DNA of 64,000 bases from an uncultured Planctomycetales bacterium (GTDB lineage: Bacteria; Planctomycetota; Planctomycetia; Isosphaerales; Isosphaeraceae). Of the stretch, positions 1 to 64,000 are shown piece by piece (positions within the stretch are counted from its first letter, which is position 1; each line of letters opens with the position of its first letter). The stretch lies in the NCBI GenBank assembly GCA_903926465.1, contig CAIYJE010000126.1, positions 1 through 64,000 of the forward strand, in the 5' to 3' direction. The notes under the pieces are model-generated. The model worked only from the letters and a program-made list of their open reading frames with translations, made no database searches and was not told the DNA's origin. The position numbers were made by a program, and so were the translations under genes.

Positions 1-266
1 CAAAGCCTTCGCGAGCCGGCATGCCCAACCTTGCGACCTGGACGTTTGCTTCGGCTATCCGCTTTCGGCTTGAGGTATGCTGGGATCATTGCCGAGGGAG
101 TCGTCGGGGTGACGACGGATGGCGTCTGTGGCTTGCCCGCTTTCTGAGCCAAGGTCAGCAGGGCAAAAACGACCGCTTCCTCGCCTTGGCGGTAGATATC
201 CCGAGCCTGCTGCTCTGTGAGTGCAGGGCCGAGAGGAACGGGAGTGGCAAGGGTTTGGTCCATCAT
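1..266 (-). CDS. IS66-type transposase, N-terminal part (cut by window edge)
   Basis: The reverse strand is open from an ATG-ATG at 266 to the left edge, giving about 88 residues without a stop. Near residue 60 it reads MIPAYLKPKA, followed by a basic stretch RPGRKVGHAGSRR. This Lys/Arg-Gly-Arg-Lys-x-Gly-His pattern after a short helical N-terminus is the usual start of IS66-family transposases (TnpC-like), the DDE enzymes of that insertion sequence, and is common in planctomycetes. The catalytic domain would lie left of position 1, so I cannot say whether the element is intact. The start is chosen as the first ATG of the open stretch; a perfect hairpin lies just upstream at 270-293. No companion tnpA or tnpB genes are seen on this side. 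It could be a solitary planctomycete transposase or a remnant. Confidence 0.72.
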   Translation of the reverse strand, partial: MMDQTLATPVPLGPALTEQQARDIYRQGEEAVVFALLTLAQKAGKPQTPSVVTPTTPSAMIPAYLKPKADSRSKRPGRKVGHAGSRRL

Positions 267-269
267 CGC

Positions 270-293
270 CTTGGCTCAATTGGTTGAGCCAAG
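270..293. repeat. Perfect 10-bp hairpin upstream of the transposase start
   Basis: The arms CTTGGCTCAA (270-279) and TTGAGCCAAG (284-293) are exact reverse complements around a 4-base loop, ending 3 bases before the transposase ATG-ATG as read on the minus strand. It lies in the presumed leader of the transposase message, so it may limit transposase translation or be part of the element end. Neither role is shown by the sequence. No U-run follows on either strand, so it is not a typical terminator. The remaining gap to 458 shows no gene. Confidence 0.55.
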
Positions 294-458
294 ATCAGTA
301 ACAGAACAATCGCTTCAAAAGCAAGGCACTTGTCCCCTGCAATCGGCTAAAATCTTACCTGGAGGAAACAACCAGACTGGTACGCCAGCCTGTCGCAGAC
401 TCCAACCACGAGCCCTCATCGAATGCTGCGCAGGGTCGATGGCCGGATCGAACTCAGC

Positions 459-1493
459 TCAGGGCGTGGTCTTCACCACCTCGGCCCACCGCCCCGAAGT
501 GAACGGCTGGATGACGCCGTCGTCGGCCACTCGCACATAAAACGCAGCGGCGCCGGGTGTGGCGTCTACAATCGGCATCGCTTGCTCAGGCCCCAAGATC
601 GAGATGATCTTGGCCAGGCACTCGGCCGTGGTGCCGTCGTTCGCAATCACCGTGGCGCTTGAGCGGCCAATCACTCCCAGGCCGGTCCGGGGGTCCAGGA
701 TGTGCGAATACCTCACGCCGTCAATTTCCACGAACTGTTCGGCATCACCGCTGGTGGAGATGTTCCGGCCGGACAATTGAACCGTGGGGGAGGGGCCTTT
801 CTCATCCTTGGCCGACTTGAGCGCCTGGACCTCGACATCCCAGCCCGGTTTCCCGGGAGGTGGCTCACCAGTGGCAATATCTCCGGCGGCGGCCACCAGT
901 GCCTGGCCCACACCCAGCCCCTTGAGAACCTTCAAAGCCTCGTCAGCGGCAAACCCCTTGGCAATTCCCCCCAGATCCAGTTTAATCCCAGGTATAAGCA
1001 GTTCCACCGTGCCGGCCTCAGGGTCTAGCCGCACATTTTTGTACCCCACCAGCGCACGGGCTCTTTGCAGGGTCTCGGCCTCGGGCATCTCCCGAGTTCG
1101 CCTGGCCCTGCGCCAGAGCCGACCAACCGGCCCCATGGTGATATCAAAGGCACCGCCCGAAGTTTCTGACCAGTGCTGGGCCAGTGTCAGAATCCGGAAC
1201 AGGTCTGGACTGACCTTCACGGGCGGTCCGCCGGCTTTCTCACAAAGCCGCATCAACTCACTTTCTGGGTCATAATCACTGAAAGCCTCGTTCAATTTCG
1301 CAATGCGGGCGAAGGCAGCGTCGGACGCTCGTCTGGCGGTCTCCTCGTCAGCGGTGTATAAAACAAGAAAGAACTCCGTCCCCATCTGAGGCTGTCGGAA
1401 CTCAAACCGTTCCAGGTTCTCAGATGACGGCAAACCTGCCAAAAGCGACAGTGCCAGTTGACTTGTGGCGATGATCACTCCGATGATTGGCAC
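459..1493 (-). CDS. FAD:protein FMN transferase (ApbE family)
   Basis: About 344 residues, the normal size for ApbE. This enzyme moves FMN from FAD onto a Thr of exported flavoproteins (for example RnfG/NqrC-type) on the outer face of the cytoplasmic membrane. Family signatures are visible in order: GGAFDITMGPVGRLW, then the hallmark KLDLGGIAKGFAAD, then AAAGDIATG, SHILDPRTG, and ANDGTTAECLAK near the C-terminus. A hydrophobic N-terminus (IIGVIIATSQLALSLLAGL) fits a signal peptide or anchor. I chose the GTG at 1493 because GGAGGG sits about 8 bases before it; an upstream GTG at 1529 is in frame but gives an unlikely charged N-terminus. It is divergent from the FGE-fold gene, sharing a gap of about 70 bases. 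No flavoprotein substrate gene lies nearby. Confidence 0.9.
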   Translation of the reverse strand: MPIIGVIIATSQLALSLLAGLPSSENLERFEFRQPQMGTEFFLVLYTADEETARRASDAAFARIAKLNEAFSDYDPESELMRLCEKAGGPPVKVSPDLFRILTLAQHWSETSGGAFDITMGPVGRLWRRARRTREMPEAETLQRARALVGYKNVRLDPEAGTVELLIPGIKLDLGGIAKGFAADEALKVLKGLGVGQALVAAAGDIATGEPPPGKPGWDVEVQALKSAKDEKGPSPTVQLSGRNISTSGDAEQFVEIDGVRYSHILDPRTGLGVIGRSSATVIANDGTTAECLAKIISILGPEQAMPIVDATPGAAAFYVRVADDGVIQPFTSGRWAEVVKTTP

Positions 1494-1564
1494 TGTAGCG
1501 CCCTCCCTCCCTGCGAATCTTCCCCGCACCGTAGATTACGGCTCACCCCAGGAGCATACCTGAC

Positions 1565-2617
1565 GTGTTGCGCATCGTGAATGCTTGTTCATGGTCTCTG
1601 GTTTCGGCAGTCGCTCTTTCGGCCACCCTCATTGCTGGCCCCAGCTTTTCGTGTGCGCAGGAAGACCCCACGCAGCCGAAAACGGCTGCGGAGATGAAAC
1701 CCTACACGGAAACGATCGCCGGAACGAACATCAAGTTCGAGATGGTGCCGATTCCAGGTGGAACTTACACCATTGGCAGCCCGTCTGATGAAGAAGGGCG
1801 GAACAAGGACGAAGGTCCTCAACGCCAGGTCACCATCCCTCCATTCTGGATGGGCAAATGCGAAGTCACCTGGGAGCAGTTTGACCAGTACGCTTTTAGC
1901 CTGGACGTCAAGCGGAAGCGGACCACTGGCGATAGCGCTGTCTCTCCGGCCGACGCCGTGACCCGCCCTACGCCCCCGTATGCCGACATGACCTTTGGTT
2001 ACGGCAATAAGAATCAGCCGGCCATCTGCATGACTCACCACTCGGCCATGGAATTCACCCGCTGGCTGAATGCTCAGACGGGTCGAACCTACCGGTTGCC
2101 CACCGAAGCCGAATGGGAGTATGCCGCCCGGGCCGGTACCACCGACGCCTATTCCTTTGGTGACCCCGAAAAAATTGGCGACTTCGCCTGGTACGTTGAG
2201 AATACCGAGAAGCCGATGCCCGTGGGCAAGAAGAAGCCAAACCCCTGGGGCCTGCATGACATGCACGGCAACGTGGCCGAGTGGGTGCTAGATCACTATG
2301 AGCCAGAAATCTACGCGTCTTGGCCAGAGGGTTCGCCCATCGCCGGCCCGGTGATTCTGCCCGACCTGAAGGAATACCCCTACACGGTTCGCGGCGGTTC
2401 CTGGGACGACGACGCGGTGGCCCTTCGTAGTGCCACCCGTCGCGGCTCGAACAAGGAATGGAGCGTGCAAGATCCACAACGCCCACAAAGCGTGTGGTGG
2501 CACACCGACGCCACGTTTGCCGGTTTCCGGGTCATTCGCCCGTTCAAGGAACAGGAGAACCTGGTCGGCCTGAAATCTCCGATCGTCAAGCTTAAAGGGA
2601 CCAAGGACAGCAAGTAA
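1565..2617 (+). CDS. Exported FGE-fold (SUMF1/formylglycine-generating-enzyme-like) protein
   Basis: 350 residues with an N-terminal signal peptide (cleavage probably after the Ala-rich stretch ending near residue 30), then one FGE-sulfatase domain from about residue 50 to the end. The opening FEMVPIPGGTYTIGSP, the mid-domain RLPTEAEWEYAARAG (about residue 176), HGNVAEWVLD (about 233), VRGGSWDDD (about 275) and FAGFRVIRPF (about 318) are classic for the family. In true formylglycine-generating enzymes two cysteines follow the RGGSW region. Here that place reads ALRSATRRGS and has none, so sulfatase activation is unlikely and the fold probably serves binding or another role, as in many planctomycete paralogues. 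The GTG start has AGGAG upstream. A terminator hairpin follows at 2676. Confidence 0.88.
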   Translation: MLRIVNACSWSLVSAVALSATLIAGPSFSCAQEDPTQPKTAAEMKPYTETIAGTNIKFEMVPIPGGTYTIGSPSDEEGRNKDEGPQRQVTIPPFWMGKCEVTWEQFDQYAFSLDVKRKRTTGDSAVSPADAVTRPTPPYADMTFGYGNKNQPAICMTHHSAMEFTRWLNAQTGRTYRLPTEAEWEYAARAGTTDAYSFGDPEKIGDFAWYVENTEKPMPVGKKKPNPWGLHDMHGNVAEWVLDHYEPEIYASWPEGSPIAGPVILPDLKEYPYTVRGGSWDDDAVALRSATRRGSNKEWSVQDPQRPQSVWWHTDATFAGFRVIRPFKEQENLVGLKSPIVKLKGTKDSK

Positions 2618-2675
2618 CGCGTCCTATGAAGAGCATGCCGCAGCCGCGCGGCTTGGAGATCACTGAACGCGGCTA

Positions 2676-2716
2676 GGTCCTTCAACACTGGTGTGGCCGT
2701 GTTGAAGGACTCTTTG
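2676..2716 (+). terminator. Hairpin after the FGE-fold gene
   Basis: A 12-bp perfect stem, GTCCTTCAACAC (2677-2688) with GTGTTGAAGGAC (2699-2710), and a 10-base loop, followed by TCTTTG. It lies about 60 bases after the FGE-fold stop and before the Gfo/Idh/MocA gene, so it probably separates the two transcripts. The U-run is weak. Confidence 0.6.
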
Positions 2717-2793
2717 AAACCCCCGGCCATCCGACAGGTTTCGGGTGGTTCTCTCAACCTGGTCGATCCTCGATTTCTCGGGAGATAGTTCTC

Positions 2794-4077
2794 ATGACCG
2801 GACCGAAGGGTTCTTCGCGTCGTACGTTCTTCAAAACGGGTGCCGCTGCCGCCGGGACATTTGCGGCCCTGGGCAACCTGCCCATGGTCCACGGGTCCAG
2901 CAGCAACACCTGGAAGCTTGGCCTGGTTGGTTGCGGTGGCCGTGGTCGAGGCGCGGCTGAAAATATCTGCGAGGCCGCCGGGACCTCTTACAGCGTCAAG
3001 CTCCACGCTGTGGCTGATGCTTTCGAATCTCGAATCAACGATGCGCTTGGCTACCTGGAAGGGGCCGAGCCTTGCAAAGGTCGCATCGACGTTGGCGACC
3101 GGAAGTTCGTGGGCCTGGATGCGTTCCAGAAAGTCATCGACTCGTGCGACATTGTGATGCTGGCAACCCCGCCCGGGTTCCGCCCCCAGCACATTGAGGC
3201 CACCATCAAAGCCGGCAAGCACCTCTTCACAGAGAAGCCCGTGGCCGTTGACGGCCCCGGTATCCGCAAGGTGCTGGCCGCGTACGAAGAAGCCAAGAAG
3301 AAGAACCTGGCCGTGGTTGCCGGCACCCAGCGCCGCCACCAAGACCCGTACGTGGAAAGCATGAAGCTGATTCACGACGGTGCCATTGGTGATATCCAGT
3401 TCGCTCGCGTGTACTGGAACCAGGGCAACATCTGGGCCGTCAAGCGCGAAGAAGGCTGGGACGATATGACCTACCAACTCCGCAACTGGTACCACTTCAC
3501 CTGGCTGTGCGGAGATTCGATCGTCGAACAGCACGTCCATAACCTCGACGTGGCGAACTGGGCCATTGGCGCTCACCCACTTTCGGCCTACGGCACCGGT
3601 GGCCAGCAGGTGAACCGGGCCCCAGAATGGGGCGAAAGCTTTGACCACTTCTCGGTTGACTACGAATATCCCAACGGCGTCCACGTTCTGAGCCAGAATC
3701 GGCAGATTGCCGGCACGGACAGCGATGTGAATGAGTACATCGTTGGTACCAAGGGCAAGTGGCAGAGCCCTGGCTATCGGTTCGAAACCCCGGACGGCAA
3801 GACCCGGATCAAGGGGGGCGGCATCAACCCCTACGTGCAAGAGCACATCGACTTCCTTCAGAGCATTGAGACCGGCAAGCCGCTCAACGAACTCAAGCAG
3901 GTTGCCGAAAGCACGCTCACAGCCATCATGGGCCGCATGTCGGCCTACACCGGCAAGCGCGTGACCTGGGAACAGGCCCTGGAATCCACGCTCGACACGT
4001 TCCCCAAGGAACTGCAGTTTGGCGCCAAGCTGCCTGGCCCAGTCGTGGCCGTCCCCGGTCAGACCGAACTCATCTGA
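2794..4077 (+). CDS. Tat-exported Gfo/Idh/MocA-family oxidoreductase
   Basis: 427 residues. The N-terminus has a twin-arginine signal (SSRRTFFKTGAAAAGTF), so the folded enzyme with its nucleotide cofactor is predicted to cross the membrane. The Rossmann fold starts with LGLVGCGGRGRG (about residues 46-57), and the family motif EKP is at about residue 147 in GKHLFTEKPVAV. The histidine-rich EQHVHNLD near residue 245 matches the catalytic region of the C-terminal alpha/beta domain. Family members oxidise or epimerise sugars and inositols with NAD(P); retained cofactor allows activity outside the cytoplasm, as in glucose-fructose oxidoreductase. The actual substrate cannot be read from sequence. 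GGAG lies about 9 bases before the ATG. A hexanucleotide repeat and a strong terminator follow. Confidence 0.92.
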   Translation: MTGPKGSSRRTFFKTGAAAAGTFAALGNLPMVHGSSSNTWKLGLVGCGGRGRGAAENICEAAGTSYSVKLHAVADAFESRINDALGYLEGAEPCKGRIDVGDRKFVGLDAFQKVIDSCDIVMLATPPGFRPQHIEATIKAGKHLFTEKPVAVDGPGIRKVLAAYEEAKKKNLAVVAGTQRRHQDPYVESMKLIHDGAIGDIQFARVYWNQGNIWAVKREEGWDDMTYQLRNWYHFTWLCGDSIVEQHVHNLDVANWAIGAHPLSAYGTGGQQVNRAPEWGESFDHFSVDYEYPNGVHVLSQNRQIAGTDSDVNEYIVGTKGKWQSPGYRFETPDGKTRIKGGGINPYVQEHIDFLQSIETGKPLNELKQVAESTLTAIMGRMSAYTGKRVTWEQALESTLDTFPKELQFGAKLPGPVVAVPGQTELI

Positions 4078-4090
4078 TTCAAAGTCCAAG

Positions 4091-4138
4091 TCTGAGTCTC
4101 AATCTCAATCTGAATCTGAATCTGAATCTGAATCAGAC
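4091..4138 (+). repeat. Hexanucleotide tandem repeat, (TCTGAA)n type
   Basis: Eight 6-base units starting at 4091: TCTGAG, two TCTCAA, four TCTGAA and TCAGAC. The block starts 14 bases after the oxidoreductase stop codon and lies before the terminator at 4163, so it sits in the 3' untranslated part of that transcript. It could vary in length by slippage. No coding role is supported. Confidence 0.85.
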
Positions 4139-4162
4139 CCGCCCGACCCAGGGCCCCTGGTT

Positions 4163-4207
4163 AAACGCAATGCACGGGATGGCCTTATGGCCATCCCGTT
4201 TGCGTTT
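4163..4207 (+). terminator. Strong rho-independent-like hairpin
   Basis: An inner 10-bp stem, CGGGATGGCC (4175-4184) with GGCCATCCCG (4189-4198) around TTAT, is extended after a small internal loop by AAACGCA (4163-4169) with TGCGTTT (4201-4207). It probably ends the Gfo/Idh/MocA transcript. Its right foot almost touches the ATG of the next gene at 4216, so it could also affect that gene's leader. Confidence 0.75.
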
Positions 4208-4215
4208 ATCATGAA

Positions 4216-5472
4216 ATGGTGAACCCACCCATGCCCACACAAGAAATCCCCGTTACTTCGCCTGAAATGGCAGCAATCGCAGAAGATATGGGGCTTCTCT
4301 ATGAAGCCTCCGCCCCGCTCAGCGCCTTACTGCCGGAAGCTCAGGCGATCTCGTTCTGGACAAGTGTGGGGATGCTCCCCAGCTCCGAGAGCATTTACCA
4401 TCACGTCCACGGAATGCGGGAGGGTGTTCCGGTCAACCTGTTTGATCTGGTTGCACTCGATGCAGTCTCCCCAGATTTCCCTATGCAAAGAGTCTTGACC
4501 AAACGGCGCACCGTGGTGGTTTTGCCAGCCCTGGAAGAACTTCCTGACATCTCTCTGAAACCCACCACATTGAAGTCCAGGTTCTTAAGATCCTGGATTG
4601 GCTCAGAAGGAGTCTCCTTTGATGCCGGCGCGGTTCCAGAGGCTGATCTCGCGGAAGCCATCACTCAGTTCTCGCAAAAGTACATGTTGACCAGTGAACG
4701 CATTGCGAACGCAATCGAGAATTCAGACTCCTTCCCAAAGGCTGTCTCAGACGAGGAGGCAATCCGGAAGGTGTTCACGCCTCACGCGATGCAGGGTTTG
4801 CTAGGTTTCAGCCCCTTCTCGCTGGTAGTTGTGTGCGGAGTGATAGTGGTTTGGCATGGTGAAAAATTCAAGAAACCCACAGAACGAGCAGCGCTAGTTG
4901 AAAAAGCCCTGGCGATCCGGGAAATCTTGATCAATGCTGTCACCAATGAGAATCCGGCAACACTCGTTCCTGGGCGGCCAGGTAGCGAGATTGAAGAACA
5001 GGCCTGGAGGGTCGCCGGGGCCAGGCAATACGCGTTGACCGGGTCAGGACTTGGTTTCTTGACGGGCCTGTTGACCGGGGGATATTACTACGCACTCTTC
5101 TGTGCTGCAATCGGCAGCCTTGTGGGCATGCGGCTTGGAAGATTCAAAGGCCCAAAACCGGCTCCCCCTGCGAAAAAAGTGAGTCTGGAAAGCGCTTTAT
5201 TCACGGCTCGACAGATGAGGAATGCCGCCATAGCGGGCTTCATCGGTTTCTGGATTGGCCTGGCGCTCGGGATTGTCCCTATATTTATGATAGTTGGGTG
5301 GTTTCGTGCTGCGCGCGTGCAACCACCCCTGGGCTTACTCTCTGCAGTGCTTGTTATTCCTGTAGTCTCTGGGTTCGCCGGCTTACTGTACGGGTTCAAA
5401 CTCGGCAAGCGCCTAAAACTCAACAAGGCGGACGATCAAAGTCCCTACGCCAGCCAGGAAGAGTCTGGCTGA
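4216..5472 (+). CDS. Unknown integral membrane protein
   Basis: 418 residues, family not recognised. The first 195 or so residues are soluble and mildly acidic. Then come hydrophobic stretches at about 195-210 (GFSPFSLVVVCGVIVV), 278-305 (two Gly-rich helices, SGLGFLTGLLTGGYYYALF and an onward stretch), 340-362 (GFIGFWIGLALGIVPIFMIVG) and 372-395. Glycine-zipper patterns GxxxGxxxG are frequent, suggesting tight helix packing. The last 20 residues are polar. The start is uncertain: the ATG at 4216 has no good ribosome site, and the ATG at 4231 has GGTGA upstream and would shorten it by five residues. The 3' end overlaps the convergent hydrolase gene by 53 bases. No function is proposed. Confidence 0.7.
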   Translation: MVNPPMPTQEIPVTSPEMAAIAEDMGLLYEASAPLSALLPEAQAISFWTSVGMLPSSESIYHHVHGMREGVPVNLFDLVALDAVSPDFPMQRVLTKRRTVVVLPALEELPDISLKPTTLKSRFLRSWIGSEGVSFDAGAVPEADLAEAITQFSQKYMLTSERIANAIENSDSFPKAVSDEEAIRKVFTPHAMQGLLGFSPFSLVVVCGVIVVWHGEKFKKPTERAALVEKALAIREILINAVTNENPATLVPGRPGSEIEEQAWRVAGARQYALTGSGLGFLTGLLTGGYYYALFCAAIGSLVGMRLGRFKGPKPAPPAKKVSLESALFTARQMRNAAIAGFIGFWIGLALGIVPIFMIVGWFRAARVQPPLGLLSAVLVIPVVSGFAGLLYGFKLGKRLKLNKADDQSPYASQEESG

Positions 5473-6394
5473 CATGGCCGGGTGGGTGAGGCGCGATGAG
5501 CGCCTCATACAACACCGGCCTGCGGGCGTTCAGGTACCGCCTACCCGATGCCCACTGAAATCCCTCGGCCGTCAACGTGGCCGTTACCACGTCATTCCCC
5601 AGTGCGGCCGACTCGACCAAGACCTCGCCGTCTGCATCCAGAATCATCGCAAGGCCCGGCTTGATCGTGCCGCCATCTTGCCCAATGCAGTTACTGAAAA
5701 TGACGTGCACGCCATTTTCCCACGCGCGGGCAGGCAACCAGCGCATCAGCCACGCACGCCCCTTGGGGCCGGCAAACTCAGCACGCAACCGCGCAGGGTC
5801 ACGGTCTCGGTTGAGCCATAAAGATTCATCCACAGGGCCTCGGCCCACCATATGAGAGGGCGTACACCCGGTCACATGAGGCATTACCACCACCTCGGCC
5901 CCTTTTAGCGCAGTGATTCGGACGTTCTCGGGCAGGTTATTGTCGTAGCAAATCAGGCAGCCAAACTTCACGCCGCGAATCTCAGAAACCGTGAAGCTCT
6001 CTCCCGGCGTGATCTCCGGATGAATAAACGGATGTAGTTTACGATGATGCAATACAATTTCACCGCGCTCGTCTACCCCAACGTAGGCCTTGTAGCATCG
6101 GTCACCCGCACGCTCGATCAGGCCGGCCATCACTACGGCGTTCAGCTCTCGGGAGATTGCGCGCAAACCGTTGACCGACGGGCCATCCAGTGGTTCCGCC
6201 AGCTCGAACAATTGCTCCCTGCTCAGCCGCTGTAACCAGGTGTAACCGGTCAGGCTGCACTCATGAAAACACACGACCTCGGCGCGCTGTTGATGCACAG
6301 CCTGGGTGGCCAGCTCGCGAATGACGGCCAGGTTCTTTGCGGTGTCTCCATCGGCATGTTCGAACTGGGCCGCCGCCACGCGGATATCACGCAT
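5420..6394 (-). CDS. Carbon-nitrogen hydrolase (nitrilase superfamily)
   Basis: 324 residues. The Glu-Lys-Cys triad of the superfamily is complete: E45 in CFHECSLTGY, K119 in LHHRKLHPF and C149 in CLICYDNNLPE. Such enzymes hydrolyse a non-peptide C-N bond (amides, N-carbamoyl compounds) or transfer the acyl group, in the cytoplasm; no signal peptide is seen. The subfamily is closest by eye to aliphatic-amidase or N-carbamoyl-type members, but the substrate is not assigned. AAGGA lies about 11 bases before the ATG. The last 53 bases overlap the 3' end of the convergent membrane-protein gene. The cytochrome/HEAT gene ends upstream on the same strand only 41 bases away, so the two may be co-transcribed. 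Confidence 0.9.
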   Translation of the reverse strand: MRDIRVAAAQFEHADGDTAKNLAVIRELATQAVHQQRAEVVCFHECSLTGYTWLQRLSREQLFELAEPLDGPSVNGLRAISRELNAVVMAGLIERAGDRCYKAYVGVDERGEIVLHHRKLHPFIHPEITPGESFTVSEIRGVKFGCLICYDNNLPENVRITALKGAEVVVMPHVTGCTPSHMVGRGPVDESLWLNRDRDPARLRAEFAGPKGRAWLMRWLPARAWENGVHVIFSNCIGQDGGTIKPGLAMILDADGEVLVESAALGNDVVTATLTAEGFQWASGRRYLNARRPVLYEALIAPHPPGHVSQTLPGWRRDFDRPPC

Positions 6395-6435
6395 CTGCGT
6401 TCATTCCTTTTCTAGCTTTTATCACTGAAAACAGA

Positions 6436-9400
6436 TCACCCCGGCGGCAACCCACTCGATTGCAGGTAACGGATCAGGTCACGAATCTGGCCATCATTTA
6501 GCGGGTCAAGCAACCCCTCGGGCATCACGGAAACGGTCGATGCCTTCTGTTCTTCGATGTCGCTCTTGGCAAAACGCGTCTTTTGCTGGTTCGCATCAAA
6601 AAGCACCAGTGCGCTCTCGGTCTCTTCCACCACCAGGCCGTTGAGCACTCGCCCATCCACCAGCGCAATAGTTACCGGCTGATACTCTTTGCGAATGGTC
6701 CGGCTGGGGTCAACCAGGCTCTCCAGCAAGAACTCCATGTTGCCGCGCTCCACGCCGGTGAGGTCTGGACCAATCGCTTGCCCTTCACCGAACAGTTGGT
6801 GACAGCCGATGCAGGCTTTCTGGAAGACCAGGTGGCCGCGGCGGGTGTCTCCCTTGTCACCTTCGGGCATCATGCCGCGGACCTCAGCAATGCGCTGAGC
6901 TTTGCCTACCGAGTCGGCACCGGGGAGCGTGCCCCAGACCTCATTCAGACGCGCAGTGAGGGTGTCATCTCCCAGGCGTGCAATCTGCCGGGCCTGCGTG
7001 GGGGCAAGATCTTTGGTCAAGAGCTTGCCAGTGCGCATGGCCTCCAGCAATTGCAAAGCCCAATCTTTGCTTGTAATAAGCTGGCTGATAGCCCGCGCCT
7101 TGGTCTCTGCCGCAAAGCCAGGGTAAGCGTTCAGAATGGCATTCGCCACCTCAACATCTCTGTACACACCAAGCGCATCCACGGCGGCTTGTTTCAACTC
7201 CGGCAATTCAGGCTCTGAGAGGCATTCCAGGAGCGCAGCTCGACCCGCCGGGCGAGAAACTTGCCCCAGCAGCTCGACTCCCCGCACGCGGTCCGACACA
7301 GGAACGGCCGCATCTCGGACACGCTGAACCACACAACTGTACGCGTCTGCCGAGCCCAACCGGGCACCCAACCCCAGCAGAGCAGGGCCCTGTGAGTTCA
7401 AGAGCTGATCCAGAGTCGGGGCCAGATCACCCGGCACCTCGGTCAACGATCGCCCCTCAAGCCCTTTCTCCAGACCAGAGATTAGCTTCTGGGTCTGAAC
7501 TTCGCCCGGGGCCTGCTGGAACAGGCGTGCGACCAGGTCATAACGGCCATCAGTAGCCAGGGCCCGCGTGAGCCGCTCAAGAATCACGGCGTTCACCAAC
7601 CGCTGAGCCTGCGCAGCCGGGGAACCAAAGGCTTCCACAACACGCGCAGGGTCGGCCCGAAGATGCTTCTCTACCGCCCACCAGAGTTGCAGTGGAATGA
7701 ACGGATCGGCGGCATCGCTCTCACGGCCAACCAGCCGGGCAAGGATCGGCAGGGCATCGTCCATCGGCCACCGCTGGCAACTGGCAGCTAGCTGGCTTAC
7801 CACGCCTGGATCAAGCTCGATCTGGCTCAGCCGTTCAAGCGCATCTCGGGCCATACTGGAGAGTGTGCCCGGATCTCCCAGTAAACGCACGGCCCAGGCT
7901 CGAACCGGTGGCACCGGATGCTCAAGCAGACGCACCGCCTCACTGGCATCAATTCCACCGCATGCGTCGAGCGCCCACAGGTCAATCATCGCCAAACGGG
8001 TCTCCGTATCGGCTGCCAGCAATGCCTTCAGTGGGGCGATTCCGGCCGGGTCGCGCCGTTCCCACAAAATCCTGCGCCCAGTCTCGGGCCACCAGTCGTT
8101 GGGACGCGTGCGGAGTTCGATCAGTTGCGGCGTGCTGAGTTTTGAAAGGTCAAACGCGGGAACCTTGGGCCGGTTGCCATGGTAAATGCGGAAGATGCGG
8201 CCGTTGGTCTTGTCCCAGTTATCACGTGGGTCCAGGTGGCTGGCCCGCCGGTCGTACCAATCCACCACATAAACGCAGCCATCAGGGCCGGTGAGTACGT
8301 CGATCGGCCGGAACCAAGGGTCATGGGCGTCGATCAGAGTGCCACCGTGTTTTCCTTTCACGGTTGATCCTCGCGGCTCAAGATGGTGCCAGTAGAGAGC
8401 GTTTGAGAGCAGGTTTCCACCAATGAACACGTTTTGAAACTGCGCGGGGAAGTTGTCCGCCTTGTAGAAGATGCCGCCTGGGGTGACGTGGCCGCCTTGT
8501 TTGCCACCGTCATAGGCGATGGCGTCGAAGTAGCCATAGGTCCGGGGGTTATGCAACGGGCCATGCTTGGCAAACCCTTTCCAGTAATACCCCCCTTGAA
8601 CCATCTGGAAGCAGATGAAGCCGCCGTTGGAGGAGCCAAAGATCCGTCCCTGGCGATCAAAGTCCAGGCCCCAGGTGTTACCGCCCCCCTCGGCGAACAG
8701 CTCAAACTGCTTGGTCACTGGGTGGAACCGCCAGATCCCTTGCTGGAACCCAACGCCACGAATATTGGCCGTCACCGTTGACCCTTGCGCACCATACAGC
8801 CATCCATCCGGTCCCCAGGCCAACGAGTTTGCCAAGGCGTGCGCGTCTTCCAGCCCGAACCCGGAAAGCAGGACCTCGGGATCGCCATCGGGCACCTCGT
8901 CTTTATTCTTATCGGGGTAGAAGAGCAGGTAAGGCGCCTGGGCAACGTATACCCCGCCGTGCCCGACCGCCAGGCCGGTGGCCAGGTTTAGGCCTTCGAG
9001 GAACGTGGTCACCTTGTCGGCCCGGCCGTCGCCGTTGGTGTCTTCCAGGATCTTGATCCGATCCAGGCCGCGTGGCCCGTGCGGGGGCGGCTCAGGAACC
9101 CGGTCGTAAACGGTGCGTAGATATTGATCCACGGCCACCGGCTTCAGCCCGGCCGGGGCGGGATATTGCAGATATTCAATCACCCACATCCGTCCCCGTT
9201 CGTCAAAGCAAGCGGCCACCGGCTGGCGGACGTCCGGCTCCGAGGCAAAAACCTCGGCGTGGAACCCGTCGGGTAAGGTCATCCGCGTGGCCGCCTCGGC
9301 GGGAGAATATCCCCCGGGTGGGCTGTTCACAGCCTGGGCGGGCAATGGCTCAGCGTTCCAAATCCACAAAACGGCCATGAATGCCAAGAAGCGGCGCGAA

Positions 9401-9441
9401 TGACCGGAAGTTCTGAAGAGAGACCGTGACAGTTCAAGCAT
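6436..9441 (-). CDS. Secreted membrane-bound-dehydrogenase-type protein with HEAT repeats and CxxCH heme site
   Basis: About 1001 residues from the ATG at 9441, whose product begins with a signal peptide ending near PLPAQA; an in-frame start at 9558 would add 39 residues and hide it. The order is: an N-terminal propeller-like dehydrogenase domain (the planctomycete 'putative membrane-bound dehydrogenase' type, about 35-440, with VVDWYDRRASHLDPRDNWD near 410), then HEAT-like helical repeats (about 470-830), then a C-terminal cytochrome domain with CIGCH at about 877-881 followed by GPDLTG. This architecture is a planctomycete and verrucomicrobial hallmark; it is thought to oxidise sugars or alcohols outside the cytoplasm and pass electrons to heme c. 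The substrate is unknown. The nitrilase-family gene lies just downstream. Confidence 0.9.
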   Translation of the reverse strand: MLELSRSLFRTSGHSRRFLAFMAVLWIWNAEPLPAQAVNSPPGGYSPAEAATRMTLPDGFHAEVFASEPDVRQPVAACFDERGRMWVIEYLQYPAPAGLKPVAVDQYLRTVYDRVPEPPPHGPRGLDRIKILEDTNGDGRADKVTTFLEGLNLATGLAVGHGGVYVAQAPYLLFYPDKNKDEVPDGDPEVLLSGFGLEDAHALANSLAWGPDGWLYGAQGSTVTANIRGVGFQQGIWRFHPVTKQFELFAEGGGNTWGLDFDRQGRIFGSSNGGFICFQMVQGGYYWKGFAKHGPLHNPRTYGYFDAIAYDGGKQGGHVTPGGIFYKADNFPAQFQNVFIGGNLLSNALYWHHLEPRGSTVKGKHGGTLIDAHDPWFRPIDVLTGPDGCVYVVDWYDRRASHLDPRDNWDKTNGRIFRIYHGNRPKVPAFDLSKLSTPQLIELRTRPNDWWPETGRRILWERRDPAGIAPLKALLAADTETRLAMIDLWALDACGGIDASEAVRLLEHPVPPVRAWAVRLLGDPGTLSSMARDALERLSQIELDPGVVSQLAASCQRWPMDDALPILARLVGRESDAADPFIPLQLWWAVEKHLRADPARVVEAFGSPAAQAQRLVNAVILERLTRALATDGRYDLVARLFQQAPGEVQTQKLISGLEKGLEGRSLTEVPGDLAPTLDQLLNSQGPALLGLGARLGSADAYSCVVQRVRDAAVPVSDRVRGVELLGQVSRPAGRAALLECLSEPELPELKQAAVDALGVYRDVEVANAILNAYPGFAAETKARAISQLITSKDWALQLLEAMRTGKLLTKDLAPTQARQIARLGDDTLTARLNEVWGTLPGADSVGKAQRIAEVRGMMPEGDKGDTRRGHLVFQKACIGCHQLFGEGQAIGPDLTGVERGNMEFLLESLVDPSRTIRKEYQPVTIALVDGRVLNGLVVEETESALVLFDANQQKTRFAKSDIEEQKASTVSVMPEGLLDPLNDGQIRDLIRYLQSSGLPPG

Positions 9442-9663
9442 GAGGAAAACGTCCACGGCAGGATGGAGGGGGAGTTGGGCGTGGTTCAGGAGTGCACTCC
9501 GTTGTAACGCGCGGATGCACCGGTTCCAATTGAATACTCTGGCAGGCTCGACGAACATCCTTTCAAGCGGGCGGATGGAGGATCGAGGGTCGGCGACCCA
9601 GAATGAACTTGAAGCCAGCCCGATTGCCCTGCAACCCGAACCGCCAAACCTGGAGCTTACGCC

Positions 9664-10329
9664 ATGGCCGAAATCGATGAAACATCCAACGAAACGCCGC
9701 CGACACGGCCATCCATGCCAACCTGGAGCGAGCAGTTCGCCTTTGGCTTACCAGCAGGCAGCATTCGAGCTTTGCTCGCCATGGCCATCATCGGCAGTGT
9801 GGGGGCCCTTACCGCCTTGCACCCAAGCGTGCCCATTTCCGACCCCTTTCGCGACCTGAGCTTCCTGATCCTGGGCGGCTACTTTGCACACCGACGAAGC
9901 GCCCACGAACCCGAAGTGACAGGCCCAAGTCCACTCTTTCTGCCGAAAGGGCTGGTGCGTGCCATCCTTTCGGTTGCCATTCTTGCGGTCATTGTTTTCA
10001 TGCTCAGACGCCACGAATCGCTCAGGCCACGCGTGAACCCCGCACTCTACCCGGTGTTCGTGATGATTGGCTTTCTTGCCGGGGTACTCTCTCGCGTTTA
10101 CTCAGACTGGCTGCTGCGGCACGGCCGGCGCAGGAAGCGGGTCTGGGCAGACCTGCGTGCCTCGATCGCCCTGGTGGCGGCCGCCATGCTGATGCTGCTT
10201 GCCTGGAATGACGCCTACCAGTTTTTGCCGGTCTTACGTAAGGAAGGACCAGGCTTCCCGATCACCGATATGGGAATTAGACACAGCCTGGCCGCCATCG
10301 TGGCCTTTTACTTCGGATCTCGGGCCTGA
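9664..10329 (+). CDS. Unknown multi-spanning membrane protein with a duplicated segment
   Basis: 221 residues with five to six hydrophobic segments (about 35-52, 64-76, 97-114, 129-145, 166-182 and 205-218). The motif LPxGxxRAxLxxAI occurs twice, at residues 29-42 (LPAGSIRALLAMAI) and 93-106 (LPKGLVRAILSVAI), each starting a membrane helix, so the protein probably arose by duplication of a helical unit. A basic loop RHGRRRKR follows the fourth helix and suggests a cytoplasmic face. The ATG has GGAG about 8 bases upstream. It is convergent with the sulfotransferase gene. No family with a known function is recognised. Confidence 0.75.
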   Translation: MAEIDETSNETPPTRPSMPTWSEQFAFGLPAGSIRALLAMAIIGSVGALTALHPSVPISDPFRDLSFLILGGYFAHRRSAHEPEVTGPSPLFLPKGLVRAILSVAILAVIVFMLRRHESLRPRVNPALYPVFVMIGFLAGVLSRVYSDWLLRHGRRRKRVWADLRASIALVAAAMLMLLAWNDAYQFLPVLRKEGPGFPITDMGIRHSLAAIVAFYFGSRA

Positions 10330-10351
10330 AAACCAGGCGAACTTCTGCTCT

Positions 10352-10388
10352 TGTGGGGCGGCCTTCTCAACCCGGAGGCCGCCTCACA
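10352..10388. terminator. Hairpin between convergent genes
   Basis: A 13-bp stem with one G-T pair joins 10352-10364 and 10376-10388 (core GGCGGCCT with AGGCCGCC) around an 11-base loop. It lies between the membrane-protein stop at 10329 and the sulfotransferase stop at 10462, so it could serve both strands. There is no clear U-run. Confidence 0.5.
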
Positions 10389-10461
10389 TGAAGGCGTCAA
10401 TGTTTACCAATCCTGAGACGCGACCGCCCACCCATGCTCCTGACCCGTTGCAACAAAACTC

Positions 10462-11238
10462 TTACTGGCACCAGCGATCGTCCGCCTCGTACCCCAGCCG
10501 CACCAGCGCATCACCAAACAGCTCCAGAAACCTTTGGCGGAGTTCCGGGGTAAAGTACTGCTCCCACTGCCGGGGCAGACCAGAACGAACATGCCCAGAT
10601 TGCTTGACCGAACCTGAAAACAAGCTGTTTTCATAGGCAATTCCCAACAGCGAATCCATCCAGCTCTCGGGATAACCCAGAAACGTGAAGATCTCCCGAA
10701 AAAGCACCAATGACTCGTCCTGGATCAATTCCTCATATTTGACCTCGATGAACTGACGATTCGCATAGTTCCAGGTAAGCATTTCGTGAATTGTGCTCGC
10801 TCCGGCGTGTTCCATCTCGAACCGAATCTTCGCCTCCAAACTCTCTCGCTGATTCAATGCCCGCTGATAGCTTTGACCCTGAAATTTCCGCCGCGGTTCT
10901 TGAAGCCAGGCCTCGCTCGATTTCTGATGATAAAAGGCACCAGAAACGATCACATCGCGAGGATCACGAATTAAATGAAGTCCCCGGTAATTGCCCGGTA
11001 ATGCCTTGAATCGGAACCAGCTGTGATCGCTGAAGAATAACTCGGTTTCCCTGGGCAATTTGTTCTGTCGCCCGTAATAAAACTTCAAGTCGTGCGTTTT
11101 GGATATCGCCTCAAAAATGTGCTTCATCCAGACCGTTCCGGTTTTGTGGTGCGTACCCACAAGAACCAGGGGACCCAGACGCCCAGAGAACCATGGGGTT
11201 CTATGCTTGAACCAATACCAGGGGAAGCCAAAATGCAT
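10462..11238 (-). CDS. Sulfotransferase-domain protein
   Basis: 258 residues. The PAPS 5'-phosphosulfate loop is PLVLVGTHHKTGTVWMK (about 23-39, with the Lys-Thr-Gly-Thr core at 32-35). The 3'-phosphate-binding strand and serine are LIRDPRDVIVSG (about 89-100, Arg91 and Ser99). VKYEELIQD and IFTFLGYPES near the C-terminus match the usual family end. It is predicted to move a sulfuryl group from PAPS to a carbohydrate, lipid or other acceptor, in the cytoplasm or at the membrane face; no signal peptide is seen. The acceptor cannot be told. The N-terminus is aromatic-rich (FGFPWYWF). An AGAGAG stretch precedes the ATG. The gene is alone on its strand, with 430 bases of non-coding DNA upstream. 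Confidence 0.85.
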   Translation of the reverse strand: MHFGFPWYWFKHRTPWFSGRLGPLVLVGTHHKTGTVWMKHIFEAISKTHDLKFYYGRQNKLPRETELFFSDHSWFRFKALPGNYRGLHLIRDPRDVIVSGAFYHQKSSEAWLQEPRRKFQGQSYQRALNQRESLEAKIRFEMEHAGASTIHEMLTWNYANRQFIEVKYEELIQDESLVLFREIFTFLGYPESWMDSLLGIAYENSLFSGSVKQSGHVRSGLPRQWEQYFTPELRQRFLELFGDALVRLGYEADDRWCQ

Positions 11239-11668
11239 GAAAGTCTCTCTGAAAACCGTCGTTGGCCATTACGGGCCGAGATGCTCATTGGCAATCGCGC
11301 CGGCAGACTCTGGCGGCATGGTCAGAAAACGCATGATAAATCCTCGAAGACTCCGAGCAGACTCTGTCCAACGTATTCACTGGGCCAGAGATCGTTGAAC
11401 CAAATCCAGGCGTTCAAAATGAACGGAAACCAATGGTAAAGGCAGGCTATCGTTCAATAGTTTATGCTCAGAGAAGGATTCTGTCCTCCAAACTCAACCA
11501 GAACCGCCCAGGATCAGCATCATCGCGGCCCGAACAAAAAAGATACTCGCTTTTGCCGATTGCTCTCGGCCACGCTCACGATTATTGTGAGCTCAAATGA
11601 CTTGCTTTGCCAGCACTCTCATACTGTGGGTTCAGGCAACCTTTATCAAGGGAACTGGAGTTTTGGCC
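11239..11668. other. Intergenic region, divergent promoters presumed
   Basis: 430 bases between the sulfotransferase start and the aldo/keto reductase start. No convincing gene, RNA or repeat was seen. It must hold promoters for both divergent genes, but I could not pick reliable -35/-10 boxes. Confidence 0.5.
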
Positions 11669-12904
11669 ATGTCGCAAAACGATTCACACGGCACCGACCG
11701 ACGAACATTCTTGCAGGCAGGGGCCCTGGCGGCCGTCTCCGCGGCCAGCCTGACCTCCTCAGGCTCGGCCCAAGACCAGGCTGAACCTGTGCTCACCCTT
11801 CCCAAGCGAAAGCTGGGCAAGTCGGGAGTCGAAATCTCCTTGCTCGATATCGGCACCGGCCGCGGCCGCGGAGTTGATCGCCTGCTGCGATATGCCTACA
11901 GCCGCGGTATCCGTGCATTCGATACCTCGGCCACTTACCAGTCCGAACCCGACTTCAAAACCTGGTTCGACCAGGAACCCGCCGTCCGCAAAGAGGTGTT
12001 CCTTGTTACCAAAGACACCCCAAGAGCGGCCGGCGAACTTCAGGGAATGCTTGAGAAGCGTTGCGAGGCACTCGGTACCGACTACGTAGACCTCTTCTTC
12101 ATTCACAGCTACGGAGACAACGGGCTCGACCCCGCTCTGGCCCTGTTGCGAGATCCCGCGCTCAAAGTCGCCGCCGAGGCTGCCAAGAAGTCTGGAAAGC
12201 TCAAGCTTTTTGGAATTTCGACCCACCATCGAGACCGGGCCGAAATCCTCAAGGTTGCAGCTGAGGTTGGGTTCATCGACGCCATCATGGTCCAGTACTC
12301 CCCCTGGCTGGACAAAGATTCCGAACTCAACAAGGCGCTCGATGCGTGCCATGAGAAGGGGATTGGCCTCATCTCCATGAAGCAGGTTGCCGGCCGGCTC
12401 CGGTCCGGTGAAAACATCCAGAAAATCCTCGAGGAAGTGAAAGATCGCGTTCCGGTGCTTGCCGAACGGAACCTGACGCCGTTCCAGGGCTTGCTTACCG
12501 CAATCTGGAGCGACGAACGGATCAGCTCGGCTTGCGTGGCCATGCAAAACACCGACCAGATCAAAGAAAACAGCGATGCGGCCAAGCGGTTCGAGCCGCT
12601 CAAAACCGCCGACATCGGCCGGCTCCGCGATGCGGTGCTCGATGAGCGTTCCACGCTGTGCGCAGATTGCGACGGCCGCTGCTCCAACGCCGCCGGAACC
12701 ACGGCCGCCCTGGGCGACCTGACGCGATTTCTGACCTACCACGAACATCACGGAGACCGGGCCGAGGCCCGCCGACTGTTCGCCCAACTGCCTGCCGAAG
12801 CCCGCAACTGGTCAGGTGCCGACCTGGCAGCGGCTGAAGCGGCGTGCCCCAACCGCCTGAAATTCAGTCAGTTGCTGGCCGAGGTTGAGAAACTCCTCGC
12901 CTGA
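11669..12904 (+). CDS. Tat-exported aldo/keto reductase with a C-terminal cysteine motif
   Basis: 411 residues from the ATG at 11669, chosen because GGAG is 8 bases upstream and the product then begins with a twin-arginine signal (DRRTFLQAGALAAVSAA). The catalytic tetrad of the aldo/keto reductase barrel is present: D85 in FDTSATY, Y90, K115 in LVTKD and H145 in FFIHSYGD. After the barrel comes C331-x2-C334-x3-C338 (LCADCDGRCS). Many bacterial Tat AKRs carry a 4Fe-4S ferredoxin-like tail; here only three clustered cysteines are seen, so a full cluster would need another ligand. It probably reduces or oxidises carbonyl groups outside the cytoplasm with a tightly held cofactor. The gene stands alone. 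Confidence 0.9.
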   Translation: MSQNDSHGTDRRTFLQAGALAAVSAASLTSSGSAQDQAEPVLTLPKRKLGKSGVEISLLDIGTGRGRGVDRLLRYAYSRGIRAFDTSATYQSEPDFKTWFDQEPAVRKEVFLVTKDTPRAAGELQGMLEKRCEALGTDYVDLFFIHSYGDNGLDPALALLRDPALKVAAEAAKKSGKLKLFGISTHHRDRAEILKVAAEVGFIDAIMVQYSPWLDKDSELNKALDACHEKGIGLISMKQVAGRLRSGENIQKILEEVKDRVPVLAERNLTPFQGLLTAIWSDERISSACVAMQNTDQIKENSDAAKRFEPLKTADIGRLRDAVLDERSTLCADCDGRCSNAAGTTAALGDLTRFLTYHEHHGDRAEARRLFAQLPAEARNWSGADLAAAEAACPNRLKFSQLLAEVEKLLA

Positions 12905-13121
12905 TTTGGGCAACAGATAGAATGCTGGCCAGTCACCTGTCGCGGTTCACAATTGGGTTGCGCACGCGGGATAGCCCCGTTCGACTGTCTCTTGGGGTTG
13001 TTTCGATGTGTCACCCAATCGTGAACCGCGGTAAACAGCTCAGGTGCAAGCAGAATCCGTTCAGACCGGTCTCCGTGACCCGACTCCAGGTTGTTCACCA
13101 CCCAGTCTGTTCGTAACGCAC

Positions 13122-15065
13122 ATGATGATAGACCCATCGTTCGCTCCGGGCCGCGGTTTCATTAAGAAAGTTATCGTTCTCGGCATGACCCTGGTCAGCT
13201 TGACGGTGGGACCGAACGCGATACGGGCAGCCTCTCACAAAGATCGCCCGTTTGAGATCCAGGTTGTGGATGACTCAACGGGTCGAGGCGTTCCCCTGGT
13301 CGAGTTGCGCACGGTCAACGACATTCGCCTGGTCACCGATAGCGCGGGCCGCGTGGCTTTTGATGAACCGGGCCTGATGGATCAATCGGTTTTTTTTCAC
13401 ATCAGCTCGCACGGATATGAATTTCCGGCCGATGGCTTTGGCTACCACGGCAAGGCGCTCCAGGTTGAACCAGGTGGCCGCGCGGAACTCAGGATCTTCA
13501 GGCGCAACATCGCCGAGCGGCTATATCGAATCACAGGGCAGGGGATCTACCGAGATTCGACCCTGCTCAACCATCCTGTCCCCATTCGCGAACCGAACCT
13601 GAACGGCCTGGTTCTCGGCCAAGACAGCGTGCTCTCCGCACAATACAATGAGCGCATCTACTGGTTCTGGGGCGATACAAACCGACCATCGTACCCGCTG
13701 GGCAATTTCCACACCCCAGGCGCAGTCTCCGAGTTACCAATCTTTGACGGCCTGAGCCCCGCTCTGGGTGTGAACCTGAACTACTTCGTTGATCCCGCCG
13801 GCTTCGCCAGGCCAACCTGCCAGATGCCCGGCGATGGCCCAACATGGCTCTCGGGCCTGGTTGTACTGGGCCCCAAGGGAAGCGAGCGGATGCTTGCCTC
13901 TTACGCCAAGATCAAGCCCCCGCTGGAGACCTACGAGCGAGGATTCGTGGAGTGGGATGACTCGACCGAGTCGTTCCTCAAGAAGGGGACGTTCGCCATG
14001 GATACCCCTTGGAAGCCCGATGGCCATCCGCTGTATTTCACGGATCATCACTCAGACACCTGGATTCAATTCAGCCAGCCGTTCCCGCTGGTCCGGGTTC
14101 CTGCGGAGGCAAGTGCTTACCTCAACATCGATCGCTATGAGAGTTTCACCTGTCTCAAACCAGGCAGCCGGCCCGGCAAAATGGAAATCGAGCGCGACCG
14201 TGACGGTCGGCCGGTCTACGGCTGGAAACCCAACACCGCGCCCATTGGACCCGCCACTCAGGCAGAACTCAGAAAAGCCGGACGACTGGCTGAAGACGAA
14301 CAGTGGATCTGTTTACGCGATATTGAGACCGGAAAACCGGTCAGCGGTCACGGCGGCTCGGTTTGGCAACTCCCCAGCCTGAACCCCAACGAACAGCGTT
14401 TTGCCATGATCGCCGTTGAGGCAGGAGGAACTTCCTCCTATCTGGGGGAGGTCTGGTACGCAGAAGCCAGCACCCCGGTCGGGCCCTGGATTTATGCCCG
14501 CAAAGTGGTGACTCACGACAGGTACTCGTTTTATAACCCGAAAATTCACGAGGAATTCTCGGATGATCAATTTCTGTACTTTGAGGGAACCTACACGGCC
14601 ACCTTTTCAGGGAACCCAATCAGCACCCAACGGTACGAGTACAACCAAGTCATGTACCGGTTGAAACGGGACGACCCCCGGCTCTTTCTACCGGTCGCTT
14701 TCAGCGTTGATGACACAACCGGCAAGCTGAACCCACTGGCCAAAGAACTCCGCCCCGGTTCGGTCCGGTTCCTGGCCCCGACCAAGCCAGCCCCAGACTG
14801 CCTGCCGGTTTATCGCCTGAGTGAACCAGACCCAGGGCTTTCTCTGGCCCCTGTCAAGGCGGCGACGGTCGAGAAAGCAGACCCGGTTTTTTATGCCCTT
14901 CCCGCCAGGATGGCCGAACCGCCCCCCTGCACGGAGCCCCTGTTTGAGTATACAACCCCAGCAGGGATCAAAACTTACGCACTTGAGAGCAAGCCACCCG
15001 GGCCCGGCTTTACCCGATCTGCCGAACCGCTCTGCAGGGTCTGGGTGGGGGCTGGAATCTGGTAG
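13122..15065 (+). CDS. Secreted protein, carboxypeptidase-regulatory-like domain plus probable beta-propeller
   Basis: About 647 residues from the tandem ATGs at 13122/13125. A signal peptide is evident (KKVIVLGMTLVSLTVGPNAIRA). Residues about 40-130 look like a carboxypeptidase-regulatory/Ig-like beta sandwich (IQVVDDSTGRGVPLVELRT, VTDSAGRVAFDEPG). The rest is beta-rich with repeated aromatic Gly-Asp patterns, notably GQDSV followed by IYWFWGDTN, which resembles the GQD...WxFGDT motif of DUF4185 and GH43-like five-bladed propellers. I do not see a secure catalytic triad. It could bind or cleave a glycan, or be a structural surface protein. No strong ribosome site is visible, so the start may be further upstream. 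The protease gene follows after 112 bases. Confidence 0.75.
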   Translation: MMIDPSFAPGRGFIKKVIVLGMTLVSLTVGPNAIRAASHKDRPFEIQVVDDSTGRGVPLVELRTVNDIRLVTDSAGRVAFDEPGLMDQSVFFHISSHGYEFPADGFGYHGKALQVEPGGRAELRIFRRNIAERLYRITGQGIYRDSTLLNHPVPIREPNLNGLVLGQDSVLSAQYNERIYWFWGDTNRPSYPLGNFHTPGAVSELPIFDGLSPALGVNLNYFVDPAGFARPTCQMPGDGPTWLSGLVVLGPKGSERMLASYAKIKPPLETYERGFVEWDDSTESFLKKGTFAMDTPWKPDGHPLYFTDHHSDTWIQFSQPFPLVRVPAEASAYLNIDRYESFTCLKPGSRPGKMEIERDRDGRPVYGWKPNTAPIGPATQAELRKAGRLAEDEQWICLRDIETGKPVSGHGGSVWQLPSLNPNEQRFAMIAVEAGGTSSYLGEVWYAEASTPVGPWIYARKVVTHDRYSFYNPKIHEEFSDDQFLYFEGTYTATFSGNPISTQRYEYNQVMYRLKRDDPRLFLPVAFSVDDTTGKLNPLAKELRPGSVRFLAPTKPAPDCLPVYRLSEPDPGLSLAPVKAATVEKADPVFYALPARMAEPPPCTEPLFEYTTPAGIKTYALESKPPGPGFTRSAEPLCRVWVGAGIW

Positions 15066-15177
15066 GTTCCTGCAGCATCGAGCGCCAAGCGGTGAGGCCG
15101 CATTGCGGCAAATCCGACTTTTCTCCTACAATCAGAACAAGTTCGGTGTAAATGGCCGGCCCGGAGTGACTCTGCCC

Positions 15178-16188
15178 ATGTCTTTTCGCTGGATATTCGC
15201 TGCGATCCTGGTCGTGGGATCCACTGCCTCAATCAGTCAGGCCGCCGACCAGGAGGTCCTGGTTCTCAAGGATGGCCAGCAGGTTACCGGGCAGATCGTG
15301 GCCGAGAAGCCGGGCACGCTGTTCGTCGATCTGGGCTTTGATGTGATCAAGGTGCCAAAGGACCAGGTAATTGAGCGCCGGAAGGCCACGGAACCGCCGC
15401 GTGAGTTGCCACATCCCTCCGATGGCGCTCCGAGCGACCCCGATCCCTCAAATTTTTATCGGTCTGCCTCTCTCAAGCCCAAGCCGGTCAATGAACTGGT
15501 TAAAGAGTTTGGCGAAGGGGTGGTGAGTATTGAGACTCCCTCCGGTCTTGGTTCAGGATTCATCGTCAATGATGAAGGGTACCTGGTTACCAATAATCAT
15601 GTGATTGAGGGAGAGACCAGAATTTCCGTTGTGCTCTATCAGAACACGGAAAAGGGACTGATTCGGAAGCGGATTGAAAATGTTGAGATCATTGCACTCA
15701 ACCCGTTCGTTGACTTGGCCCTGCTCAAGTTGCCTCCCCAGACAGATCTGAAACTTCGCCCCGTCTTCCTGGGTAGTCTTCAAGAACTCAACGCTGGCGA
15801 CGGCGTGTTTGCAGTGGGGAATCCTCTGGGTCTTGAGCGATCGGTCTCGCAAGGGATCATCAGCACCTTGAACCGGAACTTTGAGGGGCTGATCTACCTG
15901 CAAACCGATACGGCCATCAATCCTGGAAACTCGGGCGGCCCGCTTTTCAACCTCAAGGGAGAGGTTATCGGGGTCACCAACATGGGTTTCCGAGGCGCAG
16001 ACAACTTGGGCTTTGCCATCCCCATCAATTACGTGAAAGATTTCTTGAGGAACCGGGAAGCGTTCAACTACGACAAGGACAACCCCAACACCGGCTACCG
16101 ATACGTGGATCCACCGCGTCGGCGGCGTGCGGGGAAACCGCCAACGGTCACCAGCGAGACACCGGCCCAGAAGGCCGAATCAAAATAA
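15178..16188 (+). CDS. Exported trypsin-like serine protease (S1C/HtrA-like, no PDZ)
   Basis: 336 residues. A signal peptide ends near SISQAADQ. Residues about 25-65 form a small beta-barrel-like module (VLVLKDGQQVTGQIVAEKPG, ending in VPKDQVIERR), as often found before planctomycete proteases and resembling an SHD1/Sm-like unit. The trypsin-like domain has the full triad: H141 in VTNNHVIEG, D179 in NPFVDLALLKL and S252 in NPGNSGGPLF. DegP and DegS relatives carry PDZ domains after this; here the protein ends about 85 residues after the serine with a basic Pro/Arg tail, so no PDZ is present. It is likely a periplasmic or surface quality-control protease whose regulation differs from DegP. The ATG at 15178 is the only start that gives the signal peptide. 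Confidence 0.9.
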   Translation: MSFRWIFAAILVVGSTASISQAADQEVLVLKDGQQVTGQIVAEKPGTLFVDLGFDVIKVPKDQVIERRKATEPPRELPHPSDGAPSDPDPSNFYRSASLKPKPVNELVKEFGEGVVSIETPSGLGSGFIVNDEGYLVTNNHVIEGETRISVVLYQNTEKGLIRKRIENVEIIALNPFVDLALLKLPPQTDLKLRPVFLGSLQELNAGDGVFAVGNPLGLERSVSQGIISTLNRNFEGLIYLQTDTAINPGNSGGPLFNLKGEVIGVTNMGFRGADNLGFAIPINYVKDFLRNREAFNYDKDNPNTGYRYVDPPRRRRAGKPPTVTSETPAQKAESK

Positions 16189-16313
16189 GTCGATTTCGCA
16201 GAGTTAATTTCAAGAACTTCCATTCGCACGAACGGTCTGAAAACCGATCGGGTGGAACTTTGTCAGAGTGGCGATTCTGGGGCCTCTTGGTCCTTTTTCA
16301 GGAGTTGGCGTTC

Positions 16314-18083
16314 ATGCGTGACGGATCCAAGGCGTTGACGAGGCGTTCATTGTTGCTTGGCCTGGCACTTTCGGCCCTGGTTGGAACGACCGGGCGTGGC
16401 CAGGCCCTGATTTCCAGCGGCCAGGCCACGGTGCCGGCTGAGAAAGTGTTGCCCGCGAATACGCTGTTCATGACCAAGATCGAAAAAATGGAATCGCTTC
16501 GCGAAGGGTTCCTCGCTAGCCAGATTGGCCAACTCATGGCCGATCCCGGCATGAAGCCGTTCATGGACAAGCTCCACTCGATCCTGGAGAAACCTAGCGA
16601 ACAGCTCAAAGAAGCCGTGGGCCTGACGGTTCCCGAATTGCTCACTCTGCCCCAGGGTCAGGTCTTCGTGAGCCTGATCGGTCAGACCAATGAAAAGGTT
16701 CCCGTTGCACTTTTCATCTCGGCCGATGCCGGCACCAACGCCGCAAAAATGGCCGAGGTCATGGCGGCCGTGGATAAAGTTGCCGAACAGCAGGGAGCCG
16801 GCGTAGCTACCGATCAATTCGAGGGGCTCACCCTGCATGTGATCACCAACAAGGATGACGCCACGGCTCCACCCATGGTTTGGGCTCAAAATGGCACCGT
16901 GTTCCACATTGCCTCTAGCCCAGAGCTGATGAAGGAAATGGCCAGCCACCCCACCGGACGGGAAAACAGCCTGGCGACCAACGAACTCTTTGGGGCGGTC
17001 ACCAAAAAGCTTGGTACCGATCCGCAGGTTTCCTGGTTCCTGGATATCCAGCAGGCACTCGGCATTGCTAGCCAGATGGCCGGTCAGAATGGCGTAGACG
17101 CCGATACCGTGACCGCTCAAATCCAGCAACTCGGCCTCAACGGCCTGAAAGCCATGGGGGGCCGTTATGACCTCAATCAGGGTGATTTCGACTCGGTTTA
17201 CAAAATGTTTGTCTACGCCCCATCACCCGTGCAGGGCGTGCTCAAGATGCTGGCCATGCCCACCCAGGACCTGAGCCCAGAACCTTGGGTTCCAGGTACG
17301 GTCGCAAGCTATCAGGCAACCAGCCTGGACCTGGACGCCACCTGGAAAGCCATTACCGAACTGGCAGACACCTATGCTCCTGGCGTTCTCGACCAAGTCG
17401 AGCAGGGCCTGGCTGCCGGTAACGGTGGTGGCCTCAAGTTCAAAGACGACCTCATCGGTCCACTCGGCAAGCGAATTACCGTGGTGAGCGACTTCAAGAA
17501 GCCGATCACCGAGGCCAGCCAGCGGGGCGTGGTTGCTGTGGCCCTGGATGACTCCAAGGCGTTCCAGAACACCCTGAACAAGATTTTTGAACTCGCAGGA
17601 GCTACGCCAAAGCAGCGCAGCTTCCAGGGGACAAACATCTATGACTTCGATGTCCCACCCGAGATGGCTCAGCAGGGGATCACCGGCCCAATCAGCCTTG
17701 CCATCGCCAAAGATCAACTGTACGTAGCCTTCGAGCCCACCCTGCTCGAACAGATTCTTCGCGGCGGTTACACCGGTCTGGCCGAGAACCCAGAATACCA
17801 GGCCGTAAGCAAGCACTTCCCCGCTCAGACCAGCATTCTGTCGTTCGCTCGACCTGAAGATGCTGCTCGCTCGGCCTTCGGCATGCTGGGCAGTGATCAG
17901 TTCAAGGCCGCCCTCCAGCAGTCAAACCCGGGAGACTCAGGCCCAATTGCGGAATTGCTTGACCCCAAGCTGCTCCCAGAGTTCAGCGTGATCGCCAAGT
18001 ACCTTTCGCCCCAGGGCGGGTTCGGCATTCAGGGTGACGATGGCGTGACCTTCACCCGGTTTACCGTCAAAAAAGGTCACTGA
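16314..18083 (+). CDS. Exported DUF3352-like protein
   Basis: 589 residues from the ATG at 16314 (GGAG about 9 bases upstream). The N-terminus TRRSLLLGLALSALVG could be a Tat or Sec signal. The mature part opens with VLPANTLFMTKIEKMESLREGF, a beginning typical of the planctomycete proteins matched to DUF3352, in which 'LPANT' strands alternate with helices. Repeated stretches of the type DDSKAFQNTLNKIFELAG followed by GTNIYDF suggest two or more similar alpha/beta domains. No enzyme motif or cysteine pair is seen. The function is unknown; the family is predicted to be periplasmic. The final residues FTRFTVKKGH are basic. A palindromic hairpin at 18133 follows the stop. Confidence 0.75.
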   Translation: MRDGSKALTRRSLLLGLALSALVGTTGRGQALISSGQATVPAEKVLPANTLFMTKIEKMESLREGFLASQIGQLMADPGMKPFMDKLHSILEKPSEQLKEAVGLTVPELLTLPQGQVFVSLIGQTNEKVPVALFISADAGTNAAKMAEVMAAVDKVAEQQGAGVATDQFEGLTLHVITNKDDATAPPMVWAQNGTVFHIASSPELMKEMASHPTGRENSLATNELFGAVTKKLGTDPQVSWFLDIQQALGIASQMAGQNGVDADTVTAQIQQLGLNGLKAMGGRYDLNQGDFDSVYKMFVYAPSPVQGVLKMLAMPTQDLSPEPWVPGTVASYQATSLDLDATWKAITELADTYAPGVLDQVEQGLAAGNGGGLKFKDDLIGPLGKRITVVSDFKKPITEASQRGVVAVALDDSKAFQNTLNKIFELAGATPKQRSFQGTNIYDFDVPPEMAQQGITGPISLAIAKDQLYVAFEPTLLEQILRGGYTGLAENPEYQAVSKHFPAQTSILSFARPEDAARSAFGMLGSDQFKAALQQSNPGDSGPIAELLDPKLLPEFSVIAKYLSPQGGFGIQGDDGVTFTRFTVKKGH

Positions 18084-18132
18084 CCACAAGCCGGCTCTAC
18101 CGGCGCATTGACCTGAGCTTGGCTCAATCCTT

Positions 18133-18164
18133 GTGGCGGCTGGAACTTCAGTTCCAGTCGCCAC
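18133..18164 (+). terminator. Palindromic hairpin after the DUF3352-like gene
   Basis: Fifteen-base arms 18133-18147 and 18150-18164 pair with a single G-T exception around a 2-base loop (core CTGGAACT with AGTTCCAG). It lies 50 bases after the stop. No U-run follows, so either a factor-dependent end or mRNA protection is possible. The rest of the 348-base gap to 18431 shows no gene. Confidence 0.55.
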
Positions 18165-18431
18165 TTGTGTTGGTAGAAGGGCGAAATCGCACCCCAGAAC
18201 ACGTGAAAACAATGTCGTAGATTAGAACCAACTCTTGCCTGCCACCGAAACATCGCCGCCAATCGTTTCTTGATCCTATTTTGCAAAAAGCCTCTTTTGC
18301 GCCTTTTACCAGGCCTGTTCAAATACAAGCTCAAGCGATCAGCCTGTCGATCCGATCTGCTAACAATGTCGCTTTGCGGTTGCCATGCGCATCCGTGAAG
18401 ATGCGTTGCTAGCCCACACAGGAGGTGCGGG

Positions 18432-20639
18432 ATGATCGGTTTAGTTAAGAAATTCCGGCTGCGTCAACTTTTCAAAACCCGTCGGGCCGTCCGGCAATTC
18501 AAGCCATCGGTGCTTGATTCGCTTGAAACCCGCGCCTTGCTGGCGAGTTTGGCACCCATTGCCACTCAGACCGTGGGAGCGGGTATTGGTTTGCCCGTGG
18601 TGCTGAACAACACCACCTCGGCCAGTGAGACTTTCACTGCCACCTCAAGCAATCCCAACATCAAGTTCAGCATCCCACAGGCCCACTTCCTTACCATTGG
18701 CGTGTCACACGCTTCCAGTGGGGCCAGTGATCCAGCCTTCTCCGGCAACATCACGTTCCAGACGTTTGGCGACCTCACGCCAGTCACCGTCGCTCGTATC
18801 GAACAGCTTGTGAAAAGCGGCTTCTACACCAGCCCTACCCAGCCAACCTCTGGAACTGCGCTACCCAGCAAGAACTTTCACCGGATCGTCCCTGGATTTG
18901 TGGTTCAGGGCGGCTCACAAACTGGTGACGGTTCCGGCTCCTTCACCGGACCAGGGTTCCCGTACCTGAACGAACCGGTTCAGCAACTGGTATTCAACGG
19001 GAACTACCAGGTGGCCATGGCGAATGCCGGCCGAGACACCAACGATACTCAGTTCTTCATCACTACTGGCCAGCAGCGTAGCCTGGACTACGGGTACACC
19101 ATCTTCGGTCAGGTCGTGGCCGGCACGGACATCGTGGACAAGATGTTCAAGGTTGCGCAGGGCACCAACAACGTCCCCACTTCGCCGATCCTCATCACCT
19201 CCAGCACCATCTCGGCCACGAATCCAGGTGGCGTGCTGATCCTGGATACCACCTCGGCCACCGCTGGAGATTCGGGCACGATCACTGTCACGGCCACCGA
19301 TCCAGCCAATAACACCACCACCACCCAAAGTTTTCAGGTAAACGTTGGTCAGAACGTGGATGCTTCTGGAGCCAAGGTCTCTGAGCCGCCTTTCCTGAAC
19401 GCCGTTGTGAACCAGGTGGTGGCCACCAACCAGACCGCTATCTTCCAGCTTTCGGCAGGGAATCCCACCGGTAACCCACTCGATTACAAGGTCGCAGGCG
19501 GGATCACGGGTACCGGCTCAAGCGCCACGTTCTCTCCGGTTCAAAACGCCACGGCCACCGTCGATGCCAACGGCACTGTGACCGTGGTGCCGACCAAAGA
19601 CTTCAACGGTGTGATCAACCTGCTGGTTGGGGTTGAAGATAACCAGATTCGTAACGGTGGTGTTGCTCTGGGAAACCCGGCCAACTACTACACCCGAAAT
19701 CTGACCCTGACGGTACGAGCCGGTCAGATAGTGAATCTGCCGCCCATCGCATCGCCCGGCTCAACCACGGTTCAAACCAACATCTCTAGTCCGATCCAGC
19801 TCACGGGCCACTCTGCCACTCCTGGAACCAGCCAGGGGTTGACCTATCAGATCCTGAGCGGACCCAGCCACGGCTCGATCACGGCGTTCGATACCGCAAC
19901 CGGTAAGTTCACTTATACGCCAACTGCGAACTACCAGGGAACCGATACCGTTCAGTTCACGGTGTCTGAAAAAGGGGTAACCCCGGCCCTCACCAGCCAG
20001 CCGGCCACGTTTACCATCAACGTGGGTGGCTCAAATACCGGCTATGTGCGGGTGCTTGATGGCGTGCTACTGGTTTATGCTCCACCCAAGCTTAACGGTT
20101 CAAACGTGATCACCGTGAACCAGGTGAATGGCACCGTTCAGGTGAGCATCAACGGCCAGATTGATAACACGCAACCGGCCATGTCCAGCCTGAACCTGAT
20201 CCAGGTCTACGGCTCCAAAGCCAAGGATCAGATTACAATCGACCCCAGTGTAACCACGCCCGCCACGCTCAACGGTGGCCGCTGGGGGCATAATCAACTG
20301 GTAGGGGGTGGCGGTTCGACTCGACTCCACGGCTGGTTTGGGAAGAGCACCTTGGTGGCGGGAGCCCAGGCATCTGAACTGATCGGCCGAACCGGTCACG
20401 TCACCTTCAAGCCCAAGAGCAGCAGCGACCTCATGTATGCTGGCCAGGGCTCAATCTCCCGGTACAAGAACTGGCCGGCTTACCCCTCGGCCGTGGGGAC
20501 CATCGCTCCCCCCTCGCCACCCAAGGGAACGTTTTACAAGCTGGTGCATGGGAAAATTGAAGCCTACACCCCCAAGCCAGTTGGCTACTTCCGCAAGGAC
20601 GTCGCACGCATCGGTAGCCGGTTCGACACCCACTTCTGA
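18432..20639 (+). CDS. Surface cyclophilin-type peptidyl-prolyl isomerase with Ig/cadherin-like repeats
   Basis: 735 residues. The N-terminus is basic, then LDSLETRALLA, a form of the planctomycete LEPR-type N-terminal sorting signal. A cyclophilin domain follows at about 95-265: FHRIVPGFVVQGGSQTGDG, MANAGRDTNDTQFFITT and YTIFGQVVAGTDIVDKM match the catalytic core, including FH-R and the Q-FF-I pattern. A beta-rich region follows, then a cadherin/VCBS-like repeat (LTYQILSGPSHGSITAF, FTYTPTANYQGTDTVQFTV, about 460-535), and a C-terminal region with a short hemolysin-like segment. It probably folds or isomerises proline bonds in cell-surface proteins, or simply uses the fold for adhesion. A near-perfect AGGAGGT precedes the ATG. 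It is followed by the inverted repeat before tRNA-Cys. Confidence 0.88.
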   Translation: MIGLVKKFRLRQLFKTRRAVRQFKPSVLDSLETRALLASLAPIATQTVGAGIGLPVVLNNTTSASETFTATSSNPNIKFSIPQAHFLTIGVSHASSGASDPAFSGNITFQTFGDLTPVTVARIEQLVKSGFYTSPTQPTSGTALPSKNFHRIVPGFVVQGGSQTGDGSGSFTGPGFPYLNEPVQQLVFNGNYQVAMANAGRDTNDTQFFITTGQQRSLDYGYTIFGQVVAGTDIVDKMFKVAQGTNNVPTSPILITSSTISATNPGGVLILDTTSATAGDSGTITVTATDPANNTTTTQSFQVNVGQNVDASGAKVSEPPFLNAVVNQVVATNQTAIFQLSAGNPTGNPLDYKVAGGITGTGSSATFSPVQNATATVDANGTVTVVPTKDFNGVINLLVGVEDNQIRNGGVALGNPANYYTRNLTLTVRAGQIVNLPPIASPGSTTVQTNISSPIQLTGHSATPGTSQGLTYQILSGPSHGSITAFDTATGKFTYTPTANYQGTDTVQFTVSEKGVTPALTSQPATFTINVGGSNTGYVRVLDGVLLVYAPPKLNGSNVITVNQVNGTVQVSINGQIDNTQPAMSSLNLIQVYGSKAKDQITIDPSVTTPATLNGGRWGHNQLVGGGGSTRLHGWFGKSTLVAGAQASELIGRTGHVTFKPKSSSDLMYAGQGSISRYKNWPAYPSAVGTIAPPSPPKGTFYKLVHGKIEAYTPKPVGYFRKDVARIGSRFDTHF

Positions 20640-20718
20640 TCCCAAAGGAAGCGTTCCGGCCTCCCAGATCTCTTCCCAGAGCCAGGGTTCAGGAACAGAC
20701 AAGCCAGCCTTGAAACTC

Positions 20719-20774
20719 GATACCGACCGGGCTAGAAAAAGTCACCTTGAAATCAGACCCGCCCGGTCGGTATC
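20719..20774. repeat. 14-bp perfect inverted repeat before tRNA-Cys
   Basis: GATACCGACCGGGC (20719-20732) and GCCCGGTCGGTATC (20761-20774) are exact reverse complements around 28 bases. The pair lies between the cyclophilin stop (20639) and the tRNA (20789). As RNA it could terminate upstream transcription; as DNA the right arm overlaps the spacer and -10 of the proposed tRNA promoter, so it could also be an operator. Confidence 0.7.
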
Positions 20775-20776
20775 CT
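20747..20776 (+). promoter_or_regulatory. Possible sigma70-type promoter of tRNA-Cys
   Basis: TTGAAA (20747-20752), 18 bases, then TATCCT (20771-20776), with a start expected near 20783, about six bases before the mature tRNA. The -10 is imperfect, so this is a tentative call supported mainly by position. Confidence 0.35.
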
Positions 20777-20788
20777 TTACAATCCAAG

Positions 20789-20860
20789 GGCGCCGTAGCC
20801 AAGTGGTAAGGCAGCGGTTTGCAAAACCGTTATTCACCAGTTCGAATCTGGTCGGCGCCT
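20789..20860 (+). tRNA. tRNA-Cys (anticodon GCA)
   Basis: 72 bases fold into a standard cloverleaf: acceptor GGCGCCG (20789-20795) with CGGCGCC (20853-20859), D arm GCC/GGC, anticodon stem GCGGT/ACCGT with loop TTGCAAA, and T arm ACCAG/CTGGT with loop TTCGAAT. The anticodon GCA reads UGC and UGU. The discriminator base is T. CCA is not encoded, so it must be added by the CCA-adding enzyme. A clear terminator follows 15 bases later. Confidence 0.97.
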
Positions 20861-20875
20861 CTTCTGTATTCATCT

Positions 20876-20914
20876 GCCCTGAGACGCGTTACCGTGTCTC
20901 AGGGCTTTATTTTT
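20876..20914 (+). terminator. Rho-independent terminator of tRNA-Cys
   Basis: A 10-bp perfect stem, GCCCTGAGAC (20876-20885) with GTCTCAGGGC (20896-20905), and a 10-base loop, followed directly by TTTATTTTT. It shows the tRNA is a single-gene transcript. Confidence 0.9.
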
Positions 20915-21387
20915 AGTATTTCCAAATATCTGGCCCCGGCTCGACCATCACGCCACTACACCTTGTGGCCCGGACCAGTCTGAGCCTCCGCAGGAGTAAA
21001 ACCTGGGTTGTTTGTCGGTATTGGATTTGACGAAATTCGCAAACCATTGCTTCTGAGTGGCCGTGGTAAGCGAACCCGCACGATAAGCCAGGCAACCACG
21101 CGGCGACCGCGATTCCGAACGCCCTCTACCAAGGTTGCAGTTCAGGACAGGGTAACCGGGTGATTCGCCCTCCACAGTCTCCCTGGCGCAGTGACGGCGA
21201 CTCATACTCCATTTGATCACCGGACAAAACGCACGGGCACCAGGCGAATTTGGGGTGAAGGTTCATACACTCCCTCTCAAAGCACTTCCTGCGTCAAGAC
21301 TCTGACGGATTTCCGCTCAGTGCTGACACGCAAAGCTCAGTCGCGAAGAGCCTGAACCACAGACCAGAAACATCGGCCTGGCGCAAA
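20915..21387. other. Intergenic region, nothing recognised
   Basis: About 470 bases between the tRNA terminator and the terminator of the DUF1559 gene. A 90-codon open frame exists on the minus strand (20948-21220), but it is Arg/Ser-rich, lacks a ribosome site and resembles no family I know. No RNA fold of a known class was recognised. Confidence 0.5.
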
Positions 21388-21428
21388 TAAAAAGAGCGGT
21401 GCCGACCATCAGGCCGGCCCCGCTCTTT
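21388..21428 (-). terminator. Terminator of the DUF1559 gene
   Basis: AAAGAGCGG (21391-21399) pairs with CCGCTCTTT (21420-21428), with further partial pairing of GCCG and CGGC inside. On the minus strand the hairpin is followed by TTTATTTGC, a short U-rich tract. It lies 26 bases after the DUF1559 stop. Confidence 0.75.
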
Positions 21429-21453
21429 AGTCAGGCTTAACCGATCGGAATGA

Positions 21454-22503
21454 TCAATAGTCGCCAGCGGAGATCACTTCGCCGCCGTTGCGGGTCGAGA
21501 GAGCCTGGAACACACCAGACTGTCCGTTGGTGTTGTAAACACCGCCGGTGTAGGTGATGTTCTTGGCATTCCAGCTCTGTACCGAGTTCTTGATGTAGCG
21601 TACTGAGCCATCGGCAAACGCGAAGTTTGCACCGCCCGGGTGAAGGCTACCGGTATTCATGGACCAGTTGCCCTGTCTTGGCTGCATCATGGGGAATTGC
21701 GTGTCGGCAACAATCTCGTTGGCGAAGTAGTTCGGTGGGAACATCGACGAGAAGGTGGTGTCACCGTAGTCACCAGACGACCACCAGTTAACGCCATACA
21801 TGGCGTCTTGGTCGCCGGCAGAGATCCGGCCGTGGGCATGCTCGCCGTACATGATGGTGTTCGTGGTACCATCGGTCACGCTGGCGATGGAAACCGGAGG
21901 ATGACTGCCAAGGCCGCCGAGCGATGAGTTTCCAACGTGGGCAAACATACCGCGCATCTGGCCGAGCCGGGCATCATCCCAGTTGTACACCAGGGGACCC
22001 AGGTTACCACCGTAGCTGCTGTAGGTCATCGGAATTGGCGAATCATCCCAACCATCGCCTGAAGCACCGGGATACTTCAACTGGGCAATGGTTCCATCAC
22101 TGGGGCACCAAAGCATGCTCACACCCAGGCCACTCACGGTCGAGTTCTGGCACTCATAGAGCATGATGTTGGTGTTCAGGCAGTTGAAAATCGTGCCCTG
22201 CTCAAAGAAGGCGGTCAAGGCAACGAAGTGGCCGAAGTTCTGCCGCTTCATCTTGAGCGATTGCCATTCACGACCTGGCAGGTCACCCATCGGAAAGGTG
22301 CCGTTGGCGTCGTGGTAATTATGTGCGGCAAGCGTCATCTGCTTGAGGTTATTCACGCACTGGGCTCGGCGAGCGGCCTCACGAGCCGACTGAACAGCCG
22401 GCAGCAACAACGCAACGAGCACCCCGATGATCGAGATCACCACGAGCAACTCGATCAGAGTGAAGCCACGACGCTTCGGGCTTCGGAGTACAGACTTGAT
22501 CAT
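21454..22503 (-). CDS. DUF1559 (H-X9-DG) type II secretion pseudopilin-like protein
   Basis: 349 residues. The N-terminus is a prepilin: [25 protein letters not shown], with prepilin-peptidase cleavage expected between G13 and F14 and a hydrophobic assembly helix. The DUF1559 body follows, with [15 protein letters not shown] directly after the helix and the C-terminal [16 protein letters not shown], where His is followed after nine residues by Asp-Gly (H-X9-DG). Planctomycetes carry dozens of these; they are thought to build type II secretion or pilus-like structures, but individual roles are unknown. AAGGAG lies about 10 bases before the ATG. A small lipoprotein gene lies upstream on the same strand, the common pairing for this family, and a terminator follows. 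Confidence 0.95.
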
Positions 22504-22705
22504 ACGGTATAACTCCTTGAAAAACGAAAAGAGCGAGAGAGGTAAAAAAATGCTCAGGGCGGCGAAGGATTGGATGATAGCGCTGAGCCCACTCCGGCTG
22601 TCCTCCCGTCAGCTGAAGTGTCAGGAACGATCGTTGGTCCGATTTTCCTGCGTCTGGTCACCTACAAGAGCAGCACCACGCTGGCGAGGACAAGCGGCTG
22701 CCTGT

Positions 22706-22851
22706 CACTCAGATTGATATCCGTGATCCTCCCTTCAGGTTGAGCGTCAAAAAAAGATCGGTGTCCCAATCTTCCTCTGCCTGCTCACTCACTTTGGAAG
22801 CTGACCCTCCTTGGAAAGGAGGCGTCGTTCCCTGACACTCAGATTGGTATC
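22706..22851. repeat. Two 16-base near-identical copies around the lipoprotein 3' end
   Basis: CACTCAGATTGATATC (22706-22721) and CACTCAGATTGGTATC (22836-22851) differ at one base and are 130 bases apart. The second is inside the lipoprotein gene (coding DTNLSV on the minus strand); the first lies after its stop and would read DINLSD in one frame. This suggests a degraded duplication of the gene's 3' end. The evidence is short. Confidence 0.4.
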
Positions 22852-23055
22852 GGCCGGAAGAGTCTTTCCTTTGGCTTTGGTAGGAGTGGCCAGCGACGCT
22901 TTCGCCGCCTCAAGCTCGGTTCCGCTGCCGTTGCTGCTCCCGGAACCGGAAGCCCCCGGGCTTCCACCACATCCGCTCAATGGAGCGACTGCAAAGCATG
23001 CACAAACAGCCACCAGAGGGACCCATCCGAAAGCTCGTAAGGAAGAACTCTGCAT
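22789..23055 (-). CDS. Small lipoprotein next to the DUF1559 gene
   Basis: 88 residues. A signal peptide ends with the lipobox LSGC (Cys29), after which come CGGSPG, a Gly/Ser linker (SGSGSSNGSG) and a short charged tail (VRERRLLSKEGQ). The mature product of about 60 residues would be anchored by lipid to a membrane. GGAG lies about 9 bases before the ATG. Small lipoproteins of this type often accompany DUF1559 pseudopilin-like genes in planctomycetes, which suggests a shared envelope role; no function is known. It is separated from the DUF1559 start by 285 bases that hold a possible degraded repeat, so co-transcription is possible but unproven. Confidence 0.75.
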   Translation of the reverse strand: MQSSSLRAFGWVPLVAVCACFAVAPLSGCGGSPGASGSGSSNGSGTELEAAKASLATPTKAKGKTLPADTNLSVRERRLLSKEGQLPK

Positions 23056-23558
23056 CGGTTAATTCTCCAGACTCCGGGAATCTGCAATCGTGTGAAAACT
23101 CTAAGAACGAATAATAAAAGCTTAAGCCGAAGTTTCACGAACCGGGCAATGTGTATGAATATTAAGAATAGATGAAGATCAATAGAAACGAGTCGATCCT
23201 TAGCAAGTAGGATAGAACGAGACTTAAAACATCATCAAGCCGGCACTAACAAAAGATCCCATTCGGCAGGGAACCCCGCCTTAATTCGATTTGAATCCAG
23301 GCAAACCTGGATGAGACATCTAATCTACAGAATCTACGGCGGATGTCAAAGTCTGTGTCAGGTAATTTTCGTTATCCTTGCTGATATTTCTAAGTCACCC
23401 TCAAATATCCGTATCTCGGCCATCTGAAAAATCATGATCTGGCTTAGCTTGGATCTATCCTCTTGCACAAACCTGGCAACTAACGCCAACGAGCGAACTG
23501 GAAGACGTTGGTAGATCTCGCAGTTCGCCGTGTCAGCAGAGTCTCAAAAGCAATCAGA
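23056..23558. other. AT-richer intergenic region
   Basis: About 500 bases upstream of the lipoprotein and after the acyltransferase stop. It is visibly richer in A and T than its neighbours (for example around 23090-23240). It presumably holds the promoter of the lipoprotein/DUF1559 pair. No gene or known RNA was recognised. Confidence 0.5.
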
Positions 23559-24800
23559 TCATAGACGCAAGTAAAACTTATGGTTCTCAAGATAACGAAC
23601 GAACAAATAGGTGATTGCGAAGAAGACCGCAAGCCCAACCATTACGTACCAGAGCGGAGAATCTTTGGGCGTGATGGCGTGGATCGCATGGTCGACCTGG
23701 TGGTGAATGATGTAGGCCGCAAGCGGATTCTGACCCAGAGTTCGGAAAAGCCCGAACTGAACAGTTCCCAGGTCACAAAGCGGAATAAACAGCGCGTAAA
23801 TGAACAGCGCAAAGCCCGACGAAAAGAGAGTAAACGGTAGACTCACAATCTTTTTATTCATCATCCAGTAATTATGAGGCCGAACCGTCAGGGGCGGGGG
23901 CTGGACAAACGGCGCTGTGGCCAGCAGAGACTCCAGCGATCGGCCCTGGGCATTGCCGAATGGTACAAGCACAGGCGATGCCGCGATCGTGCCACCCTCA
24001 AGTGTGGCAACGCTCCCCTTGTCGGTATCGTAAAGCGTTGCCAGGCAATTCAAGGCGTAACCGGTACTCATCAGCAGAACGCCACCCACGACCGCAATTG
24101 CGGCCGCCGGAAGTCGCTCTCGTCCGACCATCAGGTCGTAGGTCAAAGAGCCAAACAGCATCGGGATCGCCCAGCCGATGATCCCGAAACAGCCGCCGTC
24201 CCAAGCTCCCGAGCCGGTCAGACCCAGCAACCCGTCGAGCCAGTTCGGCTTGCCATAAACGAAGAAGAAGTTGAACCAGTGCGAGATCAGGACATGCACG
24301 ATCGCACACCCGATCAGGAACAAAACACGGGTCCGGACACTTGCGGCGATCACGGGTAACAAAAAAATCTGCGTGACACCGATGATGGCAAGGACTTCCC
24401 AGAGATTTGCTTTGATCAGTTCACCAATAAACTTCCAGATCCCGGCAGAGGTCATCTCGGCCCAGCGTTTGATCTCGCCGTCGAAGCTGGACAGAATCAC
24501 GGAGACAAGCACCAGGGCAAGGCTACGAATCAGATAGCCGCGATAGGTCGCGGCTGCGCCAACCTGGGCCATACGGCGTAACGAGGTGAGCCGGAACGAG
24601 AAGCCAGCTGCAAACATGAAGCTGGGCATGATCGTGTCTGCGTAGCTGAAGTACGGATGCCCGTTATGGTGCTTCATCACCTCATGGACTGCGGCAAACC
24701 CGCCCAGGAAGTTGACCAGGAACATTCCCGCGACGGTATAGCCGCGAAACTGGTCCATGGAGATGATGCGTCCAGATGCGGCCCCCGATTCGTTGCTCAT
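23559..24800 (-). CDS. Membrane acyltransferase (DUF5009/heparan-alpha-glucosaminide N-acetyltransferase-like)
   Basis: 413 residues from the ATG at 24800, which has GGGAG about 8 bases upstream; an upstream in-frame start at 24869 would add 23 residues. The opening [21 protein letters not shown] is the signature of the DUF1624/DUF5009 group related to lysosomal heparan-alpha-glucosaminide N-acetyltransferase. [27 protein letters not shown] follows, with the histidine region thought to take the acetyl group. About ten hydrophobic helices alternate to the C-terminus. Such proteins are proposed to acetylate a sugar amine across the membrane; in bacteria the acceptor is unknown. The gene shares its direction with the CRTAC1 gene upstream, 140 bases away. 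Confidence 0.85.
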
Positions 24801-24940
24801 CAAACTCGCTCCCGCTTCGTAATTCTGCGCCGGACTGGCCTCAACTTCAAAAGTCGAACCTCCAGCCACTGGCCTGAGTTTCTCAATTCTCTTCGTTGGC
24901 TTGAATAGGAGATTCGTCCAACCATGATTGTTCCTGGCTT

Positions 24941-27838
24941 TCAGGGAGAGACGGTCCAGCCCTTGAGTGGAGCCGGCTTCGGCTCCCCTTCGCGAATCAA
25001 GTAGGCTCGGTCGGCCACAAGGCCGGCGTGGCGATCAACGGCACCTGATGGCCAGCGAACCTCGATCTCCTCGATTTCGGTCGATTCGCCAAGGCCAAAG
25101 TGAAGCCTTGGGTCACCGGCCGATTGGTAACTACCGCCACCAATCCGTTGCGCAATCCTGGACCGGCCGCCCGCAGTTACCGTGACCCGGGCTCCTACGG
25201 CATCGCGATTCGACTGCGTTCCCTCAAGCTTGAGAGTCAGGAAGTGCCCACCTTCAGTCAAATTATGAAAATAGGCCAGCGGTTCGTTCTGGGAAACGAT
25301 CAAAGCGTCGATCCGGCCGTCGTTGTCGAGGTCGCCCGCGGCCAACCCTCGACCCATCCGCTCAACCCGGAACGGCGGGCCAGCCTCAGCCGAAACCTCG
25401 CTCAACTTGGGATTGGCGCCACCGTCATTGCGGTAGATCTGGACCGGCATCTTCCAGGGAAATTGGGGACGGCCGTCGAACACGTGACCGTTGGCGGTCA
25501 TCATGTCGAGCCAGCCGTCGCGATCCACGTCGAGCATGGCAATTCCAAAGCCGAGCACATAACGGCTTGGGGCTGCCAGGCCGATTGCTGCCGTGTGATC
25601 TCCGAAAAAGCCCTGGCCCAGATTCCGAAAAAAAGTTGTTGATTCGTTGAAGAAGTTCGTCACGGCCAGGTCGGGCTTACCGTCTCCGTCGAGGTCGCCG
25701 CAGGCCACCCCCATGCCCGCCTGGTAGCCCCCGTAGGCGTTACTTGCCACACCCGAGCCAAGGCCAACATCCTCAATTGTCAGCCCCCCTCGATTCTTGA
25801 AGAGGTAATTCGCCGTCATATCGTTGGCCACGAACAGTTCGACCCTGCCATCGTCGTCCAGGTCGGCAGCCAGTACACCCAGCCCGCGCCCGTCACGGTC
25901 GTCCAGCCCCGCCTCGCGTGAAACATCCACGAACCGGCCACCGTCGTTGCGGAAGATGTGGTCGGGAAGGGCAGGGAAGTCCAGCGGGTTACAGTGATAA
26001 ACGGTCGGGTCGTTGGGATCTGAACAGTTCCGCTTGTCTTGGTCATTCCATTTGAAGTAATGACAGACGTAGAGGTCGAGGTCACCGTCATTATCCAGGT
26101 CCGCGAACGCCGACGACGTTGGCCAGTCACGATCTCCGTCGAGTCCAACGACCTCGGTCATGTCTTCAAAAGTGCCATCCCCCCGGTTGCGGTACAGCGC
26201 GTAGGAACGCCAGCGAGTGATCAACAGATCATCGTGGCCGTCGTTGTCATAGTCACCCACCGCAACCCCATGACCATACCCCCTGGGCATCGCCGAGATG
26301 CCAGACTTCTCCGTGATATCCTCAAAGGTGCCGTCACCCCGGTTACGAAACAGGCGGTCACCCGGCAGGTCTGCTCCTGGGTCAGGGGGAAACTGGCCCC
26401 CCTGAACGGCATAAACGTCCAGCCAACCGTCGCTATCCACATCGAGCAGTCCCACGCCGCCACTGGATGTCACGGGGGGGATTAACATCAACCGATCGGC
26501 CGGACGGCCGTTCTCCTGAACGAACGTCAACCCCGACAACCGGGCATCATCGCTGAAAACCAGGGGACTCGGGGGCCGCCTGGAACGGACTGGGGCTCGG
26601 TTTGACGCGGGGCCCAACGCTTCCGGCACCATTTCAGCGAGCGTGAGCGCCGTCCTGCGTTCCTTGCCTGGTGCGGATGGCGGAACCAACGCTTTGCCCA
26701 CAGGTAGTCCGGCAAGCAGCTTCCACTGCGTGCCATCAAACCGCCGCCCTATGTGGTCGGCCAGTTCTGCCAGCTTCACGAACTGGGTCGGCTCGGCCTT
26801 TGAGAGCAGCTTCACATACTCTTTCTGAAGCTGATCCAGTTCAGCCTTTTGCCTCCTGAGCTTCTCCGCGGCATCACGGTTACCGTCCTTCAGTTCAAGC
26901 TCGGCCAGCCGCTCAAGGGCTTCGGCGTCACCTGGGTTCGACTCGATCCTCTCTTTGAGCGCTCGCCGCTCACCAGCGCCGTCCCCCCAAACTCCAGCAA
27001 ACCACGCCCGGAGCGAAGAAACCCGCTCCTCAGACTCCTGGTCTGCCGGCAGATGAGACAAGGCGCTTCGGGCCTCTTCCGGTCGGTTCGCCGCCAGGGC
27101 CCAATCCAGCTTCATCTGCCAGACCGGAACGTCGGTGGGCCTCCGGGCCAGGCATCGCTCAAGCCAGGCCTCGGCTTCTTCGAACTGGCCCATCAGGGTT
27201 GCGAGGTGGGCGCGACCGAGCCAGACGCGGTCGTCGTCGGGTGCCTGGCCCCCAGCTCGTTCAAGTGCCTGGCGCACCCCCTCCACGGGAAAGGGGTCAA
27301 AATCCAGCTTGTAGAGCCGACCCAGCGTTTTGATTGGGTCCGACATCACGTCAAAGCCATCTTCCAGCCAGCGTCTTGCCTCGGCCAGCCGGCCCTGTTG
27401 CCTGAGCAAGAGCACCAGTCCCCAGCGCGCCTCGCCTCGGTGCGGGCCCGGCCTTGCGGCGGCGGCACGGAGCAGATCTTCGCAATCGCTCCAATGACCC
27501 TGATTCATGGCCATCCGCGAACGTCGTACCTCAACCCAACCCATCTGGGCCGATCCATCGGGGATCTTGGCCCAAGCGTCGAGCGCCAGTTGCGTACGTC
27601 CCCGCGCCAGCTCGCAAACGCCAAGCTCATAAGACGCCTCATCCCAGCCTGGACAACGGACCAAAAGCTCTTGGAGGACCGACCTCGCCTTGGCGAATCG
27701 TCCTTGCTCCATCTCTTGCCTTGCCGTGGCGAGCATGTCCTGACATTGCCGGCTGTCACGCATTTTCCAGGCGACACTGGCGAAAATCAGGACCGCGAGC
27801 CCTACGACCAAGCCGAGCACGATCGACCTTGACGGCAT
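24941..27838 (-). CDS. CRTAC1-type protein: TPR repeats, FG-GAP/VCBS repeats, ASPIC/UnbV domain
   Basis: 965 residues from the ATG at 27838 (GGAG 8-9 bases upstream; an in-frame start at 27883 adds 15 residues). A signal anchor comes first ([18 protein letters not shown]), then TPR-like helices over about 30-330, then repeated calcium-binding-type FG-GAP/VCBS motifs ([64 protein letters not shown]) from about 450, and a C-terminal ASPIC/UnbV domain ([21 protein letters not shown]). The Asp-rich loops should bind calcium and form a propeller. It probably sits on the outer face of a membrane and binds carbohydrate or protein; the exact role is unknown. This architecture is common in planctomycetes. 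Confidence 0.92.
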
Positions 27839-28172
27839 GGGGTGACTCCGGGAAGCATTCGACCGAGCAGCTTGACGGGCCAACCGTGTTGTGAGCCCTA
27901 CGCCAAATTTTTGTGACGCACTGTGATCTAAGCCTAGCCCGCGCCTTGCAGACGGTCAACGTCGCCCACCCGACCCGAGAAGGTAAGATCTGAGAACAGC
28001 GAGACAGAGCAACCGCAAAACAACGTCTCACTTCCAGCCCTTTTGAGAATCTGCATCTCAACCCAGAGCGCTTTCGATCCCTCGAACTTCGTCGGCTATT
28101 GGCCAAGTGATTTCCTGGTGATTCCGCAAGGACACGTCGAAAATGATCACGTGCAGAGTTATCATTAAGATC

Positions 28173-30056
<1,884 letters not shown>

Positions 30057-30118
30057 CGCGTTCAAGATTCCCGGAAAGCACAGGGCCGTTGCCGCTCTTC
30101 TTGAATTTCTTAAGGATG

Positions 30119-30166
30119 CACTCAAGGGACGGCCCGAGGCCTAAGCCTCGGGCCGTCCCTTGAGTG
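30119..30166 (+). terminator. 22-bp perfect hairpin after pckG
   Basis: Arms 30119-30140 and 30145-30166 are exact reverse complements around the 4-base loop CTAA (core GGCCCGAGGC with GCCTCGGGCC). It lies 63 bases after the pckG stop. No U-run follows on the plus strand. Such a stem would be very stable in RNA and could terminate transcription or protect the 3' end. Confidence 0.7.
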
Positions 30167-30632
30167 TTGCCACATGCTCTTGAAGCCACTCGTATGCAGT
30201 GACCCAGCCAACCGAGAAGGTTAGCCGATCCTCTCCGTGAGATCTTCCAAGCGGCCGAGGCTCGCTGGCTGTCGAATCGCGATTCAAGCGTTGGTGCTGA
30301 CCAAAAAGTGATAAAACGATCATCGAAGGTTTCCAAGGAGGCCATGCCGGGCCACTTGTGGCGATAGGGCAACACCTGAACGCTTTACCAGTCAGAGATC
30401 AAGTCTCGATAATCAAAAACTCAAGATTCGTGCTCCAGATTTGCCAGTTGGTGCTAACAAACCAGGTAGACTCCATGGACGATGGAACCGATGCACCATG
30501 ACCGTTGGGTGGATGGAAGGCACGGCTCCTTGGCATCATCTGGGAAACGGAATGGGGCCGTGAGTCAGAGTTGAAACATTGGCTGGGGCGGTCAACCGCT
30601 CTGCGACCTCCGCAGACTTGCCTCCGAACCCC
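30167..30632. other. Intergenic region, nothing recognised
   Basis: About 470 bases between the pckG hairpin and the ahcY promoter. Small open frames exist on the minus strand but none has a ribosome site or a recognisable product. Confidence 0.5.
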
Positions 30633-30660
30633 TTGACTTGCTATAAAAGCTATGTACAAC
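30633..30660 (+). promoter_or_regulatory. Possible promoter of the ahcY leader
   Basis: TTGACT (30633-30638), 16 bases, TACAAC (30655-30660). A start near 30667 would put the SAH riboswitch 45 bases into the leader. TATGTA at 30651 is an alternative -10 with short spacing. The -35 is good and the -10 fair. Confidence 0.45.
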
Positions 30661-30710
30661 AGCAAAGTTGGTTCACAGAACCTTGTTTGAAACTTTACAA
30701 GCTAACACCA

Positions 30711-30793
30711 ACCCGCCGAGGGGCGCTGCGACGGTACGCATAGGCGTACCTGCCAGGCTCGGTGGGGTGGCATTCCTCGTGCAACGGCGCCCG
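30711..30793 (+). promoter_or_regulatory. SAH (S-adenosylhomocysteine) riboswitch
   Basis: The conserved core of the SAH riboswitch is readable in order: CCGAG (30716-30720) followed by GGGCGCTGCGACGG, a hairpin GGTACGC/GCGTACC (30733-30750), TGCCAGGCTCGG (30751-30762), and GCAACGGCGCCC (30781-30792). CCGAG pairs with CTCGG to close P1, and GGGCGC (30721-30726) pairs with GCGCCC (30787-30792) to form the pseudoknot. In known examples this pair is often GAGCGC/GCGCTC, so the change here keeps pairing. SAH binding would stabilise the pseudoknot and free the ribosome site of ahcY (GGAG before ATG at 30813), switching on SAH removal when the inhibitor accumulates. Confidence 0.93.
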
Positions 30794-30812
30794 TTCATCG
30801 TTTTTGGAGACT

Positions 30813-32240
30813 ATGAACGTGCCTGCCACTGCTCAGAAGACTGCGACTTTCAAAGATTTTCACGTCGCAGACATCTCGCTCGCCCCTTGGGGCCGCCGAG
30901 AAATTGCCATTGCCGAAACCGAGATGCCAGGCCTGATGGCCATCCGCGAGGAGTATGCCGCTCGGCAACCTCTCAAGGGTGCACGCATCACCGGCTCTCT
31001 GCACATGACCATTCAGACCGCGGTCTTGATTGAGACCCTCAAAGCCCTCGGTGCCGAAATCCGCTGGGCCTCCTGCAACATTTTCTCAACCCAAGATCAT
31101 GCCGCTTCGGCTATTGCCGCTGCTGGTATTCCTGTTTTCGCCTACAAGGGCGAAACACTCGTCGAGTACTGGGAATACACTCACAAAATCTTCGAGTGGG
31201 CCGACGGCGGTTTCACAAACATGATTTTGGACGACGGTGGTGACGCAACCTTGCTGCTACACCTCGGTGCTCGTGCCGAAGCCGACATTCACGTTCTCGA
31301 CAACCCAACCAGCGAAGAAGAGCGTGTTCTTTACGCTGCGATCAAGAAACGGATCGCCTCGCACCCAGGTTGGTACGCCAAGAACTTGGCCGCCGTCAAG
31401 GGCGTGACCGAAGAGACTACCACCGGCGTTCATCGCCTGTACCAAATGTTCAAGCGTGGCGAACTGAAATTCCCTGCAATTAACGTTAACGACTCCGTGA
31501 CCAAGGCGAAATTCGACAACCTCTACGGTTGCCGAGAATCGCTGGTCGACGGTATCAAGCGTGCCACCGACGTGATGGTTGCTGGTAAAATTGCAGTTGT
31601 TGCCGGCTACGGTGACGTGGGTAAAGGTTCGGCTCAGGCCCTGCGAGCCCTCTCTGCTCAGGTCTGGATCACTGAGGTCGATCCTATTTGTGCATTGCAG
31701 GCCGCCATGGAAGGCTACCGCGTAGTCACCATGGAATATGCCGCCGATAAGGCCGACATCTTCGTGACGGCTACTGGTAACTACAAGGTGATCACCCATG
31801 CCCACATGGCCAAGATGAAGAATCAGGCCATCGTTTGCAACATTGGTCACTTCGATAATGAGATCGACGTGGCCTCGCTGGAAGATTATCGCTGGGAGGA
31901 GATCAAGCCTCAGGTTGATCACATCATTTTCCCTGACGGAAAGCGGATCATTCTGCTGGCCAAGGGGCGACTGGTGAACCTGGGCTGTGGCACTGGCCAC
32001 CCCTCGTACGTGATGAGTTCTTCCTTCGCCAACCAGGTGCTGGCCCAGATCGAACTGTGGGGCCATAACGATAAGTACCCAGTAGGCGTTTATATCCTGC
32101 CCAAGAAGCTCGACGAGCACGTGGCTCGCCTGCAGCTCAAGACTCTGAATGCTCAGTTGTCTGAACTGACACCAGAACAGGCCGCCTACATTCACGTTTC
32201 CAAGGAAGGACCTTACAAGTCCGACCAGTACCGCTATTGA
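30813..32240 (+). CDS. ahcY: Adenosylhomocysteinase (SAH hydrolase)
   Basis: 475 residues. It splits S-adenosylhomocysteine reversibly into adenosine and homocysteine in the cytoplasm with bound NAD, relieving methyltransferase inhibition. The N-terminus reads [21 protein letters not shown], as in the family; [16 protein letters not shown] and [12 protein letters not shown] form the substrate pocket; [17 protein letters not shown] is the NAD-binding Rossmann loop; and the C-terminus ends in [10 protein letters not shown], matching the usual KP-x-x-YRY end. The ATG at 30813 has GGAG upstream and directly follows the SAH riboswitch, which explains its regulation. A strong terminator follows, so it is monocistronic. 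Confidence 0.98.
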
Positions 32241-32255
32241 TCAACTTGGCTTGCC

Positions 32256-32286
32256 AGGCCGCAGGGAGCTACACTCCCTGCGGCCT
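32256..32286 (+). terminator. Terminator after ahcY
   Basis: A 13-bp perfect stem, AGGCCGCAGGGAG (32256-32268) with CTCCCTGCGGCCT (32274-32286), loop CTACA, followed by CTCATTTC. It starts 16 bases after the ahcY stop. A weaker hairpin (32400-32415) with a T-rich tail (GTTATTTCGTTTTTTC) lies further down. Confidence 0.85.
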
Positions 32287-32537
32287 CTCATTTCAAGTGC
32301 AACAGTATTTGGCATTCACGGGAATCGGATAACCCTATCGTATCCCATCCGACCCGGCCCACGGATTGATTATTGATCCGCAGGGAAATGATCCCAGTTC
32401 CCCGATATACCGGGGGGTTATTTCGTTTTTTCTTGTTAAGACGTTGCTTAATGTTTGCCAGTATGCGGCGTAACAGGCCCGTGTAGTCCGTACGCTCACC
32501 GCGTATTTGATTCGGCCAGGGCCAACGTTGAAGCTAC

Positions 32538-32876
32538 TCAGGCCTTCTTGACGAACTCAGATTTCAACTGCATGGAACCAAATCCGTCAAACTTACAATC
32601 GATATCGTGGTCACCCTCAATCAGGCGAATATTCTTGACCTTGGTGCCAACCTTGACAACCGAAGACGACCCCTTCACTTTCAGATCCTTGATCACACTA
32701 ACCGAGTCTCCGTTGTTCAACTCGTTGCCAAACGCATCCTTCCAGACTCGCTTTTCGTCAACGGCCTCGACCTCGGTCCTGCTCCACTCATGGTTACATT
32801 CTGGGCAGACGAACTGACTGCCATCTTCATCGGTGTATTCTGAGTTGAATTGGGGGCAAGACGGCAAACTGCTCAT
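32538..32876 (-). CDS. YjdM/PhnA-family protein with a broken zinc knuckle
   Basis: 112 residues, the family length. The body ([48 protein letters not shown]) follows Escherichia coli YjdM (formerly PhnA) closely. Members carry two CxxC knuckles: CPKC near the start and CPEC after it. Here the second is intact (C24-P-E-C27) but the first reads C7-P-Q-F10, with TTC at 32849-32847 where TGC is expected. One ligand of the zinc ribbon is thus missing. Despite the old name the family is not shown to break C-P bonds; its role is uncertain. AAGGA lies 7 bases before the ATG. The gene is convergent with ahcY. Confidence 0.9.
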
Positions 32877-33019
32877 AAACGTTCCTTCTCAAGGGGCAAA
32901 GCATGGCAGCGTACGAGAGGCCATACCTAGTTTCATTGTAACGATTCAACAGGCATATTCGTACGCCTCCTGACTCGACGGCACCTGGACCGCTTCATGG
33001 TTGGGTTCCGCTTATGTGT

Positions 33020-33216
33020 CTGATACAAGTCCCCAGCGCCAGCTTTAAGGTTGACCTTCTTGGGCTTTTGCTGGGCGAGACGTTGGAACTATGACCCCAT
33101 TGCGTGAGCTTGTGCTTCTGCTCCGAATACGAGGCCAAAGCCCCAGCGGGTGGATCTCTTGGGGGGTTCGTCCTCTCCAAATACGAGCCTGAAGTGCCAG
33201 CGAGTGATCTCTTGCG
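33020..33216. repeat. Three degenerate copies of a dispersed planctomycete-type repeat
   Basis: The segments at 33020-33065, 33121-33168 and 33175-33216 share the order (A/G)AATACGAG, then roughly AAGCCCCAGCG, then GGATCTCTTGG. The second and third agree at most positions over about 45 bases with a start-to-start spacing of 54; the first is weaker (GATACAAGTCCCCAGCGCCAG). The spacing from first to second is about two periods. This matches in style the many 'GCCAGCGAGTG' repeats scattered in planctomycete intergenic DNA. The rest of the 496-base gap (32877-33372) shows no gene. Confidence 0.65.
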
Positions 33217-33372
33217 TTCCCCAACGAATCGCTAGAGATGCGTGATTCGTTGAGTGCCGACCCCCTTTTAACCTTCTGGTACCAAATGGGCTCAGACCCA
33301 GTACCCAGTACCGGCTCAAGCGGATAGAATCCCTATATTGTTAAACATACTGGCCCCTGAGACGCGGATGCC

Positions 33373-36300
33373 ATGACAGCCGGAATTCTGCTCGCGCTCG
33401 GATTGCTGGCGGTGGATGGACCGGACCTGGAACACTTCGAAAAGAAGGTTCGTCCGCTCCTGATCGAGCACTGCCAGCGCTGCCATGATGGTGAGAAGGC
33501 CAAAGGGGGCCTACGGCTGGACTCAGCCGAAACGCTGACCCAAGGCGGGGATACCGGAGAAGTTCTGGTTCCTGGTAAGCCAGAGGCAAGCCTGCTGATT
33601 CAAGCGGTGCAGTATTCAGGTGACCTGAAAATGCCACCCAAGGGGAAGCTTTCCGAGGCCGAGATTGCGGCCCTGGTTGAGTGGGTTCAGGCTGGTGCAC
33701 CCTGGCCAGCCGAAGCGGCCCAACCAGTAACACCGGCGCCAGTTCCAGCCGTTCAACCCACCAGCACTCCAGACCCTCGCACATTCTGGGCCTTCCAGCC
33801 GGTTCAAGACCGCCCGATTCCGAATCTCAAAGACTCTTCCTGGGCCAGTTCCCAGATCGACCGATTCATTCTGGGCGGTCTCGAATCCAAGGGGCTTCAG
33901 CACGCTCCACAGGCCAGTAAGAGAAACCTGATCCGCAGGGCCACGTTTGATCTGATCGGGTTGCCACCCACCCCCGAGGAAGTGACTGCGTTTCTGGCTG
34001 ACGATTCGCCTGATGCATTTGCGAAGCTGGTTGATCGGCTGCTGGAGTCGCCCCGATATGGCGAGCGCTGGGGACGGCACTGGCTGGACCTGGCCCGGTT
34101 TGCGGACAGTAACGGCATGGATGAAAACATAGCCTATGCCAACGCCTGGCGCTATCGAGACTACGTGATTGCTTCGTTCAATACCGACAAGCCGTATGAC
34201 CAGTTCTTGAAGGAGCAGATTGCCGGCGATCTGATGCCTGCGACCAGCGAGGCCAAAACCTTGGAGCAATTGACGGGCACAGGCTTTCTGGTGCTCGGCC
34301 CGAAGATGCTGGCCGAAGACGATCCGATGAAGATGGAGATGGACATCATCGACGAGCAGGTGGACACCGTGGGCAAGGTGTTCATGGGCCTGACGCTCGG
34401 CTGTGCCCGCTGCCATGATCACAAGTTTGACCCGCTGCCCACCGCCGACTATTACTCACTTGCCGGCATGTTCAAATCAACCAGGTCGATGCAAAACTAC
34501 ACGGTAGTTGCCATGTGGAACGAACGATCGGTGGCAACTTCCGACGAACGCCTGGCGCAAGAAGCCCATCAAAAGCTGGTCACAGCAAGCCAGGAAGACG
34601 TCAATTCCTTCCTCGTAAACGCTGAGAAAGTTGTCAGGCAAGACGCTCGGGAACGGATCAGCGATTACCTGCTAGCCGCGCATGATGCTCGCAGAGTTGC
34701 CGAATTCGCCCACCCGATCATGGGTAGTCCCACCGCCAACTCGACCACGGGCCAGCTTGTTCGCGAGGCTGAAGATTTCACACGTGCCAATGTGATTGTG
34801 GATCGCGAGAACTATGGCCAGGGGATCGGTATCATCCTCAACGGCGGCCAGGTTCCCAACTTTGCCGAGTATGACCTGACGATTGACCAGCCTGGCGTTC
34901 ACCAGGTTGAAATCCGGTATGCGGCTGCGGATTCTCGACCCCTGCGTCTGTTGGTAAATGGCGATTTACTGGGCGATCAGGTGGCCAAGACCGTCACCGG
35001 TTCCTGGAATCCTGACACCCAGACCTGGGTTGTGGCCGGCCTGGTGACCCTCAAAGCCGGCCCTTTGACCGTTCGTATCGAACGACCGGAAGGGCCGATC
35101 CCGCACCTCGACAAACTCGCCTTGGTGCCCCGAATCTTGCCGGTTGGGCTTCAACCCAGCGATCTGGTCTCCCACGAGAGCCTGGCCAAGGCTCGGGGCC
35201 TCCATCCCCGTATTCTGGAGACCTGGTTAAAAGTGCTGACCAAAGCCGAAACCGATCCGAACTCGGTCTTTGCGTCATGGCTGGCCACGAGAGAAGTTGG
35301 GCCGAACACCACAGATTCCGTAGAGCCCACCACAACCTCAAACTTCCGCTCGCTGCTCGAACGAGAGCTAAAGCCAGCAACCCCCGCCGAACTTGCGAAA
35401 CGCTATCAAGAGCTTTTCTCAGAGGCAATGGCGGCCACGGCTGAGGGGTTGCAAGCGAACGCGGCGTTGAACGCTTTTCGCCAGGTGGCCGATGCCGCCG
35501 ATGGTCCCATCTCTCTGCCTGAAAAACTGGAGGAGTGGCTAACCGCCGAGCCCAAGCAGAAACTCGCCCAACTTCGAGAGAGCCTGAAAGAGCTTGAAAA
35601 GCAGGCTCCCCCCAAACGGATGGCCATGGCGGTCGAAGATCAGAAGCCCACCAACCTCAAGATTCACATCCGTGGCAACCATACAACCCTGGGCGAGGAA
35701 GTGCCCAGACGTTTCCTGCGCGTGGTTGCAGGGAACGAGCAACAGCCCATTGGCGACGACCGAAGCGGTCGGCTCGAACTGGCGGAATGGCTGGCTCGAC
35801 CAGATCATCCCCTGACCGCCAGGGTTATGGTGAACCGGATCTGGCAGTGGCACTTTGGGCAGGGGCTGGTGCGCTCGCCCGATAATTTCGGTCGGCTAGG
35901 TGAGCAGCCCACCCATCCCGAGTTGCTTGACTGGCTGGCTACGAGATTTGTGGAGTCTGGTTGGTCAATCAAGGCGATGCACCGGCTCATGATGCTCACC
36001 TCCACTTATCAGATGAGCACGCAACTGGATGAGGCCGCGGCCCTGGCCGACCCCGACAACCAGCAGTACTGGCGGTTCGACCGAAAACGGCTTGAAGCCG
36101 AGGCTGTGCGAGACGCCTTGCTGGCGGTAAGCGGCGACTTGGAAGCTCGAATGGGCGGTACCAGATTGCCAACCAAAAACCATGAGTATGTGAACTCAAC
36201 GGGTGGTACGGAAAGCGCTGATCCGTACAACGCGGGGGTGCGTTCGGTTTATCTACCCGTGATCCGGAGCGGCCTTTATGCCCCGTTCCAGGCCTTTGAT

Positions 36301-36648
36301 TTTGCAGACCCGAGCGCGAGTAATGGCCGGCGGGTACCAACCACGGTGGCCTCGCAGGCACTGTTCATGATGAACTCGGTGGTTGTTCTGAAGTCTTCCG
36401 CGGCGTGGGCTCTACGCCTGCTGGCCCGGACCGACCTTGACGATGCTGGGCGGATTACGCTTGCCTTTGAGCGAGCCTATTCCAGACCGCCAACCACGGC
36501 CGAACTAGACCGGTCGCTTCAGTATCTGGTGCGCTTTGATGAATTTTTGAAGGATCGGTCGGTGCCTGACGGCGAGCGAGCTGCCCAGGCCTGGCAAGCG
36601 CTCTGCCAGGCCCTCATGTCAACCAGTGAATTTTTGACCATTGACTGA
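33373..36648 (+). CDS. Large PSCyt/DUF1549/DUF1553 protein with CxxCH heme site
   Basis: 1091 residues. A short hydrophobic N-terminus, then the PSCyt1 cytochrome module with C34-x-x-C37-H38 (EHCQRCHDG), then DUF1549 (about 150-370, RYGERWGRHWLDLARFADSNG; a second CxxCH-like site CARCHDHKFDP near 342), a carbohydrate-binding-like insert (about 455-575, with EAEDFTR and VEIRYAAADSRPLRLLVNG, CBM6-like), and DUF1553 (about 790-1080, MVNRIWQWHFGQGLVRSPDNFG). The family is an abundant planctomycete group of unknown reaction, predicted extracytoplasmic and proposed to oxidise or degrade polymers. The DUF1501 gene starts 26 bases later, the standard partner, so the two form an operon. The neighbour and the insert favour carbohydrate substrates. 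Confidence 0.93.
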   Translation: MTAGILLALGLLAVDGPDLEHFEKKVRPLLIEHCQRCHDGEKAKGGLRLDSAETLTQGGDTGEVLVPGKPEASLLIQAVQYSGDLKMPPKGKLSEAEIAALVEWVQAGAPWPAEAAQPVTPAPVPAVQPTSTPDPRTFWAFQPVQDRPIPNLKDSSWASSQIDRFILGGLESKGLQHAPQASKRNLIRRATFDLIGLPPTPEEVTAFLADDSPDAFAKLVDRLLESPRYGERWGRHWLDLARFADSNGMDENIAYANAWRYRDYVIASFNTDKPYDQFLKEQIAGDLMPATSEAKTLEQLTGTGFLVLGPKMLAEDDPMKMEMDIIDEQVDTVGKVFMGLTLGCARCHDHKFDPLPTADYYSLAGMFKSTRSMQNYTVVAMWNERSVATSDERLAQEAHQKLVTASQEDVNSFLVNAEKVVRQDARERISDYLLAAHDARRVAEFAHPIMGSPTANSTTGQLVREAEDFTRANVIVDRENYGQGIGIILNGGQVPNFAEYDLTIDQPGVHQVEIRYAAADSRPLRLLVNGDLLGDQVAKTVTGSWNPDTQTWVVAGLVTLKAGPLTVRIERPEGPIPHLDKLALVPRILPVGLQPSDLVSHESLAKARGLHPRILETWLKVLTKAETDPNSVFASWLATREVGPNTTDSVEPTTTSNFRSLLERELKPATPAELAKRYQELFSEAMAATAEGLQANAALNAFRQVADAADGPISLPEKLEEWLTAEPKQKLAQLRESLKELEKQAPPKRMAMAVEDQKPTNLKIHIRGNHTTLGEEVPRRFLRVVAGNEQQPIGDDRSGRLELAEWLARPDHPLTARVMVNRIWQWHFGQGLVRSPDNFGRLGEQPTHPELLDWLATRFVESGWSIKAMHRLMMLTSTYQMSTQLDEAAALADPDNQQYWRFDRKRLEAEAVRDALLAVSGDLEARMGGTRLPTKNHEYVNSTGGTESADPYNAGVRSVYLPVIRSGLYAPFQAFDFADPSASNGRRVPTTVASQALFMMNSVVVLKSSAAWALRLLARTDLDDAGRITLAFERAYSRPPTTAELDRSLQYLVRFDEFLKDRSVPDGERAAQAWQALCQALMSTSEFLTID

Positions 36649-36674
36649 TATGACCAGGCTGGGGAACTGCCTTC

Positions 36675-38102
36675 ATGAACGCTCACTGGAACGACCTGGG
36701 AACGGGCACTTTGTCACGCAGAGAGTTGCTCCGTCGCGCAGGGGCCGGTTTCGGATCTCTGGCGCTCGCGGGACTTCTGGGCCAAGAGGCACGCGCCGAG
36801 AAACCGCAGGCCGCGAACCCGCTGGCCATACGGGTGCCCCACTTCACCCCTCGCGCCAAGCGGGTGATCTTTCTGTTCATGCATGGTGGGCCGTCTCAGG
36901 TCGACACGTTTGACTACAAGCCCAGGCTCCAGGCGGATAGCGGTAAGCCCTTACCGTTTGCCAAGCCCCGCGTGGTCTCTAGCCAGACCGGCAACCTGCT
37001 GGGCTCTCCCTGGAAGTTTGCGCAACACGGCCAGAGCGGCCTGTGGATGAGCGAACTGTTTCCCAACCTTGCCCACAATGCCGATGACCTGTGCATGCTT
37101 AACGGAATGCATGGCTCAAACTCCCGGCACGGTGGTGCGTTGCTGGAACTCCATACCGGTAGCGACACCTTCATCAGGCCGAGCATGGGCTCTTGGGTGA
37201 ACTACGGGCTGGGGACAGAGAACCAAGACCTACCCGGCTACATCACAATCTGCCCGAACCCGAGCCACGGCGGCGTGAATAACTGGAGTTCGGCATTTTT
37301 GCCAGCCGTTTACCAAGGGACCCCCATGGGGTCAACAGGGGTTCCGGTCGAGCAGGCCAGAATCCCGTTCATTGAGAACAAAACTACCCCACGAGATCTC
37401 CAGCGCTTGCAACTGGACCTGGTGCAAGAGATGAACCGCGACCACCTGGACCGAGCGATTGCCGACCAGGCGCTGGAGGGCCGGATTGCTGCGTTTGAAC
37501 TGGCCTTCAGGATGCAGGCGGTGGCTCCAGAGGTTCAGGAAGTTGGCAACGAGTCAGAGGCTACCAAAGCGCTTTACGGGCTTGATAACGATGTCACCCG
37601 CCCGTTTGGCATGCAGTGCTTGCTCGCCCGCAGGTTTGCAGAGCGGGGCGTTCGATTCGTACAGGTTTCCCATAGCTATAAATGGGATCAGCATGGCGAC
37701 CTGAAGAAAACGCTGCCCCGCAACTGCCAGGAAATCGACAAGCCGATTGCCGGCCTGCTACACGACCTCAAAGCCCGTGGCCTGCTGGAAGATACGCTGG
37801 TCCTTTGGGGCGGCGAGTTCGGACGCACGCCCACGTCTCAGGGCGACGACGGCCGCGACCACAGCCCGCAAGGGTACACCATGTGGCTAGCCGGCGGCGG
37901 CGTGAAAGCCGGCCTCACCCATGGCACCACCGATGAATACGGCTACTACGCCTTGGAAAACAAGGTGCATGTCCACGACCTCCACGCCACGATCCTCCAC
38001 CTGCTGGGCCTGGACCACACCCGCCTCACGTATCGCCACGCCGGCCGGCAATTCCGCCTGACTGATGTCTACGGCGAAGTGGTGCATGAAATACTGGCGT
38101 AA
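36675..38102 (+). CDS. Tat-exported DUF1501 protein
   Basis: 475 residues. A twin-arginine signal (SRRELLRRAGAGFGSLALAG) leads into the DUF1501 domain, a metal-dependent alkaline-phosphatase/sulfatase-like fold: IFLFMHGGPSQVDTFDYKP near residue 56, MHGSNSRHGGALLELHTGSD near 137, the VLWGGEFGRTP region near 375 and a closing DLHATILHLLGLDHTRLTY. The Asp and His positions in these blocks are typical metal ligands. It is the constant partner of DUF1549/DUF1553 proteins and is co-transcribed with the gene 26 bases upstream (GGGGA ribosome site). No substrate is known; cleavage of a phosphate or sulfate ester on a polymer is one possibility. A terminator hairpin follows at 38177. Confidence 0.94.
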   Translation: MNAHWNDLGTGTLSRRELLRRAGAGFGSLALAGLLGQEARAEKPQAANPLAIRVPHFTPRAKRVIFLFMHGGPSQVDTFDYKPRLQADSGKPLPFAKPRVVSSQTGNLLGSPWKFAQHGQSGLWMSELFPNLAHNADDLCMLNGMHGSNSRHGGALLELHTGSDTFIRPSMGSWVNYGLGTENQDLPGYITICPNPSHGGVNNWSSAFLPAVYQGTPMGSTGVPVEQARIPFIENKTTPRDLQRLQLDLVQEMNRDHLDRAIADQALEGRIAAFELAFRMQAVAPEVQEVGNESEATKALYGLDNDVTRPFGMQCLLARRFAERGVRFVQVSHSYKWDQHGDLKKTLPRNCQEIDKPIAGLLHDLKARGLLEDTLVLWGGEFGRTPTSQGDDGRDHSPQGYTMWLAGGGVKAGLTHGTTDEYGYYALENKVHVHDLHATILHLLGLDHTRLTYRHAGRQFRLTDVYGEVVHEILA

Positions 38103-38176
38103 GGCTGTCGCTCTGGTTTTTGCTCAGATCTCACTTCATTCTTAGATCAACCTCAAGGAATATCCGTATCTTGTCG

Positions 38177-38200
38177 CACGACTCTTTGAGTCGTGTTCTT
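38177..38200 (+). terminator. Hairpin after the DUF1501 operon
   Basis: An 8-bp perfect stem, CACGACTC (38177-38184) with GAGTCGTG (38188-38195) around TTT, followed by TTCTT. It lies 75 bases after the DUF1501 stop. Confidence 0.55.
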
Positions 38201-38354
38201 GGTTCCTCCACCAAGCCAGGAACTTGACTCGGAAAGTCGAGCGACCTTGAAGGATTTCCCCAAGCTTTCAAGCTTTTTCAATGAGTATGACTTCTTCCGT
38301 GGTCGTGTTCGGCGAAGATTGTCCATTTTTTCCAGCTCATTCCCGGAGCGACCG

Positions 38355-40601
38355 ATGAACCGTTTGCGTGCCTGGCGTTGGGCCTATCTCGTGCTTTTGG
38401 TGCCTGTGGTTGCACACGCCCAGGCCCCTGACCCCTCCAAGCTCACACTCGATCGGATCATCAATAGCGGTGATTTCAGCACCGAGGGGTTCGGTCCGGC
38501 GCGCTGGCTGGAAGATGGATCTGGCTACACAACCGTGGAGAACTGCGACGGGGGCCGGGATCTGGTCAAGTATGATCCGGCCACCGGTAAACGCGAAGTG
38601 CTGATCGCCAGCCGAGAACTGGTTCCACCCGGTGGACCGACCAGCCCACTGGGTATTGATGACTACCGCTGGTCCAGCGATGGCTCGTCGCTGCTGCTCT
38701 TCACGAACACCAAACGCGTCTGGCGCATGAATACCCGGGGCGATTACTGGGTCTTCCACCTCAAATCACGCCAGCTCACCAAAATCGGTGGCAACGCTCC
38801 CGCAGCGTCCCTGATGTTCGCCAAGTTTTCTCCCGATGGCCAGAAAGTTGGCTTCGTACGCGAGAACAACATCTATGTCCAGAATCTAACCGATAGCGTG
38901 ATAACCCCACTCACGACCGATGGATCCGCTTCAACCATCAACGGTACGTTTGACTGGGTCTATGAAGAAGAGTTTTCCATCCGCGACGGCTTCCGCTGGA
39001 GTCCCAACGGCGCCTCAATTGCCTACTGGCAGCTCGATACCTCGGGAATGAAGGATTACGTACTCGTCAACACCACGGAAGAGCTATACCCCACCCTCAC
39101 CCAGATTCGTTACCCCAAGGTTGGCCAAACCAACCCAGCCTGCCGGATTGGCGTGGTCTCTTCAACCGGCGGGACCACCACCTGGATGGCCGTGCCCGGC
39201 GATTCCCGCAACCATTACATCCCGCGCATGGATTGGGCCGGCCCCAACGAACTGATCCTCCAGCACCTCAACCGACTCCAGAACACCAACGAAGTTATGC
39301 TAGCCGATGCCCGATCAGGCCAGGTCTACACAACCCTCACCGAAAAGGACGCCGCCTGGGTGGATGTGATGGATGACCTGCACTGGCTTCCATCCAACCA
39401 GGAGTTCACCTGGATCAGTGAGCGAGACGGCTGGCGACACGTCTACCTGGCGCCCCGCGAGGGAGGCGAACCCCGCCTGATCACGCCCGGCAACTATGAC
39501 GTGATCGACGTGCTCCGCATCGATGGAAAGGCTGCCCAGCTTGATTTCCTGGCCTCGCCCAATGACCCCACCAGCCGCTACCTGTTCAGGGCCCCGCTCG
39601 ATGGATCTGCCGAACCCCAAAAACTCAGCCCCGCCGACCAGCCTGGAACGCACGCCTACCAGATCTCGCCCGATGGCCGCTGGGCCTTCCATACCTACTC
39701 AACATTCAACACACCCCCGGTCATCGAACTGATCAGCCTTCCCGACCACAAGCTTGTTCGCTCCTTCACCGACAACTCCAAAGTACTCGCCCAACTCGCC
39801 ACCCTCGAACCGCCCCCCTCCGAGTTCTTTCGAGTCGATATTGGCGAAGGAGTGCAGCTCGATGGCTGGTGCATCAAGCCGCCGCACTTCGACCCCACCA
39901 AGAAATACCCGCTCTTGATCCACGTCTACGGTGAACCAGCCGGCCAGACTGTACTCAACCAGTGGCAGGGCAGGAACGGCCTCTGGCACCGGATGCTGGC
40001 CCAGCAGGGATACGTGGTGATAAGCCTCGACAACCGGGGGACGCCCGCCCCACGCGGACGAGCCTGGAGAAAAAGCATCTACCGCCAGGTCGGCATCCTC
40101 GCATCCGACGATCAGGCCGCCGCGCTCCGGGCACTCGAAAAGCAATGGTCGTTCATAGACGCCACTCGCGTCGGCATCTGGGGCTGGAGCGGCGGCGGCT
40201 CCATGAGCCTGAACGCCATCTTCCGCCACCCAGACCTGTACCAGACGGCAATCGCCATCGCCTTTATCAGCGACCAAACCCTCTACGACACCATTTACCA
40301 GGAACGGTATATGGGGCTGCCCGCAGATAATCCAGACGGCTATCGCAACGGGTCTCCCATCACCTTTGCAAACCAGCTCAAGGGTAATTTGCTGCTGATT
40401 CACGGCACAGGAGATGACAACTGCCATTACCAGAGCTGCGAACGGCTGATCAACGCCCTGGTGGCCGCCAACAAACCGTTCTCGATGATGGCCTACCCAA
40501 ATCGGACACACAGCATCAGCGAGGGCCAGAACACCAGCCGACACCTTTATGACACGATGACACGGTACCTTGAAACCAATTTACCACCGGGTGCCCGCTA
40601 G
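38355..40601 (+). CDS. Dipeptidyl-peptidase-IV-like serine peptidase (S9 family)
   Basis: 748 residues from the ATG at 38355, which has CGGAG upstream and gives a clean signal peptide (AYLVLLVPVVAHAQA). An N-terminal beta-propeller (about 45-480, with WVYEEEFSIRDGFRWSPNG, where the Glu-Glu pair binds the substrate N-terminus in DPP-IV) precedes the alpha/beta-hydrolase domain. The triad is complete: S612 in GIWGWSGGGS, D687 in HGTGDDNCH and H719 in NRTHSI. It should cleave dipeptides, often after proline, from peptide N-termini outside the cytoplasm, for peptide scavenging. It stands alone between terminator-like hairpins. Confidence 0.94.
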   Translation: MNRLRAWRWAYLVLLVPVVAHAQAPDPSKLTLDRIINSGDFSTEGFGPARWLEDGSGYTTVENCDGGRDLVKYDPATGKREVLIASRELVPPGGPTSPLGIDDYRWSSDGSSLLLFTNTKRVWRMNTRGDYWVFHLKSRQLTKIGGNAPAASLMFAKFSPDGQKVGFVRENNIYVQNLTDSVITPLTTDGSASTINGTFDWVYEEEFSIRDGFRWSPNGASIAYWQLDTSGMKDYVLVNTTEELYPTLTQIRYPKVGQTNPACRIGVVSSTGGTTTWMAVPGDSRNHYIPRMDWAGPNELILQHLNRLQNTNEVMLADARSGQVYTTLTEKDAAWVDVMDDLHWLPSNQEFTWISERDGWRHVYLAPREGGEPRLITPGNYDVIDVLRIDGKAAQLDFLASPNDPTSRYLFRAPLDGSAEPQKLSPADQPGTHAYQISPDGRWAFHTYSTFNTPPVIELISLPDHKLVRSFTDNSKVLAQLATLEPPPSEFFRVDIGEGVQLDGWCIKPPHFDPTKKYPLLIHVYGEPAGQTVLNQWQGRNGLWHRMLAQQGYVVISLDNRGTPAPRGRAWRKSIYRQVGILASDDQAAALRALEKQWSFIDATRVGIWGWSGGGSMSLNAIFRHPDLYQTAIAIAFISDQTLYDTIYQERYMGLPADNPDGYRNGSPITFANQLKGNLLLIHGTGDDNCHYQSCERLINALVAANKPFSMMAYPNRTHSISEGQNTSRHLYDTMTRYLETNLPPGAR

Positions 40602-40618
40602 ACCTTGATACCAAGGCG

Positions 40619-40648
40619 CCTGGGTCACAATTAGCCAAGTGATCCAGG
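40619..40648. terminator. Hairpin between convergent genes
   Basis: CCTGGGTCAC (40619-40628) pairs with GTGATCCAGG (40639-40648) with one G-T pair, loop of 10 bases, between the S9 peptidase stop and the GNAT stop. No U-run is seen. Confidence 0.45.
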
Positions 40649-40748
40649 TACAACGCCAGATCGCGTGAACTCTCGTTCCATTGCGAAGGAAATTCACACG
40701 CTCTGGCTTTTGGCATCGAATTTCAGTCTGGCCGGAACGCGTGCCAAA

Positions 40749-41756
40749 TTACCCGTTTTTCGCCACGCGTTGCCGTTCGGATTCGATATACGCTACAAGC
40801 TTCTGAGCAAACGGGTGATTGATCTTCAGGAGCCCGGTATCCAGGGGGCCGGTCAGGTATTGCAGGCGCAAGACGTCTCCATCGGGGGCAAAGTTGGGGC
40901 CAATTCCCGCGAAGAAAAAGCCCAAGCCCTCGGCCGCCTCACACAACGCAAACGTGGAGGTCTGGGCCATCGGCAGTTCCAGGTAAACCACCTCGGCGCC
41001 GTCCCCCTGAATCAGGCTCTGCTGAGAACGCCTGATCGCGTTCAAGGAGCGGGGCCCGGCCTCACGCACCCGGATCACTCCGAATTTCATTTCGGGGAAG
41101 AACTGAACGTCCACTTCCTCGGTGGCGTCTTCATCAACCTGAGGCGCGGGGAACTCAGGAGTGATGCCGAACTGAGCGTAAGTACTTGCCACCATATCTT
41201 GGTGCCGCTGGGGAACGTTGAGCACCATCGAATCCGGCTTACGTAAGTACTGAAAGTAAAGCAGCAAGCTCAGCCTTTGGGTCAGCGGCTCGGCCAGGTT
41301 GTGAAACTCTTTGGGGACCATGCCCAGACTCAAGCCACAGGGAAACCCATCAAAATGCTCATACATCCGCTGACTGAAGGTATGGTTGGTGACTGGCATG
41401 CCAAAGAGGCCGACCATATTCAAACGGCGGGCGGCATCGACCAAGACCGGCCGCATTTGCTCGAAGATGTTGTGGTGTCGGTGATCGGGATGAACCATCG
41501 CCTCGCCAGTTTCGCCGATACGGCCCAGGTCTGGGCGTTCGATTGCATAATGGGCCACAATTTCGCCAGCCGGTGTTGTGGCCACAATGGACACCAATCG
41601 CTGACTGGCATTCAACCGGGCAACCTGGTTGGGGTGGTACAGCTCTTTATGAGCGATATACGTATCTCCATAGCAGGCACGTACCACCGCGCAGATCTGC
41701 TCCTCATCACCCGGCTGGTACGGACGAATATTGTAGTCGGCAGCGGCTTCGCTCAT
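40749..41756 (-). CDS. GNAT-fold acetyltransferase, probably two-domain
   Basis: 335 residues, about twice a single GNAT domain. The N-terminal half has the start IRPYQPGDEEQICAVVRACYG and a motif-A-like region VHPDHRHHNIFEQMRPVLVDAARR (about 92-115), where acetyl-CoA binds, followed by LFGMPVTNHTFSQRMYEHFDG. The C-terminal half (about 195-325) looks like a second, less conserved alpha/beta domain. The canonical Q/RxxGxG/A is altered (here HRHHNIF), so acetyl-CoA binding may be weaker. Substrate unknown; it is cytoplasmic. An AGGGCG ribosome site precedes the ATG. It lies alone between the S9 peptidase and the fucose-isomerase-like operon. Confidence 0.78.
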   Translation of the reverse strand: MSEAAADYNIRPYQPGDEEQICAVVRACYGDTYIAHKELYHPNQVARLNASQRLVSIVATTPAGEIVAHYAIERPDLGRIGETGEAMVHPDHRHHNIFEQMRPVLVDAARRLNMVGLFGMPVTNHTFSQRMYEHFDGFPCGLSLGMVPKEFHNLAEPLTQRLSLLLYFQYLRKPDSMVLNVPQRHQDMVASTYAQFGITPEFPAPQVDEDATEEVDVQFFPEMKFGVIRVREAGPRSLNAIRRSQQSLIQGDGAEVVYLELPMAQTSTFALCEAAEGLGFFFAGIGPNFAPDGDVLRLQYLTGPLDTGLLKINHPFAQKLVAYIESERQRVAKNG

Positions 41757-41803
41757 GATTCGCCCTTTGACCTGTGGCTGAGCCTCTAGAATCAGGCTCG
41801 ATC

Positions 41804-41854
41804 AGAAAAAGAGCGTCGGGATTCTTGTTCCAAAGACTCAGAGAATCCCGACGC
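41804..41854 (-). terminator. Terminator of the fucose-isomerase-like operon
   Basis: A 13-bp perfect stem, 41813-41825 with 41842-41854 (core GCGTCGGGATTCT with AGAATCCCGACGC), loop of 16 bases, followed on the minus strand by TCTTTTTCTG. It lies 40 bases after the isomerase-like stop. Confidence 0.85.
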
Positions 41855-41893
41855 ATGCGTTACAAACGGTGATCACGCTTCAATATCGCAGGA

Positions 41894-43549
41894 TCATTTT
41901 GGCGTCCCGCTAGACATGATGCGCACCTTGAAGCCAAGCGCTCGGCTCAGGGCGACCATTTCACCAAAGATATCACCGTACGCCACGGCAATATGATTGC
42001 TCATATAATGAGCCATTACCGTGTCTGGCGAGCAACCAAGATCGGCCGCCATGAACGGCCACTGGCGTGTGGTCCCTTGCCACCAGCGTTCCCGGACCTG
42101 CTCTGGCAAATGCACAGACTCGCCACGGCCCAGGTCCATCACCAGGTCACCCTCGCGGTCGATCCAGGTGCGAGCCCAGGTCAATTCACCCGGCTTGCTC
42201 ACGCCGGCAAACGTACCACCAGGCACCGGGAAGTAACCCGAAGGCTGACGGTAACTATGCACCCCTTCCAGGCTCTTCACATCATGGTTGAACGCATAGG
42301 CCGAGCAACTCCCGGAGTTAAGCAGCACCCACAGCCAGCGCCCCTTGTGCATTGCCCCCCAGCGCACGTCATGGAACATGACCGCGCCCGGCAGCCCCTT
42401 CTTTTCCAGCACCCGCTTCATCAGTTCCATCGGAACCAGGTTCCCCTGGTCGGCCTCGGTGCTGCACATGATCGCATGACCGTTCCCCTCGGGCCGGGCA
42501 TGCGAGTTGAACAACCCTTCCGCGAAGTCGCTCGGCGGCAGGGCCGTGATCAGTCCAAGCTGATACTGCCAGCCCAGGCAGTCGGCCTGAAACTCGTCTA
42601 CCAGGTCCAGGGCCGCCAGGTATCCCCGAAGCTGCTGCTTGGTGGCTTCCGGCGTAAAGTCAGCCGCGTCGGCTTCCTTCCAATGGAAGGAGGCCCCACG
42701 ATCCTTCACAAACTTGAAGGCATCCTCCACCCGCTTTTCGGAAATCGCCTGGCTTCGCTCAATCAGCCACGCCTGGTCCACCTTATGTTCGCTGAACCCA
42801 ATCGGATACAGCGAGCGGGGACCGAAATAGCCATTGATCATGCCCATCGAGGTGTCGCCCAGCATCAGGGCCAGAATCCGCTTGTGACGGATCTCGGCGG
42901 CAACCTCGCCAGCTAGTTCGATGGCGGATGAGGCTACCGAGGCCTCATTGTGCAACTCTGCCTCGCTATAGGCAATTCGACCCGTGGAGCACCACTGGTC
43001 GAGCCGGTCCATGAACGTTGCGTCTTCGGTCCAGTCTGCCGCATCGGTCCACACCCGTGAGGCATGGCGGCCAACGCTCTCCAGACTTGCGGCAGTGTTC
43101 AGCAAGGCCACCAGGCCGGGCCAGGTGCCAGAAAAGTTGGAGGCCAGCAGCAAAGGGTTGTCTTTGCCCACCACGCCATCCACCGTATGCGGCGCATAGG
43201 TCCAGTGGACGAATACCCCCACCATGGGATCGGTAATTGGCCCCAGCTTGGAAATGGCCTCGCCCGGCTTCCGCAAATAGCCTTCGATAACGTAGGGAGA
43301 ACGGCCCAGCTTCTTGAGTGCGGAAAGGAGCTGACGGGTGGTTTCCTGGGAATGGGGCAGGGCCCATTCATTCGGCTTCTGGCGATAGTCGCCGGGCCAG
43401 AACACCGCCACCTTGCGGGCCGAGCCCACAGCACGCGGAGCAGCCTTGGCGGCCGGTGCTGGCTTTTTGGTGGCGGGAACCTTGGTGGAGGGGGATTCGC
43501 TGGTGGCCTTGGAAGCGGCCGCCTTGTCTGCCTTGGGCTTGGTTGCCAT
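41894..43549 (-). CDS. L-fucose-isomerase-like protein with Lys/Ala/Pro-rich N-terminal tail
   Basis: 551 residues from the ATG at 43549 (AGGA upstream). The first 46 residues are Lys/Ala/Pro/Ser-rich and look disordered (KVPATKKPAPAAKAA). The rest resembles the L-fucose/L-arabinose isomerase group: SNFSGTWPGLVALLNTAASL, EIRHKRILALMLGDTSMGM, then a metal-site-like region with ADCLGWQYQ, STEADQGNLVPMELM and MFHDVRWG, and a C-terminal barrel with FPVPGGTFAGVSKPGELTWAR. The Glu/Asp/His arrangement suggests a metal-dependent isomerase, but the sugar is not certain. It is last in an operon with DUF1592 and DUF1552 genes (143 bases after the DUF1552 stop). Cytoplasmic: no signal peptide. Confidence 0.78.
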   Translation of the reverse strand: MATKPKADKAAASKATSESPSTKVPATKKPAPAAKAAPRAVGSARKVAVFWPGDYRQKPNEWALPHSQETTRQLLSALKKLGRSPYVIEGYLRKPGEAISKLGPITDPMVGVFVHWTYAPHTVDGVVGKDNPLLLASNFSGTWPGLVALLNTAASLESVGRHASRVWTDAADWTEDATFMDRLDQWCSTGRIAYSEAELHNEASVASSAIELAGEVAAEIRHKRILALMLGDTSMGMINGYFGPRSLYPIGFSEHKVDQAWLIERSQAISEKRVEDAFKFVKDRGASFHWKEADAADFTPEATKQQLRGYLAALDLVDEFQADCLGWQYQLGLITALPPSDFAEGLFNSHARPEGNGHAIMCSTEADQGNLVPMELMKRVLEKKGLPGAVMFHDVRWGAMHKGRWLWVLLNSGSCSAYAFNHDVKSLEGVHSYRQPSGYFPVPGGTFAGVSKPGELTWARTWIDREGDLVMDLGRGESVHLPEQVRERWWQGTTRQWPFMAADLGCSPDTVMAHYMSNHIAVAYGDIFGEMVALSRALGFKVRIMSSGTPK

Positions 43550-43691
43550 GGGGTCCTGGCCTGGGGTTGGTCGGAAGAGCTTGCCGTAATCACGCTCGCC
43601 GCGAGCGCGCGGAAGATCTCTCTTCTGTTCTATCGACAGTCGTCGTTTGAACCAATGCCCAAATCCGCTGAAGACTGGTGCGGAAAGTCGG

Positions 43692-45020
43692 TCAAATTCC
43701 CTCAAGCGGTGCAGAGGCATCGCCAAACGCGGCCTGCTTCACACCCATCCGATCCATCAGGCCTAGGTAAAGGCTGCATAATTTGCGCTGATCATCCGAT
43801 TTACCGGCGTAATCCAGCACGCGACCGGTTTGAAGCGTGCCGCCCAGGCCACCCACCAGAAGTAGCGGTACCTTGGTCGAGTCATGGCGGCTGCCCGACC
43901 ACATGTTCGAGACGAACATCAGGCAGGAATTGTCGAGCACCGTCCCTTCACCTTCCGGCATCGCTTCAAGCCGGTTGGCCAGGTAAGCAAGCTGGCTCAC
44001 GTAGTAGCGGGAAACCCGTTCGTAGGCGTCGGACGTATCGGCATGGGACGCAGGATGGTGCGCAGTTCGCACGTCCAGGAACGGATAAAAGAGGCCGGAA
44101 AGGTCGCGGCAGAGCAGGAGGGTGGCCACTCGCGTCTTGTTGGTCTGGAACGCCAGCGCAATGATGTCGCACATCAGCCGCATGTGCTCACGAATATCTT
44201 CAGGCAGGCCGTTATCGGGCCTGGGCAAGGTGAGGGTCGGTTGCCCACGATCGGCCGCATGGTCATCGGCCTTGGCTTTGAGGTTACGGGTCCGTTCAAT
44301 CCCGCGCTCAACTTCGCGCACGCTTGTCAGGTATTCATCAAGCTTTCGCTTGTCAGACAGGCTGACCTTGCGACTCAGGTCGGCGGCATCTTCCTGCACC
44401 CGGTCCAGAATACTCTGCGCCCGCTTGCTCCCCTGGTTGTCAAACAGGCTGTCAAACGCCAGTGACGGATACACCTCCATTGGCACCGGCGAATTGGCAT
44501 CACGCCAGGAGATGTGAGAGCTATAGGCCATCGAGAAATTGGTCTCGTGATAACCCGTGATCGGCTGTTCGCAGCCCAGCACCAGACTGGCCTGGGGAGA
44601 GTCTTCACCCAGCCGGCTGGCCAGCACCTGATCCATGCTTACCCCGCCACGCAGCACGGCCCCTTTTTGCAGCGGTGCCCCGGACAAAATATTGCCGGTC
44701 TGACCGGGATGGATACCGACACCGGTTGCCTGCTTGTTGAATAAACCGGAAATCACGTTGAGCTTGGAGTTCAAAGAAGCCAGCGGCTGCAGGCTCTTGC
44801 TCAACTCCATCTCCTGGCCCGCTCCCTTAGCCCACCAGTGATCGGGGTTGATTCCGTTTCCCATGAAAAGCGCACCGAACCGCTGGGGAAGTTGCGGGTC
44901 GGTCGATACGGCGTGTGCTTCACCCCAGACCGGGAGCGACTCCAGCCAGGGAAGCCCCATTACAACACCAACCCCGCGGAGCAGGGCACGTCGGCTAATC
45001 CGGCCAGTCTGTGCAGCCAT
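43692..45020 (-). CDS. Tat-exported DUF1552 protein
   Basis: 442 residues. A twin-arginine signal (ISRRALLRGVGVVMGLPWLES) leads into DUF1552: RFGALFMGNGINPDHWWAKG, then GLFNKQATGVGIHPGQTGNILSG, YSSHISWRDANSPVPMEVYPSLAFD, and the mid-domain LDEYLTSVREVERGIERTR, with CLMFVSNMWSGSRHDSTKVPLLLVGG near the end. DUF1552 is a phosphatase/sulfatase-like relative of DUF1501 and is the constant neighbour of the DUF1587/DUF1592/DUF1585 cytochromes. It starts 54 bases after the stop of that gene, so the two are co-transcribed. AGGA lies about 9 bases before the ATG. Reaction unknown; it acts outside the cytoplasm. Confidence 0.93.
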   Translation of the reverse strand: MAAQTGRISRRALLRGVGVVMGLPWLESLPVWGEAHAVSTDPQLPQRFGALFMGNGINPDHWWAKGAGQEMELSKSLQPLASLNSKLNVISGLFNKQATGVGIHPGQTGNILSGAPLQKGAVLRGGVSMDQVLASRLGEDSPQASLVLGCEQPITGYHETNFSMAYSSHISWRDANSPVPMEVYPSLAFDSLFDNQGSKRAQSILDRVQEDAADLSRKVSLSDKRKLDEYLTSVREVERGIERTRNLKAKADDHAADRGQPTLTLPRPDNGLPEDIREHMRLMCDIIALAFQTNKTRVATLLLCRDLSGLFYPFLDVRTAHHPASHADTSDAYERVSRYYVSQLAYLANRLEAMPEGEGTVLDNSCLMFVSNMWSGSRHDSTKVPLLLVGGLGGTLQTGRVLDYAGKSDDQRKLCSLYLGLMDRMGVKQAAFGDASAPLEGI

Positions 45021-45074
45021 GACTTTGATTCCTGAGCTAGGCGGTATAAATGGGCTTGAAACTAAGCCAGTAAA

Positions 45075-47921
45075 TCAGTCTCGTATGTTGTCTTGACCAC
45101 GCTTGTTCAAAAACTGGGGGCTGGTGATGATCGTCTCCACGAGCCCTTCAAAACGGTGCTGGTTGCCCTCTAGGCGAGTTCGCATCGCCTGAACGGTACC
45201 GTCATCAGAAAGCCTGAGCGTACGACCCAAGGCATAACTCAACAGCTTCCGGCACAGGTTGTCTACGAATTCACTGGCACGCCGCTCCATCAGGTACTGC
45301 CGGAGCCCCTGGACCCCATCGGCATCATAGCCACCTGGCATTGTTGCGTGGCTATCAATCGGCCGGCCACCCAGGTCGCGCTCTCTGCGTTCACCGGTGG
45401 GCCCGTAGCCTTCAAAAGAGAGACCCACGGTATCGAACCGCTGATGGCACCCCAGACAGCTCTTGTTATCTCGATGTCTGGCCAGTAACTGGGGCAGCGT
45501 AAGGTCACCGGAATCGGCCTCATCCTTGGGCAGTTCGGGTACATCGGCCGGCGGGGGTGGAATCTCTTCACCCAGCACCCGGCGCACCACCCAGTAGCCC
45601 CGTTTCACCGGACTCGTGCGAAGCCCTGGCGAATTCTTGGTCAGAAAGGCCGACATCGGTAGCAAGCCGCCACGCCCGTAGTTTGCCGCATCTTCCACAT
45701 GAATCCAGTGGCTCGGGCCGCCATCTGGGACCGGTATCCCGTAGTGTTTGGCCAGGACCGGGTTCACAAACGTGTCGGTTGCCACCAGAAAGTCGAGCAC
45801 CGAGCGGTTCTGCGTGACAACATCCATGAAGAACCGTACGGGCTCCTCAAACATGGCCTGTCGAAGCTCGTTCGTGAACGCAGGGAACCGTTCCCGATCG
45901 ACCCCGGCATGCTCCTCGAACCGGCGGAAGTCGAGCCAGTTTCCTGCAAACTCGCAGGCAAGGCCACGCACCCGAGGGTCATGCAACATCCGCCTGGCTT
46001 GCGCCACCAGAACCACGGGCTGATGCAGATCGCCGGCAACTGCATGGCTCATGAGCTCGTCATCCGGCATGCTGGACCAAAGGAAGTAACTCAGGCGGCT
46101 TGCCAGCCCAAAATCCGAGAGTGGGGTGGTCGCCTCGCCAGGTTCGGCCGGCTCGGCCCGATACAGGAACTGGGGTGAGATCAAAATCCAGGCCACCACA
46201 TCACGGATCGCCTCTTCATGCCCCAGGCCGTTCTGATCACGCACCTGGCGGTAGAACGTCAGTAGTCCATCTCGCTCTGGCTCAGAGAGCGGACGGCGGT
46301 AGGCACGCGTGGCAAACCCAAGCAGTGCTTCCAGGTGCTTGGGCTCGGCGTCCACTCGTCCCTGCTCCACCTTGCGGATTTCGGCAGAGATCGTCTCGAA
46401 GTAGCTCTCAATCGCCTTGAGTGCCAGGTCACTGGCCTCGTTCTTTCTCGCCTTGGCAAGATAGACCTCGGACAGTTTCTTGATACCGGCTTCCGAGGTA
46501 GCACTCTGGTCCTCGGATCGTGCGAAGTCGAATTCGGCTCCGCCCAGAAACTGCGGTGGCTCGGCGCGTTCGAAAAAGATGAAATCCTTGTACTGGCGAA
46601 TGGGGGCCGAGGTTGCAAAATTCAGCTCTTCCCAGAGCCGATCCAGCTCAGTCCGCCCTGCCTCGTCAAGCACTAGTTCATACAAGGGTGCATCATCGCG
46701 GAAGTAACCCTGCATCAGGTGGAACCCGGCAGAGAGGAGCCGGACACCATCTCGGGCCTTCAAAAAAAACGTATCAGGAAAGACCCGGCAAAACTCTCGC
46801 TGGCCAGGGTTGCCGAAAGCCCCTGCGGGACCCATTCTTTGGCCGGCAACTTGGCGGTTCCGCCACAATACAAACGGCTGGCTACCCGAAGAGATCCCTT
46901 TGACTTCCAACCTCTCAACGGACGGCTTGAATTGCTCGCGCTGCTGGATCACCAGTGCTCGCATCTTCTGGCAGCCAGAGCTGACCTCGTTTGTCGCCTT
47001 GATATCGGCGGGCAGGCCTTCCCAAAGAGCCTGCAATTCCCGGAGCGGACCAGGCACCGCAGGCTTATTAAGAGCCGTCCAGAGGGTGGCCAGGTAGGTG
47101 GGGCTCAGCCCAGCCTGGCTGGCAATGTCTTCGAGCGAAATTTTTGGCTGACCCAGTGCCTCTCGATATTTGTACGTCCAAGCGGCCAGAAAATAGGCGG
47201 CATAATCCACCTGGTGCCGTTCATAAAACGTGATGATCCGCTGAACACAATACTTGTCTCGATCGGTTTCGGCCACGGCCGCATCCGGAGCGAACAGGAA
47301 GCCGTTGGGAGTGAAAACGAGGTGATCGGCCATCTCACGACCGGCCGCCAGGTACTTCTTGACCAGTGCAGGGGAAATGGTGAGTGATTCGCCCGAATTA
47401 TCAAAACCCGCCTCATTGGCGGGATCGACCGGGAATTCCCTGGCCGGTCGGAGATCAACCCCCACCAGATCCCTGATCGTATTGTCAAATTCCGAGTTGC
47501 TTAACCGTCGAGCCAGAACCGGCCCAGGATCACCCGCATTGCGCTTCGCTTCTCGTTCCCGGATCGCCTTGCTCCACTGCAGGAAGCGATGACGCTCGGC
47601 TTCGGTTGGCTGGTCAGCAGCCGCCTCGGGCGGCATCTCGACCGCTTCCACGCGTTCGACCGTAAGTTCCCAGGTGCGATAGCCCGCCGCCACGGCCGCG
47701 CTGGTGGCGTAACCACTCAGATCGAGCTTCCCTTCCTGTTTTTTAGGGTTGTGGCAGCCCAGGCAATACTTCGTCACAAACGGATGGACAACCGCATCGA
47801 ACGTCTGATCAAGATCCGATCCGTTCGGATCGTCGGCCCTTCCCACGCCTGCAAAACCAGGCAAAAGCCATAACAGCCCCAGGATCAAACGTTGCCAGTG
47901 GGGAAACTTCACGGTGATCAC
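45075..47921 (-). CDS. Large DUF1587/DUF1592/DUF1588/DUF1585 cytochrome protein (two CxxCH)
   Basis: 948 residues. A signal peptide (LILGLLWLLPGFAGVGRA), then a PSCyt1-like heme site C53-x-x-C56-H57 (YCLGCHNPKK), DUF1587 (about 110-175, RRLSNSEFDNTIRDLVGVDLRPA), DUF1595 and DUF1592 in the middle (about 540-750, FATRAYRRPLSEPERDG and SYFLWSSMPDDELM), DUF1588 (about 760-860) with a second site SCLGCHQRFDTVGL near 820, and DUF1585 at the end (SYALGRTLRLSDDG). The start is a GTG without a good ribosome site; a GTG three codons later is an alternative. With its DUF1552 partner it forms one of the two best-known planctomycete cytochrome modules. The electron donor or substrate is unknown. Confidence 0.93.
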   Translation of the reverse strand: MITVKFPHWQRLILGLLWLLPGFAGVGRADDPNGSDLDQTFDAVVHPFVTKYCLGCHNPKKQEGKLDLSGYATSAAVAAGYRTWELTVERVEAVEMPPEAAADQPTEAERHRFLQWSKAIREREAKRNAGDPGPVLARRLSNSEFDNTIRDLVGVDLRPAREFPVDPANEAGFDNSGESLTISPALVKKYLAAGREMADHLVFTPNGFLFAPDAAVAETDRDKYCVQRIITFYERHQVDYAAYFLAAWTYKYREALGQPKISLEDIASQAGLSPTYLATLWTALNKPAVPGPLRELQALWEGLPADIKATNEVSSGCQKMRALVIQQREQFKPSVERLEVKGISSGSQPFVLWRNRQVAGQRMGPAGAFGNPGQREFCRVFPDTFFLKARDGVRLLSAGFHLMQGYFRDDAPLYELVLDEAGRTELDRLWEELNFATSAPIRQYKDFIFFERAEPPQFLGGAEFDFARSEDQSATSEAGIKKLSEVYLAKARKNEASDLALKAIESYFETISAEIRKVEQGRVDAEPKHLEALLGFATRAYRRPLSEPERDGLLTFYRQVRDQNGLGHEEAIRDVVAWILISPQFLYRAEPAEPGEATTPLSDFGLASRLSYFLWSSMPDDELMSHAVAGDLHQPVVLVAQARRMLHDPRVRGLACEFAGNWLDFRRFEEHAGVDRERFPAFTNELRQAMFEEPVRFFMDVVTQNRSVLDFLVATDTFVNPVLAKHYGIPVPDGGPSHWIHVEDAANYGRGGLLPMSAFLTKNSPGLRTSPVKRGYWVVRRVLGEEIPPPPADVPELPKDEADSGDLTLPQLLARHRDNKSCLGCHQRFDTVGLSFEGYGPTGERRERDLGGRPIDSHATMPGGYDADGVQGLRQYLMERRASEFVDNLCRKLLSYALGRTLRLSDDGTVQAMRTRLEGNQHRFEGLVETIITSPQFLNKRGQDNIRD

Positions 47922-48208
47922 CGAAAATGGAGCAGGAGGGAGTTGGCGGGCAGGCTGTTATTGCGAAGGCGGGGACGATTATCAGGACGTGGAATCGTCT
48001 GGAACCGATCTTAGCAACCGGCTGCTCAACCGGGTACCAAGCCCCGACCTAACTTCCAAAATCAGAACGCGGCCCTGAACGATTCCTTGCCCACCTCCGT
48101 TCAAGCAAACTCGCATTGCTTGACCAGGCCCGTAACCACGTTCGATAATCTCGAACATTCATTCACCGCACAGGCTGACGGATTCCGCCCGACTGATCGA
48201 GAGATACC

Positions 48209-51200
48209 GTGAATCGGTCCACCGCTTCGGACGTTGCCCCTGGCTTGATCTTGCTGCTTTTGGTTGCAATCTCGCTGGTGTTTTTTGGCCCAGTACTCTT
48301 TAGCGGCGAACAGTTCGGCTATCGAGACTCCGCGCACTACTATTACCCACTCTATCAGCGGGTTCAGCAGGAATGGGCCAGCGGCCGGTTGCCGCTCTGG
48401 GAGCCTGAAGAAAACGGCGGTATGCCACTGCTGGGTAATCCCACCGCAGCCGTGCTTTATCCAGGAAAACTGATCTACGCCCTGGCCCCGAACTACGCCT
48501 GGGGCGCTCGGCTCTACGTGCTGGCGCACATGGGCTTGGCGCTAGGCGGCGCGTTCGCACTCGGCCGAACGCTCGGGCTATCACGCGCGGCTTCGGCCTT
48601 GGCGGCTCTTTCCTACAGTTTTGGCGTTCCCGTCCTGTTTCAGTACTGCAATATCATCTTCCTGGTTGGGGCAGGGTGGCTACCCGTAGGCCTGATGGGG
48701 GCCGACCGCTGGTTGCGCAAAGGGGAACGGCTGGGAATTGCCTGGCTGGCTCTGGCCGTGGCCATGGGTGTACTCGGCGGAGATCCCCAGGCCTCCTACT
48801 TCACAGGGCTTTGTTCGGCCGGCTATGCCCTGTGCCTGGATCGGGCCCGGAACCGGCAATCAGACACCCAAGAACCAAGCCGCTGGGCTCGTAACCTGGC
48901 AATCGGCCTGGGCCTGCTTGGGTTTTGGATCATCCTGACCATTGGTGCCGAACTTCTGTTCGTGAGAACGCCCGCGCAGGTTGGTACACCTCCAAAACTA
49001 CTTCCCTGGGCCGGTTGGTTTGCCACTGGTGTTCGAGTGGCCTGGGTACTGCTCGCCCTGGGACTCATCGCCAGGTGGCGGAAGCAGACAGCTCCCAAGG
49101 TCTTCCCGAGGATGGTCGTTGGACTGGCCGTTGCCGCGTTGCTCGCCACCGCGATGAGTGCTGCGCAGCTTTTACCAGCATCCGAGTTCACCTCCAGGAG
49201 CAGCCGAGGCTCCTCGGAAAGTAGTCACGATATTTTCCCGTTCAGCCTGGAACCAACCCGACTCATCGAATTCCTCTGCCCAGCGTTCTATGGTTCAACG
49301 TATCGCGGCAACTCGTTCTGGTTCACTCTCATTCCGCCGGCGCACTCGATTGAGATCTGGGTTCCCTCTCTCTACGTGGGAATTCTGACACTGGCCCTGG
49401 CCGCCATTGCGATCCGAGATCGGTCGCCAGATCACCCCGTCTGGCGTGGCTGGATGCTGGCCATTCTCATCATTGGGCTGGCCGCCAGCCTGGGAGAATA
49501 TGGCAGCCCGCTCTGGGCGGCTCGATGCGTGCCGGCCTTGGCCGAACACCTGGGAAGCCATGATCCAACGGAAACTCCACCCGTGAGACTGGATGGCCAC
49601 TTGCGTGACGGCGATGGCAGCCCCTACTGGATTCTGAGCAGCCTGATTCCAGGCTTTGGCAGCTTCCGGTACCCGAGCAAGCTGCTCGGCCTTACCACGC
49701 TGGCCATGGCCATGCTCGCCGGCCTTGGCCTGGATCGGATCCGCCAAACCGCACTGACCCGTACGCCTCGATCTTTTGTGCGGCTCATCGGTCTTTTTCT
49801 GATCGCGTTTGCTGGCGTGGTGGTGTTTCGCTCATCGATCATCCAGGGCTTCAGTGGATCCAGGCTGGCGGAAGCCTGGAGCGTGTTTGGCAAGTTTGAC
49901 CCAGAACGGGCCTGGTTAACGATTGCGGGATCTCTACTCCAGCCAGCTTTGATAGTCGGTCTTGTTGTCTTGAGCGTGATCGGACTCAGGAACCGACCCA
50001 CCTGGCTGGCACTCGCCATTCTCTGCATTCACGCGGCAGACCTGACGATTGCCAATGCTCGGTTCGTACTCACGGTTCCACAGTCTCTGTTTGAGGAACA
50101 GCCCGAACTTGTGACCAGAATCGAAGAGGCGGAGCGAGAAAACCCTGCGCCCGGTGGCCTTTTTCGCGTACACCGGATGCCGATCTGGCAACCTGGAATC
50201 TGGGGCGAGACAAGCCGTCAGGATATCCATGAAGATTACGTGAAGTGGGAACGCAGGACGATCCAACCAAAGTATGCCATTCCGTACGGACTGTCTTACA
50301 CACTCACGGAAGGGGTTTCTGAACTGTATGATTACATGTTCTTCTTCCCACCCTTTGAAGGGGTGTACCGAGACGAGACCCTGGCCCGGAACATCTTTGG
50401 GCAGAACATCTCCGAGAAATTGATTGCCTACCCCAGACGCGGGTTTGATCTCTGGAACACTCGCTATTTTGTACTTCCGTATCGGCTGAGTAACGACACC
50501 AAGCGCGGAATTGCCTCATTCTTGTTCGAGGCCACCGAACTCGCTCCCGCACTTCAGAAATCTGATGAGTCCGAGCAAACACGCTCCGAACGGATGAAAA
50601 ACTGGGTTCGCGAAGAAGATTGGCGGTTGCTTCGCAACGACAAGGCCTACCCACGGGCCTGGGTAGTTCATGACGCCAAGGTTTTGCCGCCGATTTCGGG
50701 CATGAAACGCAAGGATCGTGAGTCCACAATGTTTGAGCTGCTTTACCAGAACGACCCGCTCTGGACGGTGCGTGAACGACCGGTGTATGACCCGAAACAG
50801 CTTGCCTGGCTGGAGGTAGGCGAGACAGCCGCGGTTGGGCAGTACCTTTCACGATTGGCGGCTCAACCCGAGGAAATGCCCAGGATTACCCGATACGAAC
50901 CCCAGCGGGTTGAGATTGAAGTGGACATGAAATCGCCAGGAATTGTGATCTTGGCCGATGTGGACTACCCGGGGTGGCGGTTGACGATTGACGGCAAGCC
51001 GGCCCCAATCTGGAAAACCAACCGCTTGATGCGCGGGGCAGGGGTCCAGTCTGGCGTACATAAACTGGTATACACGTACGAACCTGTTTCGGTACGGCTG
51101 GGATTGGCGGGTACTGGCCTGGGCGTGCTGGGCTGGCTGGCATTACTGGTCACATGCCGGTTCAAGAAACAAGACCTGACCGTTGCGACCGCAATGAATT

Positions 51201-51244
51201 CCCTTTGTGCGCAACCGATCGAAGATCAGAACCGCGTGCTTTGA
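48209..51244 (+). CDS. YfhO-family large membrane protein
   Basis: 1011 residues with a GTG start and GAGAG upstream. The first 600 residues alternate many hydrophobic helices with short loops; FGYRDSAHYYYPLYQRVQQ and WEPEENGGMPLLGNP near the start are the typical YfhO/GT-C-like opening with acidic residues in the first extracellular loop. A soluble C-terminal part ends in VDYPGWRLTIDGKPAPIWKT and VHKLVYTYEPVSVRLG, characteristic of YfhO. YfhO of Bacillus adds glucose or similar groups to teichoic acid from a lipid-linked donor; a similar transfer of sugars to surface glycans is plausible here but the sugar is unknown. The next gene follows after 13 bases. Confidence 0.9.
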   Translation: MNRSTASDVAPGLILLLLVAISLVFFGPVLFSGEQFGYRDSAHYYYPLYQRVQQEWASGRLPLWEPEENGGMPLLGNPTAAVLYPGKLIYALAPNYAWGARLYVLAHMGLALGGAFALGRTLGLSRAASALAALSYSFGVPVLFQYCNIIFLVGAGWLPVGLMGADRWLRKGERLGIAWLALAVAMGVLGGDPQASYFTGLCSAGYALCLDRARNRQSDTQEPSRWARNLAIGLGLLGFWIILTIGAELLFVRTPAQVGTPPKLLPWAGWFATGVRVAWVLLALGLIARWRKQTAPKVFPRMVVGLAVAALLATAMSAAQLLPASEFTSRSSRGSSESSHDIFPFSLEPTRLIEFLCPAFYGSTYRGNSFWFTLIPPAHSIEIWVPSLYVGILTLALAAIAIRDRSPDHPVWRGWMLAILIIGLAASLGEYGSPLWAARCVPALAEHLGSHDPTETPPVRLDGHLRDGDGSPYWILSSLIPGFGSFRYPSKLLGLTTLAMAMLAGLGLDRIRQTALTRTPRSFVRLIGLFLIAFAGVVVFRSSIIQGFSGSRLAEAWSVFGKFDPERAWLTIAGSLLQPALIVGLVVLSVIGLRNRPTWLALAILCIHAADLTIANARFVLTVPQSLFEEQPELVTRIEEAERENPAPGGLFRVHRMPIWQPGIWGETSRQDIHEDYVKWERRTIQPKYAIPYGLSYTLTEGVSELYDYMFFFPPFEGVYRDETLARNIFGQNISEKLIAYPRRGFDLWNTRYFVLPYRLSNDTKRGIASFLFEATELAPALQKSDESEQTRSERMKNWVREEDWRLLRNDKAYPRAWVVHDAKVLPPISGMKRKDRESTMFELLYQNDPLWTVRERPVYDPKQLAWLEVGETAAVGQYLSRLAAQPEEMPRITRYEPQRVEIEVDMKSPGIVILADVDYPGWRLTIDGKPAPIWKTNRLMRGAGVQSGVHKLVYTYEPVSVRLGLAGTGLGVLGWLALLVTCRFKKQDLTVATAMNSLCAQPIEDQNRVL

Positions 51245-51257
51245 CCACGGAGACGCC

Positions 51258-51959
51258 GTGTTAAACTTCAGAAAAATGCTGGCCATGACGGCCTTGGCCG
51301 GATCGACGCTCGGAATGACTACGCAGGATTCTCAGGCTCCCAAACACCCGGTGGTTCAACCGGGCCCAAGCGAGCCAGATTGGCTGGTACTGCTGGATCG
51401 GCTGTATCATCTGGACATGGAGAAAGATCTCCAGAATCCGATGGAACTGGATCTCAAGAACGTGAGAAGCCTGTTCCGCAAAGCGGGCCCTGGTCCGGTC
51501 TGGTTTGTGCCCGAGATTGCGCTTGGGCTGGAGGTGCCAATCCACGGCGGGTTTTACCTGGCCAGCGATCAGGCCGAACCACCAAAGACAGAACTCTGGT
51601 CCTATCAACACAAAAGCACAACCGCAAAGGTGGAAAGCGGCGAAGATCTGACACCACCGCTGAAAGCTGGATCACGGACAACTTTTGACCCAGGCGATCA
51701 GCCATTCGGCCTGTTCATTGGCAACGACCAGTTCCAGGATTACGTGTTCAGCGAGCCAACCCGAGTTGCATCACTCAACCAGCGACTGGCCAAGCAACCT
51801 TACAAGGCCATGATCTATCCGTACCGGGATCGGAAAACCGGCAAGCTGGTTCCGAACGCTTACCTGATTGGCTGGGAGTACTCTACCAACGATGACTTCC
51901 AGGACGTGGTCTGCCGGATCGAGAACGTGAACCTGATCGACCCAAAACCTGAGCCCTGA
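51258..51959 (+). CDS. Secreted protein of unknown function, co-transcribed with the YfhO-like gene
   Basis: 233 residues from a GTG at 51258, with GGAG about 7 bases upstream; it starts 13 bases after the previous stop. A signal peptide is likely (KMLAMTALAGSTLGMTTQ). The rest has no family I recognise. Visible blocks are WLVLLDRLYHLDMEKDLQNP, VWFVPEIALGLEVPIHGGFY, PFGLFIGNDQFQDYVFSEP and YLIGWEYSTNDDFQDVVCRIENV, an aromatic and Asn/Asp-rich end resembling carbohydrate-binding modules of the kind used in planctomycete cell-surface proteins. The tight spacing to the YfhO-like gene suggests a shared role in surface glycan handling. Confidence 0.7.
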   Translation: MLNFRKMLAMTALAGSTLGMTTQDSQAPKHPVVQPGPSEPDWLVLLDRLYHLDMEKDLQNPMELDLKNVRSLFRKAGPGPVWFVPEIALGLEVPIHGGFYLASDQAEPPKTELWSYQHKSTTAKVESGEDLTPPLKAGSRTTFDPGDQPFGLFIGNDQFQDYVFSEPTRVASLNQRLAKQPYKAMIYPYRDRKTGKLVPNAYLIGWEYSTNDDFQDVVCRIENVNLIDPKPEP

Positions 51960-52127
51960 GTTTGCAGTTGCCAGGCTGATTCCAAATCACCTGTCGGCTC
52001 GGCGAGCATGGTTGTCAAGCTCTTCTCAGCGTCTGCTTGGCATGGATTGATGACCGATCATCCGAGACTAAGCCAGGCAGAGTAGAAGCGACCTGAGCAA
52101 ACAACCGCGCGGTCACTAACATTCAGC

Positions 52128-52149
52128 CTTCTCCCGCAAGCGGGAGAAG
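52128..52149. repeat. REP-like palindrome in the gap 51960-52381
   Basis: CTTCTCCCGC (52128-52137) and GCGGGAGAAG (52140-52149) are exact reverse complements around AA. The composition matches widespread bacterial REP-like palindromes. The rest of this 422-base gap, where the secreted-protein gene and the giant membrane gene converge, shows no supported gene. It may act as a terminator, but no U-run follows. Confidence 0.6.
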
Positions 52150-52381
52150 CATTGAATTCTCGCAGTGATTTGCTCCGGCGGAATCCGAGAGATTCGCCCT
52201 TCAGGGCCGCTCAGACCGAGCGGAATCGTGTAGATTTCTCACCGAATGACGGCGACCTCACGAATCCGTCCCATCAAAGCGTGCTATCTGTTCTGGGCGA
52301 ACGAGAGATCCACTTGCTGACGCTTCGGGATTGTATCGGACACCAAAGTGGAACGTAACCGCGAACCACTCTCGTTCAACC

Positions 52382-55300
52382 TCACAGGCTTGGGGCAGGG
52401 CTTACTTCCGCTGGCTTAGGCTCTGCCGGAGCAGGAGTTTCCGGAACCGGCTTAACCTCAGCAGGAGCGGGATCCCCTTCGGCAGGCTTGGCATCCGCAG
52501 GAGCGGGAACAGCAGGCTCTGGCTGTTCGGGCTTGGCCTCGGTTGGAGCCGGTGCAGCCGGCTCTTCCGTGGGCTTAGCGTCCGGGGCCGGAGTGGCGGG
52601 CTCTGCCGGCTTTACTTCGGCGGCAGGAACTTCAGGCTGGGGCTCGTGGGTTGTGGGCGCTGTGGTGGCTGGAACAACGGCAGGTGCCGGCTCATCCACC
52701 GGGGCAGCAGGAACCTCTTGTCCCATCTTCTCAAGGTAGTACGCCAGCAATGGGCGAAGCGGGGTCTGGGGCTTGATCTCCAAGGCACGGCGGAAGTGGG
52801 TGGCCGCCCCCTCTTGCAACACAGCGCCGTTAGCATCTCGAGTATCCAACGCAGCCCCGGATTCAAGCTGACAGAAGCCAAGTTCTGCCTGCCATTCGGC
52901 GTAGGTGTCAATCAAGCCAGGCTGCTCAGGGGTTCCAGCTACTTCCATGATCGATCGGAGCGCGGGGATTGCCTGACCGTTGAGCATTTCACGAGCAGCG
53001 TTCAGTGTTTGCTCGGTCTCAGCGGCCCGAATGAAAGGAAGCGTGTAATTATTCCAGTAACGGGTGGTCATGGAATAATTGCCCAGCAGAAGGTGCACCA
53101 GGCCATTTCTGTACCCGGCCCGGGCGAGCTTGAGACCAGGGGTGGCGCCGTCTACCCCCAGAGATTCGTCATTGGCCGTTGTTCCTTCCAGCAAGTCAAA
53201 CGCCTCGTTCGGCTGGCCGGTCTGGCAGTACAGGTCCACCAGTGCGAACCGAAGCTGAGCCATGCTGAAACCGGCATTCTCTGCGTCTTTGAAATACTGG
53301 ATGGCCGTGGCCGGATACCCACTCTGACTCGCAAGATTGGCCTGCTGAACCGGACCCGCGGAATTGGCGGCCGCATAATCACTGAGCTGGTCCTGGAACT
53401 GAGCATATTGCTCATCCAAGCGAGTGAGTTGTTGCTCAAGCACTTCGGGGAAGGTCGACCCCATGAGCTTTCGAGCAGCCTCCAGGTGAGTGCGTTCCAG
53501 GTCGAGAGCATTGTTATTGTCATAAAGGCCCGCGATTTCCCGGTGCAGGTTACCCAGCCGAATGTTTGACTGGGGCGTGTTGGGAGGCGCGGAGGTGACA
53601 ATGGCAAAGTTGAGTGCCGATACTCGCTGGCGGTATCGGAAGTTCGAAAAAGTCCGGGGAACGGTGGTGCCCGTTTTTGCGGTGCTGGTGAGGATCTGGT
53701 TTTCCAGAAGCGTCAGAACCCCGTAGGCCTGTGAGAGAAGTTCATAGGCCGAGGAATCGTCTGGATTCTTGACGAGCGCCAGACGGGCATCTCGAATGGC
53801 AAGCAAGCAACGCGCGGGATCGAGCGGAGCCTCTGGATTCGCGGGGTTCGTGAGCCAGCGACCACCCGAATTGATCCGGGGCTGGGGCGGCCTCAGGGCA
53901 CGATACTGCAGAATGCCGTCCATCCAGGTCGAGGCGGTTGGCGGCCGTTCGGGACTTGAAATGCTGGTGGTGCTGCGGAAGACAAGAATCTCTGGATCAA
54001 GCTGTGCAGACTTGAACTGAGCAAGATCCGGCAATTCGGCGATATCCGCTCGTCCAAAAACGATCGCATTTCCACCGTCATGGATCGGCAGCCAGTCTGC
54101 GCTGTTCATCAAGGATCGGTAGATGGCACCGAATTCCTGGGGCACAACCACGGCAGAGATCGGTCGGGCATCACGCTCGTATCCGTCCAGAATTTTCGAC
54201 CAGGTGGCCTTATCACCGTCTCTCAAAGCGATTCGCAGGCTCTCAAGTTCCGCTTGTTGCGCCGAAGTGAAAAGCCCGTGGCGATTGTCCAGGTAAGACT
54301 GGTGCTTGGGATCACGCCAAAGCTGGGCATCACCAATTGAGCGGGTGAGACCAAGCACATTACCCTGGATTCCAGAGTCTCGCAAGAAGTCCGCAGTCTC
54401 AAAAGCAAGCTTTGAGTCGTCATAACCAAGCCCGAAGGTATCGCCCTCAACGCTCTTGTAGCCGGTTACAGCCATGGCAATGAACGCGCAGGTTGCCAGA
54501 ATTGTGAGAGCTCGGCCCCCGTCAGAGAACAGTTTCCACTTTGCGCTGGCATGGCCGGCGGTTCCGAAGGTGTCTTGAAACCACTCTTGACCATTCAGGC
54601 CAAGTACGGCGGCAAACACCAGCGCAAATGGTGGTGCCGTGCGGACCAAGCCGGCCCAAACCAAGGCAGCGACGATAAACATCAGGAACCGGGCCAGGGA
54701 AAAACGTCGCCAGTTCAGAGCAAACGAGGCGAAAACCCCAAGAATGGTCAACACATAAAAGAGTAGGAACGCGTTGGATGTTCCCGGACCACCCGTTCGG
54801 TCAAAGTACTCGCGGCTCAGCCGATCGAAAAAACCGACATCGTCGCTGATCAGGCTGGTCGCCTGACCGAACCAGCGTGGCAGGATGTCTCCAAACGGCT
54901 TGAACGCGGTCTGGAAAATCCAGAGGGTCGAAGGGTTTACCAGGCAGGCCAGAGCCGAAGCGCCCAAAATTCCCAGCGGCAGAAACGGCGATACCGAAGT
55001 ACGGGCCATCGCCACCGAAATCGTCTGACCGGCAGCCCAGCCCGCCAGAATCAGAAGTCCGAACGCGAAGTTAGGAGCAATATTCGCCCAGACTGCAAAG
55101 AGCACCGGCAACCCCCAGAGCAGCCGACCACGTCCAAGCTCTGAGGCACGGAACAAAATGACCAGTTCGAGCGCCAGAAACACCAATCCCCAGGATTCGG
55201 GGTCAACGGCGTTTTTGCCGATGGCAATTCCACCCACCGAGGGCTGAAACCCTTGGCCCGAGGGCACAAAAATCCCCCCCAGCGCCAGTAATACACACAC

Positions 55301-55801
55301 CGCCAACCACCAGAGCCCCGGCCCCTTCCGGCGGATCGTCAAAATGAGTGCCGCCGCCAGCGTCACCAGCAGGGCATTGATGAGAACCAGGGCCGAGGCG
55401 CCGGCAAAGGCACCTCGATCAGGATAATCGGGCGACTGAAACAGCCCGGAAACCGTGTGGTAAAGACTTGAATTCGCAACTTCGAACAACCAAGGAATAT
55501 TCACCCACCGCTGGCCAGATTGCGAAAACGAGAGCGTGTCAGAGTTCACTGGCCCACCAGCCAGTATGGAGTCGCCAGACCGCAGTAGCCCCCAGATGCC
55601 AGACTGCGTGATTGGGCGTATGCAAGCGATAAAAACGAGCGCGAGCACAAAGCCGACCACAAACCGGTCAATATAACGATTCCAGCCCAGAATTCCTTCG
55701 GGTGTGGCTCTCAGAAGCGCTTCTTGCGTTTTCTTGGAAACCGCTGAAGCCTCAGTGCCAGTCCGTTCAGAGGTCGATCCCGTTGCCACCGGTTCACTCA
55801 T
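52382..55801 (-). CDS. Giant membrane protein with TPR-like domain and Pro/Ala/Glu/Lys-rich tail
   Basis: 1139 residues. After about 45 polar residues come roughly ten membrane helices (about 46-65, 140-165, 170-190 and on to about 465), with the first loop containing the SGDSILAGGPVNSDTLSFSQSG stretch expected outside the cytoplasm, as in GT-C glycosyltransferases. A soluble domain (about 490-1030) has TPR-like helices, including QQANLASQSGYPATAIQYF and AQLRFALVDLYCQTGQPNEAFDLLEG. The last 105 residues are a low-complexity tail built from PAPAEVKPAE-like units. I do not recognise a catalytic motif. It is likely an envelope-glycan enzyme or scaffold, since it is convergent with the YfhO-like pair and upstream of a GT2 gene. 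Confidence 0.78.
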   Translation of the reverse strand: MSEPVATGSTSERTGTEASAVSKKTQEALLRATPEGILGWNRYIDRFVVGFVLALVFIACIRPITQSGIWGLLRSGDSILAGGPVNSDTLSFSQSGQRWVNIPWLFEVANSSLYHTVSGLFQSPDYPDRGAFAGASALVLINALLVTLAAALILTIRRKGPGLWWLAVCVLLALGGIFVPSGQGFQPSVGGIAIGKNAVDPESWGLVFLALELVILFRASELGRGRLLWGLPVLFAVWANIAPNFAFGLLILAGWAAGQTISVAMARTSVSPFLPLGILGASALACLVNPSTLWIFQTAFKPFGDILPRWFGQATSLISDDVGFFDRLSREYFDRTGGPGTSNAFLLFYVLTILGVFASFALNWRRFSLARFLMFIVAALVWAGLVRTAPPFALVFAAVLGLNGQEWFQDTFGTAGHASAKWKLFSDGGRALTILATCAFIAMAVTGYKSVEGDTFGLGYDDSKLAFETADFLRDSGIQGNVLGLTRSIGDAQLWRDPKHQSYLDNRHGLFTSAQQAELESLRIALRDGDKATWSKILDGYERDARPISAVVVPQEFGAIYRSLMNSADWLPIHDGGNAIVFGRADIAELPDLAQFKSAQLDPEILVFRSTTSISSPERPPTASTWMDGILQYRALRPPQPRINSGGRWLTNPANPEAPLDPARCLLAIRDARLALVKNPDDSSAYELLSQAYGVLTLLENQILTSTAKTGTTVPRTFSNFRYRQRVSALNFAIVTSAPPNTPQSNIRLGNLHREIAGLYDNNNALDLERTHLEAARKLMGSTFPEVLEQQLTRLDEQYAQFQDQLSDYAAANSAGPVQQANLASQSGYPATAIQYFKDAENAGFSMAQLRFALVDLYCQTGQPNEAFDLLEGTTANDESLGVDGATPGLKLARAGYRNGLVHLLLGNYSMTTRYWNNYTLPFIRAAETEQTLNAAREMLNGQAIPALRSIMEVAGTPEQPGLIDTYAEWQAELGFCQLESGAALDTRDANGAVLQEGAATHFRRALEIKPQTPLRPLLAYYLEKMGQEVPAAPVDEPAPAVVPATTAPTTHEPQPEVPAAEVKPAEPATPAPDAKPTEEPAAPAPTEAKPEQPEPAVPAPADAKPAEGDPAPAEVKPVPETPAPAEPKPAEVSPAPSL

Positions 55802-56068
55802 GGGGTTCGATCAGATGAGAGCAAGAGCGGCTAACGCTCAAAAATGAATCGCCAGATGGAGCATTCATGCTAGGTTTAACGGGGGATCATGGTCAAGGGA
55901 TCAGTTACCCAGGCTGCGAAACTTCCGCCACCATACAAGCGTCAAATCCCCGGACCCAGGCTAGCGGCAGTTCGTTGACTTCCGGTTTCAGCAGAATACA
56001 ATTTGTCTTGACATTGCGAACTACTTCAAACTCCAGGCTTACCTAAATCCCCTTTAGCGGACCACTTG

Positions 56069-56788
56069 ATGCGCATCCTCACGGCGATTCCGGTTTACAA
56101 CGAGGAGCAGTATCTTCAGGGGGTTCTGCAGGCCACACTCAAATACGCAGACAATGTGCTGGTGGTGGATGACGGCTCAACGGACCGTACCCCAGAACTG
56201 CTCCGGGAGTTTCCTCAGGTCTCCGTGGTTCGTCACTCCCAGAACTCTGGCTACGGGGCAGCCCTGAAAACGGCTTTCCGGCAGACGATTGAAGGGGGCT
56301 ATGACGGCCTGGTCACGCTGGACTGCGACGGCCAGCATGAACCGGCTATGATCCCGGAGATGGCTGCCCCCCTGGCTCAATTTGATGTGGTGTCTGGAAG
56401 TCGATACCTCAAGGTGTTCGATCCCAGTCAGGCACCTCCCCCCGAGCGCAGAAAGATCAACACCGAGGTTACCCGGTGGCTTAATGAGTGCCTTGGCTTT
56501 CAGCTGACTGACGCGTTCTGCGGATTCAAGGCCTATCGTCGCACCTCTCTTGAAGGGTTCGACCTCACGGTGCCTGGTTACGCAATGCCCCTGGAACTTT
56601 GGGTCCAGGCCGCGGCTCACGGTCTCAAAATCACTGAGATTGCTGTCCCGCTGATCTACCTCGACGAGAAACGTGCCTTCGGTGGCGCGTTAGATGACCC
56701 CACCTACCGTTTGAATCATTATCGAGAGGTGTTTCAGACGGCTCTTACCCGCAGTGGACTGCAAGCGGCCGGGAGCTGTGCTGGATGA
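56069..56788 (+). CDS. GT2 glycosyltransferase (dolichol-phosphate-mannose-synthase-like)
   Basis: 239 residues. AIPVYNEEQYLQGVLQ, VLVVDDGSTDRTPELL and NSGYGAALKTAF form the nucleotide-sugar-binding half of the GT-A fold; TLDCDGQHEP is the metal-binding DxD-type region and SGSRYLK with FCGFKAYRR complete the polyprenyl-phosphate glycosyltransferase pattern. There are no membrane helices, so it probably works at the inner face of the membrane and moves a sugar to polyprenyl phosphate, feeding YfhO/GT-C enzymes nearby. The ATG at 56069 is preferred to a TTG three bases earlier. The stop overlaps the next gene's ATG (ATGA at 56785-56788), which implies translational coupling. Confidence 0.93.
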   Translation: MRILTAIPVYNEEQYLQGVLQATLKYADNVLVVDDGSTDRTPELLREFPQVSVVRHSQNSGYGAALKTAFRQTIEGGYDGLVTLDCDGQHEPAMIPEMAAPLAQFDVVSGSRYLKVFDPSQAPPPERRKINTEVTRWLNECLGFQLTDAFCGFKAYRRTSLEGFDLTVPGYAMPLELWVQAAAHGLKITEIAVPLIYLDEKRAFGGALDDPTYRLNHYREVFQTALTRSGLQAAGSCAG

Positions 56789-58392
56789 TGGGCCACCGTT
56801 TTCGGGCCCCGTCCACCGATGGCGGTGTGCTTGCCCAACCTCCCATTGACGAGTGCCCTGCGCTCGCTTGGTCTAACTTTCGGCGGCTCAACGCCTGGAA
56901 TCATGATTTCCAGGGACGAACCTCCGGAGAGCTTCGCCTCTTTGCGCGTCAGGAACTGATCCAGGGGAGCGTTGCCTACCTCGCTTCGATCAACCAACCC
57001 CATCCGAAGTTCGACCAAGCCCAACTCGAACGTCCCTTGGTTCTGAGCGGCCATCAGCCAGAGCTTTATCATCCAGGCGTCTGGGTCAAAAATTTCGTGG
57101 GTGCCCACGTTGCACGCTCGATGGGGGCCCTTTCCGCACACATCATTGTGGATAACGATCTGCCCAAAGCGGCCGCCGTCCGAGTGCCAACCCGTCGCAA
57201 TCAAGCGCTCCACACGACCTCGGTCGAATTTGACCACAAGAACCCGGAAGCCCCGTTTGAGTGCTGGCTGCTCGCAAACGCGGACGTGTTTCAATCGTTC
57301 CCCACACGCGTTCAAGCAACCATGGATGGGCTCGTCCAGGACCCGCTCCTGACCAAGTTTTGGCCAGTTGCCGCCACGCAAATGGCCAACCACAAGCCTG
57401 TGGGAATAGGTTTTGCCACAGCTCGCCGTTCGGTCGAGCTAGACTGGGGGATTTCCAACTTCGATATCCCTTTAAGCGTACTCTGCCAGACAGAGTCGTT
57501 CCTCTGGTTCTTCTGCCACCTGATTGCCCACCTCGACCGGTTTCGCACCATCCACAATCAGGCACTTGAGGCTTATCGCCAGGCTAATCGGATCCGGAGC
57601 CGTAACCATCCGGTGCCTCCGTTGCGAGAGCAGGGAGAATGGCGGGAGGCTCCGTTCTGGGTCTGGAGAGATGGGAATGCCCGCCGACGCTCGCTGATGG
57701 TTGCAAGCCGAGGGGACGAACTGCTGCTGAGAATCTCAGGTGAAACCGAAGAGTTCCTCCGCTTGCCGCTCAGCGAGACTCAAACGGCTCAGCAGGCGGT
57801 GGAACAACTCAAAGCCTTGCCAGGCCAGGGGATTGCACTCAGAACTCGGGCCCTGACCACCACGCTCTTCTCTCGGCTGATCCTCAGTGACCTGTTCATT
57901 CACGGCATTGGAGGGGCCAAGTATGACCAACTTGGCGACACCATTCTCGAACGCTTCTTTGGTATGGAACCACCGGGGTTCCTGACCCTGTCGCTCACGC
58001 TCTGGCTGGGCCTTCCCCAGCACCAAGTCACGGCCGAATCCAGACGGGCCCTCAAGCAGAAGATTCGCGATCTGATTTTCAACCCAGATCGCCACGTGCC
58101 ACCGTTGAGCTTGGATCAGGCGACCCCGTTGATCGAACGCAAGCATGCGGCCATTCAGGGGCCGGTTGAAACTCACTTCCAGCGCGCCCATCGGTGCCGA
58201 ACCATCAACGAGTGCAACCGATTACTGGCCCCGTTTGTGCGGGAAGAACTTCTGAAACTTCGCCAGGAAGAGATCAAGATTGATCGAGAACTGCATGAAG
58301 ACCGCTGGGCCCGGTATCGCGAATATCCATCGATTCTGTTTTCAGAAGCCAGGCTCGCCCAAGCCTTTTCGGCCTTTGCACTTACCCCCTGA
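56785..58392 (+). CDS. Unknown cytoplasmic protein with SGHQPELYHPG motif, possibly BshC-related
   Basis: 535 residues with no signal peptide or membrane helix. It overlaps the GT2 gene by four bases (ATGA), so the two are translated together. The strongest motif is LVLSGHQPELYHPGVWVKNF (about 85-104), followed about 20 residues on by IIVDNDLPKAAAVRVP. This order resembles the GQQ...GPLYT...K region and the ED(H)DF region of BshC, the cysteine-adding enzyme of bacillithiol synthesis, and the length (about 540) also fits; this is a by-eye analogy, not a family assignment. A helical C-terminal part (LRQEEIKIDRELHEDRW) may be coiled coil. Function unknown. The following GNAT gene lies 323 bases away. 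Confidence 0.72.
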   Translation: MMGHRFRAPSTDGGVLAQPPIDECPALAWSNFRRLNAWNHDFQGRTSGELRLFARQELIQGSVAYLASINQPHPKFDQAQLERPLVLSGHQPELYHPGVWVKNFVGAHVARSMGALSAHIIVDNDLPKAAAVRVPTRRNQALHTTSVEFDHKNPEAPFECWLLANADVFQSFPTRVQATMDGLVQDPLLTKFWPVAATQMANHKPVGIGFATARRSVELDWGISNFDIPLSVLCQTESFLWFFCHLIAHLDRFRTIHNQALEAYRQANRIRSRNHPVPPLREQGEWREAPFWVWRDGNARRRSLMVASRGDELLLRISGETEEFLRLPLSETQTAQQAVEQLKALPGQGIALRTRALTTTLFSRLILSDLFIHGIGGAKYDQLGDTILERFFGMEPPGFLTLSLTLWLGLPQHQVTAESRRALKQKIRDLIFNPDRHVPPLSLDQATPLIERKHAAIQGPVETHFQRAHRCRTINECNRLLAPFVREELLKLRQEEIKIDRELHEDRWARYREYPSILFSEARLAQAFSAFALTP

Positions 58393-58715
58393 AGGAACCA
58401 AGCCCAGAAACGCCAGAATCATCGCCCACGTCAACTTCAGGCTCACCAAAACGTGAACACTACCGGCGTTGAAAGATTTGGCCTTGTTTGGCCCATGATC
58501 CTGAGACCACCCGTCACATGTTCAGTATCCAGCAAGTCGGCATCATTCATTTTCGGATGTTCCATCCAACGTAACACCATTCAGCCAGAAGCTTTAGAAC
58601 ACGCGGCAACCTCTGAAGCGAATGAATTTTCCACCCCACCGGCGATTTCGATCCGCTTCCCCACTAGAATAGTGTATTGAACGGTTCGTAAGCGTCCGAG
58701 GCAAAAAAGTTTCCC
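58393..58715. other. Intergenic region, nothing recognised
   Basis: 323 bases between the SGHQPELYHPG protein and the Eis-like GNAT. No gene, terminator or repeat was recognised, so whether they share a transcript is open. Confidence 0.5.
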
Positions 58716-60017
58716 ATGGGAATTCAGGTGTCTGACAGACCAGGTACGAACGCGGTCCCATCCGATGTGCGTCTTCCATTTCGCCGGGGCCCGGTCGAAT
58801 TTACGGCTGCCACCGAGGCAGACCATGAATCGATTTACCAGACGCTGCTGCACGTTTTTCACGGCCCAGAGCGCGAGGTTTTCCTCGGAACCCTGAGCGA
58901 ACCGGGGTATCGACCTGACCAGCGTTTACTGGTGAAGGTGGAAGGCCGAGTGGCCAGCCATGTTCACCTGACTGAGCGGGCCATGCGGTTTGGCCAGCAT
59001 GTGCTTCCCCTGCAGGGCGTGATGTGGGTGGGTACGTTGCCCGAGTATCGTCGGCACGGGTTTGCCCAAAACCTGTTGCGGCTGGCCGGGGGCCGAGCCC
59101 GCCAGACCGGCGCCATGGTACAAACCGCCACGACGAATCTTCCCGCGTTTTACCAGTCGCTGGGCTGGGCCATTTGCGGACGTCATTCGCTGGGCAAACT
59201 GCCAAGTCGAAGTTTGCCCACGGGAGGCGAGGGGTCGCCTGATCCACGTGCCGGCTCCTGGCATGTTCGGCCCTGGCGCCAGGTTGAACTGCAAGACCTG
59301 ATGACTCTTTACGACCGGCAATTTGCCTCGGTGCATGGCTCGGTTGTGCGCAGTGAAGAGTACTGGCGCTGGCTCATTGGCCGCAAACTGGCCCACGTTA
59401 TTTGGGTGGCGTGCGTGGGTGAAAAGGTCCACGGGTACGCGTTTGTCAAAGACCACCGGGTTCTGGAAATTGCCACCGACCCTGCGTACCCGTTTGCACT
59501 TCAGGCCTTGCTTGGGCGAGTTCGTTCCGAGGCGTTGGAGCGGGCTTACCCGCACGTCACCATTCATGCGCCACCAGGGCACCCCGCTCTGGAAGTTGTG
59601 CGTGACGTTGGCGGCAAGGCCCTGGACGAAGAAGAGTCCGAGGGCGAGGTCTCGCTGTACCATATTCCGAGCGCCCAGGCCCTGCTCACGGCGCTGATGC
59701 CAGATTTTCTGGAGCGGCTCCGCCAGACCAAGCAGAGCTATCCCCTGAATCTCGGTCTGACCGTAGGGGACCAGAAACTGCTGATTGAGTTTGCCAGTGC
59801 GGAATCTGGAACCGTTGAGCTTGAACGTGTCGGTCGGCGACACTTGACGATGAGCCAGTCCGCATTCACCCGGCTCGTCCTTGGCCATACCGGCCTGGAC
59901 GCGGCGATGACGGTGGACGGCGTGACGGCCTCCACCACCACCGCCGTCGATCTGGCCCGCATCCTGTTCCCCCGCTTCGCCCTTTGGAGAAGCCCACTGG
60001 ATAGCGTCACAGCCTGA
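58716..60017 (+). CDS. GNAT acetyltransferase, Eis-like three-part architecture
   Basis: 433 residues. The N-terminal GNAT domain has FTAATEADHESIYQTLLHVFHG at its start and the acetyl-CoA loop VGTLPEYRRHGFAQNLLRLA (about 108-127, RRHGFA being the R/QxxGxG/A motif). A second, diverged GNAT-like region follows (about 185-310), and the last about 110 residues (LNLGLTVGDQKLLIEFASA onwards) resemble the SCP2-like tail of Eis-type enzymes. Eis acetylates amines of aminoglycosides and peptides, but the substrate here is unknown. Cytoplasmic. It lies after the GT2 pair, on the same strand, and its stop is followed by a hairpin shared with the convergent SRPBCC gene. Confidence 0.88.
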   Translation: MGIQVSDRPGTNAVPSDVRLPFRRGPVEFTAATEADHESIYQTLLHVFHGPEREVFLGTLSEPGYRPDQRLLVKVEGRVASHVHLTERAMRFGQHVLPLQGVMWVGTLPEYRRHGFAQNLLRLAGGRARQTGAMVQTATTNLPAFYQSLGWAICGRHSLGKLPSRSLPTGGEGSPDPRAGSWHVRPWRQVELQDLMTLYDRQFASVHGSVVRSEEYWRWLIGRKLAHVIWVACVGEKVHGYAFVKDHRVLEIATDPAYPFALQALLGRVRSEALERAYPHVTIHAPPGHPALEVVRDVGGKALDEEESEGEVSLYHIPSAQALLTALMPDFLERLRQTKQSYPLNLGLTVGDQKLLIEFASAESGTVELERVGRRHLTMSQSAFTRLVLGHTGLDAAMTVDGVTASTTTAVDLARILFPRFALWRSPLDSVTA

Positions 60018-60046
60018 AAAGCTGGGGGTTATGTTCGAATCTTGGT

Positions 60047-60079
60047 TGTCCGGGCCCTCACGCAAAACGGGCCCGGACA
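60047..60079. terminator. Hairpin at the 3' ends of two convergent genes
   Basis: An 11-bp perfect stem, TGTCCGGGCCC (60047-60057) with GGGCCCGGACA (60069-60079), loop of 11 bases that contains the stop codon of the SRPBCC gene. It can fold in both transcripts. There is no U-run. Confidence 0.55.
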
Positions 60080-60501
60080 GCTTCGTGTCGGTAGCTGAAG
60101 GTTTTTTCGAGCTTTCGTCTCAAAAACCAGCCCCCCAGTACGCGCCCGATGGCCCCGAGTGGTGGTTGGAAGGTTATTTCGTCGCGCATCAAGGTTCCCC
60201 CTTGGCCATCATCTAAAAAGCGATGGCGGTGGTACCAGCTTGTAAACGGTCCCTGCACCTGGCGATCTGCAAACAGGTGGGGCGGTTCATATTCGGTATG
60301 TTCAGCAATCCAAACGACTGGAAATGGCCCCATAGACATCCGAATTGAGACCCGCGAGCCAGGTTTGATGGAGTCTCCGCCGGCAATGACCTGGAACGCC
60401 TCCCAGGGTGGGGTGAGTTTTTCCAGTGCGCCTGGGCTTTCATGAAATGCAAAAACCTGAGCGGGTGTTGCCAGGATCCGACTTTCCTTGACGAATAGCA
60501 T
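60058..60501 (-). CDS. SRPBCC (cyclase/dehydrase-type) protein
   Basis: 147 residues from the ATG at 60501. A longer open frame reaches 60819, but the added part is Pro/Ser-rich and would overlap the divergent gene. FVKESRILATPAQVFAFHESPGALEKLTPPWEAFQVI is the usual SRPBCC beginning, and PPHLFADRQVQGPFTSWYHRHRF with MRDEITFQPPLG matches the cyclase/dehydrase subgroup, small lipid- or ligand-binding folds. Members bind hydrophobic ligands or polyketides; the ligand is unknown. The last GWFLRRKLEKTFSYRHEAV gives a basic C-terminal helix. It is divergent from the Tat oxidoreductase gene, with the start region between them holding both promoters. Confidence 0.85.
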   Translation of the reverse strand: MLFVKESRILATPAQVFAFHESPGALEKLTPPWEAFQVIAGGDSIKPGSRVSIRMSMGPFPVVWIAEHTEYEPPHLFADRQVQGPFTSWYHRHRFLDDGQGGTLMRDEITFQPPLGAIGRVLGGWFLRRKLEKTFSYRHEAVRARFA

Positions 60502-60719
60502 GAGTTCTTTCAGGCGGGGATCGGGATTGGCTTGGCTATTCTGGTTATAAGCAAATGGTGCAGGGGTCGGAAAGTAGCGGTGCGAGTAGGTACTTGAAAA
60601 AGGAAGCAGGGTGGGCGGTTGATCTTCCACGGCGAATGCGCGACCATGGGTCAACGAAGGGTGTGCGCTGAGTTGTGGCACGCCCGTTCGCCCAACAGAA
60701 TTGTCTTGGAGCATCGACC

Positions 60720-62243
60720 ATGACAGGCAAGCACGCGATGAATCGCCGTGGATTTCTCGGGACCACCGGGGCCACAGCCGGGGCGGTGGTGGCGGCGGGT
60801 AGCTTTCCGCACCCAGCAATCGCCAATGTTCGGGACCCGAACGAGAAGCTGAACTTTGCCATCCTGGGCGCGGGTGGCCGCATGCAAGCGCACATTAACG
60901 CGCTGCTTGCCATGAAGCAGGAAGGCCTGCCCGTCGACATCGTTGGCATGAACGACGTTTGGGACGGCGGAGCGACCAAGCCCAACAACGGCGATGTCCG
61001 CGGCCTTTATCCTTCGGCCAAGAAGGTTGGGCTCAATCCCGAAGATAAAGCGAGCGTGACCAAGGATTACCGCCGGTTGCTGGATCGCAAAGACATTCAC
61101 GCCGTGGTGGTGGCAACCCCCGACCACTGGCACGCCAAGATGTGCATCGACGCCATGGACGCTGGCAAGCACGTCTATTGCGAAAAGCCGATGACGCACA
61201 CCATTGACGAGGCTCGTCGGGTGGCGGAAACCCAGGCTCGCACCGGCAAGATCTTTACCGTGGGCGTGCAGTCCACCGCAGATCCTCGCTGGGCTGCGGC
61301 CAACTCCCTGATCCGCTCCGGTAAAATCGGTCACGTCCTGCAGGGCCAGACCAGCTACTACCGCAATAGCAACATGGGCCAGTGGCGATACTACGGCCTG
61401 ACCGAAGATATGAATCCCAAGACGGTTGACTGGAAAATGTTCCTGGGTACCGAGTTCGGTCTGGCCCCAGACATGCCATTCAACCGCGCCAAGTATGCTC
61501 AGTGGCGTTGTTACTGGGACTTCGGCGGCGGCATGTACACCGACCTGTTCGTCCACCAGCTCACCCACCTGATCCAGGCGATGGGTGTGCGGTTCCCACG
61601 TCGCGTGGTGGGTGGCGGCGGTTTGTACATGGAGTACGACGGCCGAGATTGCCCAGACGTTGCCACGGTGGTTGCCGACTACGATGAGGGCTGCCAGGTC
61701 ATCATCTCGGCCACCATGTGTAATGACGTCCAGCTTGGTGAGGTCATCCGTGGCCATACTGGCTCGATCATGTTCGGTGGGTCGCCTGCCGACGGCTTCC
61801 GAGTTGTCGCCCAGAAGCTGGAAGGGCGCCCAGCCCCTCCAGGAGCCAACTCCGGCGAGGGTGGCGAGATCACCAAGCCCGAGCAGCCCAAAGACGACAC
61901 CCGCGCCCTGTGGAACCACTACATCGGGTGTATCCGCAGCAACAACCAGGAAACCCTCTGCCCAGCGTCGCTCGGCTACGCGGCCATTGCCACCGTGAAC
62001 ATGGGCGTACAGTCCTATCGCGAAGGCAAAGCCCTGTTCTTCAACAAAGAGAACGGCGCAATTACCGAAGCCGATCGTTCATGGGCCGCTCGCTGGGAAG
62101 AACGGTCTGACCTTCGCGGTACCCCAAACCAGATCATGGGCTGGAATGCCGACCCACTCGAAGGCTCGACCCTGACCCTGCCCGATTACCAGAAGCTGGA
62201 AGGCGACTGGGTGAACGGCGTCGATCCCGCCAAGAAGGCCTGA
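60720..62243 (+). CDS. Second Tat-exported Gfo/Idh/MocA-family oxidoreductase
   Basis: 507 residues from the ATG at 60720 (GGAG about 10 bases upstream). The N-terminus has a twin-arginine signal (NRRGFLGTTGATAGAVVAAG). The nucleotide-binding FAILGAGGRMQAHI is near residue 43, and the EKP motif lies at about 156 in HVYCEKPMTH. DFGGGMYTDLFVHQLTHLIQ (near 265) is the C-terminal catalytic block. It differs from the oxidoreductase at 2794 by its longer C-terminus and insertions, so it is a distinct subfamily rather than a recent duplicate. It should act on a sugar or inositol outside the cytoplasm. It is monocistronic, with a very clear terminator. Confidence 0.93.
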   Translation: MTGKHAMNRRGFLGTTGATAGAVVAAGSFPHPAIANVRDPNEKLNFAILGAGGRMQAHINALLAMKQEGLPVDIVGMNDVWDGGATKPNNGDVRGLYPSAKKVGLNPEDKASVTKDYRRLLDRKDIHAVVVATPDHWHAKMCIDAMDAGKHVYCEKPMTHTIDEARRVAETQARTGKIFTVGVQSTADPRWAAANSLIRSGKIGHVLQGQTSYYRNSNMGQWRYYGLTEDMNPKTVDWKMFLGTEFGLAPDMPFNRAKYAQWRCYWDFGGGMYTDLFVHQLTHLIQAMGVRFPRRVVGGGGLYMEYDGRDCPDVATVVADYDEGCQVIISATMCNDVQLGEVIRGHTGSIMFGGSPADGFRVVAQKLEGRPAPPGANSGEGGEITKPEQPKDDTRALWNHYIGCIRSNNQETLCPASLGYAAIATVNMGVQSYREGKALFFNKENGAITEADRSWAARWEERSDLRGTPNQIMGWNADPLEGSTLTLPDYQKLEGDWVNGVDPAKKA

Positions 62244-62269
62244 TTGTGGCGTTCTGGTTCACGTGATTT

Positions 62270-62312
62270 AAAAGGCCGTGCTGGTGATTTTTCACCGGCA
62301 CGGCCTTTTTTT
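62270..62312 (+). terminator. Rho-independent terminator of the second oxidoreductase
   Basis: AAAAGGCCGTGCTGGTGA (62270-62287) pairs with TCACCGGCACGGCCTTTT (from 62292), with one T-G pair and loop TTTT, running into a T-run at 62306-62312. The A-rich left side could also serve the convergent nagA-like gene. Confidence 0.92.
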
Positions 62313-62320
62313 GTTTTGAA

Positions 62321-63493
62321 TCAACCAGCCTCGTACCAGCGTCCATCCACACAGGTCCGAACGATGTCAATTTGGGTTCGAGCCGTGGAATGGTCGGGCA
62401 ACTCGGACAAGCGAAAAAGCACCATATTGGCTGGCGATCCGACGGTCAGAGCAGGGGGTTGGTGCCTAAGCAGCCGCGCAGGGTTGGCGGTAACGGTAGA
62501 CCACGCGGTTTCTAGCGGCAGACCGGCCCAGTCAATCAGGGTGGCAACGCCTTGGGCCAGGCTCTGGTTGGCACCGGCCAGATACGAAGTCCCGGTTACG
62601 ACAATCTTTCCTTCGTGATCCACGGACCAAGGGCCGTAGGTGCCGGTTGGCAGCCCGGCCAGCGGGCTAAAATCGCTCACCAAAAGAATCTTTTCGACCC
62701 CCTTGGCACGAACCAGAACCTGCAAAATCGACGAACCCAGGTGGTACCGGTCGGCAATGAGCGAGGCGAACAACTGCGGCTCGGCCGCCTGATCCCAGAT
62801 TGGGTTGGGGTGGCGAGGCAACTGGTTTAAAATCCCGTTCCCCAGGTGCGTGCTCAGAGAAGCCCCCGCCCGGCAGGCTGCGGCAATGGTGGCACTGCTG
62901 GCAGCGGTATGCCCAAGCGCCACGGTTACCCCCTGGCGACACAACCACTCGATCGCCTCGATTGCGCCCGAACGCTCAGGCGCCAGGGTGACCAGAATGA
63001 TCCTCCGGCCGCTGGCCTCTTGCCACTGGGCGAACTCGGCAAGATCTGAATCTCTGACATGCTCAAGTGGGTGCGCACCCCGGTAGCCATCGCACTCAGA
63101 GATCCAAGGCCCTTCCAGGTGGATCCCCAGCACCATCGCGGCAATTTCTGGCCAACGATCGCAGGCTTGCCGGATAGTTCGCAGGCCATGGGTTGTGGCA
63201 GATTGAGAAGCTGTGATCAGGGTTGGACAAAGCCGAGCCGTACCAAACGCAGCATGCGCCCGGACAATTTCGGCCACCTGTTCGATGGTCAGCGTTTCGT
63301 CGGAAAATGAGATACCCCATCGGCCGTTGGTCTGGAGGTCCCAGAAGGCAGGGGCAACAAACAGATCCGTACCGGTTCGAGAGGGGTTGGCATCTGGAAT
63401 AAACACGCGACCAATGCGTGATTCATCCAACTCCAGGTGAACGGGGGCTAGGCCAAACCCAACACCCCGGCCTTGAACCTGATCATTCAACAT
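62321..63493 (-). CDS. N-acetylglucosamine-6-phosphate deacetylase-like amidohydrolase
   Basis: 390 residues from the ATG at 63493, preceded by AGGGA; a start at 63520 would add nine residues. It matches NagA, which removes acetate from N-acetylglucosamine-6-phosphate in the cytoplasm: IHLEGPWI (metal Glu), then GYRGAH, LGHTAASSATIAAA (metal His), STHLGNGI (second metal His; NagA usually reads THLFNAM) and VSDFSPLAG, the usual D-G block. The differences leave open another N-acetyl amino sugar. It follows pyrG by 36 bases on the same strand, so they may be co-transcribed. The terminator at 62270 on the other side may serve both strands. Confidence 0.88.
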   Translation of the reverse strand: MLNDQVQGRGVGFGLAPVHLELDESRIGRVFIPDANPSRTGTDLFVAPAFWDLQTNGRWGISFSDETLTIEQVAEIVRAHAAFGTARLCPTLITASQSATTHGLRTIRQACDRWPEIAAMVLGIHLEGPWISECDGYRGAHPLEHVRDSDLAEFAQWQEASGRRIILVTLAPERSGAIEAIEWLCRQGVTVALGHTAASSATIAAACRAGASLSTHLGNGILNQLPRHPNPIWDQAAEPQLFASLIADRYHLGSSILQVLVRAKGVEKILLVSDFSPLAGLPTGTYGPWSVDHEGKIVVTGTSYLAGANQSLAQGVATLIDWAGLPLETAWSTVTANPARLLRHQPPALTVGSPANMVLFRLSELPDHSTARTQIDIVRTCVDGRWYEAG

Positions 63494-63529
63494 GGCTGTT
63501 CCCTGGCACCACGCATCCAAAGCGCATCG

Positions 63530-64000
63530 TCAATGAGCAGCGGGATGTTTGCGACGGATTGCGGCACCTACAAAGTCTCTGAAGAGCGGATGGGCCTTGA
63601 TCGGCTTGCTCTTGAACTCTGGGTGGAATTGAACCGCAAGGAACCAGGGGTGGGCCGGAATTTCGATGATTTCCACCAGAGCGCCGTCTGGACTGGTGCC
63701 GCTGATCTGGAACCCGTGGCTCTCAAACGCCTCTCGATAGTCGTTGTTGAACTCGTAGCGATGCCGGTGCCGCTCGTTGATGCTGGAGTGGCCATAGGCT
63801 TTAACTGCATGGCTGCCTGGCAGAAGTTCGCAAGGGCAAGAGCCCAACCGCATGCTGGCACCACGCTGACGCACACCGCGCTGCTCGTCGAGCAACGAGA
63901 TGACAGGGTGCTGGGTGCCAGAGTCAAACTCGGTACTGTTTGCGTCGGTATAACCCAGCACACTGCGTGCAAACTCGATGGTGGCACATTGCATTCCGAG
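63530..64000 (-). CDS. pyrG: CTP synthase, C-terminal part (cut by window edge)
   Basis: 156 residues of the glutamine-amidotransferase half of PyrG. The frame runs off the right edge ([17 protein letters not shown]), where the catalytic Cys should lie just outside. [48 protein letters not shown] and [11 protein letters not shown] are the family end, with the catalytic His and Glu in FHPE. PyrG converts UTP, ATP and glutamine into CTP in the cytoplasm. The gene is complete only outside this window. A nagA-like gene follows after 36 bases. Confidence 0.97.

Follow-up and report, generated by a model that had tools for sequence, protein, structure and literature searches.

A GT2 glycosyltransferase paired with a remote homologue of BshC: candidate genes for a glycothiol-type pathway in Planctomycetia

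The locus and the coupling of its genes

The window considered here, that is, the whole stretch of 64,000 nucleotides from an uncultured Planctomycetales bacterium of the Isosphaeraceae, carries a gene for a GT2 glycosyltransferase followed on the same strand by two further genes, one encoding a protein of 535 residues, referred to below as ORF535, and the other an Eis-like GNAT acetyltransferase (Table 1).

Table 1. Features of the locus, with positions in the window
Feature	Position	Strand	Assignment
GT2 glycosyltransferase, 239 aa	56069..56788	+	PF00535 (Pfam), 94 bits; proposed functional replacement of BshA
ATGA stop/start overlap, GT2-ORF535	56785..56788	+	Seen in the sequence; likely translational coupling
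ORF535, 535 aa	56785..58392	+	Predicted divergent BshC-fold (HUP/Rossmann) ligase; proposed amino acid (cysteine):glucosaminide ligase
ORF535 residues 89-103, GHQPELYHPGVWVKN	57049..57093	+	Counterpart of BshC TGQQ..GPLYT..K
ORF535 residues 123-125, DND	57151..57159	+	Counterpart of BshC DHD
ORF535 residues 364-381, ending HGIGGAKYD	57874..57927	+	Counterpart of BshC R....YVaGPxEIAY
Eis-like GNAT, 433 aa	58716..60017	+	Acetyltransf_9 (PF13527, 63 bits) and SCP2-like C-terminus; proposed N-acetylation step
NagA-like gene	62321..63520	-	160.7 bits against TIGR00221

The gene positions and the overlap, in which the stop of GT2 coincides with the start of ORF535, are as described in an earlier, sequence-only reading of this DNA, which held that the two proteins must be made together. 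The overlap does make translational coupling likely, and it measures 4 bp or 1 bp in most Isosphaeraceae loci; the word "must" is nevertheless too strong, because the two genes are mostly separated by gaps of 0-400 bp in other families and are unlinked in some genomes. When the neighbourhoods of homologues were checked, GT2 was found upstream of ORF535, on the same strand and within 3 kb, at 131 of the 142 loci with enough flanking sequence; the pairing is not a matter of chance, and the association of this protein with a glycosyltransferase stands. Other neighbours (a TPR/membrane protein, a superoxide dismutase, NIF3, kinases, sigma factors and others) occur at too few loci to belong to the system, and those of the unlinked ORF535 genes in one family, f52, namely GMP synthase and a Cache protein, gave no lead.

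By profile, the solved structure nearest to GT2 is dolichol-phosphate mannose synthase (5mlz, E 4e-23), and the protein is also close to undecaprenyl-P-Ara4FN transferase, resembling the polyprenyl-phosphate sugar synthases. It shares the GT2 catalytic domain with dolichol-phosphate mannose synthase and related GT2 enzymes, but in the 239-residue protein of the window this domain alone is matched, and ORF535 is its strict partner. It matches PF00535 and no BshA model (TIGR03999, GT4 family, cut-off 273.7 bits).

The profile of the GNAT protein matches Eis-family structures, and the protein shares with Eis both the GNAT domain and the SCP2-like C-terminal domain, but it scores only 17 bits against the Eis equivalog NF002368, whose cut-off is 576 bits, and, unlike Eis, it is a dedicated neighbour of ORF535, directly downstream of it at 46 of the 48 GNAT-bearing loci. 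As a universal component of the system it was rejected, being absent from most families in the phylum sample. The acetyltransferase that the earlier reading noted nearby is a dedicated but optional third member, adjacent almost wherever it is found.

ORF535 as a remote homologue of BshC

Searches of Pfam, NCBIfam and PHROG returned no matches for ORF535: the cut-off of the BshC family PF10079 was not reached, NCBIfam gave no match to MshC or CysRS, and direct phmmer and profile searches against PDB sequences found nothing. Its AlphaFold (AF2) model (pLDDT 96.5, pTM 0.92), on the other hand, has as its top Foldseek match in the PDB the BshC of B. subtilis (4wbd; E 2.1e-12, probability 1.00, full length), with a TM score of 0.55 over 560 columns and 11% identity; as modelled, the protein would have the overall fold of BshC and a long helix at residues 464-509, and the structural matches next in rank are class I LysRS (6e-7) and TyrRS. 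The profiles agree with the model: hhalign aligns ORF535 with the BshC profile over 401 collinear columns at 80% probability, with P 1.4e-5 and a score of 52.2. All 100 column shuffles score lower, the highest reaching 23.0, and unrelated families give 14-19. The match is weak when only close homologues are used (P 0.0009-0.009) and becomes firm when members of the divergent classes are added. From the predicted model and the profile alignment together we conclude that ORF535 and the bacillithiol ligase BshC are remotely homologous. The likeness, first seen by eye, was therefore correctly perceived, and the structure prediction proposed at the time as a check returned BshC, and not a different fold, as the best match.

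ORF535 does contain the motifs SGHQPELYHPGVWVKN and IIVDNDLPKAAAVRVP, and the observation that their order and spacing repeat those of BshC is borne out by the shuffling control and by the fold. They are not chance, because their cores are invariant in 81 homologues (G89, H90, Q91, H96, G98, V99, W100, K102, D123 and D125). Within residues 89-103 the G, the second Q and the K are common to BshC; the BshC equivalents of D123 and D125 are conserved at 97-100%, and R364, G374 and Y380 are invariant in both families, the near-invariant residues held in common being G89, Q91, K102, D123, D125, R364, G374, Y380 and T405. ORF535 is like BshC (PF10079; PDB 4wbd) in fold, length, the order and spacing of its core motifs and a near-invariant set of G, Q, K, D..D, R, G and Y, but it departs from BshC in having no PF10079 match, in carrying GHQ for GQQ, HPG for TGP and a Gly for an invariant Glu (Q93, P101 and E349 of the BshC alignment being replaced by H90, G98 and G377), and in having a GT2 enzyme as its partner instead of the GT4 enzyme BshA. 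No cysteine-binding signature was identified in ORF535.

The deacetylase and the distribution of the genes

The sequence-only reading had pointed to the NagA-like gene as the deacetylase. That gene exists, but it falls under the cut-off of the NagA equivalog TIGR00221 (225.65 bits), and no gene family recurs widely at its position in related loci; the window's genome has instead an unlinked PIG-L gene (G000:C198:29638-30297) that scores 204.7 bits against the BshB1 model TIGR04001, over its curated equivalog cut-off of 182.5 bits, and the earlier choice of deacetylase was abandoned. The cut-off of TIGR04001 is passed in 37 of 50 ORF535 genomes, with 12 more at 152-182 bits (proteins of two divergent classes lie just under it, at 165-175 bits), bringing those with at least 150 bits to 49 of the 50; the BshB1 level is reached in 0 of 30 genomes that have neither system, where the best score is 122 bits, and among 14 control genomes only by Bacillus, Thermus and Deinobacterium. 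The BshB1-like deacetylases of ORF535 genomes group together in a single supported clade next to canonical BshB1, to which L213, an unrelated PIG-L, does not belong. At none of the loci read is one of their genes linked to ORF535, and genomes of the class also carry a second BshB1-like paralogue scoring 140-172 bits.

ORF535 occurs in every one of the 79 related genomes of good quality (96 of 99 when all relatives are counted), accompanied by GT2 in almost every genome of the class, and across the phylum a GT2 orthologue, with bimodal scores, occurs in 52 of the 54 ORF535-bearing genomes, even where the two are unlinked. Among 294 genomes, ORF535 is found in 54 and canonical BshC in 150 with an overlap of 0, an exclusion that runs by whole lineages and so reflects few independent events, which inflates the hypergeometric P. 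BshA is missing from 53 of the 54, the sole exception being the window's own genome, where a canonical bshB1-bshA pair stands without a PF10079 BshC match and ORF535 is the only BshC-type ligase detected. Glutathione was considered as the thiol of the class and rejected, GshB-type matches of about 170 bits being found in only 4 of 59 genomes and the remainder being weak ATP-grasp matches.

A proposed pathway and its alternatives

Bacillithiol is a protective thiol made by three enzymes, of which BshC is the cysteine:GlcN-malate ligase, and mycothiol is made in four steps, with an acetyltransferase acting last and a ligase of class I aminoacyl-tRNA synthetase-like fold. We think it reasonably probable that GT2, the BshB1-like enzyme and ORF535, the last as a BshC-type enzyme that adds an amino acid, form a parallel pathway resembling these two. 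GT2 would transfer N-acetylglucosamine to a small acceptor (the role of BshA); the unlinked BshB1-type PIG-L enzyme would take off the acetyl group (MshB/BshB); ORF535 would use ATP to activate an amino acid, for which cysteine is the likeliest candidate, and couple it to the glucosamine amine (BshC/MshC); and where the Eis-like GNAT lies next to the pair, as it does here and in some other lineages, it would acetylate the product (MshD). We infer the substrates and the thiol nature of the product, with cysteine probably the amino acid. The original idea of a thiol or aminoacyl-glycoconjugate pathway finds support in structure, profiles, co-occurrence and a BshB1-type deacetylase; the NagA-like identity that it had given to the deacetylase does not.

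As in the bacillithiol pathway BshA-BshB-BshC, a glycosyltransferase, a BshB1-type deacetylase and a BshC-fold ligase are all present, but here the glycosyltransferase is a GT2, the deacetylase gene is unlinked, canonical BshC never accompanies the system and BshA does so only in the window's genome; two of the three enzymes, BshA and BshC, have apparently been replaced and the middle one kept. The mycothiol pathway MshA-MshB-MshC-MshD likewise runs through four steps that end with an acetyltransferase and has in common a ligase of class I aminoacyl-tRNA synthetase-like fold, whereas the fold of ORF535 is nearer to BshC than to the tRNA synthetases, MshC is not matched in NCBIfam and the GNAT is Eis-like and optional. 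Because GT2 enzymes invert and BshA, as a GT4 enzyme, retains, following the general stereochemistry of the two families, the pathway may end in a glycothiol other than bacillithiol, whether beta-linked or different in some other way. Somewhat short of even confidence, we put forward the joint reading that an undescribed glycothiol is produced in Planctomycetia, and in several further lineages of planctomycetes, by means of GT2, the BshB1-like enzyme, the new BshC-type family and the Eis-like GNAT, this glycothiol being an amino-acid-glucosamine conjugate unlike bacillithiol or mycothiol, possibly beta-linked and N-acetylated. The idea is novel, because a published survey gives no documented or predicted thiol for Planctomycetes (PMC6282198); for this group GT2 and ORF535 may be the route to the cellular thiol. 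Concrete candidate genes for such a pathway are thereby named across a whole class, and it is explained why homology searches would miss them, ORF535 representing a new protein family that is universal in a bacterial class and nameless in Pfam and NCBIfam.

The main rival, which we regard as unlikely, is that ORF535 aminoacylates a polyprenyl- or other lipid-linked amino sugar supplied by GT2, which would modify the envelope without yielding a free thiol. PIG-L deacetylates GlcNAc-PI, and by analogy the BshB1-like enzyme would then deacetylate the lipid-linked sugar. The closeness of GT2 to dolichol-phosphate mannose synthase and undecaprenyl-P-Ara4FN transferase speaks for such chemistry, as does its clustering in family f52 with genes for a polyprenyl synthase and for an IspH-UbiA fusion, which would fit a lipid-linked acceptor; but related loci show no conserved flippase or membrane ligase next to the pair, the deacetylases of ORF535 genomes pass, among PIG-L models, only that of bacillithiol BshB1, and this reading would not explain why bacillithiol genes are so strictly excluded. 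We judge it very improbable that GT2 lies beside ORF535 by chance or for regulatory reasons: the tRNA synthetases that are the second-best structural matches of ORF535 would suit this view, but BshC outdoes them by five orders of magnitude, and both GT2, even where unlinked, and the BshB1-like protein track ORF535.

A different glycothiol must also be weighed against bacillithiol itself, which would be the product if GT2 made GlcNAc-malate by convergence and ORF535 were a very divergent BshC. The BshB1-type deacetylase agrees with this, as does the window's genome, in which canonical bshA and bshB1 occur without canonical bshC, so that ORF535 would complete the pathway. The differing stereochemistry of GT2 and GT4 enzymes, the replacement of several BshC invariant residues and the conservation of an extra acetyltransferase in some families all argue against it, and we consider it decidedly unlikely. 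Contamination as the origin of the contig bearing bshA was examined and rejected: its composition is the same, and its SerA is 66-78% identical to Isosphaeraceae copies.

Fold and family of the ORF535 protein

The gene for ORF535, a 535-residue protein proposed to be a divergent BshC-type ligase, has the bases ATGA in common with GT2, the glycosyltransferase gene just upstream, and is followed by GNAT, an Eis-like acetyltransferase gene; the gene coordinates and the motifs that the sequence-only reading had given were confirmed in the sequence. Searches of Pfam, NCBIfam, and PHROGs assign ORF535 to no family, and a search of PDB sequences gave no match. It is ubiquitous in its class: tblastn recovered it from 96 of 99 relatives and from all 79 genomes with a completeness of 90% or more and contamination of 5% or less, nearly always as one copy per genome, with 31–49% identity over most of its length, and the best 80 named matches in a survey of GTDB genomes carry planctomycete labels, save two marked just "bacterium". 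Its invariant residues group in GHQPELFHPGVWVKN, DND, the EAPFW.W region, and RALTTT...HGIGGAKYD.

Positions of the genes discussed
Feature	Contig or locus	Position	Strand
1139-aa protein	window	52382-55801	-
GT2	window	56069-56788	+
ORF535	window	56785-58392	+
GNAT	window	58716-60017	+
NagA-like amidohydrolase	window	62321-63520	-
bshB1-bshA pair	C178 (L163)	53527-55367	
bshA-bshB1-bshC operon	L198	3323-7558	-

The AlphaFold2 model of ORF535, built from 81 sequences (mean pLDDT 96.5, pTM 0.92), predicts a BshC-fold protein, with the top PDB match being BshC of Bacillus subtilis (4wbd; E 2.1e-12, probability 1.00, TM 0.55/0.54 over 560 columns), followed by class I lysyl-tRNA synthetase (6e-7) and then tyrosyl-tRNA synthetases. 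Sequence profiles agree with the structure: in an unguided local alignment with 29 planctomycete BshC proteins, GHQPELFHPGVW.KN pairs with TGQQaGL..GPLYT.YK and DND with DHD, and once members from divergent classes are added, the match extends over 401 columns (P 1.4e-5) and scores 52.2, whereas 100 column shuffles reach no more than 23.0 and unrelated families 14–19. Among the residues that hardly vary in either family are G89, Q91, K102, D123, D125, R364, G374, Y380, and T405; where the BshC alignment has Q93, P101, and E349, ORF535 carries H90, G98, and G377. We read the two proteins as members of one superfamily, probably with shared chemistry, but of different families, as the BshC model PF10079 does not recognize ORF535. 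A literature search, with most subscription papers and all preprints outside its reach, found no paper on the ORF535 family.

Partnership with GT2 and exclusion of bacillithiol genes

ORF535 belongs with GT2. Of 142 loci for which 900 bp or more of upstream sequence was available, a set in which some genomes are counted twice, 131 have GT2 no more than 3 kb upstream on the same strand, and 116 have it within 300 bp (71 and 66, respectively, of the 75 named GTDB loci alone). In a phylum sample of 294 genomes, GT2 orthologues, which are set well apart from other GT2 proteins (at least 235 versus at most 156 bits), were found in 52 of the 54 genomes with ORF535 and in one without it. Both genes are retained even where they are distant from each other, as in the family f52 and some genomes of the class, and their association is therefore not explicable by neighborhood alone. 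In f52, the GT2 orthologue stands alongside a HemW-like radical SAM protein, elongation factor P, a polyprenyl synthase, and an IspH-UbiA fusion (L186–L190).

The ORF535 system excludes bacillithiol genes. The same sample holds BshC (PF10079) in 150 genomes and BshA (TIGR03999) in 146, with both in 141; none of the 54 ORF535 genomes has BshC (hypergeometric P 3e-20, which overstates the number of independent events, since the two systems are divided between entire lineages), and BshA overlaps with ORF535 in the window's own genome only. There, a canonical, overlapping bshB1-bshA pair on the contig C178 exceeds both cut-offs (227.9 and 424.7 bits, respectively); no BshA above the cut-off turned up in the 58 other relatives that were tested. 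Contamination was ruled out for C178, as its composition matches the window and its SerA is Isosphaeraceae-like. Since this genome yielded no canonical BshC, ORF535 is the sole BshC-type ligase detected in it.

Other planctomycete classes have the canonical bshA-bshB1-bshC operon, and in L198 a SAM methyltransferase gene, possibly NmbA-like (N-methyl-bacillithiol), adjoins bshC. BshA and BshC occur in about half of the sampled phylum, yet the published survey lists no planctomycete thiol: no low-molecular-weight thiol is documented or predicted for Planctomycetes in Hiras et al. 2018 (PMC6282198). Planctomycetes are absent from the text of a 2025 BLAST survey for BshA, BshB, and BshC in 43 phyla (PMC12719100).

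Deacetylase, acetyltransferase, and the proposed pathway

PIG-L proteins, the deacetylase family that includes BshB1, are present in all 18 ORF535 genomes tested. One orthologous group, the sole PIG-L of genome G351, occurs in nearly all those compared; against the curated BshB1 cut-off of 182.5 bits, its members score 199–219 bits in six of eight cases and 165–175 in two divergent classes. Of 50 ORF535 genomes in a targeted survey, 37 passed this cut-off and 49 reached at least 150 bits. All 30 genomes with neither system stayed short of that level, their best score being 122 bits, and the only named controls in which the model matched were Bacillus, Thermus, and Deinobacterium. In a tree, the ORF535-associated deacetylases group into a single clade with support of 98/96, whose sister is the class's second BshB1-like paralogue; they adjoin canonical BshB1 and lie apart from other PIG-L proteins, this last separation having weak support. 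It is this BshB1-like protein that is the candidate pathway deacetylase, and not the NagA-like gene put forward in the sequence-only reading, whose 160.7 bits fall under the NagA equivalog cut-off of 225.65. Judging from the MshB–Mca pair, the second paralogue, found in several families (L220–L223, L226–L229), may be an S-conjugate amidase.

The Eis-like ACETYLTRANSFERASE gene is directly downstream of ORF535 in 46 of the 48 loci having it and is absent in several families, making GNAT a dedicated, optional component. In the pathway that we infer, GT2 would form a GlcNAc glycoside, the PIG-L enzyme would free its amine, ORF535 would attach cysteine with ATP, and GNAT would N-acetylate the product, much as MshD performs N-acetylation for mycothiol. 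The strongest alternative, a lipid-linked amino sugar, would fit the resemblance of GT2 to polyprenyl-phosphate sugar synthases and its position near isoprenoid genes in f52. We favor the thiol on two grounds: the deacetylase passes the bacillithiol model, and the ORF535 system excludes bacillithiol genes.

The window also encodes, divergent from GT2, a 1139-aa protein with a TPR-like C-terminal part; the N-terminal part of this protein is kept at the same place in many Isosphaeraceae.
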